IMG/VR virus record: IMGVR_UViG_3300028558_000071
Location: 1 to 34,731 of that record
Strand: one strand, 5' to 3'
Length of the DNA stretch: 34,731 nt
DNA from: a virus
Below are positions 1-34,731 of the stretch, piece after piece. The translations under genes were made by a program, and so were the position numbers. The notes under the pieces are model-generated. The model had not been told where the DNA came from, did not search any database, and saw only the letters and a list, made by a program, of their open reading frames with translations. Position 1 is the first letter of the stretch. Every line of letters starts with the position of its first letter.

Positions 1-61
1 CAAAGATATAAAATAAAATTACTGGTGCGAATAGAAAAAAGCATACGCATCGGGGGACTTA

Positions 62-259
62 GTGTCAAGGAAAAACGCAGTGTTACAACGCATGAAAGAC
101 ATGAATATACAGATAGAACAGATTGCACAACATATTATGCTTAATAAGTATGTGTTGTCTTCATGGATTGTTGGTAATAAAGAACTTCCATACAAAACGG
201 TATTAAGTATCGCAGACTTTCTCACTCTTGACCCAGAAGATTTATTGAGAGCTAAATGA
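62..259 (+). CDS. Small XRE-type helix-turn-helix protein
   Basis: A 65-residue protein shaped like a minimal Cro/CI (XRE) DNA-binding domain. Residues about 17-42 hold the helix-turn-helix: hydrophobic helix with IAQHI, then a recognition helix ending SSWIVGNKELP, followed by the usual VLSIADFL and a closing LDPEDLL. The start is GTG, chosen because GGGG lies 6-7 bases upstream; no in-frame ATG has a better site. The gene ends in an ATGA overlap with the exonuclease gene, so the two are translationally coupled. It is probably a regulator of the early operon. If the genome is circular, it is the first gene after the divergent control region. Its operator is not identified. Confidence 0.7.
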   Translation: MSRKNAVLQRMKDMNIQIEQIAQHIMLNKYVLSSWIVGNKELPYKTVLSIADFLTLDPEDLLRAK

Positions 260-864
260 AGGCCGTATTCGTAGACATCGAGACAACTGGATTAGATTTC
301 GACAGACATGTTGCAATTGACATCGGGTTAATAATTGTAGACTTAAATGACTATTCTGATATTCATGAATATACATCTTGCATACGATGTGATGAAGCGC
401 ATTGGTGGTACTCTGATCCGAAAGCTCTTGAGGTGAACGGATACAGTTCTCATAACCATCATAAGATTGCTAAGGATGATTGGATTGTTAGCGAACAGAT
501 CGAAGCATTCCTAAAGAAACACGATATAGTTAAAGGGAAAGCCTTCTTCATTTGCCAGAACCCTTCCTTTGATCGTCCCTTCTTCCTTCAATTGATGTGC
601 CATGAAAAGATGATCGAGATGAATTTACCTTATCATTGGCTTGACCTTGCTTCTATGTACTGGATGAAGTTCTTTGGTTCTTATCATGAAAACTTATATG
701 GAATTGGTTGTGGGTATGATGTCTCACTTTCCAAAGATTCTATCGCAAAGTCTCTTGGACTTCCTCCAGAAGAAAAGCCCCATAAGGCTATCGGAGGAGC
801 TCGTCATCTATTTCAATGCTACAAAGCTGTTAGTGAAAACCGTATGTGTTGGCCTGATAAATGA
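256..864 (+). CDS. DnaQ-like (DEDDh) 3'-5' exonuclease, last catalytic Asp absent
   Basis: 202 residues with the RNase T/DnaQ exonuclease layout. Motif I is VDIETTG (D7, E9), motif II is NPSFD (N102, D106), and motif III is HKAIGGA around H176. Family members have H-x4-D in motif III; here the position expected to be Asp is Gly181 (codon GGA, read directly). The fold and the first three metal or catalytic positions are kept, so this may be a weakened or inactive enzyme, a nucleic-acid-binding derivative, or one using another acid. The length is normal for a stand-alone exonuclease. It is coupled to the regulator upstream and overlaps the zinc-ribbon gene downstream. Confidence 0.85.
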   Translation: MKAVFVDIETTGLDFDRHVAIDIGLIIVDLNDYSDIHEYTSCIRCDEAHWWYSDPKALEVNGYSSHNHHKIAKDDWIVSEQIEAFLKKHDIVKGKAFFICQNPSFDRPFFLQLMCHEKMIEMNLPYHWLDLASMYWMKFFGSYHENLYGIGCGYDVSLSKDSIAKSLGLPPEEKPHKAIGGARHLFQCYKAVSENRMCWPDK

Positions 865-1016
865 GACAATGCAAGGTTTGTAACCAGAGGAAAGAGTACA
901 TTGACTTTCCTTCAAGTGGTGGAAATAAGAGGAAAAATACTTGCAAAATATGTTATGCTGGGCTTCAGAAGATAAAGATGCGTTATAGAAAACTATACGC
1001 TAAAAAAGGAGCATAA
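861..1016 (+). CDS. Zinc-ribbon microprotein
   Basis: A 51-residue basic protein starting MRQCKVCNQRKEYIDF. Two CxxC pairs (C4/C7 and C28/C31) frame a short Ser/Gly/Lys-rich loop, and a Lys/Arg-rich tail follows (KMRYRKLYAKK). This is the usual form of a small zinc-ribbon protein of phage early regions, of the kind sometimes associated with recombination endonuclease VII-like proteins, but no catalytic part is present. Its ATG overlaps the stop of the exonuclease gene (ATGA), and the next gene begins one base after its stop, so it is clearly part of the operon. Binding of nucleic acid is an inference from the zinc ribbon and charge. Confidence 0.65.
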   Translation: MRQCKVCNQRKEYIDFPSSGGNKRKNTCKICYAGLQKIKMRYRKLYAKKGA

Positions 1017-1017
1017 T

Positions 1018-1227
1018 ATGGAATGGTATCAAGTAATGACTATAGTAGGGGCAAACTTAGGTTTGTTTCTATGGGCAGTAAGACAATCAAGAAATGATTA
1101 TCTAAACTGTCAGAAATCTATTGAATCTTTTAAGGATGCAATGATTAAAGAAACTAAAGACTTTCACGGTAGACTTTGCTCACTAGAGGAGAGAATAAGA
1201 AACAAAAACCCAAAGACTGATCCATGA
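1018..1227 (+). CDS. Small membrane protein, single N-terminal TM and charged helix
   Basis: 69 residues. Residues about 6-22 (MTIVGANLGLFLWAV) form one hydrophobic segment; the rest is a charged, helix-prone tail rich in Lys and Glu. It resembles the 111-residue protein at 13399-13734 in architecture (short N-terminal anchor, then a helical soluble part), though I see no clear sequence identity. The class includes inner-membrane spanins and other small phage membrane proteins, but nothing specific identifies it. It lies one base after the zinc-ribbon gene in the early operon. Confidence 0.55.
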   Translation: MEWYQVMTIVGANLGLFLWAVRQSRNDYLNCQKSIESFKDAMIKETKDFHGRLCSLEERIRNKNPKTDP

Positions 1228-1244
1228 TAAAGGACAAATGATTG

Positions 1245-1901
1245 ATGAGATTGATACATTACTCACCGAAAAAGATCGATGGAATCGAACCACAAAAATA
1301 CGATCAAAATGAGATAAAGTTCCAATGCAAGCCAAATGGCCTTTGGTTCAGTGTAGAAGGAAATGATGGGTGGAAAGAATGGTGTATTTCAGAAAACACC
1401 TTTCTAAATCGTCTTAGATTCTCCTATGAGATCTGTCTTAAAACAGATGCAAAAATACTTCATTTAAATACTCCAGAAGAAATTTTCTCTTTCACAAAAC
1501 AATATCCAAAAAAGAAATTCGACACCGATACTTCAGAATTGGACTGGGAAGAGGTTAGAAAGAAGTTTCAAGGGATTATAATATCTCCATATCAATGGGA
1601 ATGTCGATTGGCTTTAGAAAGCGGTTGGTATTACACATGGGACTGTGCTAGTGGTTGCATTTGGGACATAGACTGCATTGAGTCCTTCACATTCCTTAAA
1701 GAAGATTTAGAAATGCCCACTGAGCCTGAAAAAAGACCATGTCTTATGGATATAGTTAAAAAATCATTGGTTGATGCTGCTCAATTCTTATCTGAAGATG
1801 GGCATAAGAAGCATGAATATGAATTTTGTGAAAGAACCATTATGAATTCCATGCAATATCTAAATGGGAAAAGGCAGGATAAATGTTTGTTGTCGGACTA
1901 G
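1245..1901 (+). CDS. Conserved phage protein with IHYS...GLWFS motif (ART-like fold possible)
   Basis: 218 residues from the ATG giving MRLIHYSPKK. I recognise a widespread phage/bacterial hypothetical family marked by an N-terminal IHYS, a PNGLWFSVEG strand followed by a W-x-x-W-C segment, a middle GIIISPYQW, and a C-terminal YYTWDCASGCIWD. The HYS plus GLW-S pattern is reminiscent of ADP-ribosyltransferase/KptA-type folds, but I cannot place a catalytic Glu with confidence, so activity is speculative. A TTG at 1242 and an ATG at 1238 (different frame) lie nearer the AGGA at 1231-1234, so the exact initiation codon is uncertain. The 3' end overlaps the next gene by 19 bases. Confidence 0.6.
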   Translation: MRLIHYSPKKIDGIEPQKYDQNEIKFQCKPNGLWFSVEGNDGWKEWCISENTFLNRLRFSYEICLKTDAKILHLNTPEEIFSFTKQYPKKKFDTDTSELDWEEVRKKFQGIIISPYQWECRLALESGWYYTWDCASGCIWDIDCIESFTFLKEDLEMPTEPEKRPCLMDIVKKSLVDAAQFLSEDGHKKHEYEFCERTIMNSMQYLNGKRQDKCLLSD

Positions 1902-2245
1902 TTACAATGCTATTTTTGGGTTATTGGGCAGGAAAATATTTCGGATATTGGGAAGGTCTTGTCAATCGTAATCCTTTGGTCATAAAAAGATGTAATGATC
2001 CAACAAATCACTTCTGTAATGTCGTATCGCACAATGTTGTATGCTTTGAACGAGAAGGTGAATTGTGGGTAAAAGAATACTGTGCAGGAAATGATGTGCC
2101 TGAAGGTAGAACGTACATGGTTTATCATTGCCCTTGGTGTGGATTTCAAACAAAAAAATCGAAGGAACACGAGAATGTCAAACTGGAACGAAGATACAAA
2201 GAAGCGTATGAAGCAACAGCGAAGGGTCGTAGTCTTTGGCCTTAG
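1883..2245 (+). CDS. Membrane-anchored protein with C-terminal zinc knuckle
   Basis: 120 residues. The first ~20 residues (FVVGLVTMLFLGYWAGKYF) form a membrane anchor; the soluble part contains several Cys/His residues and a CPWCG motif near residue 85, then a basic tail. CPWCG can be a zinc-ribbon half or, less likely, a redox CxxC. The start has AGGA four to seven bases upstream and lies inside the preceding gene. The 3' end overlaps the SPFH gene by about 70 bases, so the three genes form a tightly coupled group. Function unknown; the shared membrane location with the SPFH protein may be meaningful. Confidence 0.6.
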   Translation: MFVVGLVTMLFLGYWAGKYFGYWEGLVNRNPLVIKRCNDPTNHFCNVVSHNVVCFEREGELWVKEYCAGNDVPEGRTYMVYHCPWCGFQTKKSKEHENVKLERRYKEAYEATAKGRSLWP

Positions 2246-3047
2246 CGCAACGGTATTATTCTTTGCTTGGATTTTCTGCTTCAAAATGATTTCCCCAGGA
2301 TATGTAGGAGTAGTCATTGATATGTTGGGTGATTCAAAGGGTGTAGAAACCAAGGAACTTCATGTGGGAATGCATTGGATAGCCCCTTGGAAGAGTGTTT
2401 ATCAGTTCCCTATATTCGAGCAAAATAACACATGGGAAGGCGACCGTGATGCGTTCAATTTTCAAACAAGTGAAGGGATGGCCGTCTCCGCTGAAGTTGG
2501 TATTACTTATCACCTGCGTGCTGAAAGCATTCCTATTATTTTTCAACGTTACAGACGAGGAATGGATGAGATTACTGACGTTTTCATCAGGAACTACATT
2601 CGGGATGCTATTAATAAATCTGCATCTAAAACGAAAATAGAAGATATGTATAGCGGAAAGGAATCATTCTTTGAAGATGTTGAGGCGCATGTTCGTGCGG
2701 ATTTATCGCCTCTAGGTATAGAGTTGAGCAGAATTTATTTAATAGGTCGCTTTCACTTTCCTCAAAATGTTATCACTGCTTTGAATTCCAAGATAGAGGC
2801 CAACCAAAGGGCTCAGCAACGTGAAAATGAATTGCGAGAAGCAGAAGCAGAAGCAAAGAAACAGATTGCTAAAGCCGAGGGACAGGCACGTTGTGCAATC
2901 TTACAAGCTGAATCAGAATCCAAAGCGAACCTATTGCTATCACAGTCCGTTACTCAGGAACTTATCCAATGGCAAGCCGTTCAAAAATGGGATGGTAAAT
3001 TACCGTCTGTGACTAGCGGAGCAACCCCTTTTATACAGGTTAAATAA
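2175..3047 (+). CDS. SPFH/prohibitin-like membrane protein
   Basis: 290 residues. A basic N-terminus is followed by one transmembrane helix (residues ~18-38), then the conserved entry PGYVGVVID and an SPFH domain to about residue 200. A long Ala/Glu/Lys/Gln coiled coil (~206-258) and a prohibitin-type ending containing WDGKLP follow. Known relatives (prohibitin, HflK/HflC, stomatin) assemble into membrane rings and can shield or regulate FtsH-type proteases. The start is the ATG at 2175 preceded by AAGGA eight bases away, not the longer frame opening at 2082, which lacks a site. A phage copy could alter host membrane proteolysis, organise a membrane domain for replication, or block superinfection; these are inferences. 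Confidence 0.85.
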   Translation: MSNWNEDTKKRMKQQRRVVVFGLSATVLFFAWIFCFKMISPGYVGVVIDMLGDSKGVETKELHVGMHWIAPWKSVYQFPIFEQNNTWEGDRDAFNFQTSEGMAVSAEVGITYHLRAESIPIIFQRYRRGMDEITDVFIRNYIRDAINKSASKTKIEDMYSGKESFFEDVEAHVRADLSPLGIELSRIYLIGRFHFPQNVITALNSKIEANQRAQQRENELREAEAEAKKQIAKAEGQARCAILQAESESKANLLLSQSVTQELIQWQAVQKWDGKLPSVTSGATPFIQVK

Positions 3048-3314
3048 ATGAAAAAAGACTATTACATTCCTCTTGAAATTCCTCCTTTTGATGATATGGA
3101 TATCAGTAAGGAAGAGATGATAAAATGCAAAAATCTATTTGAAGAGATGGCTTTTTTAATGAGAGATCGATGCGGGATTTTTGATATTCATATTGCTTAC
3201 TATACAATTTGCAAATTGAAGGATTGCGTTTTGGAATCCATGAAATTGAACCTAGAACTTGTTAAAGAAGAGTTTGAAAGAAGGAAAAATGAAGAATTAC
3301 ATCCTAAATCGTGA
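3048..3314 (+). CDS. Hypothetical 88-residue early protein
   Basis: Starts on the base after the SPFH stop codon (TAAATG), so it is probably translated by re-initiation. The N-terminus is Pro/Asp-rich (LEIPPFDDMD), and the remainder is predicted helical with a Glu/Lys-rich C-terminus. Cys residues at about 27, 42, 55 and 60 are not in a clear metal-binding arrangement. No membrane segment or signal peptide. I do not recognise a family. Its end overlaps the start of the next gene by 26 bases, which is typical of this operon. Confidence 0.5.
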   Translation: MKKDYYIPLEIPPFDDMDISKEEMIKCKNLFEEMAFLMRDRCGIFDIHIAYYTICKLKDCVLESMKLNLELVKEEFERRKNEELHPKS

Positions 3315-3564
3315 AGAGTTAAAAAATGTTATAATGGCAGCCAAAACCTACATAGGAAAATACTGTCGCGAAATGATTGAGAGAGGAGAAGATCCCACAA
3401 AACTCACATATAGGCAAACCGATCAAGTTCTTGAGGAATTCATAGATTCAATTCCTGAAATGAAGGTAGACCACATTTTAGACAAAGTTGATGAGATCCT
3501 TTTGAAAACAACAGGACTCACGAGCAGAGATTTCAAATACAAAAAGGAAGAGAAAGATGGATGA
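3289..3564 (+). CDS. Hypothetical 91-residue early protein
   Basis: The ATG at 3289 is preceded by AAGGAAAA and yields MKNYILNREELKNVIM; a longer frame from 3259 has no ribosome-binding site. The protein is mostly helical, with no Cys, no membrane segment and a balanced charge. It ends KYKKEEKDG and overlaps the next start by 8 bases. No family recognised. Being inside the SPFH cluster and sharing overlaps with both neighbours supports that it is expressed. Confidence 0.5.
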   Translation: MKNYILNREELKNVIMAAKTYIGKYCREMIERGEDPTKLTYRQTDQVLEEFIDSIPEMKVDHILDKVDEILLKTTGLTSRDFKYKKEEKDG

Positions 3565-4114
3565 ATTGAAATGGTATCAAAGAAAATGGTTGAAATGGTT
3601 AATATTTTTTACTTTATTCTTTTTTGGTCTTTTTTGTTTCATGAAAGACAAAGGTTATTGCAGTGAACTAAATTATCAAAATTTCAGTTTAAATGATGAT
3701 TTTTTTAAAGGTAGAGTTCCTTTAGACGAAGAATATTTATATCAATTTCCCAATTATGAATGTCGAACATATTATGGAAAAACCCCAGACAGTCGAGCCC
3801 AAAGACAAAAATTGCAGGATGCTTTTGATATGCATAGTTTTAATGCAATTCGTACCTACAATGATGCTAAAGACTGCGTATGGTGGTTACCTAACCTGAC
3901 ATGGCGTCAATGGGGACGAGACGCCTGGGTTGCTGCCTGCGCTATGGCATCAACAAAAACACCTTGCGCAGCATTAGTGGTTGCTTTTTCTACAATGCTT
4001 TCCCAATATGGTCTACATTGTGCGGATCAATGGGAATACATTGAGGACAAGCTTTATTGGTCAGAATATCACTTCAATGAATGCATCAAATATGCTCAAC
4101 TTTTACAGGGGTAA
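3557..4114 (+). CDS. Membrane-anchored protein, Trp/Cys-rich ectodomain
   Basis: 185 residues. Residues ~10-30 are a very hydrophobic helix (LKWLIFFTLFFFGLFCF), either an anchor or an uncleaved signal; the remainder is likely outside the cytoplasm. The ectodomain has a strongly conserved look: YNDAKDCVWWLPNL, an Ala-rich helix, then SQYGLHCADQWEYIEDKL and YHFNECIKYA. Four or more Cys could form disulfides. It does not match a lysozyme, amidase or transglycosylase that I know, since no E-x8-D-x5-T or metal-binding triad is visible. It is a candidate for a novel lysis, exclusion or envelope function because of its location and neighbours, but that is inference. Confidence 0.55.
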   Translation: MDELKWYQRKWLKWLIFFTLFFFGLFCFMKDKGYCSELNYQNFSLNDDFFKGRVPLDEEYLYQFPNYECRTYYGKTPDSRAQRQKLQDAFDMHSFNAIRTYNDAKDCVWWLPNLTWRQWGRDAWVAACAMASTKTPCAALVVAFSTMLSQYGLHCADQWEYIEDKLYWSEYHFNECIKYAQLLQG

Positions 4115-4119
4115 ATGAA

Positions 4120-4368
4120 ATGGATAACATAGTCGATGCCATGATGGGTCTTGACAAGAGGAAAGAAATCTTTAATCTATGGTATGAGGTGACTTACCTA
4201 AGGCTAGTCATTTCACAGATAATCCCAACACAGGAAAAAGCAGATCTTAATTTTGAAATGCTTAGAAAAGATGCTCAAGAGATCGTTAGAAAGAGATTTC
4301 CTGAAGTTGAGATCAATTTTACAGACCCGAAAACAAAGGAAGAAAAAAATGAAGCTTCTACTAATTAG
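4120..4368 (+). CDS. Hypothetical 82-residue early protein
   Basis: The ATG at 4120 has AGGGG 8-12 bases upstream and gives MDNIVDAMMGLDKRKEIF; the longer frame lies within the preceding gene and lacks a site. The protein looks helical (LYLRLVISQ-type amphipathic segment) with an acidic/basic C-terminal tail (TDPKTKEEKNE). No motif recognised. The last 20 bases overlap the start region of the exported protein downstream. Confidence 0.5.
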   Translation: MDNIVDAMMGLDKRKEIFNLWYEVTYLRLVISQIIPTQEKADLNFEMLRKDAQEIVRKRFPEVEINFTDPKTKEEKNEASTN

Positions 4369-4594
4369 TTTCTGCCTCTCTACAGGCATTTGCTTTGCTC
4401 AGGAACCTGTTTTAAAGCCACTATGGGAAGAAGATTCTCATTTCTGCTACTACAGGACACTTTGCATTGAAGGAAGCGTCTCAAAGCTTGCAAATCTCAT
4501 TGAAGATGCTAGAGAAAATCCAGAAGACATTGATAGTATTCTGGATTCTATGGAAAATGAAGTTGGAAATTGCAAAAGAGCTCTAGGGAACTAG
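4349..4594 (+). CDS. Small exported protein with signal peptide
   Basis: 81 residues beginning MKLLLISFCLSTGICFAQEP, a classical signal peptide with a likely signal-peptidase I site after CFA. The mature part (~63 residues) is acidic and contains three Cys, two of them close together (HFCYYRTLC), allowing a disulfide. There is no lipobox. AAAGGAAG lies upstream with suitable spacing. As the last gene of the rightward early operon, its stop overlaps the end of the convergent leftward operon by 12 bases, leaving no room for a separate terminator. Periplasmic location is inferred from the signal; function unknown. Confidence 0.6.
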   Translation: MKLLLISFCLSTGICFAQEPVLKPLWEEDSHFCYYRTLCIEGSVSKLANLIEDARENPEDIDSILDSMENEVGNCKRALGN

Positions 4595-4915
4595 AATTTT
4601 TGACTTGGTAGGAGGCGGTGGAAGGCCCGCAATGTACTCATCGAGTTCAGTTAAAGCCTGAAGTCGCTTTTCTTCTCCCAATGAATGCAATATAATATCA
4701 AAAATCCTCGATAAAGCTTGCTGGGTTGTCAATCCAGGCACAGGCATGAGCATTCCTTGAGGCAAATTGTGATGTGCCACAAAATCACTAAGAACTTTCA
4801 AGCAAAATGGCCCATAACTATGGCCAGGAAGGTTCAATAACCGATTCTTCTGCACAGCATTTAGGGAAGAGATCTTTTCTGATACGTTCTTGACGATCAG
4901 TTCGTTTGTGGTCAT
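4583..4915 (-). CDS. Hypothetical protein, last gene of the leftward operon
   Basis: 110 residues beginning MTTNELIVKNVSEKI. The start is supported by TTAGGA seven bases upstream on the minus strand. It has a helical N-terminal half, a central PQGMLMPVPGLTTQQAL segment and a Pro-rich stretch (GLPPPPTK) near the end. No signal peptide and no family recognised. Its first 98 bases overlap the end of the upstream gene in another frame, a longer overlap than elsewhere, so one of the two could be shorter or non-coding. The 3' end overlaps the convergent exported-protein gene by 12 bases. Confidence 0.55.
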   Translation of the reverse strand: MTTNELIVKNVSEKISSLNAVQKNRLLNLPGHSYGPFCLKVLSDFVAHHNLPQGMLMPVPGLTTQQALSRIFDIILHSLGEEKRLQALTELDEYIAGLPPPPTKSKILVP

Positions 4916-5078
4916 ACAATGATCCTAATTTTAATTGTAAAAGAGTGTATTGCTTCATAATCGAAACATATGCAGCATATTCTTCTTCTGGAATTTCAAT
5001 CTCATTGTATCCAGAATCATCGGGTTTCTCTAAAGAGAATATCGGCCATTTTTCATCAACCGTCAGTTTGAACTTCAC
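4818..5078 (-). CDS. Hypothetical phage protein, GTG start
   Basis: 86 residues. The start is placed at GTG (minus strand, 5078-5076) because a perfect AGGAGG sits five bases upstream, inside the end of the preceding gene. The ATG at 5096 has no comparable site. The protein begins (M)KFKLTVDEKWPIFSL and contains GYNEIEIPEEEYAAYVSIMKQY, a pattern seen in small phage proteins with a beta-strand plus helix body. The tail after about residue 60 lies in the 98-base overlap with the next gene and is rich in Arg/Lys. Function unknown. Confidence 0.5.
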   Translation of the reverse strand: MKFKLTVDEKWPIFSLEKPDDSGYNEIEIPEEEYAAYVSIMKQYTLLQLKLGSLYDHKRTDRQERIRKDLFPKCCAEESVIEPSWP

Positions 5079-5325
5079 AAAGCCCTCCTGGCCCATCAGG
5101 CATGTTTTTCAATTGCCATCCTTTTGGAAGAATCCAACCTTCTTTGGGCTGAAATTCCCCGCACCATTCCTTAGCATAGACACGAGGAAAAGCATAAAAA
5201 ACATTCCCTGTATGTTCACAGGCTGAATCACATCCAACTTGAGGGGGATAACGTCTACATTCCCCCTCATAAAAATGTCGGCAATTTCCGCAGCATCGTT
5301 CGTTTTCGATATGTTCTATGGTCAT
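5056..5325 (-). CDS. Cys-rich small phage protein (CGNCRHF family)
   Basis: 89 residues beginning MTIEHIENERCCGNCRHFY. The CxxC-RHF...C-RRYPPQ...FPRV...WCGEF pattern is a common phage small-protein family whose Cys residues probably bind zinc or iron-sulfur; its biochemical role is not known to me. GAGGT precedes the ATG, and the ATG overlaps the stop of the lipoprotein gene (ATGA), showing coupling. The end of the gene contains the AGGAGG ribosome-binding site of the next gene. Confidence 0.65.
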   Translation of the reverse strand: MTIEHIENERCCGNCRHFYEGECRRYPPQVGCDSACEHTGNVFYAFPRVYAKEWCGEFQPKEGWILPKGWQLKNMPDGPGGLCEVQTDG

Positions 5326-5549
5326 TTTACCTCTTTAGTTACTTCTTTGACTGATTCTTTAGTAACTTCCTTTGCAGGTTCCTTAGTGGTGGTTGTGGTA
5401 GTTGTAGTGTGTGTCAATTCTTGTTCGAGTTTAATAACCTCTTCCGCACCATCGACTATTAATTCCTCTCCGACAGGGCTTAATAAAAACCCGCAAGAAG
5501 ACAAAAGCATGGTGCATAATATGCTTGATAATAATAAAACTTTGTTCAT
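5322..5549 (-). CDS. Small outer-membrane-type lipoprotein with poly-Thr tract
   Basis: 75 residues. The N-terminus MNKVLLLSSILCTMLLSSC is a lipoprotein signal with an LSSC lipobox, predicting lipidation at Cys19. The mature part has a central run of Thr (eight in a row) followed by three degenerate KEVTKE-type units, so it is likely an extended, disordered tether. AAGGAGG lies upstream, making it the well-translated first gene of the leftward operon. Size and lipobox would fit an outer spanin, but no partner inner spanin lies next to it, and small lipoproteins also serve in superinfection exclusion. Neither role is shown. Confidence 0.7.
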   Translation of the reverse strand: MNKVLLLSSILCTMLLSSCGFLLSPVGEELIVDGAEEVIKLEQELTHTTTTTTTTKEPAKEVTKESVKEVTKEVK

Positions 5550-5632
5550 TTATTGGTTCCTCCTTTAAAAATTTTCTTGAATACTCAAACTCTTTATGTC
5601 ATAACCAGAAAAAAGAGCACAAGGATTATCCA

Positions 5633-5821
5633 ATGCCTTTCAAGTCAATAGCCCAGCAAAAATTCCTTTTTGCGAAACATCCCGATGTCGCCGAAGAATT
5701 CGCCGATCATACACCGAAATCAGCATATAAAAAGCTGCCCGAACATGTTTCTAAGGATAAAAACGGCTTGAAAGCCTACACAAAAAAGCATGGGAGAAAA
5801 CGTCATGGAAAAGATGCATAA
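5633..5821 (+). CDS. Small conserved phage protein (MPFKS-AQ family)
   Basis: 62 residues starting MPFKSIAQQKFLFAKHPDVA. I recognise this start: many phages and plasmids carry short proteins with MPFKSxAQxxFMFAKHPxxAxxFxxxTP, of unknown role. The C-terminus is strongly basic (KKHGRKRHGKD). The ATG has AAGGA nine bases upstream; an extension to 5525 runs into the divergent promoter region and lacks a site. The end overlaps the next gene. Confidence 0.65.
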   Translation: MPFKSIAQQKFLFAKHPDVAEEFADHTPKSAYKKLPEHVSKDKNGLKAYTKKHGRKRHGKDA

Positions 5822-5990
5822 AGAAAAAAGCAAGTTCAGTGATTCAAATTTGAAACCTGATAAGACTTGTCATAAATCAAAAGAAGACTTGGGAACGATG
5901 GCTAAAAACCCTTCCAAACTTCCAGGTCAAATGTATGTACCTAAATCACCCGACCACAATGAATCGGACTTCGCAGGAGAAATGAGATGA
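5805..5990 (+). CDS. Hypothetical 61-residue basic protein
   Basis: The ATG at 5805 is preceded by GGGAGAAAACGTC and gives MEKMHKEKSKFSDSN. The protein is Lys/Ser/Pro-rich, without hydrophobic segments, and probably disordered (KNPSKLPGQMYVPKSPDH). An alternative ATG at 5790 is possible. It overlaps the MPFKS gene by 17 bases and the next gene by 4 (ATGA), so the three are a coupled set. No family recognised. Confidence 0.45.
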   Translation: MEKMHKEKSKFSDSNLKPDKTCHKSKEDLGTMAKNPSKLPGQMYVPKSPDHNESDFAGEMR

Positions 5991-6202
5991 TGGATAAACT
6001 TTTATCCCTTTTAGGGATACACCGAGTTGGCATGGTATTCGGAATCGCTTCCAATATTATAAAAGCCTTCGATCAAGAATTTCAAAAAGATCAAGACGGA
6101 AAAAATGCAGCTATAGACAGCATAGTTCAGATTCTGTTGAGTTACAAGGACAGTGTAAAAGCTGCTCCAGCAACTCCTCCAACTGCACCACCTGCTGCTT
6201 AA
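5987..6202 (+). CDS. Hypothetical 71-residue protein
   Basis: Begins MMDKLLSLLGIHRVGMVFG in an ATGA overlap with the gene before it. The first 30 residues are moderately hydrophobic, followed by an acidic/amidated helix and a Pro/Ala-rich tail (PATPPTAPPAA). It could be a membrane-associated or small virion protein; nothing decides between them. Its stop codon overlaps the stop of the convergent leftward gene, so any transcription terminator here would have to lie within coding DNA; I see none. Confidence 0.45.
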   Translation: MMDKLLSLLGIHRVGMVFGIASNIIKAFDQEFQKDQDGKNAAIDSIVQILLSYKDSVKAAPATPPTAPPAA

Positions 6203-6396
6203 TAGTTATGGTCAGACATGCGATCTTTCTCGTGTCTGGCCTTCCCTTTTTTAGCCATAGAAGCCATTTTCTTATTTCCATATTTTCTACGTCCTGCTGC
6301 TGCTGCTGCTGCGTCAGGGTCATTTACACCTTCTCGCGCCATCTTATTGGCTAAATTCTTGAATCTAACACCGCTTCCTAATTTTGCTTTAGCCAT
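6199..6396 (-). CDS. Small basic phage protein (MAKAKLGSG family)
   Basis: 65 residues: MAKAKLGSGVRFKNLANKMA, an Ala run (six Ala from a GCN repeat), RRKYGNKKMASMAKKGKARH. Short Lys/Arg-rich proteins with the start MAKAKLGSGxRFKxLA and the ending RKKYGxKKMAxMAxKGxxR occur in many tailed phages; their function is not established, and binding to nucleic acid or packaging into virions is possible. GGAG lies about nine bases upstream of the chosen ATG. A longer frame to 6471 is out of keeping with the family start. Confidence 0.65.
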   Translation of the reverse strand: MAKAKLGSGVRFKNLANKMAREGVNDPDAAAAAAGRRKYGNKKMASMAKKGKARHEKDRMSDHNY

Positions 6397-6562
6397 TTGA
6401 CTTTTCTCCTTCCTTGATTTTTTCTGGTTTTTCCCATGCATTGATTCCTCTTTCTCGAAGCTCTTTTGCAAGTTTTATATTTCTGCTTTCACAACGGCAA
6501 AAATAATTATTATGACCATGATGATCTTGAGTTGAACACTTAGAGCATTGAAGAGCTTCCAT
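6389..6562 (-). CDS. Cys-rich microprotein
   Basis: 57 residues, beginning MEALQCSKCSTQDHHGHNNY and continuing FCRCESRNIKLAKELRERG. The C-x2-C ... C-x-C arrangement with several His suggests a small zinc-binding fold. AGAGGA sits about five bases before the ATG, and the stop overlaps the start of the next leftward gene, which supports translation. Too short for standard gene-length cutoffs. Function unknown. Confidence 0.5.
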   Translation of the reverse strand: MEALQCSKCSTQDHHGHNNYFCRCESRNIKLAKELRERGINAWEKPEKIKEGEKSNG

Positions 6563-6671
6563 AAAATCCTCTTTAAATATTTCTTTGCTTTTATCTCAAA
6601 AAACAATTAAGAGTAAAGAAGGTAATAGCTGAGGCTACTACTATAACAATTCAACCTCTGAGGGGGTCATC
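6563..6671. promoter_or_regulatory. Divergent intergenic region (control of 6562- and 6672+ genes)
   Basis: 109 bases between two genes transcribed away from each other, so promoters for both must lie here or upstream. A weak rightward candidate is TTGCTT, 17 bases, TAAGAG. I see no strong -35/-10 pair in either direction. Close to the 6672 gene, GAGG and CCTC segments about 20 bases apart could pair in the leader just before the GAGGGGG ribosome-binding site. Confidence 0.35.
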
Positions 6672-7448
6672 ATGCCAACACCAACAGTAATCAATAAATA
6701 TCGATTTAATGACGTAATTAATCGAAGATATTGGGATAAATATTTCTTCAGTAATTGTAGCGTAAACCCAGTGATTTCAGCGGTTGGTGGTGGTGCTGCT
6801 GCTGGTGGAAGTGCAGAAACAGATGTATGGTTGGACGGTAAAAGTATTTTTGAATATTACAATATCGTAGGAAATACCAATCTTGGACCAAAATTAGATG
6901 GTTCTTTTGGTTTGAATCTAGCTCCAGATGCTACTGCAACGCATGGTGTGGAGTATAATACAGGCGTAACTCCTCAAAACAACTTCACTTTTACAATAGA
7001 TACGAGTGGAAATACTACTCCAGCGTTTTTCTTGACTGCTCAGTTAAACGTGGCAACAGCTCTAGGAGCAACTGGCCCGACAATTTGGCTAGGATTCAGA
7101 AAGCTTCAAGCTAATGCTGCTGCAATAGCAACCTACACTGATTTTGCCACAATAGGAATTCAGGCAGGGTTATTTAAAATTGAAACTCAATTAGCAACCG
7201 CAGGTGTTGTGATTACAAATACAACACAGGCTCCAGCAAATGCAACCATGTTCCAAATAAAGGTTTTGGTGGATTCATTTGGTAACGTAACTTATCAAAT
7301 CAATGGCCAAACTCCTGTAGCTCTTCCAGCTACTCCTTATCAATTTGCCAATGGTCTTGTTGTAATGCCGTTCTTACGTATTCTTCAGAACGCAACAACT
7401 ACTGCGACAGCAAGCTGTAATTATTTTGAATGTGGTTTTCAGTCCTAA
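6672..7448 (+). CDS. Virion-like beta-rich protein, monocistronic
   Basis: 258 residues beginning MPTPTVINKYRFNDVINRRY. Composition is rich in Ala, Thr, Asn and Gly with alternating hydrophobic strands, and the region from about residue 50 (DVWLDGKSIFEYYN, FTFTIDTSGNTTPAFFL, TIWLGFRKLQ, FQIKVLVDSFGNVTYQINGQ) reads like a concanavalin-type jelly roll. A Gly/Ala stretch near residue 38 may be a hinge. There is no signal peptide. It has a strong GAGGGGG site, its own upstream region and a clear terminator downstream, so it is probably expressed alone and abundantly. A capsid decoration or fibre role is likely but unproven. Confidence 0.6.
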   Translation: MPTPTVINKYRFNDVINRRYWDKYFFSNCSVNPVISAVGGGAAAGGSAETDVWLDGKSIFEYYNIVGNTNLGPKLDGSFGLNLAPDATATHGVEYNTGVTPQNNFTFTIDTSGNTTPAFFLTAQLNVATALGATGPTIWLGFRKLQANAAAIATYTDFATIGIQAGLFKIETQLATAGVVITNTTQAPANATMFQIKVLVDSFGNVTYQINGQTPVALPATPYQFANGLVVMPFLRILQNATTTATASCNYFECGFQS

Positions 7449-7481
7449 TTTTTTCATAGACTCCTCGTTTTCGTTGGTTGG

Positions 7482-7518
7482 GGGGAGAAGGGTTAAAATC
7501 CTTCTCCCCTTTTCTTTT
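7482..7518 (+). terminator. Intrinsic terminator after the monocistronic virion-like gene
   Basis: A perfect 10-bp stem, GGGGAGAAGG (7482-7491) with CCTTCTCCCC (7500-7509), closes an 8-base loop and is followed by TTTTCTTTT. This is a textbook rho-independent terminator for transcription running rightward out of the 6672-7448 gene. It isolates that gene from the replication operon beyond. Confidence 0.9.
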
Positions 7519-7522
7519 GCCG

Positions 7523-7596
7523 TTGACATTATATAATAAATTTGACACGTTCCGATAATGAATGGGTGATAGCACACCAATTAAAAAAGGAGATTT
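7523..7596 (+). promoter_or_regulatory. Leader with two TTGACA boxes and strong ribosome-binding site
   Basis: Two exact TTGACA hexamers (7523-7528 and 7542-7547) lie just after the terminator, with TATAAT at 7532-7537 between them and GATAAT at 7554-7559. None of the combinations gives a standard 16-18 base spacing, so the active -10 is uncertain. The 11-mer AAATTTGACAC here (7538-7548) recurs at 8455-8465 before the replication-type gene. AAAAAAGGAG precedes the start codon at 7597. Confidence 0.5.
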
Positions 7597-7890
7597 ATGT
7601 CAAACGCAGCATTACAAGAATACTGCCCTGAAACGGAAATACCCTTCCACAAGGATATCCGTTTCCATCCCGACCTAACCTTCGGTGAAAAAATGTTCTA
7701 TGCCGAAATCAAATCAATGTCTGACCAAAAATACTGCCCTTTTTCCTCTCGAAAACTAGGCGAATTCTTCGGCGTATCACACCAGACAATACTGAATTGG
7801 GTACAAAAGTTGGTTGAAATGGATCTCTTGGAAGTTGGTACTGACTACAAAAACCAAGAGAATCGACAATTCATTAAAGCTAAAAAATAA
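7597..7890 (+). CDS. Winged-helix DNA-binding protein
   Basis: 97 residues. After MSNAALQEYCPETEIPFHKD the sequence carries the hallmark of phage/plasmid replication-associated winged helices: LTFGEKMFYAEIKSM, then FSSRKLGEFFGVSHQTILNW, whose second helix is the recognition helix, and VQKLVEMDLLEVG as the wing. Related domains are found in replisome organisers and replication initiators and in small regulators. A strong AAGGAG site and its own promoter region suggest early expression. It lies about 0.6 kb before a second winged-helix gene with a probable embedded origin, so a role in replication control is a reasonable inference. Confidence 0.7.
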   Translation: MSNAALQEYCPETEIPFHKDIRFHPDLTFGEKMFYAEIKSMSDQKYCPFSSRKLGEFFGVSHQTILNWVQKLVEMDLLEVGTDYKNQENRQFIKAKK

Positions 7891-7960
7891 CTGATGAATC
7901 AAATAAAAACTTCAATTATATCGTCGTCAGGAATAGCACTCAGTACTTTAGGAGTATCGA

Positions 7961-8251
7961 ATGTCCTGGCGAGATCGGATTGATGAGTTTTTGCAAGATT
8001 TATCGTTAGCAGTTCCAACTCTTCAGGATTATGAGATGATTGACTGGGTAATACTTTCCCTTTGGGGATACGCCGTTTTATGGCCTTCAAAAAGTCGTGA
8101 ACACACACTACTTTTATTGTCCATTGTAGACTTACTTTGGGGCGTATACGATCTTTCGATCGCAGAATACGCTCAAAGTATTCCCTTCTTATTCGGTTTT
8201 CTTCTGATAGCGAGAGGCTATCTAAAAAATCGTGAAGGGACGATACAATGA
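7961..8251 (+). CDS. Small membrane protein
   Basis: 96 residues beginning MSWRDRIDEFLQDLSLAVPT. Two or three hydrophobic segments follow (about 27-43, 50-66 and 71-86), separated by short charged turns, and the C-terminus is basic (RGYLKNREG). The ATG has AGGAG six bases upstream. The opposite strand carries a longer open frame over the same DNA, but it lacks a ribosome-binding site and runs against the operon, so this frame is preferred. A multi-pass small membrane protein is the usual shape of a holin, yet the location among replication genes is unusual for one. Confidence 0.5.
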   Translation: MSWRDRIDEFLQDLSLAVPTLQDYEMIDWVILSLWGYAVLWPSKSREHTLLLLSIVDLLWGVYDLSIAEYAQSIPFLFGFLLIARGYLKNREGTIQ

Positions 8252-8445
8252 AAAAGACATGTCGGACAGTTGGCAGCTTGTATATTCCCATAATCGATAT
8301 CATCGTTTCTCCTAGTTGGGACTTAATTTCCAGTCGGCACTGGAAAATAAGTAAACCCAAACCCACGCCGTGGTTTGAAAGCGAAAAAAAGAAGCTGATG
8401 CTTAGAGTAGCTTCTAAAAGTTTTCACTATCGTCATAGAGTCTAA
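8248..8445 (+). CDS. Hypothetical 65-residue protein
   Basis: Starts in an ATGA overlap with the membrane-protein gene and reads MKKTCRTVGSLYIPIIDIIV. It is basic, with a Pro/Trp-containing middle and a Lys/Arg/His-rich C-terminus (RVASKSFHYRHRV). An 8-bp perfect inverted repeat lies inside it, so part of the DNA may be regulatory. No family recognised; coding status is moderate only. Confidence 0.4.
   Translation: MKKTCRTVGSLYIPIIDIIVSPSWDLISSRHWKISKPKPTPWFESEKKKLMLRVASKSFHYRHRV
8325..8348. repeat. Inverted repeat (hairpin) inside the small gene
   Basis: TTTCCAGT (8327-8334), a CGGC loop, and ACTGGAAA (8339-8346) form a perfect 8-bp stem; one further pair forms after a mismatch. No T-run follows on either strand, so it is not an obvious terminator. 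Confidence 0.5.
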
Positions 8446-8458
8446 CACGATTAAAAAT

Positions 8459-8485
8459 TTGACACAAGACGGAAAACTTTAAGAT
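8459..8485 (+). promoter_or_regulatory. Promoter candidate for the replication-type gene
   Basis: An exact TTGACA (8459-8464) is followed after 15 bases by TAAGAT (8480-8485), a fair but closely spaced pair. The box sits in an 11-mer identical to one at 7538-7548, so the two genes may share a control protein as well as a promoter type. Confidence 0.5.
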
Positions 8486-8492
8486 CACTCGC

Positions 8493-8517
8493 ATCAGTCT
8501 CAGAAGGAGACTAGATG
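8493..8517 (+). promoter_or_regulatory. Hairpin covering the ribosome-binding site and start codon
   Basis: AGTCTC (8496-8501) pairs perfectly with GAGACT (8507-8512) across a five-base loop, AGAAG. The right arm contains most of the AAGGAG ribosome-binding site. With a single bulged base the stem extends by ATC (8493-8495) pairing with GAT (8514-8516), covering the first two bases of the ATG at 8515. Such a structure would limit initiation until it is opened or bound. Confidence 0.55.
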
Positions 8518-9708
8518 GCAACATGTACACTATTGTCTAAGATTGATGAAGGAAAGCTTCTGAATGGATTGCAAACTAAGGATAATTTTGATAATGTTAA
8601 ACCATTAAACGGAAAACCCTCGGCTGTTACCGAGGGTCTTCAGGTGAAAACTTCAGATTTGGTGGCTCCGAAATCTGATAGTGGGCGTTTGGATACCCCC
8701 ATTATATCAGAACTGCCGAATTTGTACAAACAAAACGGCATTCCGATGTCTAAAATTCCCTATTTCTTTGACACTCCTGTTCCGAAATATTTTCGTGAAA
8801 AAGGTCTATTCAAAAACGAAAAAACTTGGAAATTCGTAACTTGGGCTTTCGCCAAATGTAGCTCTCAGTCTTGGACTGTAGAATACGACAATTGCGAACT
8901 CACTTTACAGCCATACGAATTCATATGTGGTCGGAACAAAAGTTCCGCTGAATGCTTTCTCACGCCTAAAGAATTTAGGGGCCAACTGAATTCTCTACTA
9001 AAGCGTCAATTAATACGAAAAGGGGCCAACACAAAGGCCAACCGATATTCATCCTACGTATGGTCTATAGAGCGTTTTTCAGAAACCAAGGGCCAACTGA
9101 AAGGCCAAGTGGAGGGCCAACCGAGGGCCAACTCAGGGCCACAATCTAGAAGAAGAGAAGAAGAAGAAGATAAAAGAAATCATCCCTCTATCCCTTCGGG
9201 GAAGAGTGATGGAAAGATTGATGATCTTTTTTCAAATGAAGAAAATAAAAACAAAATACATGTCTTCTCAGGAAAATATCACAACGATAATCCTCTTCAT
9301 GTTTATCTCACTCAGGAGCAGTACGACGAATGCTTGAAAGTCAGGGGCTCAAAGGATCAAATCATAAAAGTCATCGAAGTGGTAGCTAATTGGAAACAAA
9401 GAAAATACGAAATAAAAGACTGGTTTAAGACCATCATGACTTGGAATTATCGTAATACGATTGCCGACAAAACTATAGAAAACGAAAAGCTAGGAAAGCA
9501 AATTCAAGAACTTTATGGAGAATGCAAGGGATGGAATGCAAGAATCTATCGAGATCCCTTAAAAGATGTTCGAGGAATACTATTTGAGTCTTCCGCCTCT
9601 GTAGGAAATCCGATTCCAATTTTCGTACCCTTCACGGATGGGGAATTCAAAGAAAAATGTCTTCAGGTTATACAATCAAAAAATATGAAAAAAAAGGGAT
9701 CAAAATGA
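8515..9708 (+). CDS. Replication-initiator-type winged-helix protein
   Basis: 397 residues. The N-terminal ~70 residues look disordered. Residues ~76-190 form a conserved domain: IPMSKIPYFFDTPVPKYFRE, then WKFVTWAFAKCSSQS, YEFICGRNKSSAECFLT, and the winged-helix-like PKEFRGQLNSLLKRQLIRKG followed by YVWSIERF. A Gly/Gln/Arg/Glu-rich linker (~191-225) is followed by a C-terminal domain (~245-397). I remember similar proteins from environmental Chlamydiae and plasmids, unsearched. The linker and domain edge coincide with a GGCCAAC repeat array, as in phage lambda O with its internal origin. It is therefore probably the initiator that loads a host helicase. It overlaps the next gene by ATGA. Confidence 0.65.
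   Translation: MATCTLLSKIDEGKLLNGLQTKDNFDNVKPLNGKPSAVTEGLQVKTSDLVAPKSDSGRLDTPIISELPNLYKQNGIPMSKIPYFFDTPVPKYFREKGLFKNEKTWKFVTWAFAKCSSQSWTVEYDNCELTLQPYEFICGRNKSSAECFLTPKEFRGQLNSLLKRQLIRKGANTKANRYSSYVWSIERFSETKGQLKGQVEGQPRANSGPQSRRREEEEDKRNHPSIPSGKSDGKIDDLFSNEENKNKIHVFSGKYHNDNPLHVYLTQEQYDECLKVRGSKDQIIKVIEVVANWKQRKYEIKDWFKTIMTWNYRNTIADKTIENEKLGKQIQELYGECKGWNARIYRDPLKDVRGILFESSASVGNPIPIFVPFTDGEFKEKCLQVIQSKNMKKKGSK
8616..8740. repeat. Cluster of inverted repeats in the 5' part of the initiator gene
   Basis: Three inverted repeats occur within 125 bases. ACCCTCGG (8616-8623) pairs with CCGAGGGT (8630-8637), loop 6. TCAGATTT (8653-8660) pairs with AAATCTGA (8671-8678), loop 10. TGCCG (8714-8718) pairs with CGGCA (8736-8740) and encloses the 10-bp palindrome TTTGTACAAA (8721-8730). 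The protein encoded here is the low-complexity N-terminus, so DNA or RNA structure may be what is under selection. Confidence 0.6.
8978..9182. other. Probable replication origin: GGCCAAC iterons and purine tract
   Basis: GGCCAAC or a one-base variant starts at 8980, 9024, 9036, 9091, 9103 (GGCCAAG), 9115, 9126 and 9137 (GGCCAC). The last five are 12, 12, 11 and 11 bases apart, about one helical turn. The motif is read as codons GGC-CAA at some copies, as G-GCC-AAC at others, and as GG-CCA at the last, so it is kept at DNA level rather than for protein. Bases ~9147-9182 are almost purely purine (AGAAGAAG-type). Iterons inside the initiator gene followed by a purine-biased unwinding region is the lambda origin plan. 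Confidence 0.65.
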
Positions 9709-9914
9709 ATAAAGATTTAATAGATCATCCTCAGCATTATAAAGGAAATGGTATAGAGGCCATAGATGTAATAGAAGCATTCGATCTTAGTTTTAACATG
9801 GGAAACGCAATAAAGTACATTCTTAGGGCTGGCAAGAAAGGTGATAAAATCCAAGACCTACATAAAGCTCAATGGTACTTGGCTAGGGAAATATTGAAGA
9901 TGGAGGGAATTTAA
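9705..9914 (+). CDS. DUF3310 family protein (T7 gp1.7-related)
   Basis: 69 residues starting MNKDLIDHPQHYKGNGIEAI. HPQHY, IEAIDVIEAF and FNMGNAIKYILRAGKKG are the signature of the DUF3310 family, very common in phages. In T7 the related gp1.7 is a nucleoside monophosphate kinase (dGMP/dTMP), but most members are this short domain alone and their activity is not established. The ATG at 9705 overlaps the stop of the initiator gene and has AAAAAGGG upstream; the longer frame from 9657 lacks a site. Placement after the initiator fits a role in nucleotide metabolism during replication. Confidence 0.85.
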   Translation: MNKDLIDHPQHYKGNGIEAIDVIEAFDLSFNMGNAIKYILRAGKKGDKIQDLHKAQWYLAREILKMEGI

Positions 9915-9917
9915 TCG

Positions 9918-9947
9918 TTGACATGCCCAATCTATTGATGTTATGTT
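9918..9947 (+). promoter_or_regulatory. Promoter of the zinc-finger nuclease gene
   Basis: TTGACA (9918-9923) is followed after 18 bases by TATGTT (9942-9947), in a TG-containing context that could act as an extended -10. It is placed exactly in the only gap (69 bases) between the DUF3310 gene and the next gene, so it probably drives that gene separately. Confidence 0.6.
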
Positions 9948-9957
9948 TTTTGTTCGT

Positions 9958-9971
9958 CTATAACGTTATAG
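9958..9971. promoter_or_regulatory. 14-bp perfect palindrome, likely operator
   Basis: CTATAACGTTATAG is a perfect dyad. It starts 10 bases after the -10 box, at or just past the expected transcription start, where a bound dimer would block initiation or clearance. No second copy was seen by eye. Confidence 0.5.
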
Positions 9972-9983
9972 AATTGGCAGAAA

Positions 9984-10547
9984 ATGGTAAATTGCGCACG
10001 ATGTTCATTGGAATTTTTTAGCAAACACAAGAATGCGAGATTTTGCAGCAAAGAATGTAGCTTAGAAAATTTGAAAGAAAAATATCATCTTGAAAAACAC
10101 TTAAAAAAAGAAAAAAAGAAAAAGTTAGATTTAAATTGTTTGAATTGTTCTGAGTTAATGAAAAATGTATTACCTCATAGAAAGTATTGTTCAAAAAAAT
10201 GTAAAATAAAATATCAAAGTAAACAAATGGGGTTTGATAAATATGAAAACGAAAACTTGAATAATATTTCTAGGGGAGCTATGAATGAAATGATTGTTTG
10301 CGCAGATCTAATTAGAAATGGATTTGAAGTTTTTAAGGCTATTGCAAACAATTCTTGTGATTTAGCTATTTTAAAAAACAAAACTCTTTATAGAGTTGAA
10401 GTAACTTCTGGAAATATTTATTCTAAAAATGGAAAGGTTCATATTCCTACAAAAGATGTTAATAAGCATGATATTTTAGCCGTAGTATTAAGAAATGGGG
10501 AAATAATTTATACTCCTAAATTACAAGAAATCAAAGACCAAACTTGA
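9984..10547 (+). CDS. Zinc-finger protein with PD-(D/E)XK-like nuclease domain
   Basis: 187 residues. Two zinc modules (C4-x2-C7...C21-x3-C25 and C52-x2-C55...C69-x3-C73) flank a Lys/Glu-rich helix. The C-terminal domain (~97-180) has the core of an intron-associated/Holliday-type restriction-fold nuclease: GAMNE with E102, NSCDLAIL with D126, and VEV at 138-140. The usual ExK ends in Thr141 here, so the catalytic Lys is absent or supplied elsewhere. The DNA is visibly more AT-rich, with A-rich Lys/Asn codons, than flanking genes. The gene has its own promoter and palindrome. Those traits fit a recently acquired accessory gene. Confidence 0.65.
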   Translation: MVNCARCSLEFFSKHKNARFCSKECSLENLKEKYHLEKHLKKEKKKKLDLNCLNCSELMKNVLPHRKYCSKKCKIKYQSKQMGFDKYENENLNNISRGAMNEMIVCADLIRNGFEVFKAIANNSCDLAILKNKTLYRVEVTSGNIYSKNGKVHIPTKDVNKHDILAVVLRNGEIIYTPKLQEIKDQT

Positions 10548-11994
10548 AGAGTGATTGAGCTCGTCTTTTAGGAGGGCATGGGATTCCTATCTCCCGAAAA
10601 GCGTCATACTTGTCGAATGGTTTCACAGAGTGAATGGCCACCTTCTCCTGAGCAAAATATTCATTGACCATCATGGAAAGCGTGCAAATGTGAGGATAGT
10701 TCTTCTGGACTTCTTTAGGTGTTTCCTCAATCAGCATGTTTTGGCACTCCAAACCTAAGTCTGCTACTTCTCGGCTGAAACAGATTTTTTCTTTAATCAT
10801 AAGCTCGCGAAGCAGAGGAATTCCTCGATCTTGCCATTTGAAGTCTTTACGGCATTTAGTGAATCCTGAGATGACATCCGTGAAGGAATCGCTCTCGTCC
10901 CATACGAGATTGCGAATCTTTTTACCACAGAAGTCTTGGAGGGTCTTCACTTTTTCGTTTAGTTCAGGGTACATTTCTGAAAAAGCTTTGTTCCAAACTT
11001 GAGGAAATACTAAGTGATCCATCACGAACACCATTTTCCTCGGTAATAAAACAGCAAGTATTGCGCAAAAGTAGTTTGGGTGAACCGAAATAGCCAAAAC
11101 AGGAATTCGATCAGCATACGCGAAAAGACGAGCTTTGTTGTAGATCTCTTCTTTTTCTAAGAAAATGGCATCTGGAAGGATTCTATCTGAACTGGAATAG
11201 CAGAACTCGGCCATATATTCCCGCAACCAAACGTCTTCCTTTCCAGCCTTTATCAGCTCAACTTTCTTGTTATCTAGCCAATCTTTCAGGTGAGGGAGCT
11301 TCGTGTTGTCATAGCTGGTCAGGTGAAAGCATTGACCTCTCGGGTTAGTTCCTACACGATCCCACCAGCTCTCATAGTGATTTCGTTTTTTGGGAGGGGT
11401 TCCCATGAAAATACACTGGGCATGAGGCTTGGCAGCAAGGTCACTATCCGAAGCCTCAATGTAGTCGGGATTACAGTCTTGGAATTCGTCACATACCATG
11501 AAGTCAGGCTGACGGCCTCGACCCCTGGCTTCCGTCCAAGTTCCAACTAACTTAATAAAACTTCCATTTGCAAATCTAATTATGTGTTTATTATCATCAA
11601 TCTTTACTACAAACTTATCTTCCATTGAACTGTTTTTTAAATCACAAGTTTGAAGCCTTCTTTCATCCCATACAATATCGATTCCTGCTGCAATAGTAGG
11701 ATAACAAAGATACACCACTCTGTTTGGAGCCAAATTTGCCGCTTTCCAGGCTGCATCGATTCCTGTGGTGGTTTTTGCCCCTTTACGACCCGAGCGGTAG
11801 AAGACGTATTGTTTTTTCTCTTCAAAGACGCTGTTGAGTACGAGCTGTTGCCCTGGATGTCGTTCTCGGCATTTGTCCCAGTGTTCCAGAAAATTGCGAA
11901 CGTAAGCTGGGTCGCTTTCCACCTTGATTTCTTCTTCGAGGTCATCATCTACTTTCTTCCCAGCTTTAAATTTACTCTGTTTCTGGAATGCCAT
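10531..11994 (-). CDS. Terminase large subunit
   Basis: 487 residues: the ATP-driven motor that packages DNA through the portal. The ATPase is well marked: a Q-containing GQQLVLNSVF before the strand, Walker A SGRKGAKTT (68-76), Walker B FMVCDE (D169, E170), coupling motif IFMGTP (195-200). The C-terminal nuclease domain is odd. The position of the first acid (usually in a G-x-D-P strand) reads SVHP with His305, and the usual D-A-x-R-Y site reads HICTLSMMV with Thr438; an acid remains at WDES (D366). The gene lies on the minus strand, opposite to portal and coat, and its last 17 bases overlap the convergent nuclease gene. Confidence 0.92.
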   Translation of the reverse strand: MAFQKQSKFKAGKKVDDDLEEEIKVESDPAYVRNFLEHWDKCRERHPGQQLVLNSVFEEKKQYVFYRSGRKGAKTTTGIDAAWKAANLAPNRVVYLCYPTIAAGIDIVWDERRLQTCDLKNSSMEDKFVVKIDDNKHIIRFANGSFIKLVGTWTEARGRGRQPDFMVCDEFQDCNPDYIEASDSDLAAKPHAQCIFMGTPPKKRNHYESWWDRVGTNPRGQCFHLTSYDNTKLPHLKDWLDNKKVELIKAGKEDVWLREYMAEFCYSSSDRILPDAIFLEKEEIYNKARLFAYADRIPVLAISVHPNYFCAILAVLLPRKMVFVMDHLVFPQVWNKAFSEMYPELNEKVKTLQDFCGKKIRNLVWDESDSFTDVISGFTKCRKDFKWQDRGIPLLRELMIKEKICFSREVADLGLECQNMLIEETPKEVQKNYPHICTLSMMVNEYFAQEKVAIHSVKPFDKYDAFREIGIPCPPKRRAQSLFKFGL

Positions 11995-12005
11995 TATTTA
12001 TCCTT

Positions 12006-12488
12006 TTATCTTATTTTTGCATGACATCTTACTTCTATATCACCCTGACTTATCCCAGTACTTTTTAACGCATCAATTACTGTTTTAGTTTCTGTTTTGT
12101 CTATCTTTTTTATCTGTATTAATTTAATTATAAGATCTTGAAGTTCAAAAAGTGCTTTTTTTGTACATTCAAATTCTTCTAATTTTTCATCAGATTGTTT
12201 TAATGTTTTTCTAAGATTGCAATTTTCTTGTTCAACTAAATCATGTGCTGCTTCCCAATCGAAGTCTTCCTCTTCGGAGCCTTCTTCACATTCTTCGTCC
12301 GATTCTTCGCCTTGTACCTCTTCATTTTTTTCCTCACATTTTTCGAGTCTGTTACATAGAGCATTTAATAAACCGCCAAGACCTATACCTGCCTCAAAAG
12401 GTCTTTCGTTGGCGATATGGCATTTTACTTCATGAATCTCCATGATAATTCCATCTAAAAGAGCTGCTTCTTTACTCCTTTTCTTCAT
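12006..12488 (-). CDS. Acidic helical protein upstream of terminase (small terminase candidate)
   Basis: 160 residues from an ATG with AAGGAG upstream, giving MKKRSKEAALLDGIIMEIHE. The middle contains a very acidic stretch (EEDFDWEAAHDL preceded by Glu/Asp-rich sequence), then a coiled coil with an LQDLIIKLIQIKKI heptad pattern, and the end contains TGISQGDIEV. It ends only 11 bases before the large terminase start, the place where small terminase subunits usually lie. I see no convincing helix-turn-helix, so the assignment rests on position, helical content and size, and is weak. Confidence 0.5.
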   Translation of the reverse strand: MKKRSKEAALLDGIIMEIHEVKCHIANERPFEAGIGLGGLLNALCNRLEKCEEKNEEVQGEESDEECEEGSEEEDFDWEAAHDLVEQENCNLRKTLKQSDEKLEEFECTKKALFELQDLIIKLIQIKKIDKTETKTVIDALKSTGISQGDIEVRCHAKIR

Positions 12489-13044
12489 TTTTTTCTCCTT
12501 CTGGGGGGTAATTGGTTGGGTCAGGGATTGGTATGTGAGGATAATCATTTTTTAATTGAACTAGTTCCTCGTAAGACTGCTTTTTTTCTTCCTCAGTCAT
12601 TGGTCTTGATAGTTTCATTTTATCTAAGATTTGTTGAACTTCAGGATTATCTCCTAATTGAATGACCATTGTAGCCTTTATTAACTTTTGATTTTCGTCA
12701 TACAATTCTTTATATTTTTTGTATTCGTCTGACATAACCTGCTTCATTAAAACTTCAACCGTGTTGAGCCTTTCTAAAGTCAATTCGTGTGACTTAGTTT
12801 CTTTTTCATACATTTCTTTGTAATCAGTAATTTGCTCTTTTAGAGTGAGAATGAACTGATCGTGTATGACTTCCGACTGATCTCTTTTTAACATTCTTAG
12901 GGTAGAATTCTCTGATCCCAATACAACTGACTTGTATCCTTTTCTCTCAAAGAAGCTGAGGAAATCGAACGCTTCCTCTATTGTCAGATCTCCATAAATT
13001 TCTACGATTTCATCGGTCACTTCGATTGAATATCTTTCACGCAT
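12472..13044 (-). CDS. Coiled-coil protein with N-terminal alpha/beta domain
   Basis: 190 residues starting MRERYSIEVTDEIVEIYGDL. Residues 1-55 look like a small alpha/beta domain (strand EIVEIYGDL, helix TIEEAFDFLSFFERKG, strand YKSVVLGSE). A long charged coiled coil (~60-125) and a Pro-rich tail (YPHIPIPDPTNYPPEG) follow. Its ATG overlaps the stop of the gene upstream and its end overlaps the next start by 17 bases, so the leftward genes form one operon with the terminase. Family unknown. Confidence 0.55.
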   Translation of the reverse strand: MRERYSIEVTDEIVEIYGDLTIEEAFDFLSFFERKGYKSVVLGSENSTLRMLKRDQSEVIHDQFILTLKEQITDYKEMYEKETKSHELTLERLNTVEVLMKQVMSDEYKKYKELYDENQKLIKATMVIQLGDNPEVQQILDKMKLSRPMTEEEKKQSYEELVQLKNDYPHIPIPDPTNYPPEGEKNEEKE

Positions 13045-13321
13045 CGGGATATGCCTTTTTTCTTTGGTTTTCTACTTCTAATTTAATCCTTTCACAGGTA
13101 TTCCAAAGCGTCTCTTTGGCGACTAACATTCTTTCCTCTAGAACAATCAAAGATTGGTGAATGTCTTTGGGAACTTCATTCATTGGGAAAAATTCCTTGA
13201 CTTGACGTTTTAATGTCCAAATTGGTTGAAGTAGATCATAATTGTGTCCCCAAACATTCATTTCATGCTGGATGTAATCTAATTCTTTTATAAATTCCTT
13301 GTATTGACAACAGCTACCCAT
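13037..13321 (-). CDS. Hypothetical helical protein, first gene of the terminase operon
   Basis: 94 residues from the ATG at 13321 (MGSCCQYKEFIKELDYIQHE), preceded by AAGGAG seven bases upstream; a longer frame to 13399 lacks a site and would occupy the divergent promoter region. It is mainly helical, with Trp-containing segments (MNVWGHNYDLLQPIWTLKRQ). No family recognised. As the first leftward gene, it is positioned to be read from the divergent region at 13322-13398. Confidence 0.55.
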   Translation of the reverse strand: MGSCCQYKEFIKELDYIQHEMNVWGHNYDLLQPIWTLKRQVKEFFPMNEVPKDIHQSLIVLEERMLVAKETLWNTCERIKLEVENQRKKAYPDA

Positions 13322-13398
13322 TGTAACTCCTTCATAAAATTTATTGACTAAATAATTCCTATAGTCTTTAAATGCAAAGTAACACCACAGGCCATTCA
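13322..13398. promoter_or_regulatory. Divergent promoter region between terminase and virion operons
   Basis: 77 bases. Rightward, TTGACT (13344-13349) and TTAAAT (13368-13373) are 18 bases apart; transcription would start near 13380, which argues for the ATG at 13399 rather than 13372 as the start of the next gene. Leftward, TTGCAT and TATTTA with 17 bases between them give a weaker candidate that overlaps the rightward one. Overlapping opposed promoters would make packaging and virion genes compete or be controlled together. Confidence 0.5.
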
Positions 13399-13734
13399 AT
13401 GGAAATATTTTTAGCTATACTCGTACTGATTTTACAGATTGTCATGATCTGCATGATTAGCAATATGTCTAAAAATGTCAAAAATACTGACATTCATACG
13501 GAATTCTTCCGCAGAAAGTTTATTGAAACATTAGATGTCCACGGTGAAGATTTTGATCGCCTTGAAAAACACCTAACGGCTGTTATAGAGCTAATCAAAT
13601 CCGATAACGACCGATCCTTGCAGGCTATCCTAGAACGTCTGGATGCTGCTAAACCGATTAGACCGAATAATTGGGATAGCATCAAAGAAGCGTTTAAAGG
13701 GCCAGCGAGGAACGAAATAAATGAGCGAAATTGA
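13399..13734 (+). CDS. Small membrane protein preceding portal
   Basis: 111 residues starting MEIFLAILVLILQIVMICMI, a strong N-terminal transmembrane helix, then a helical soluble tail (FRRKFIETLDVHGEDFDRLE; VIELIKSDNDRSLQAILERL). The start is chosen by the position of the promoter; its ribosome-binding site (ACAGG) is weak. It overlaps portal by 14 bases. The shape is that of an inner-membrane spanin or a small holin-like protein, but there is nothing specific, and its place at the head of the virion operon is unusual for either. Confidence 0.55.
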   Translation: MEIFLAILVLILQIVMICMISNMSKNVKNTDIHTEFFRRKFIETLDVHGEDFDRLEKHLTAVIELIKSDNDRSLQAILERLDAAKPIRPNNWDSIKEAFKGPARNEINERN

Positions 13735-15844
13735 GCTATCAAAATATTTTCTCACCAAGAAGATTCCCTACGTAAAGCCTCTCTACAATATTGATCTGAA
13801 TAAAGAATCCGATGTACTTGATTGGTTCAGAGAATGTTCTTATGGTCTTACAGAGTATTTTAGACCTCTTTTTAGAGAGCAAAAAGCTAATTTAGCATTC
13901 TTTGTAGGTGCAGGAGTAAATCCAAATTGGTCTTCTCCGTACACACAAATCTACGCAAACACATCTGACATATACTCCTCGAACGAACAGATCTTCATTA
14001 ATGACATGTATCGTCTAGTGATGGATCAGGTTACTTTAGTTACTTCTCATGAACTGGTTCCTGATGTTCTTCCAAATACGGAAGATTATTCGGATAAAGT
14101 TGCTTGCAATGTGGTTAAGGACTGGCTTGAGTCAATGAGCTACACGCTTGGAACTGAAGAATGGCGTTTCAAGTGGGAAGTCCAAAAGAAGATGTTCGGG
14201 GAAGCTTTTGCCATTGTGCTTTGGAACCCTAATATGGGCGACATTCACCCTTTGGCAAAGAAATACGTCGATGAAGATATCGACATGGTTGATGAGGATG
14301 GAAATCCTATTTCAGACATAGGCTCCAACCCAGTCAAGCTCAGAAAAAACATGAGAATCGGCGATATTGAAATCGTCAATCCAATGCCCTGGGATGTCAT
14401 TATAGACCCTCAGATCAATACCAAAGATAGCAATTGGTTCTACTGGGTCGAATATAAAGACATGGATTACATGAAGAAAAAGTATCCCAAATTTACATGG
14501 GATATCAAATCCGACAGGGGGCCAGATACTCAATATGATGTCTTTACAAACACAGAGAAAGAAAACCCAAACAAACGGAAGGTTTTCTACCTATTTCACC
14601 GCAGCCATGAGTTTATGCCCGAAGGTAGATACATTGTCGCCTCTGACGATCACGTACTCGTCAATGAGCCTCTCACGCTACCTACCATCGTTAATAATCA
14701 GGATCTGCCTCTTATTCATTTCAAAGATCTCGATATCGGAATGGGAAATCGAGGAAACCCGATCCTTTTTCGTAACTGTAAGAATTTATCCGATGCAAAC
14801 AATCGTATAGCTAATCAAATCTATAACAACCTAGAGATGGAATCACCCAAGATGTTCGTTCATGAGACATCGGGTGTAGACGCTCAAAGGATGCCCAATG
14901 GAACGACCGCTATTGAATGGCATGGGAATATCAAGCCTACTATCGAATGTCCTCAGACGAATACCCCTTCGATTTTTAATTTCTGGCAGCAAATTCAAAC
15001 CTCGATGGATCAGACTGCTCTTCAAAATCCCCTTGTCAAGGGTGAAACCCCGAATGCTCAATTGGACAGCTTCGTTGCATTACAATATTTTGAAGACCAA
15101 AGGACACAACTCGCTGCTCCAGCTATTAAAGGCCACATCAGGTCAATGGAACAACTATTCCGATTGATGATTACTATCGCTAAAGATAAATACAAACCTG
15201 ACGATGGAAGATTAATTAAGATATTAGGAAAGCATAATACTTTCCAATTAAAATACTTTGACCCGATTAACCTTCAAAAAAGCTACGATGTTCATATTAC
15301 TACTACTGGGAATCTTGCAAACTCTAAGGCTGCTCGAACGCAGATGATGATCTCGATAAAACGAGAATTCCCTGACATAATCACCAACGAAGTCTTCATG
15401 GACATGCTTGGTTTGTCTCATTCTAAGAAATTCCAAAACGCCATCACAGCTGCTGTTTCTACTGCCGAGTGCGAGAATCAGGACATGATGAGCGGTAAAC
15501 CAGTCCTTCCTCCTGCAAGATTTGAAGATCTCATTGCTCATTGGGACGCTCACCGCATACCCATGCAGACTCTGGATTTCAAGCAATCTCCTTTAGAGGT
15601 GCAGGAGCTTTTCGTCGGGCATGTCGCTGCGACTGAAAAGCTAATGTTTGAACAGGCTGCCGAGAATCCTCTCTTTGGGGATCGTCTTGGCCAGCTCCGT
15701 CAATTCCCGATGTTTTACACTCCGAAGCCAGTCAACGAACCCATCCCTCAGCCCGACAGTGGATTTGAGGAAAATGGGGACGTTGGCGTTCAGCAACCGA
15801 TCCAACCAGAAAACGAGCCCATAGAAGAACCTGTGGCCATCTAA
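13721..15844 (+). CDS. Portal protein (P22-type)
   Basis: 707 residues, close to P22 gp1 in size. Typical portal sequence features are an N-terminal region with many aromatic residues, a central beta-rich part with IVNPMPWDVIIDPQ, a FYLFHRS strand and a helical stem/crown with FNFWQQIQTSMDQTALQNPL. The last 50 residues are a Pro/Glu/Gln-rich disordered tail that may replace a barrel. Twelve copies would form the vertex ring that docks with terminase and tail adaptor. It is followed by scaffold and coat in the usual order. Confidence 0.92.
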   Translation: MSEIELSKYFLTKKIPYVKPLYNIDLNKESDVLDWFRECSYGLTEYFRPLFREQKANLAFFVGAGVNPNWSSPYTQIYANTSDIYSSNEQIFINDMYRLVMDQVTLVTSHELVPDVLPNTEDYSDKVACNVVKDWLESMSYTLGTEEWRFKWEVQKKMFGEAFAIVLWNPNMGDIHPLAKKYVDEDIDMVDEDGNPISDIGSNPVKLRKNMRIGDIEIVNPMPWDVIIDPQINTKDSNWFYWVEYKDMDYMKKKYPKFTWDIKSDRGPDTQYDVFTNTEKENPNKRKVFYLFHRSHEFMPEGRYIVASDDHVLVNEPLTLPTIVNNQDLPLIHFKDLDIGMGNRGNPILFRNCKNLSDANNRIANQIYNNLEMESPKMFVHETSGVDAQRMPNGTTAIEWHGNIKPTIECPQTNTPSIFNFWQQIQTSMDQTALQNPLVKGETPNAQLDSFVALQYFEDQRTQLAAPAIKGHIRSMEQLFRLMITIAKDKYKPDDGRLIKILGKHNTFQLKYFDPINLQKSYDVHITTTGNLANSKAARTQMMISIKREFPDIITNEVFMDMLGLSHSKKFQNAITAAVSTAECENQDMMSGKPVLPPARFEDLIAHWDAHRIPMQTLDFKQSPLEVQELFVGHVAATEKLMFEQAAENPLFGDRLGQLRQFPMFYTPKPVNEPIPQPDSGFEENGDVGVQQPIQPENEPIEEPVAI

Positions 15845-15872
15845 CCGATTTCACCGTTTACACGTACTCTAA

Positions 15873-15902
15873 GATCATTATGCCGATGTCGGCAATATGA
15901 TC
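15873..15902. repeat. 30-bp near-palindrome between portal and scaffold genes
   Basis: GATCAT-TA-TGCCGA, two bases TG, then TCGGCA-AT-ATGATC: 12 of 14 possible base pairs with only two central bases unpaired. It sits in one of the few noncoding gaps (15845-15943) of the virion operon. No T-run follows, so a classical intrinsic terminator is unlikely; RNA processing, attenuation or protein binding are alternatives. Confidence 0.6.
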
Positions 15903-15943
15903 CACAGTACTGCTAGAAACCTTTTAGCCGTAAGGAATTGGTT

Positions 15944-17041
15944 ATGGATCATACCTATGAATCATCGACTGTCGAAATGGATAGATCGGGGTTTGCCTCA
16001 CTACAGGATCAACTTCTCAATAGCAAGGCGAACAAAGCCGAAACTCCCGAGGACATCCGAGACAAAGCACCTGCTAAGGAAAGCAAAAAAGAGATAGCTC
16101 CTTCTAAGAAATACGTTTTTAGAAAGGGAGATCAATCTCTGGAGCTTGACGATGACTACGAGATTGAGTTCGTCGCGGACAAACGTCCAACGAAACTCAC
16201 ACTCAGAGAATTGAAAGATCGAGCAGCTGGAGATATTGCGGTTAAGAATCGCATGCATGCTTTAGCTGAAGAGAAGAAACGAGTCGCGACAACTTTCAAA
16301 CAGTTTGCCGACTTAGCGAAGACCGACCCTCTTGCTGCCCTGGAATTTATCTCTAGCAAAGCGAAGGAATCGGACAGTGAGTTCGAGTACTCAAAATACA
16401 TAGAAAAACTCGCAGAGCAAGCGGAAAAACTCGGACAGATGGACGAGAAAGACCGTAAGGCTTGGGAGCTTGAAAAGAAGCTCGCAAAGGCAGAACAGGA
16501 TTTATCTCATAAGGAGAGAACAGAAGCTGTGGTTCTTAGGAAGCAGGAGATGTTGTCCGATTATCCAGAGATAGGGGATTCGCAGTTCGGCCAGATGGTT
16601 GATGCAGTTTTGCAGAATGAAGATCTGCTTGCAGGTTTAGAAAGTGAACACGATGTCATGGACAAGGTAGAGGAATTGATCGTCGAGACTCTCACACAGA
16701 GAGACATTATGACGGTCATCAGAGAAATCAATCCCGCTTACTTGAATGACAATGCACTCATTTTCACCCTCTCAGATCAGCTCAAGCAAAACCCAGACTT
16801 AGACGAAGAAGATGTGAGAGACATTATTGGCCAGATTATTGCGCCAGCTCCAAGGGTTCAAAGTCGTCCTCCTGTCCAATCAAACAGGCAGCGCGACATT
16901 CAGACTTTATCGAGTAAGGCAAGACAGGGAAACAGTGTCAGCAATATGAGGAATCAAAGTGCCGATCCATTCGACTTACTAAAGCAGCAACTAATGGAAA
17001 GAAAAAAAGAATTAGCGACAACACCACTATATAAGAGGTAA
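15944..17041 (+). CDS. Scaffolding protein
   Basis: 365 residues starting MDHTYESSTVEMDRSG (ATG with AAGGA seven bases upstream; a TTG at 15938 is too close). It is highly charged, with a long helical region (~85-205, rich in Lys, Glu, Ala), an acidic middle, and a disordered Arg/Gln/Pro-rich stretch (~290-345). It ends with a basic helix containing LLKQQLMERKKEL, like the coat-binding tail of scaffolds. Position between portal and coat, composition and size are those of P22-like scaffold. It would direct procapsid assembly and then exit. Confidence 0.75.
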   Translation: MDHTYESSTVEMDRSGFASLQDQLLNSKANKAETPEDIRDKAPAKESKKEIAPSKKYVFRKGDQSLELDDDYEIEFVADKRPTKLTLRELKDRAAGDIAVKNRMHALAEEKKRVATTFKQFADLAKTDPLAALEFISSKAKESDSEFEYSKYIEKLAEQAEKLGQMDEKDRKAWELEKKLAKAEQDLSHKERTEAVVLRKQEMLSDYPEIGDSQFGQMVDAVLQNEDLLAGLESEHDVMDKVEELIVETLTQRDIMTVIREINPAYLNDNALIFTLSDQLKQNPDLDEEDVRDIIGQIIAPAPRVQSRPPVQSNRQRDIQTLSSKARQGNSVSNMRNQSADPFDLLKQQLMERKKELATTPLYKR

Positions 17042-17046
17042 ATCAA

Positions 17047-18291
17047 ATGTCTTCAGTAATTAAACAGTTTAGTTTAACAGACCTGAGCAATCTTTATAGA
17101 ATTGCTTATGGTGACTTCGAGTTAGATGCAGCGGGCTGGGATCACTCAGAGCTGATCGGCTTGATCCAAAAGTCCAGCAAATTTGTTGGCAACAGATTAG
17201 AAATGGCTCAGTTGGTTGACTGGGGTGGTGGACAATCTTCTGGCTCTTTGCCAAGTTCATCGACCGCCTATATCAATCGTCCGTTCATTACCGCCATGTC
17301 CGTCTACGCGACTAGCGTCATCGACTCACAGTCAATGAAAGCTGCTCGCCGAGCTGGTTCAAATCTTGGTGCGTTTATGGATGCAACTGAGCTTTCCATT
17401 TTGACAATGAAGAGAGCTTTCGCTGACCAAGTAGCCCGACAATTCTTCGGAGATGGTACAGGTGTTCTCGGTGTTATTAATACCGTGACAACTATCGGCC
17501 CAGGCCAATACCAGTTGCTCATCACAAATGCTACATGGCTCCAAGCTCCTTGGATGTTAAATGATTTATTGAATATCGACACAGGCACTGACTTGTTCTT
17601 GGTCACTAATATTGACCTTACAAATCAGATTATCACTGTGAGCCGTCAGACTGGGGTTCAAGTTCCTAACCCAGGACAAAACATTTACAAACAGAAGTCT
17701 CGAAATAATGAGATGTTCGGTTTGAAAGGTGTTGTTACGGCTACTGTAGGTCAAAGCCTTTATGGTGTACCTGTAGGGTATCGTTGGGGTGCACAGACTC
17801 TTGCTGCTGCTGGACAGACTCTCTCAGTCAAATTGATGAGACAGCTTGACCAACAAATGAGATTCTGGGCTCGTGGCGACCTTCCTACTGACTACATTAT
17901 GTCAGCCACACAATTGAGATTGTTTGAAGATGGTGAAGACGCTAAGTCAATCATCTACATTCAGCCTGAAGTGTCTCCAGAAAGACAAGCTGGTAGCCAA
18001 GTCGCAGCTGTGAAGATCAATGGACGTACTGTAAGGGTACACTGGTCTCCATACTGCCCTGAGGACACCATGTACGCCATTAACAGGAATAAAGTACACC
18101 TGTACATACGTCCTGACACTGCTGAAGGAAATGACCCTGGAGGCTTTATTGAGAACGGAGATTCTATCTTCTTCCCACTGCAAGTTTCAGGAACTCCGCT
18201 CGACAGCTATGGAATTTTTTATGCGACATATGCAAATTTTTACATCAACCCGACTTTCACAGGCGTTATAAACGGCCTTGCAACGTCATAA
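17047..18291 (+). CDS. Major capsid protein (HK97 fold)
   Basis: 414 residues with AGAGG upstream. A helical N-terminal region (MSSVIKQFSLTDLSNLYRIA) precedes PFITAMSVYATSVIDSQSMKA and a long helix (TELSILTMKRAFADQVARQF). Beta insertion ~145-205 carries the frequent LFLVTNIDLTNQIITVSRQT pattern of an inserted domain, and the C-terminal part has the beta-rich P domain and KVHLYIRPDTAEG. This is the size and order expected for an HK97-fold coat such as in P22-like phages. Confidence 0.88.
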   Translation: MSSVIKQFSLTDLSNLYRIAYGDFELDAAGWDHSELIGLIQKSSKFVGNRLEMAQLVDWGGGQSSGSLPSSSTAYINRPFITAMSVYATSVIDSQSMKAARRAGSNLGAFMDATELSILTMKRAFADQVARQFFGDGTGVLGVINTVTTIGPGQYQLLITNATWLQAPWMLNDLLNIDTGTDLFLVTNIDLTNQIITVSRQTGVQVPNPGQNIYKQKSRNNEMFGLKGVVTATVGQSLYGVPVGYRWGAQTLAAAGQTLSVKLMRQLDQQMRFWARGDLPTDYIMSATQLRLFEDGEDAKSIIYIQPEVSPERQAGSQVAAVKINGRTVRVHWSPYCPEDTMYAINRNKVHLYIRPDTAEGNDPGGFIENGDSIFFPLQVSGTPLDSYGIFYATYANFYINPTFTGVINGLATS

Positions 18292-18300
18292 GGAGGCGAT

Positions 18301-18672
18301 ATGTCGAGACAAACTTTTCCAAACTTTTACGATCAGCCTGGCTGCACAGTAAGAAACTTCCGCATCACAGGTGCGGGAGTTTTATCCAGTGCAGGCCCAG
18401 GCGGATTGGATGGCAGAGGTCAAAACCTCTGTACCATTAGTCAAGCTGCAAACGTGTTCACAGTTACCTATTTGGCTGCTTTTGGTGATGTTCCATACAT
18501 CTTCTTTCAGCCTTCAGCAGGTCAAGCGAACACGATTGTCAACCTTCTTACGAATACCGCTCAAGGGTTCACGTTTGAATGTTTTAAATCGGATGACCAT
18601 ACCACTGCAATTGTGAATCCTAATTTGGATATTCATATTGACAGCTATAACACAACATCATTTGTAAGCTAA
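18301..18672 (+). CDS. Small beta-rich virion protein (decoration-type)
   Basis: 123 residues starting MSRQTFPNFYDQPGCTVRNF, rich in Gly, Ala, Thr and Asn. Strand-like segments VFTVTYLAAFGDVPYIFFQP and FTFECFKSDDHTTAIVNPN suggest a compact beta fold. It follows coat by nine bases with AAGGAGG and would be made in large amounts. Capsid decoration or a head-to-tail protein is possible. The leader GGAGGCGAT is repeated in front of the next gene, hinting at a past duplication of control sequence. Confidence 0.55.
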   Translation: MSRQTFPNFYDQPGCTVRNFRITGAGVLSSAGPGGLDGRGQNLCTISQAANVFTVTYLAAFGDVPYIFFQPSAGQANTIVNLLTNTAQGFTFECFKSDDHTTAIVNPNLDIHIDSYNTTSFVS

Positions 18673-18689
18673 TAGGGAGGCGATTTCTT

Positions 18690-19040
18690 ATGTCAAATTC
18701 AGGTAATAGCATAAAAGATGATGCGATCAGAGAAATCGCTTCTACAAATGCTTCTCTTGTTGCTGCTGGTGCTGGTATGCCAGGAACATACGTTAAGCTT
18801 GGAGGAGTCTTCTTAAGAGACTCCTTCAAGCAATGGTTCACCAATAACACAAATGGAGACATGTATTGGTCTACTGATGGTGTAACTGACATGAAAAAGA
18901 TGCCCGCAAATTCTGGCAGGGCTTCCGACGATAAAACAGATGACATGTTTCGTAAACAGGGTACTCAATGGTGGGTCAGGTACGATTTAGTTCCTGCTTC
19001 TCCCGCTGGATGGGCTGCATTAGAAGTGGAGTGGGTATGA
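18690..19040 (+). CDS. Small virion protein of unknown role
   Basis: 116 residues starting MSNSGNSIKDDAIREIASTN. It has a Ser/Asn/Gly-rich beginning, a middle with FLRDSFKQWFTNNTNGDMYW and a Trp-rich end (QWWVRYDLVPASPAGW). GGGAGGCGAT precedes the ATG. The last four bases overlap the spike start (GTATGA). A virion component near the neck or spike is likely from position; no family recognised. Confidence 0.5.
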   Translation: MSNSGNSIKDDAIREIASTNASLVAAGAGMPGTYVKLGGVFLRDSFKQWFTNNTNGDMYWSTDGVTDMKKMPANSGRASDDKTDDMFRKQGTQWWVRYDLVPASPAGWAALEVEWV

Positions 19041-20794
19041 GCCAAGTACAAAATTTTTCGTCTGGAGGAGCCCCAGGAACTCCAAATATTGAATTTGTTG
19101 TAGGTAATGATGCGGTTCCAGTAGGGCCGAATCCAGCTACTCACGCTATCGATATTATAGGAGATTCAACAAAGGGTGTAAGTGTACTAAATACTGCACC
19201 GTTTACAGAGAAGGTAAGTGTTGCATTTGCAACAACTGCATCGCCTGGTGTCGCTTCATTTAATCCAGCAGATTTCACCGTGGCAGCAGGTGTGGTTTCA
19301 TCGATAGCATCGGGAGATCTTCACGCAGCTCGTTTTATCGTAAGCGCAGGAGGTAGTGCCGATGGAGCTAATTATACCACTTTGCCAGCAGCTTATGCAG
19401 CAGCCGTTGCTGCTACTGGAAATCAAACGATTTTCCTTCAGCCAGGGACGTATAATATTGGAACGATGGCCTTGTCTCCAGGAATCAATATCTCAGCTTT
19501 TGATTGCGATGCTCTTACACCAAGTGTCGTTATAAATGGAAAGATGACGGCTAATATTACTGGGGATTGTGCTTTCAGTGGAATTAGCTTTTTAAATAAT
19601 TCTGATAATGTCCTTGCTATTAGCGGATCTGGAGCTTCGACATTCCAATTTACCGAATGCTTCATAAACGTGAGTGGAACAGCCACAGCCATAGTGAATT
19701 CTAACCCTTCAGCGGGTGTCCGAATATTCTCTTCTAAAGGAGATATTTCAGGAACAGATACCTACTTTAATTTCACGGCTGGGGGAGTAATTCTTCAAGA
19801 CAGCTTTATGTTTAATAACATAGAGAGTTTAACGGCTAATATTTTCGATAACGCTTCCATAGATTTAGAATCTTCTACTTTTGATTGTCCTATAGTAGCA
19901 ACCAATACAGGTGGAGATGTCTCAATAAAACATTCAACTATGATTGTTTTAAATGGTACTTGCGTTACAACAAGTGGAGGCCCAAATGCTGATTTAGTTA
20001 TCTATAATAGCCATATTGATTCTAATAATGCAACAGCAATCAGCATAGGTGCTGGATCAACCATGACCATAGCCAATACATCGGTTGGATCGAATGCGAC
20101 CAATGCGATCGATGGAGCTGGTATTCTTCTCTATGCGCCGATTGCTTTCACAAAATCCTCTTCACAGGTTACGACAGCTACTCAAACCCCTCTTCGTTTT
20201 GGCCCTCAAATCTCTCCAGAATTGGCAGATACGAATGGAACTGTCTACTATGATGGGACAATTCTTAAAACGAATTCCCCTGGAACTACTGGACAAGTTT
20301 GGACATCAAATGGAGCGGGAACTCCTCCAAGTTTCCAAACCTCTGGATCTCCTCCATTGATTGCTTTTAGGGCACACTTAAATGCAAATACAGCGACGAA
20401 TTTAACTGGTGATGGAACTTTGGTTACTGTGCCATTTGATACCGTCGACTACGACATTGGATCTGGATATAACAATTCAACATTTATTTATACGGTTCCT
20501 GTTGGTGGTGCTGGTATTTATCAAATTAACTATACCGTATTTACCTATCGTGGATCTGGCGTTAATACAGTTCAACTTTTGAATTTGTTAATCAATGGTG
20601 CAACTAATATTAGAAATTACGAAGTTAATTTTGAAAACATGCAGACTTCTGGAGAACTCACTCTGACAAGCGGAATGCAATATCAACTGAATGATGGAGA
20701 CACTATTCAGGTAACTGCTGATGTTGGCGGAGTATCTGCAAATATCGGATTTGCAGGGACATTCTGTGTATTCAGCGCAACTAGATTAGGTTAA
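19037..20794 (+). CDS. Tail spike with beta-helix and C-terminal C1q/TNF-like domain
   Basis: 585 residues starting MSQVQNFSSGGAPGTPNIEF. The first ~100 residues contain a fibre-attachment region with GVSVLNTAPF and GVASFNPADFTVAAGVVSS repeats. Residues ~115-370 are an irregular right-handed beta-helix (FLQPGTYNIGTMALSPGINI; repeated N-A-I and S-T motifs). The last ~145 residues, from PPLIAFRAHLNANTATN, form a jelly-roll resembling C1q/TNF heads that trimerise fibres. It probably binds the host receptor. No catalytic pair for polysaccharide cleavage could be assigned. Confidence 0.75.
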   Translation: MSQVQNFSSGGAPGTPNIEFVVGNDAVPVGPNPATHAIDIIGDSTKGVSVLNTAPFTEKVSVAFATTASPGVASFNPADFTVAAGVVSSIASGDLHAARFIVSAGGSADGANYTTLPAAYAAAVAATGNQTIFLQPGTYNIGTMALSPGINISAFDCDALTPSVVINGKMTANITGDCAFSGISFLNNSDNVLAISGSGASTFQFTECFINVSGTATAIVNSNPSAGVRIFSSKGDISGTDTYFNFTAGGVILQDSFMFNNIESLTANIFDNASIDLESSTFDCPIVATNTGGDVSIKHSTMIVLNGTCVTTSGGPNADLVIYNSHIDSNNATAISIGAGSTMTIANTSVGSNATNAIDGAGILLYAPIAFTKSSSQVTTATQTPLRFGPQISPELADTNGTVYYDGTILKTNSPGTTGQVWTSNGAGTPPSFQTSGSPPLIAFRAHLNANTATNLTGDGTLVTVPFDTVDYDIGSGYNNSTFIYTVPVGGAGIYQINYTVFTYRGSGVNTVQLLNLLINGATNIRNYEVNFENMQTSGELTLTSGMQYQLNDGDTIQVTADVGGVSANIGFAGTFCVFSATRLG

Positions 20795-20804
20795 GGAAGG
20801 TAAA

Positions 20805-21845
20805 ATGGGAACTTTCACACCCAATATAGGTCTATACATACCCGCAGCAGGTGAAACTAATTATAGTGATGCATTTGCAGCGGGGATGATGAACCTAGAT
20901 TCTCATGACCATTCTGGAGGGCCGAATAAGGGTTTGCCTATTTCTTCCACTGGTCTTGGAAATTTCTCTGTCACCTTTGAAAAGCTTGCTGCCAACGTAG
21001 CAGATATCACGACTGGTATAGGAGTAAATAATACTGTCGGACTTCAGCACCAACTTCAGATTTTAGGTGTTTTAAGGAATTTATTTACATTTGCTTCCAC
21101 TGGAGGAGGCACAGGAATTATAGCAGTCAATGGGTCTACTGTTTTCGGTAGAACTCTTCAAGATTCTCTAGATGGTTCAATCACATGGACATTCCCAGAT
21201 GGAGTGGGTGGAAATCCTCTTCCAGCATTCAATATCGCAGGAATATCCCCTGTTCCTGTGGCTAATGGAGGAACTGGAAAAACAATCTTTAATCCTTGGG
21301 ATATAATTTGTGGAGGAGCCACTGGGACAGGCCCATTACAGCAAGTCGCTGGTGAAGGAACTATAGGTCAATATCTAGGAAGCGGAGGGCCAGGAGAACT
21401 TCCTGTATGGTCAAGTTTCCCTGCTCCAGTAACTCAAACTGTTTTTCAAGCTACAGTGACAATGAGTGCAGCTCAATTTAGAGCTTTATCAGGAACCCCA
21501 GTTCTAATCGTAGCTCCTCAAGGTGCGGGTAAAGTAATCGTACCCACAACTGCGATTGGTAAAGTTAATGTTGGTAGTTCTTCATTTGGAGGTGGTTCAG
21601 CTGTTGGTTTTTATTATGGTGTAGGACTAGTAGCTCAATCTTATGTTCGATTTGATTCAGGGACTTTTGATTCTTCAACAAGTGGTTATTACCAACCTAC
21701 ATTCTCTTCCCCTTCCAGCTCTGGGATAGATGTGGCTAATATGGAAAATCTTGGTCTTTATATTTCTGTAAATAGTAGTAATTTTACTGGTGGTGGAACA
21801 AGTACCGTTGTTATCACAGTTTTTTATTCAGTCATACAAATTTAA
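20805..21845 (+). CDS. Tail fibre protein
   Basis: 346 residues starting MGTFTPNIGLYIPAAGETNY. The N-terminal module, ending with LDSHDHSGGPNKGLPI, is a common phage fibre attachment domain. PVANGGTGKT (~160) is the usual collar repeat of long fibres, and the C-terminal ~140 residues (TQTVFQATVTMSAAQFRALS, GGGSAVGFYYGVG) form a beta-rich head. It ends by overlapping nothing; the next gene starts 11 bases later. It may be a second receptor-binding protein, or a hinge linking the spike. Confidence 0.7.
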   Translation: MGTFTPNIGLYIPAAGETNYSDAFAAGMMNLDSHDHSGGPNKGLPISSTGLGNFSVTFEKLAANVADITTGIGVNNTVGLQHQLQILGVLRNLFTFASTGGGTGIIAVNGSTVFGRTLQDSLDGSITWTFPDGVGGNPLPAFNIAGISPVPVANGGTGKTIFNPWDIICGGATGTGPLQQVAGEGTIGQYLGSGGPGELPVWSSFPAPVTQTVFQATVTMSAAQFRALSGTPVLIVAPQGAGKVIVPTTAIGKVNVGSSSFGGGSAVGFYYGVGLVAQSYVRFDSGTFDSSTSGYYQPTFSSPSSSGIDVANMENLGLYISVNSSNFTGGGTSTVVITVFYSVIQI

Positions 21846-21855
21846 AGAGGTAGTT

Positions 21856-22134
21856 ATGGTCGATCCAGGAACAGCAATGCTTATAGCCACAGCAGTTGCA
21901 ACAGCAGCTAAAGGAGCTGGTGACTACTTAGGAAATCAAAGTGAAAAGAAAGCGGGAAAGCGCAGAGCTAAAGAAACCAAACGAGAAACACACGCTAATA
22001 TGCTTCATGATGCTTTACAAAGAAGTGCAGAACTAGAAGCTCATCGATTAGCTAGTCGACAGAAGATAGGGAAACGTAGAGCCAGCACATCTCAAGAAAC
22101 GGCTGATTTAGTCCGAGGAGCATTGAGCATATGA
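21856..22134 (+). CDS. Small internal-virion-type protein, first of a tandem pair
   Basis: 92 residues starting MVDPGTAMLIATAVATAAKG, an Ala-rich hydrophobic helix that could be a membrane segment, followed by a basic amphipathic helix (GKRRAKETKRETHANMLHDA). The start at 21856 has AGAGGT upstream; a frame from 21790 overlaps the fibre gene and has no site. It shares a core with its neighbour (AKE-x-KR-x-T-x-AN-x-L-x2-AL-x-R). Small proteins of this shape are part of ejection machinery or internal cores; assignment is by position and composition. Confidence 0.5.
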   Translation: MVDPGTAMLIATAVATAAKGAGDYLGNQSEKKAGKRRAKETKRETHANMLHDALQRSAELEAHRLASRQKIGKRRASTSQETADLVRGALSI

Positions 22135-22481
22135 TAAACGCTGCAAAAGCTGCCAAACAAGCAGCAACTGGATATCAAAATGATAGTGGTTCTGGATCAG
22201 GTTACGGCTCGGCTAGTGATTGGTCGCAAATTATCTCAGGAGCGGGTCAAGGTGCTGGTTCGGCTATGCAAGGAGCAACGGCAAATGCCAATAATAAAAT
22301 GGAAGCGAAAGAAGCAAAAAGACGGACGTTGGCTAACCTTCTTAACCAAGCTCTTAAAAGGAATCAGGGTCTTTTCCGTGTGGGACAAGAACACTCTGAT
22401 GAAATGAAAGATTATCAATCACAAGCAATGCAGCAAATGGCTCGCGGATTTGTGGAAGCAATGCAAGGAACAACAGGGTAA
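22131..22481 (+). CDS. Small internal-virion-type protein, second of a tandem pair
   Basis: 116 residues in an ATGA overlap with the first gene. A Gly/Ser-rich beginning (YQNDSGSGSGYGSASDWSQI) and an Ala/Gly hydrophobic region precede AKEAKRRTLANLLNQALKRN, which aligns with AKETKRETHANMLHDALQRS of the gene before: about half of 23 positions match by eye. It then ends in a Gln/Met-rich helix. The pair probably arose by duplication. Role in virion core or ejection is inferred. Confidence 0.5.
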   Translation: MINAAKAAKQAATGYQNDSGSGSGYGSASDWSQIISGAGQGAGSAMQGATANANNKMEAKEAKRRTLANLLNQALKRNQGLFRVGQEHSDEMKDYQSQAMQQMARGFVEAMQGTTG

Positions 22482-22485
22482 TAAC

Positions 22486-23091
22486 ATGAAAAGACAAATG
22501 TTTGGTCACTCAGTAAAGAAACGTGCAACTGGAAGAACTCCAGGAGAACCATACAATAGTGATGGTTATGATCGCGGAGATGAAACTGAAGACGATTATG
22601 GATACGTGAAAAGCAAAGACGTTAATCCGAATGAAAAGGGAATGTCCTACGGAAAATCCAAAGACGCTCCTCCTGGATATGAAGGTCGTGAGCATGTCAA
22701 ATATGAAGATCCAGGTTATTCCTCTCATCACATCCGATTTCCTCAAGACGAGCCTCATATGAAGAGCCACGTCACTCAGGACGAAGAACACGAGATGGAA
22801 GACAACTATCATCACGATGTACCCGATCAAACCCATTACTCCCTTGAAGAAAAAATCAAACGTGCTCGCATGAAAATGGATGCTCCCGATCAGGAAGATC
22901 CAGACGAATTGCGAGGAAATCTTGTGGATAATATTGGTCAGGGAGAAGAGGACACTTCGGGAGAGGAAGAAATGGGCCCGAATGACATGCAATCCAATAT
23001 GTCCAAAGAACACCGTAAGAAAATGATCGCAGCCGTGACTAAGAGAAAAATGAATAAGGCTGCTGGAATGAGAGAACGAAAAAAATACTAA
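22486..23091 (+). CDS. Disordered charged virion-operon protein
   Basis: 201 residues starting MKRQMFGHSVKKRATGRTPG. Almost no hydrophobic segments; clusters of Asp/Glu and His (EEHEMEDNYHHDVPDQTHYS) alternate with Gly/Tyr/Pro/Ser stretches, and the end is basic (HRKKMIAAVTKRKMNKAAG). It looks intrinsically disordered, with a helical C-terminus. The ATG is preceded by CAGGGTAATAAC, a weak site. Function unknown; it may be a DNA- or protein-binding core component, or a chaperone for the tail proteins encoded next. Confidence 0.5.
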   Translation: MKRQMFGHSVKKRATGRTPGEPYNSDGYDRGDETEDDYGYVKSKDVNPNEKGMSYGKSKDAPPGYEGREHVKYEDPGYSSHHIRFPQDEPHMKSHVTQDEEHEMEDNYHHDVPDQTHYSLEEKIKRARMKMDAPDQEDPDELRGNLVDNIGQGEEDTSGEEEMGPNDMQSNMSKEHRKKMIAAVTKRKMNKAAGMRERKKY

Positions 23092-23108
23092 TTTAAAGTT
23101 GGTGGACT

Positions 23109-24401
23109 ATGTTTGTTAATCCTCATCCAGTTCCTAATTCTAGTGTAACAAAATACATGAAGGGAACTCGACGGATAGACGAGATGGCAGGTAATGCTCG
23201 CCAGCTTTGCTATCAGGAAAGATATTCCTACACGGAAGGTTGGGATGACAACACTGTCGGAGAAATCTTCAATTTAGCACTTAACCAACTGTATGACAAA
23301 ATCACACAAGTTGACAGTGTAGCAAATATCGAAGAGTTTACAACTACTGTATTTGCAGGAGTTCAGTCTTATCCGATTCCTCAAGATGTTAAGATGGCGA
23401 TACAGATCATGAACGTTCGTTATCTCTATGGGCCTGAGACTTGGCAATTCGTGACTTTAGAGCAAGGAATGATTCAGGACAGGTATTCATACCCGACGAA
23501 CATTCCTTCAACCTATTGCATCAGGAATGGCTATATCCTTCTTTCGCCCACTCCAAACATTACTCGTGAAAACTCTCTGATCGTCAACTATCAGAAGAGA
23601 ATGAGAAGCTTGGATTACCGAAGGGGGAAAGTCACAAATATCATTAGCTCATGGGGCAGTGTTTCAAATATCACAGTGGTAGGATCTGTTGTAACTGTGA
23701 CTACTCCAACTGCTCATGGATTGTCTACAGGAAATAAAGTCGGTTTAGGAGGCGTATTTACACCAAATGAACTTATTGACTTCACATTCTTCATTACGGT
23801 TACAAGCACTACTACATTCACTTTAAACAATGTAGATGGAACTTATTTTAGCCAGTTCACAGGTATTTGTCTGTGGTATCTATCACCGATTCAATTCCAA
23901 CTCAACTTTACGATTACTTCTCAAAAGGACGTAAATCTCCAAGCTAATGCTAATAGCATTTTGAACCGAATTGACTGGATATGCTTCACAGACCGAAATG
24001 GTTGCAGAATCATAGATGCGATCCCTATCAACAATTACAACATGACGACATTTGTAGTCACTTGTGAACCCGACTATGTAATTCCCTATGGAGATTGGCT
24101 GACATTCCAGGCTGTACTTGCCGACCAGGCTATTGCCTATGTTGTCACTGGAGACTATGCCTCGACACATTCTCAATTAGATAGACAGTCTGAAGACCTG
24201 CTCATTGAATATGTAGTACTAAGACTTTTAAGGCTTCAATCTGCTGCTGAACCGACTTCAACTCAAATTGCAGCTGAGCAGGAAGTTCTTAATAGAATTG
24301 CTATTGCTTACCGACGTTACCGTCCAAGTGTTGTGCCTATCATATGGCAACAAAGGCTTAGAGCCAAGTCCTACAATTACGGCGGACGTGGGCCTTATTA
24401 A
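23109..24401 (+). CDS. Tail adaptor / head-to-tail joining protein with inserted beta domain
   Basis: 430 residues starting MFVNPHPVPNSSVTKYMKGT. Outside an insert, the layout fits P22 gp4/T7 gp11-type adaptors: an N-terminal helical part (EIFNLALNQLYDKI), a strand region with SYPIPQDVKMAIQI and YIRNGYILLSPTP-like text, and a C-terminal helical bundle (QAVLADQAIAYVVTGD). Residues ~172-258 form an extra domain with VTVTTPTAHGLSTGNKVGLG and TFTLNN, also found in the next protein. It would dock on the portal. Confidence 0.65.
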   Translation: MFVNPHPVPNSSVTKYMKGTRRIDEMAGNARQLCYQERYSYTEGWDDNTVGEIFNLALNQLYDKITQVDSVANIEEFTTTVFAGVQSYPIPQDVKMAIQIMNVRYLYGPETWQFVTLEQGMIQDRYSYPTNIPSTYCIRNGYILLSPTPNITRENSLIVNYQKRMRSLDYRRGKVTNIISSWGSVSNITVVGSVVTVTTPTAHGLSTGNKVGLGGVFTPNELIDFTFFITVTSTTTFTLNNVDGTYFSQFTGICLWYLSPIQFQLNFTITSQKDVNLQANANSILNRIDWICFTDRNGCRIIDAIPINNYNMTTFVVTCEPDYVIPYGDWLTFQAVLADQAIAYVVTGDYASTHSQLDRQSEDLLIEYVVLRLLRLQSAAEPTSTQIAAEQEVLNRIAIAYRRYRPSVVPIIWQQRLRAKSYNYGGRGPY

Positions 24402-24417
24402 TCAAGGAAATGGATAA

Positions 24418-27400
24418 ATGGGTAATAATCACATCATTACACGTCAGATTGGAAACCTTCGAGGATTCTCGACTGATTCCCTTTTCCTGCGACCTTCAAA
24501 TTATGCAACAGATGCAATAAACCTTCAAAGGGCTCCTGATGGCACTTTTCAATTGAGACGTGGATATCAATGCCAAATCGGAAAGACTGGAGGAATGGGA
24601 ATTGGTACATTTGATGATCCTGCTATAGATGTAGTCAATACGGTCTGTGTAGGCACTGACGGATTTCTTTACAAAAAGCTAGATAAGCAGATTTATCTAT
24701 ATTATAACGGACAGATCACTGGAAATATTGTCACAGTCACTAATGTCGGCGGACTAGTCAACATTGAAAGCACTGCTCATGGGTTGCAGACTGGAACTCA
24801 ACTATTATTTCATGGGGTAGTTGGAGCACCTCAATTGCTGACTCCCAATCAATCCTATAATCTTAATTTCTTCACGATTACAGTCGTAGATGCGAATAAC
24901 TTTACTCTTGACCCTTCGGTCGCATACTCTTCACTTTCCCCAGCATATTCTTCAGGAGGATATTGGTCGGTTTACTTTGCAGATGCCCGATACTTGACTC
25001 TCACGATATTTGTCGATCCATTCAATATTTATTCCAATACAAATCAAAGCATTAATTGCTCATTCCTTCTCAATAGAGCCGCTCAAATCAATGGTAATCA
25101 AAATTTAGTTAATACGATAAATGTGCAGTTTCCTAGTACTTTGATCCCTGGAAATGTTGTGCAGTTCATGGATATCAATGGGATTGTCCAGCAAAGGAAC
25201 GTGGTTGGAGTAAGTCCTACCTCTATTAGTATTGATGGAGCTCCAGTTTCAGTTCTTAGCGGTTTTTACATCAATCAATATCTTCTTCTTTCATTTGGAA
25301 AGGGATTTGATGTCACATCCCCTTATAGCATCAGCGATTTCATTATGGATGCCACTAGCCCAACAAATGGAGTTGCAGGATTATCAATCGCAGTTAATGG
25401 CGATACAAATGTGCCAGCTGCATTTATTCAGATTTTAGAAGCGACGATTATCCCTTCAGGCACTATCTACACCTTGGATTACTGGTATTGGAAACAAATT
25501 AATTTTACTGTCGCCCCCCCTCTTCCAGGATCAGCAAATATAGTCTATCAGAATTCACAGGCATTCGAGAATGCTTCGATGGCTGCTTATGATGATGTGA
25601 TCTACATTGCCAATGGATGGGACTTTCCTCAAAAGTATGATGGACAGACAGTCTACAGGACTGGATTACCTCAAGGTGGAAGACCTTTCCCGATAACAGA
25701 CAATACGACTTATAAATCACTTCCTTTCGTGGCAATGAATACTTTTCAATATGCTGTTACTTATGAGCAGATCGATGCAAGAGGGCATATCTTAGAAGGA
25801 CAGGTTTCTGCTATTACGAACTATACTGTAAATGCTGCAAATGCAGCAGCGAATGTAACTTTGACAAATCTGAAAGCATCGCCTAAGAATAACTGGAATA
25901 CCAATTTTGCCTTAGCTGTGGGAGGGACTTCAACTGCCTATGGCCCTGATATCAATGGGTTTTATTACGACCTTGTCGATGTAAATTCAGGATTTACTAT
26001 CAAGATAGGTGATTCTGCTTATTATGGAGACATAACCGCAGCAGAGATTACAGGGGCGACCACTCCAAGTCCAGGATTAAAAATTCCAGTTACCGCAGGT
26101 CACTCAGTCCTTCCAGGAGATACAATCTATTTCTTTGATAGTACAAACGTAGAGCGTCAAAGAATTGTAGCTTCCATAGATACAATAGCAAACACAATTA
26201 CCATCGAAGATGAACCTGTCACAGTCAGCGCAGCTAATCCGAATATCTTAGATTATAAGACCAGTCTTGTATTTGGGAATGTGGCTATCATTGATGGAAA
26301 CCAGCCGACAGGCTCAAATCCACCTTCAAATATTATCAAGGTTTTAACTGGACACACGATTCAATTGAATGATGTCGTGGAATTCGTGGATGCACAAAAT
26401 AATCTGCAAAGAAGAAATGTAACCAATGTCAACGGTGACGGAGTGCATATAACTGTAGACCAAACCCCTGTCAGTGTTACCAATCTTTTCCTTATCTCCT
26501 CTACGAATCAACGAAGCAATGCAATCAATCTTCAAAGAACGAATGCCAATCCAGCGACTCTAAGTGATGGTACAACTGCGCCATTTGTTATTTCAAATGC
26601 CATCTCAAATAACCTGAGAATAAATATTTACCGCACGATGCAAGGTCAGACATTCGGAACTAATGGGGAGATTTTCCTTGTTTCCTCAATACCGAATGAT
26701 GGTTCTGGAGCTGCTGTTCAAGTATTTATTGATGGAATTCCCGATGGTGAATTGGGGCCAGAACTAGATGAAGATCCATTTTTAACTCCTGTTCCTTTAC
26801 CTCCCAATCCCCCTCCGATCTCAAAGTATCTCAAAGCTTTTGGAAATCAAATGTTTTATGCAGGGGGAGAAAGAGGAAATCCTGAAAATTCTGACAGAGT
26901 ATTTTTCTCAGGAGTTTCTGGAATCACTCCAAACCCTGAAGTTGTTCCTCAACCTGCAAACCTGTTTAATGTGCCTAACGCAGATGATGACATTACAGGT
27001 ATAGGAGTAGCGGGAAGCACTTTAGTTACTACAAAGAACAATTCTATATGGGCAGCTTCGGGAAACTTTCTTTCGGGTCAGATCGAAGTCATTCAAATTG
27101 CCCCTGGTTCAAATATTGGATGCGTGGCTCATGCGACGATTGCAGCGATCGGCCCTCTCATGTACTTCACACATACTAATGGAGTCTATGCGATTACTGA
27201 AAACCAATTGTTCCCTACAGACTCATTTGGGAATCCTATTCCTATCTCCTTGCCTATCGATCAGCTATTTAGAGAATCGAATTACCTTCCTTGGACAAAA
27301 CTCATTCTAAAACGTGCTGTGGCATGCAATTACACGAAAGAAAATCAATACCTTCTCTTTATTCCTTGTGAAGATACTCAATCTACCATCAGGACGGCTA

Positions 27401-28017
27401 ACACAAATTCAATTCTACTTGCCTATGACCATCAGGAAAAGAACTGGTTCAAATGGGAGAATATGAATGCAGCTGGAGGGATCTTTGTCATAGATGACGA
27501 TCTCTACTTCCAAGAAAGGAGATACTCTGGGGTAGATGGCAATACGGCCAACCTTTACAAGCAACATAGATTCTATCGTCTAGTCGATCATGCCGACCAT
27601 GCAGGGGCAGAGAGAGCATTCTGGACTTCTTCTTGGGAAGATCTTGGTCAACCAGAAGTCAGAAAGAAATTCTGCCGATGCATACTCTTAATGGATCGAC
27701 TTTCAGAGCTGTATCAATTTAATAACCCAATTATGACGTTCTCTACTTATTTAGATCGTATCCCTAATCTTCAAAGTACAATCGCGGTTATCGATCAGGT
27801 TGACAACACGAGAAATGCAGGATGGGGAACATCAGCATGGGGATGGAATTATTGGTCTGGATACCAAGACTCATTTATTAATATTAATTTAAAACAAGGA
27901 ACTGTTGCTAAATCTATCCAAATTGGTTTTGAGATAAAAGGTATTAATATGGATATCAGATTAGCAGGATTCCAATTAGAAGTCATCCCAGAAAATAGAA
28001 AAACGGTTGCCAGATGA
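24418..28017 (+). CDS. Large tail hub/tube protein
   Basis: 1199 residues, the longest in the window. The N-terminus (ITRQIGNLRGFSTDSLFLRP, then DAINLQRAPDGTFQLRRGY) is typical of tail hub proteins of short-tailed phages (P22 gp10/T7 gp12 class). Residues ~97-183 share the HGL-x-TG insert of the adaptor. Three copies of a ~65-residue strand-rich module (~234-297, 553-620, 638-707) carry V-x-F-x-D-x-x-x-x-x-Q-R-x-V followed by a strand ending P-V-S-V. The C-terminal third resembles a beta-propeller (VGTDG, YFTHTNGVYAITENQ). The length is more than twice that of P22 gp10. Confidence 0.6.
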   Translation: MGNNHIITRQIGNLRGFSTDSLFLRPSNYATDAINLQRAPDGTFQLRRGYQCQIGKTGGMGIGTFDDPAIDVVNTVCVGTDGFLYKKLDKQIYLYYNGQITGNIVTVTNVGGLVNIESTAHGLQTGTQLLFHGVVGAPQLLTPNQSYNLNFFTITVVDANNFTLDPSVAYSSLSPAYSSGGYWSVYFADARYLTLTIFVDPFNIYSNTNQSINCSFLLNRAAQINGNQNLVNTINVQFPSTLIPGNVVQFMDINGIVQQRNVVGVSPTSISIDGAPVSVLSGFYINQYLLLSFGKGFDVTSPYSISDFIMDATSPTNGVAGLSIAVNGDTNVPAAFIQILEATIIPSGTIYTLDYWYWKQINFTVAPPLPGSANIVYQNSQAFENASMAAYDDVIYIANGWDFPQKYDGQTVYRTGLPQGGRPFPITDNTTYKSLPFVAMNTFQYAVTYEQIDARGHILEGQVSAITNYTVNAANAAANVTLTNLKASPKNNWNTNFALAVGGTSTAYGPDINGFYYDLVDVNSGFTIKIGDSAYYGDITAAEITGATTPSPGLKIPVTAGHSVLPGDTIYFFDSTNVERQRIVASIDTIANTITIEDEPVTVSAANPNILDYKTSLVFGNVAIIDGNQPTGSNPPSNIIKVLTGHTIQLNDVVEFVDAQNNLQRRNVTNVNGDGVHITVDQTPVSVTNLFLISSTNQRSNAINLQRTNANPATLSDGTTAPFVISNAISNNLRINIYRTMQGQTFGTNGEIFLVSSIPNDGSGAAVQVFIDGIPDGELGPELDEDPFLTPVPLPPNPPPISKYLKAFGNQMFYAGGERGNPENSDRVFFSGVSGITPNPEVVPQPANLFNVPNADDDITGIGVAGSTLVTTKNNSIWAASGNFLSGQIEVIQIAPGSNIGCVAHATIAAIGPLMYFTHTNGVYAITENQLFPTDSFGNPIPISLPIDQLFRESNYLPWTKLILKRAVACNYTKENQYLLFIPCEDTQSTIRTANTNSILLAYDHQEKNWFKWENMNAAGGIFVIDDDLYFQERRYSGVDGNTANLYKQHRFYRLVDHADHAGAERAFWTSSWEDLGQPEVRKKFCRCILLMDRLSELYQFNNPIMTFSTYLDRIPNLQSTIAVIDQVDNTRNAGWGTSAWGWNYWSGYQDSFININLKQGTVAKSIQIGFEIKGINMDIRLAGFQLEVIPENRKTVAR

Positions 28018-28370
28018 TAATTAAGACCCCTCCTAAAATTACAAATAAGAACTCAGTTTTGAAGTATATCGATGTTGATTTATGGAGTTGGCTTAAAGAT
28101 TTATCAACTGGATTATTGAAAATCAACTTTAAAGAGAATTTTCAATCCTTTACGGTAACAAATTTAAGGATACCAGCTGGCATGGAAGTAGCGATCCCGA
28201 ATGGATTTAGAACGTCTTATCCTGGGAGAATTCCTTCTGGAAGAATCATCACACGTCAACAGGGAGATGCGAACATCATTGATGGAACTACGTTATGGAC
28301 TGACACACAAGTCTATCTTAGAAATCCATCGATAAATGATGCAGTCGTCTCGGTTGTATTTTTCATTTAA
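28014..28370 (+). CDS. Small tail-associated beta protein
   Basis: 118 residues starting MIIKTPPKITNKNSVLKYID in an ATGA overlap with the hub gene. A Trp-containing helix (DLWSWLKDLSTGLLKINFKE) is followed by a strand-rich half (FQSFTVTNLRIPAGMEVAIP, TQVYLRNPSINDAVVSVVFF). Position after the hub and size match a plug, needle-base or tail-tip protein, but no family is recognised. Confidence 0.55.
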   Translation: MIIKTPPKITNKNSVLKYIDVDLWSWLKDLSTGLLKINFKENFQSFTVTNLRIPAGMEVAIPNGFRTSYPGRIPSGRIITRQQGDANIIDGTTLWTDTQVYLRNPSINDAVVSVVFFI

Positions 28371-28386
28371 ATAAGGGGTAAAGACC

Positions 28387-29004
28387 ATGTTCGGACATCA
28401 CAAAGCTAAGAGAGAAAAAAGAAGGATGAAGAGGGAGCAGGAATCCTTCACTCAACAAAAAAATGATTGGGAAAACCAAGCTCCTGAAAGGGAAAAACAG
28501 TTTAATGAGCAACGAAAGAAGCAGGTCAGCGAAAAGGCAGCTGAATCGGAAGCTACTCGTAATGCTGGCTGGGAAAAAGGGATAAATAAAACAAGGGATT
28601 TCTTGAAAGAACCTGTTGAAGGTCTTGATCCTCAACATAAGCAAGCTCTTCAATATGAAGCCAACAAAGGAATTAAACGAAGCTATCAAAATGCTAATAG
28701 AAAGCTTCTAGGAGAACAGTCTCAAAATGGAATTCAAGGTCAAGGCGGGGTTGGTTTTGCTCAACAAATGACCCTTCAAGATATGGCTAGACAGAATCAA
28801 GGTCAGATTGCCAGAGATGTAAACAAACTCGATCATGACGTTGCTATCAAAAGACAAGCTCAAATATTCGCAGGAGGAAAAGGAGAAGAAGCTCAATCCC
28901 TCCTAGACACTCAAGCTGCGGAAGATGAATTGAATTTGATGGATGAAAGAAAACGTCAGAGAAGTTTTGAAGATCAATTTAGTAAATTATTTAGCAGGAT
29001 TTAA
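28387..29004 (+). CDS. Charged helical internal/ejection protein
   Basis: 205 residues starting MFGHHKAKREKRRMKREQES. Charged and Gln-rich throughout, essentially all helical, without membrane segments. The order small helical protein, ~640-residue protein, ~820-residue protein is like gp7-gp20-gp16 in P22. Those proteins are packed in the head and ejected ahead of the DNA. Assignment is based on order, size and composition. Confidence 0.55.
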   Translation: MFGHHKAKREKRRMKREQESFTQQKNDWENQAPEREKQFNEQRKKQVSEKAAESEATRNAGWEKGINKTRDFLKEPVEGLDPQHKQALQYEANKGIKRSYQNANRKLLGEQSQNGIQGQGGVGFAQQMTLQDMARQNQGQIARDVNKLDHDVAIKRQAQIFAGGKGEEAQSLLDTQAAEDELNLMDERKRQRSFEDQFSKLFSRI

Positions 29005-29006
29005 TT

Positions 29007-30932
29007 ATGAACTTAAACTCTCCAGGCACGATCGGTAATATAATGACTAGATTGGGAACTGGCATGAAAAATGTCAGGCCAAGAAGAGTCGTTCCAGGTG
29101 CTGAATTTTTAGAACAACTAGAAGGTGCAGACGACGATGTTTCTGGAACAGCTCAACCATTACCTAATTTCGCAAACTTTCAATCTCCTGTTCCAAATCA
29201 ACCTGAATCCGATCTTGGCGGAGAACTTACTCCTCAAAGCTACGATGTGCGTGCTAATAGTGTAACTCCTCCTCCATCTGAAGAAGAAGGCGGATTTATG
29301 GGAAGTCTTAAAAAGATGGGGTCTTATTTAGGGAATTTATTTAAATCAGAACAAGCTCCTCAGTCTACAATGCCAGCTCCTTCTGGTGATTACATGCATG
29401 CCAATTATAAACCTCCTGTCGCTACAGATCAAGTTGACATGCAGGAAGGACTTCCACCAGTTAGTGCAGCAGAGCAAGAACAAGCTCCTCAAGATGAAGG
29501 AATCTGGGCATGGTTAAAGAATGAAGCTACTAAGCCATATGGGATGGAAACTCTCGGGCCTATAGTGGAAGGTGCTAAAGACATATTCTCAAAAGAAAAC
29601 TTCACTCCTAAAATAGCTCCTGAGACATACGATCAGTTCGGAATTAAAAAGCCTCCTGCAATCGTTCAGCAAGAACAGCAACAAAAACAACTTGATGAAC
29701 AGGAAATGAAAGAAGCTGAAATGAATCCTTGGCAGGTTGCAGCTTATGGAGCGACCGATGCCTTTGCTAATCAGCCTGAACTTGTGGCCAAATTCGATGA
29801 ATACACAGGCTTGAATTTCGACGAGCAGCAGAAGGAAATGACAGAGAAGTATGAGAAAATCATAACAGATATTCAGAAAGGCTATACCAATAATGTCGCT
29901 GGATATGATGAGCAGTCGAAAAGAATAAATGAAAGAATAATGAATAATCAAGCTAGCGATGCTGATAAATTCTATATTGGAATGGCTTTATTGATGCCTT
30001 TATTGATCGGGGGAATATTCGGTAAAGAGGCAGCTCTTGGAGCCTTAGGCGGAGGAGCGCAAGGGATTGCTAATGTCTATAAGGGACGAGAAGAAAACAT
30101 TAGAAAAGACGAGGAACTTCTTAGTGATATCAATAAGCAACGTACCTCAAATGATATCAAGATGGGTGAACTAGACCTTGAACGCTTAAAGATCCCTGAG
30201 CAAGTGAAGAAGAACCTTCCTAAAGATGAATATGAAGACATGAAGGGAATGAAGATAGTCACTCTTAAAGATCCTAAAACTGGAGAAGTCGTGGCAACTG
30301 GCCCTGAAATACTTCCTGACTTAGTCTTAGATTTGAAATACGGAAATACTCCTAAGAAAAGGGAAAGAGCTGAGAAGCAAGCCGAAGAGCTTGAGAAAGA
30401 AAAATCAGCTCTTGAAAGAGCGAACCAAGCTACCTCAGATATCGTTAAAGCAGCTATGCAGCTTAAAGATGCAGGAATCATGTCTAAGATTCTGGCTTAT
30501 GCCTTATCTGAAGAGAAGAATGATTCACTTAAAAAATTGGTCAAGTCGATGGCTCCCGATATCATGATCGATGGACGCAAGCAAAATTCAGCTGTCTATA
30601 TCGATAGTAAGATTGAGCAGATGAAAGATGCTTACCGTAGAAACGAACAGATGAAAGCCTTTACAGCTACAGTTGCAGACCATATTAGTAACATGGCTGA
30701 GAATCCTCAATACTCTGGATTAAAACCAACCGACTTGATCGATCAGATGCTTATCATGCGCGATCGAGGTCAACAGTTCTTCGTCGATCGTGTGGCCTCA
30801 CAAGGATTCCACAAGGAGCCTTTAGTCAACAAATTCGGAAAACTAAACAGAGAACTATACAAAGGTCTGAACGCTGGCGAAGAAAAGAAGCAGCTTGAAA
30901 GAGACAAACAATTAATGTACGGAAATCCATAA
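29007..30932 (+). CDS. Ejection-type virion protein with hydrophobic hairpin
   Basis: 641 residues, starting MNLNSPGTIGNIMTRLGTGM two bases after the gene before. The first 270 residues are Pro/Gln/Glu-rich and probably disordered. Residues ~321-350 contain two hydrophobic stretches around a Gly-rich turn (FYIGMALLMPLLIGGIFG, then AALGALGGGAQGIA), a possible membrane-inserting hairpin. A long charged coiled coil follows, then a compact C-terminal helical part (~480-640). The features suit a protein that leaves the capsid and crosses or inserts in the host envelope. There is no recognisable lysozyme motif. Confidence 0.55.
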   Translation: MNLNSPGTIGNIMTRLGTGMKNVRPRRVVPGAEFLEQLEGADDDVSGTAQPLPNFANFQSPVPNQPESDLGGELTPQSYDVRANSVTPPPSEEEGGFMGSLKKMGSYLGNLFKSEQAPQSTMPAPSGDYMHANYKPPVATDQVDMQEGLPPVSAAEQEQAPQDEGIWAWLKNEATKPYGMETLGPIVEGAKDIFSKENFTPKIAPETYDQFGIKKPPAIVQQEQQQKQLDEQEMKEAEMNPWQVAAYGATDAFANQPELVAKFDEYTGLNFDEQQKEMTEKYEKIITDIQKGYTNNVAGYDEQSKRINERIMNNQASDADKFYIGMALLMPLLIGGIFGKEAALGALGGGAQGIANVYKGREENIRKDEELLSDINKQRTSNDIKMGELDLERLKIPEQVKKNLPKDEYEDMKGMKIVTLKDPKTGEVVATGPEILPDLVLDLKYGNTPKKRERAEKQAEELEKEKSALERANQATSDIVKAAMQLKDAGIMSKILAYALSEEKNDSLKKLVKSMAPDIMIDGRKQNSAVYIDSKIEQMKDAYRRNEQMKAFTATVADHISNMAENPQYSGLKPTDLIDQMLIMRDRGQQFFVDRVASQGFHKEPLVNKFGKLNRELYKGLNAGEEKKQLERDKQLMYGNP

Positions 30933-30933
30933 C

Positions 30934-33384
30934 ATGCCTAGCAAATTTGATAGACTAAGAGCGGGAGAAATAGTCGAGATAGAGCCTGGCAGAAAAGGGA
31001 AGCTCAATCTCGAAAATAAATCCTTTCAGACTTCAGACGGTCGTCAGATGTATGTCGGAGACGATCCAGACTTTTTCCCTCAAGGCGAAGAAGGATTGAA
31101 GTTTTCTAGAGAGAAGGAATCTCTTGAAAAAGATGTCCACAAAGCTCCATTCGGGGAATTTTTACACCAATTCGGAAATCAAGGTGTGGCTGGAGCTGTT
31201 AAAAATACTTACAATAAATTCACCAAAAAAGGGGATGATTACTTACGTTCCCTTCAAGTCAATCAGCATGTAGGTGAAAGAATCTCCAATGAGTCTCCTT
31301 GGACTTCTGGAGCTGCGACCGCAGCCTCATTCATTCCCGACATTGCTCTCACTAAAGGCATGGGAGGAGCGCGAGCAGGGGCTACATTAGCAGCAGCTCA
31401 CGCAGGCCCGAGAATATTAGAGGAACCCGCTCAAGTCGCTGGTGAGGCTCTTATTTCTGGTATCGGTGGCCATCTTATTGAGAAAGGAGCGCAAGGACTC
31501 AATCGGATAGTTCAACGCAGAGGAGAAGTGCGAGCTTTGCCAGGCCAACAGCAAGCAGTCAGAAATCAAAACACAGCAGGACAGCAAGCGGTCAATGAAG
31601 CGAATGCCCAACAGACTCAAGCATTCAATGCTTTGAAGCAGAATGTCAAAACAGGTAATGAACTCAAACTCCAGCAACATCAGGCGGATCTTACAGCTAG
31701 AGAAAATCAGATCATTCAAGAACAAAATGCCTATGAGCAAAGAAAATTACAGAGAGATGCCGAAGTTATACGCTTGAAAAACAAGGCGGAAATGGACAAG
31801 GCACAAAGGAACGCCAACGCAGCTCAATCAGACGCAGAATTCAAGACAGCCAAAGAAGCTGCCGATTTAGAAAACAAAAGGATGACGGAAAAATTTAAAC
31901 AGGATCAGGCACAATATGAAGCCCAGCTCAAACAATTACCTCAACTTCAAAAGCAAGCTCAAGCAGAGCGTAGTGCCGAAGTTGTCAAAAATGCTTCAGA
32001 AATTGAAAAAATGTTTCCTAGAAATTCTCGCATCGCAACCGAAGACTTGGGAGTAAATGAGTTCATTGAAAATGGTGTGAATCTGACAGGGCTCGCTGGA
32101 ACACGCGAAGCCTCGCAAGCTCGTAGGGTGATTACTGCTTTGTTCCCAGAAGGGGAACTAATTGGAGGGCGTGAGCTTTCCCGCAGATACAAAGCCCTTG
32201 AGGATTCCATTCAAAGAGCTACCCCAGAAGTTCAGAAAGTGTTAAGTGAATTCAAGCAGCATCTCGGTCAAAAACTTCCGATCATTCTTGAAGATTCAAT
32301 CGCTTTCTCTAAGATTTCTCCTTTGCTCACCCGCACGATAGATAAAGACATTCGGGGAGCCATTAGTTCCCTTGGAATTCAGGGAAGGAATATAGAGCCC
32401 GAAGTCAAGAAGCTTGTTAATAAAGCTATTGGAAATGCTAGAGCTACTTTGAGAGAAGAATTAAATCCAAGGAACTTTGTTGAAAGAGTTCAAAATGGAG
32501 AACTAGCGAAAGATATTGCAAATAAGATATTAACAGTTGATGACTTTCTTTTTGATATTGCTCCAGAAAATCTTCCTGGATTAAAAAAATCAGGCATTTT
32601 GCATGCGTTACAGACTGAAGCCCAATCCAAACATGCATTCTTTGTTGACAAACTCAGCAAAGAACTACAAAACAAACTCGCACGATATGAGATCAAAGCT
32701 TTACAAAGTGCTAAGAATACTAGCGGACAATTCGCAAAGGATATTCGCAAGACTTACGGTTTGGCCGAGCCTGTTGCTCCTCCTTCTGCTCCCCTACCTC
32801 CTAATCCTGTTGGTTCTCCAGTTCCTCCTGCCGAACTTCCTCCAGTTCCTCCTGTTACCTTACCTCCTCCTGTTCAACCTGCTCAACTACCTCCTAAACT
32901 TAACCGTCCAACTTTAAATCCCGAGCCGATTGCTCCTCCTGCCCAGTCTTTCAATCCCGCAGCTGAACCGACTCTTGCACCAGCGCAAGGAATGGCCGAA
33001 AGAGCGGGCGACTTCTTAGAAAAGCCTTTATTATCTGGTGGAAAAGGACTGGTAAATAACCCTATAGCTAAGCTAGGAGCTTTAAAGTATCTACTTGGAA
33101 AGGCAGCATTACCAGCCGAGGCAGCTTACTTGGGAGCAAAAGGATTAACTTCCCCGACCGCAGCGGGACAGGTTGCACGCATGACCTTCAAGCAGGGAGG
33201 AATCCAAGCAATTAACCAATGGGCTCAAAGATATCCTTCTTTTCATGATGGAATTTTGGAAAGTCCTCAGGATCGTCGATCCCTTACAAAAGAAGTAGAA
33301 AACGCTTCAGATATACCTATAGAACAGAAAGCAGTAATTCAATCAAAGATAAATCGCGGAAAACCGCTTCAGGAAAGACTATAG
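30934..33384 (+). CDS. Ejection-type virion protein, very long coiled coil and Pro-rich linker
   Basis: 816 residues starting MPSKFDRLRAGEIVEIEPGR. The N-terminal ~80 residues form a small domain with SDGRQMYVGDDPDFFPQ. An Ala/Gly-rich hydrophobic part (~125-185, GAATAASFIPDIALTKGMGG and LAAAHAGPRILEEP) precedes a Gln/Ala/Glu/Lys coiled coil (~195-355), a mixed helical domain (~360-600), a Pro-rich linker (~610-690) with PPLPPN/PPVPP repeats, and an Ala/Gly helical end. This is the third, largest member of the ejection-protein set. It is the last gene of the virion operon. Its 3' end overlaps the convergent membrane microprotein by 16 bases. Confidence 0.55.
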   Translation: MPSKFDRLRAGEIVEIEPGRKGKLNLENKSFQTSDGRQMYVGDDPDFFPQGEEGLKFSREKESLEKDVHKAPFGEFLHQFGNQGVAGAVKNTYNKFTKKGDDYLRSLQVNQHVGERISNESPWTSGAATAASFIPDIALTKGMGGARAGATLAAAHAGPRILEEPAQVAGEALISGIGGHLIEKGAQGLNRIVQRRGEVRALPGQQQAVRNQNTAGQQAVNEANAQQTQAFNALKQNVKTGNELKLQQHQADLTARENQIIQEQNAYEQRKLQRDAEVIRLKNKAEMDKAQRNANAAQSDAEFKTAKEAADLENKRMTEKFKQDQAQYEAQLKQLPQLQKQAQAERSAEVVKNASEIEKMFPRNSRIATEDLGVNEFIENGVNLTGLAGTREASQARRVITALFPEGELIGGRELSRRYKALEDSIQRATPEVQKVLSEFKQHLGQKLPIILEDSIAFSKISPLLTRTIDKDIRGAISSLGIQGRNIEPEVKKLVNKAIGNARATLREELNPRNFVERVQNGELAKDIANKILTVDDFLFDIAPENLPGLKKSGILHALQTEAQSKHAFFVDKLSKELQNKLARYEIKALQSAKNTSGQFAKDIRKTYGLAEPVAPPSAPLPPNPVGSPVPPAELPPVPPVTLPPPVQPAQLPPKLNRPTLNPEPIAPPAQSFNPAAEPTLAPAQGMAERAGDFLEKPLLSGGKGLVNNPIAKLGALKYLLGKAALPAEAAYLGAKGLTSPTAAGQVARMTFKQGGIQAINQWAQRYPSFHDGILESPQDRRSLTKEVENASDIPIEQKAVIQSKINRGKPLQERL

Positions 33385-33488
33385 ATTTTCGCGAGAAGCT
33401 GGAGTATGATTATCAAAAAGATAAAACATATTCCAGCTAGTGTGTAGATGATACCAATAAGAATCTTGATGTAATCAAAAAGATCCAT
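33369..33488 (-). CDS. 39-residue single-span membrane microprotein
   Basis: Reads MDLFDYIKILIGIIYTLAGI then CFIFLIIILQLLAKIYSLS: an acidic N-terminus, about 25 hydrophobic residues, and a short basic tail. GAGGA lies five bases before the ATG, within the end of the resolvase gene, so it is well placed for translation. Very short single-span proteins act as pinholins, toxins or subunits of membrane complexes. It is a candidate for the missing lysis gene, but only because of topology. It was below the usual gene-size limit. Confidence 0.5.
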   Translation of the reverse strand: MDLFDYIKILIGIIYTLAGICFIFLIIILQLLAKIYSLS

Positions 33489-33489
33489 A

Positions 33490-34026
33490 TCATTCCTCTA
33501 AATAATTACTCTTAATCCACCATAAGGCCATTGATGCAGCATCTAAGACGTGTTCCATATACTTTTCAGACTTTACCCTATTCTCATAATGCCACTTGTC
33601 AGAGGCTCCTAAAAAGGCTACTGTCTGATTATGCGTCACTTCTTTTTTGCGTGTCTTATTCCATTCATTCGGGCGGAATAAATGCGCTTTCTCTATACCT
33701 AGAAGGGCGACTGCTCCTCCTGAGATGTGGGCGATTGAGGAGATTGCTCCTCCTGACCATGTTTTATTAAACATAAGAGGCGGAGATTCAACCAGAATTG
33801 TTTCCACTTCTTTATAACAAGATTTTTGAGCTTCTTCATGAATCATATCCAACATATTTAAAATTGCATCGACTCCAGTATATTTTGCAGGGTTTACCAG
33901 CACTTGACAATGTGAAGCTTTAAAAGCTTCTGGGTTACTTGGGGGCAATTCTGTGTTGTATGTCACGATTGCAAGCCCTGTGTTTCTCAATGAGGGATCT
34001 ACTCCCAAAATCCTTACCTTCTCCAT
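33490..34026 (-). CDS. RuvC-like Holliday junction resolvase
   Basis: 178 residues with the RNase H/RuvC fold: ILGVDPSLRNTGLAI gives the first catalytic Asp (D10), ILVESPP the Glu (E80), and HVLDAASMALWW the terminal H-x2-D (D162). RuvC proteins cut four-way junctions; phage members debranch DNA before packaging. The start has TAAGGAAGG upstream. It is coupled to the gene before (stop/start overlap at 34026) and followed closely by the membrane microprotein. It could provide an alternative DNA-cutting activity in view of the unusual terminase. Confidence 0.85.
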   Translation of the reverse strand: MEKVRILGVDPSLRNTGLAIVTYNTELPPSNPEAFKASHCQVLVNPAKYTGVDAILNMLDMIHEEAQKSCYKEVETILVESPPLMFNKTWSGGAISSIAHISGGAVALLGIEKAHLFRPNEWNKTRKKEVTHNQTVAFLGASDKWHYENRVKSEKYMEHVLDAASMALWWIKSNYLEE

Positions 34027-34553
34027 TATTGACCTTCCTTAGGTAATAGATAGATGCAAGAAGGCTTGAAGCTTATTCCGTGTTCCGTCTTCATAGTATT
34101 CTTCTTGGTATATCTAAGAATGTCATAGACTACGATAATCCGTTCCCCCTTAGCCAGCTCATCCTCTAACTCTATCTGTTGCGGGCCTTCGCTTCTTGCG
34201 TAAGCCTCTCCCGAATAGACAGGGATCATATCCTTGCTCTGAAATTTGATAAGAACTTTTCCTGTTGTTAGATGTTCATCCCCCTCTTTTACTGTTTCAT
34301 TCTTGATGATCGTTTCGACCTTCTCATTTTTCTCGATGGTTTGAATTCCTTTGAGAAACTCTTTATGCAATTCGGGATCTACTACACATGTGACAGAATG
34401 TCGGGGAATAGTCGGGGAATTCGCATAATAATAGGGCTTGACTAGATTACAGAATTTGACTTCAAGCGGAGGCGTTTTACAACCTGTGCTTATCGTCGAT
34501 ATTAAGGGCTGACCTGCTTGTGGATTCTTATAGACTTTTTGTGACTGAACCAT
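34026..34553 (-). CDS. Possible single-stranded DNA-binding protein
   Basis: 175 residues starting MVQSQKVYKNPQAGQPLIST. Strand-rich regions RHSVTCVVD, GKVLIKFQSKDMIPVYSG, ERIIVVYDILRYTKKN and HGISFKPSCIYLLP are like OB-fold ssDNA-binding proteins of T7 gp2.5 or DUF2815 type, with a charged helix between. There is no acidic C-terminal tail (ending LLPKEGQ), which T7 gp2.5 needs. Being upstream of the RuvC-like gene in the same leftward operon fits a role in recombination or replication. The assignment rests on the pattern only. CAGGAG precedes the ATG. Confidence 0.45.
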   Translation of the reverse strand: MVQSQKVYKNPQAGQPLISTISTGCKTPPLEVKFCNLVKPYYYANSPTIPRHSVTCVVDPELHKEFLKGIQTIEKNEKVETIIKNETVKEGDEHLTTGKVLIKFQSKDMIPVYSGEAYARSEGPQQIELEDELAKGERIIVVYDILRYTKKNTMKTEHGISFKPSCIYLLPKEGQ

Positions 34554-34731
34554 TTTGTTCTCCTGTTTGAAGTTAAAAAACCTCCAAGCAGGAAGAAAAC
34601 AATCGGCGTTTCGGCTTTAGTCGTTTTGCATACTGCTTGTCGGCTATCGCACAAAAAAACTTGCAAACATAAAGAAAGTTGACATATCTTGATTCTGCAA
34701 GTGTTTAGCACGAACACTATTCCAGAAAGGG
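34554..34731. promoter_or_regulatory. Divergent control region at the window end
   Basis: No convincing gene. Rightward, TTGACA (34679-34684) is followed by the inverted repeat AGTGTT-x7-AACACT (34700-34718) where a -10 should lie; no good TATAAT is visible. Leftward, TTGTGC and TATGCA (34654-34627, 16-base spacing) form a weak promoter for the leftward operon. CAAGCAG and CTGCTTG about 35 bases apart could form a leader stem. If the molecule is circular, this continues into 1-61, before the XRE gene. Confidence 0.45.

Follow-up and report, generated by a model that had tools for sequence, protein, structure and literature searches.

A repeat array read across reading frames inside a phage initiator gene is a probable replication origin

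Introduction

Replication origins located inside the gene of their own initiator are documented for phages Tuc2009 and TP901-1, and the Rep protein of Tuc2009 is described as binding to repeats within its gene, which serve as the origin (PMC8965321). In SPP1, oriL lies within gene 38 (PMC6316719), the in-gene origin of 80alpha was placed at ORF20 by genetics (PMC5499656), and in lambdoid phages the iterons lie midway through the initiator gene, beside an AT-rich region (PMC7466680). The Rep proteins of the staphylococcal plasmids pSK41 and pPR9 provide a related example, with four Rep boxes inside rep that are bound by the N-terminal domain (NTD), a dispensable linker encoded by the origin, and a separate C-terminal domain (CTD). 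Between these two plasmids, NTD and origin were replaced together in pPR9 by phage-like sequence (with an HTH_36 NTD), and the CTD was kept (PMC5703833).

When we applied a ladder finder to genes of this kind, it recovered four copies of CAACCA in Tuc2009 rep (orf16) and four of GGAACC in r1t orf11; in both, the steps are exactly 11 bp, the codon phase rotates, and purine-rich DNA follows. The same finder detected no 11-bp ladder in TP901-1 rep, the 80alpha organiser, or lambda O, and the first two of these indicate that some in-gene origins have another layout. Here, we describe a candidate origin in IMG/VR record IMGVR_UViG_3300028558_000071, which has 34,731 bases without a terminal repeat and was analyzed over its whole length (referred to below as the window). 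It is of a kind already known and represents a further case.

The initiator gene and its protein

The proteins that could be recognized in the window include a terminase, a portal, a major head protein, a RuvC-like resolvase, and a gp2.5-like single-strand binding protein. The gene of interest and the domains of its product are as follows.

8515 to 9708, plus strand: replication initiator (replisome organiser) gene, 397 amino acids as the longest open reading frame; its protein is P0001.
8746 to 9081, plus strand: N-terminal winged-helix-like DNA-binding domain, by hhalign.
9250 to 9705, plus strand: C-terminal domain, the part retained when N-terminal domain and array are exchanged between relatives L011 and L131.

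The start kept among homologues is the ATG at 8746 (MSKIPY...). Pfam and PHROGs searches with P0001 gave no assignment above threshold, a fold search with its C-terminal domain found no match to any solved structure, and the AlphaFold model (mean pLDDT of 48 for the whole protein and 42 for the N-terminal domain) is too weak to inform the fold. With hhalign, the N-terminal domains of three homologues aligned to those of seven phage winged-helix-turn-helix (wHTH) initiators with a probability of 94% and an E value of 8.6e-8 over 75 columns, a match that relates this domain to the winged-helix domains of phage replisome organisers. Among the window proteins searched there was no match to a helicase, a helicase loader, DnaC, or DnaD, and no helicase-loader gene follows the initiator gene. 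A scan for promoters and terminators near this gene gave matches no commoner than in shuffled sequence.

The repeat array

The preliminary description had reported eight GGCCAAC-type copies falling in different codon phases of this gene, and both statements proved correct. The array of GGCCA(A)(C) repeats on the plus strand comprises eight copies in 164 bases, six of them exact GGCCAAC and two variants, with offsets counted here from 9103.

8980 to 8986, plus strand: outlying GGCCAAC copy at offset -123, common to homologue L123 and absent from L011.
9024 to 9030, plus strand: iteron at offset -79.
9036 to 9042, plus strand: iteron at offset -67.
9091 to 9097, plus strand: iteron at offset -12, an extra copy.
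9103 to 9109, plus strand: iteron at ladder position 0, variant GGCCAAG.
9115 to 9121, plus strand: iteron at ladder position +12.
9126 to 9132, plus strand: iteron at ladder position +23.
9137 to 9143, plus strand: iteron at ladder position +34, variant GGCCACA, in the run AGGGCCACAATCTAGAAGA, which is identical in L011 and read there in another frame.

Spacings are, in order, 44, 12, 55, 12, 12, 11, and 11 bases, and the codon phases relative to the 8515-9708 frame are 0, 2, 2, 0, 0, 0, 2, and 1, so that all three are used. A period of 11.25 bp fits the eight positions, with a resultant length of 0.96 (versus 0.31 at 10.5 bp). No other 7-mer is as clustered as GGCCAAC in the window, where GGCCA reaches a maximum of 8 per 165 bp, compared with at most 4 in 300 dinucleotide shuffles. 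The sole exact 6-mer ladder in the 34.7 kb (at least four copies at steps of 10 to 12 bp) is GGCCAA at 9091-9126, and none appeared in 200 shuffles. When codons were shuffled 20,000 times with protein and codon usage preserved, no more than five copies arose, versus the eight observed. With one mismatch allowed, the whole window holds 59 motif matches against 56 expected; the motif itself is not rare, and the signal is the cluster.

In layout this locus resembles Tuc2009 rep and r1t orf11: direct repeats lie in the gene's own sequence, and an N-terminal DNA-binding part of HTH type is followed by a ladder of four repeats at about 11 bp in rotating phases, a purine-rich stretch, and a C-terminal part. 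The differences are the letters of those iterons, the absence there of the +12 step and of the -79/-67 pair, and the fact that neither protein was recovered by similarity search with P0001. As the 11-bp ladder is shared with Tuc2009 and r1t and is missing from lambda O, the candidate origin of the window belongs with organisers of the Tuc2009/r1t layout. The lambdoid parallel drawn in the preliminary description holds as a functional analogy: lambda O also has iterons in mid-gene, followed in lambda by an AT-rich region, but its annotated iterons are 18 bp long and spaced at 20 to 24 bp, compared with 11 to 12 bp here, and O is followed by the P gene, while no loader gene follows the window initiator.

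Duplex stability and the purine tract

Downstream of the array, two segments differ from their surroundings.

9147 to 9182, plus strand: purine tract 3' of the array, likewise purine-rich in L011, L123, L131, and L002.
9200 to 9299, no strand assigned: least stable duplex near the array by nearest-neighbor stability (least-stable percentile 1.6 to 6), a putative unwinding element.

An array set in an AT-rich region and followed by a purine tract that serves as AT-rich unwinding region had been proposed. The tract is real, with purines at 29 of 30 bases at 9148-9177, but this stretch is not especially AT-rich, and the array itself is GC-rich and forms the most stable duplex of the neighborhood. 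The tract as weakest duplex was accordingly rejected, as the weak segment begins about 60 bp past the array and the tract lies between the two. Cumulative GC skew over the window, which had been suggested as a check, does not reach a global extremum where the array lies; it tracks gene orientation and is uninformative about, and gives no support for, an origin.

Conservation in homologues

Direct protein searches of viral contigs (with P0001 alone), of annotated phages (with P0001 and P0002), and of 84,980 genomes gave no relatives, which were obtained through a DNA pattern scan, the terminase, and two-sequence alignment. Homologue L011 (the same as L124) came from the pattern scan and L123 from protein similarity; their residue identities to P0001 are 41% and 45%, respectively. 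Most of the 120 pattern matches were set aside as repeats coding for GQ or AN in one frame.

All eight array positions are present in L123, with spacings of 44, 12, 55, 12, 11, 11, and 11 and two copies reading GGCCCAC. L011 has seven copies, with spacings of 12, 67, 12, 11, 11, and 11, and its longer gap contains a 12-base insertion, approximately one turn. The alignment of homologues proposed as a check of codon-independent conservation was positive in both. Where a degenerate residue is conserved between the window and these homologues, the codon is identical at 13 to 14 of 13 to 15 sites inside the copies, compared with 48 to 54% outside (Fisher p of 0.0002 to 0.002). In addition, the last three copies occupy codon phases 0, 2, and 1 in the window and 2, 1, and 0 in the homologues through a one-base indel, which indicates that it is the DNA that is conserved and not the peptide.

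Related arrangements were observed elsewhere. At L007 3475-3620, the GGCCAA array of an organiser gene is accompanied downstream by part of the array and linker for a second time, with GQVNAQQTANQTA repeated, and this appears to be an origin segment duplicated in frame. Copies of GGCCAA about 11 to 12 bp apart also occur in L112 (3109-3822), L055, and L088, in genes for other types of replication-like or HTH protein, and those of L112 and L088 are in mixed phases.

Exchange of the DNA-binding domain and the array

The genomes of L131 and L011 are collinear on both sides of the gene, at 74 to 83% DNA identity, and the C-terminal half of the L131 initiator is about 90% identical to that of L011. 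The N-terminal domain, however, differs, and the L131 initiator gene is without GGCCAA. In its place is an array of CGACCGATCAA at -79, -67, 0, 12, 23, 34, and 45, followed by a similar purine stretch. This comparison indicates that DNA-binding domain and repeats were exchanged together between the two lineages, as in the replacement that distinguishes the plasmids pPR9 and pSK41. A homologue with a conserved protein and no GGCCAAC, which the preliminary description had named as refuting evidence, was found only in L131, and as its DNA-binding half is replaced too and another array occupies the position, L131 supports the origin claim.

A trace of the exchange may survive in L011. Directly upstream of its initiator, and overlapping the start codon, is a stand-alone gene for 122 amino acids (L011:9128-9496, minus strand) whose product shares 59% of its residues with the N-terminal domain encoded by the L131 initiator gene (L131:3267-4199). 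This gene is probably the decapitated DNA-binding domain of the initiator that was replaced. The simplest reading would be that a new cassette of domain plus array was inserted in the L011 lineage and the old domain was left as a separate open reading frame; in such a natural exchange, origin recognition would travel as one cassette.

In the nearest phage, L002 (terminase 87% identical), this position is occupied by an organiser that belongs to a different family (phrog_2514, DnaD-like helicase loader, E value of 4.8e-12) and is adjoined by a DnaC loader. Its repeats are of GTGAGCC type: two are paired at L002rc 6569/6581 and four form a ladder at 6648, 6660, 6671, and 6682, which places them at -79, -67, 0, 12, 23, and 34. 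With the terminase shared, organiser and repeats different, and the offsets the same, the initiator changes and the neighboring packaging gene and the layout stay.

Probable origin function and alternatives

Given the relation of the N-terminal domain to wHTH organisers and the 11-bp in-gene ladders of Tuc2009 and r1t, we read the array as the replication origin of this phage, bound by the initiator encoded in the same gene. Conservation in the homologues, the joint swap of domain and repeats, and the documented in-gene origins make this reading, which the preliminary description had also reached, highly probable. The N-terminal winged-helix domain would bind the GGGCCAAC-type iterons of the gene that encodes it (at 9024, 9036, and 9091-9143), and several initiator molecules would assemble on both the upstream pair and the ladder, at about one DNA-binding domain per 11.2 bp. 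The twist of the DNA in the complex would decide whether all these domains share one face, as 11.2 bp per turn needs underwinding, which in turn would aid the opening of the purine-rich, weakly paired DNA 3' of the array. The bound complex could thus strain or melt first the purine-rich and then the AT-rich DNA downstream (approximately 9147-9299), the C-terminal domain would bring in the replicative helicase machinery of host or phage, and replication would start at the array. The encoded linker would be free to vary, so that the DNA can follow its spacing rules in whatever frame results.

An alternative is that the repeats are an operator and not an origin, at which either the initiator, as an autoregulator, or the HTH protein encoded at 7597-7890 binds within the gene and throttles transcription. 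The wHTH-like N-terminal domain and the presence of this second HTH gene upstream would suit such a role, but the array lies in mid-gene, at the domain junction and before a purine tract, like documented in-gene origins, and in the exchange it moved with the N-terminal domain and left the C-terminal domain in place, and we consider an operator improbable. Even less probable is that the array serves recombination, packaging, or partition and lies in the gene by chance. Sites of these kinds too have direct repeats, and the terminase gene is only about 1 kb downstream; the same place and geometry nevertheless recur in the organiser genes of many phages with differing neighbors, and the letters follow the DNA-binding domain of the organiser and not the terminase, since L002 has the same terminase and other repeats. 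That the repeats merely reflect a repetitive GQ- or AN-rich linker peptide, with no function as DNA, can be dismissed almost entirely, because even though four of the eight copies read GQ in one frame, all three phases are used, codon shuffles fail to reproduce the array, the spacing is 11 to 12 bp and single copies stand apart at -79 and -67, and homologues read the same DNA in different frames, so the earlier argument that protein repetition cannot explain the copies stands.

Under the origin reading, a candidate origin for an undescribed phage group has been placed within about 280 bases from sequence alone, together with an initiator that goes undetected with standard libraries. Specialists would be interested in the conservation independent of frame, the clean exchange of domain plus array, and the spacing rule proposed below.

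Spacing of iterons in other initiators

The layout was then compared across wHTH initiators gathered by protein similarity and not by their repeats, giving 49 representatives at less than 70% identity. A ladder, defined as four copies at 0, +12, +23, and +34 agreeing in at least 27 of 32 letters, was present in 43 of the 49, by a finder tuned on these same data. In the upstream interval from -130 to -20, no offsets other than -79, -78, -67, and -66 recurred in at least six genes; each of these four occurred in 16 to 17 genes, against 3.5 to 5 expected when motifs were swapped between genes. At least one copy at -80 to -78 or at -68 to -66 was found in 40 of 43 genes, and both in 27, although the genes share a homologous domain and the layout may simply be inherited. 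The window fits exactly with 9103 as 0 (9024, 9036, 9115, 9126, and 9137), its extras being at -12 and -123. Iteron letters vary from phage to phage. The DnaD-like/wHTH organisers of Listeria, Bacillus, Vibrio, and Pseudomonas phages (L125 to L129) and IMG/VR relatives, whose wHTH is homologous by profile comparison, share the layout -79/-67, 0, +12, +23, and +34 and differ in iteron letters and C-terminal domains. A universal 11-bp ladder in the strict sense was rejected, as 80alpha gp20, TP901-1 rep, and lambda O have none and that of L130 is poor.

We are inclined, by a modest margin, to propose that phage winged-helix initiators follow a fixed, letter-independent spacing code within the gene, with a pair at -79/-67 inside the sequence coding for the DNA-binding domain and a ladder at 0, +12, +23, and +34 (and +45) just past it, the offsets being approximately multiples of 11.2 bp. 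Lineage-specific letters would match the initiator and form an exchangeable cassette with its DNA-binding domain, and a repeat of 11.2 bp, which exceeds that of relaxed B-DNA, would suggest underwinding on binding as an aid to opening. We found no description of this rule in the open literature searched. The rule could allow origins to be predicted in many phages and would account for the odd low-complexity linkers of phage replication proteins (TNEQPTNNQQVTTNK and others) as a side effect of 11-bp DNA repeats translated in all three frames. The many natural cases also provide a large body of data from which a protein-DNA recognition code, relating domain to iteron letters, could be derived.

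Other features of the window

The 97-amino-acid HTH protein at 7597-7890 is similar to replication initiators over their N-terminal part (phrog_19658/phrog_270, E value of about 1e-6) and is kept in L002 (105 amino acids) despite the differing initiator downstream; it may be either the remnant of an earlier initiator or a regulator. Upstream of the initiator gene, at about 8456-8490, the element AAATTTGACACAAG..ACG.AAAACTT is common to the window and L002 (L002rc about 5985-6015), in which the initiators are unrelated, and we suggest that it could be a promoter or control site of both phages. Overlapping open reading frames at 7899-8366 (minus strand) and 7961-8251 (plus strand) both have counterparts in L002. 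Last, the protein encoded at 2082-3047 matches phrog_200 (annotated as a lipoprotein, E value of 2e-71) and looks like a membrane protein of SPFH/stomatin type.
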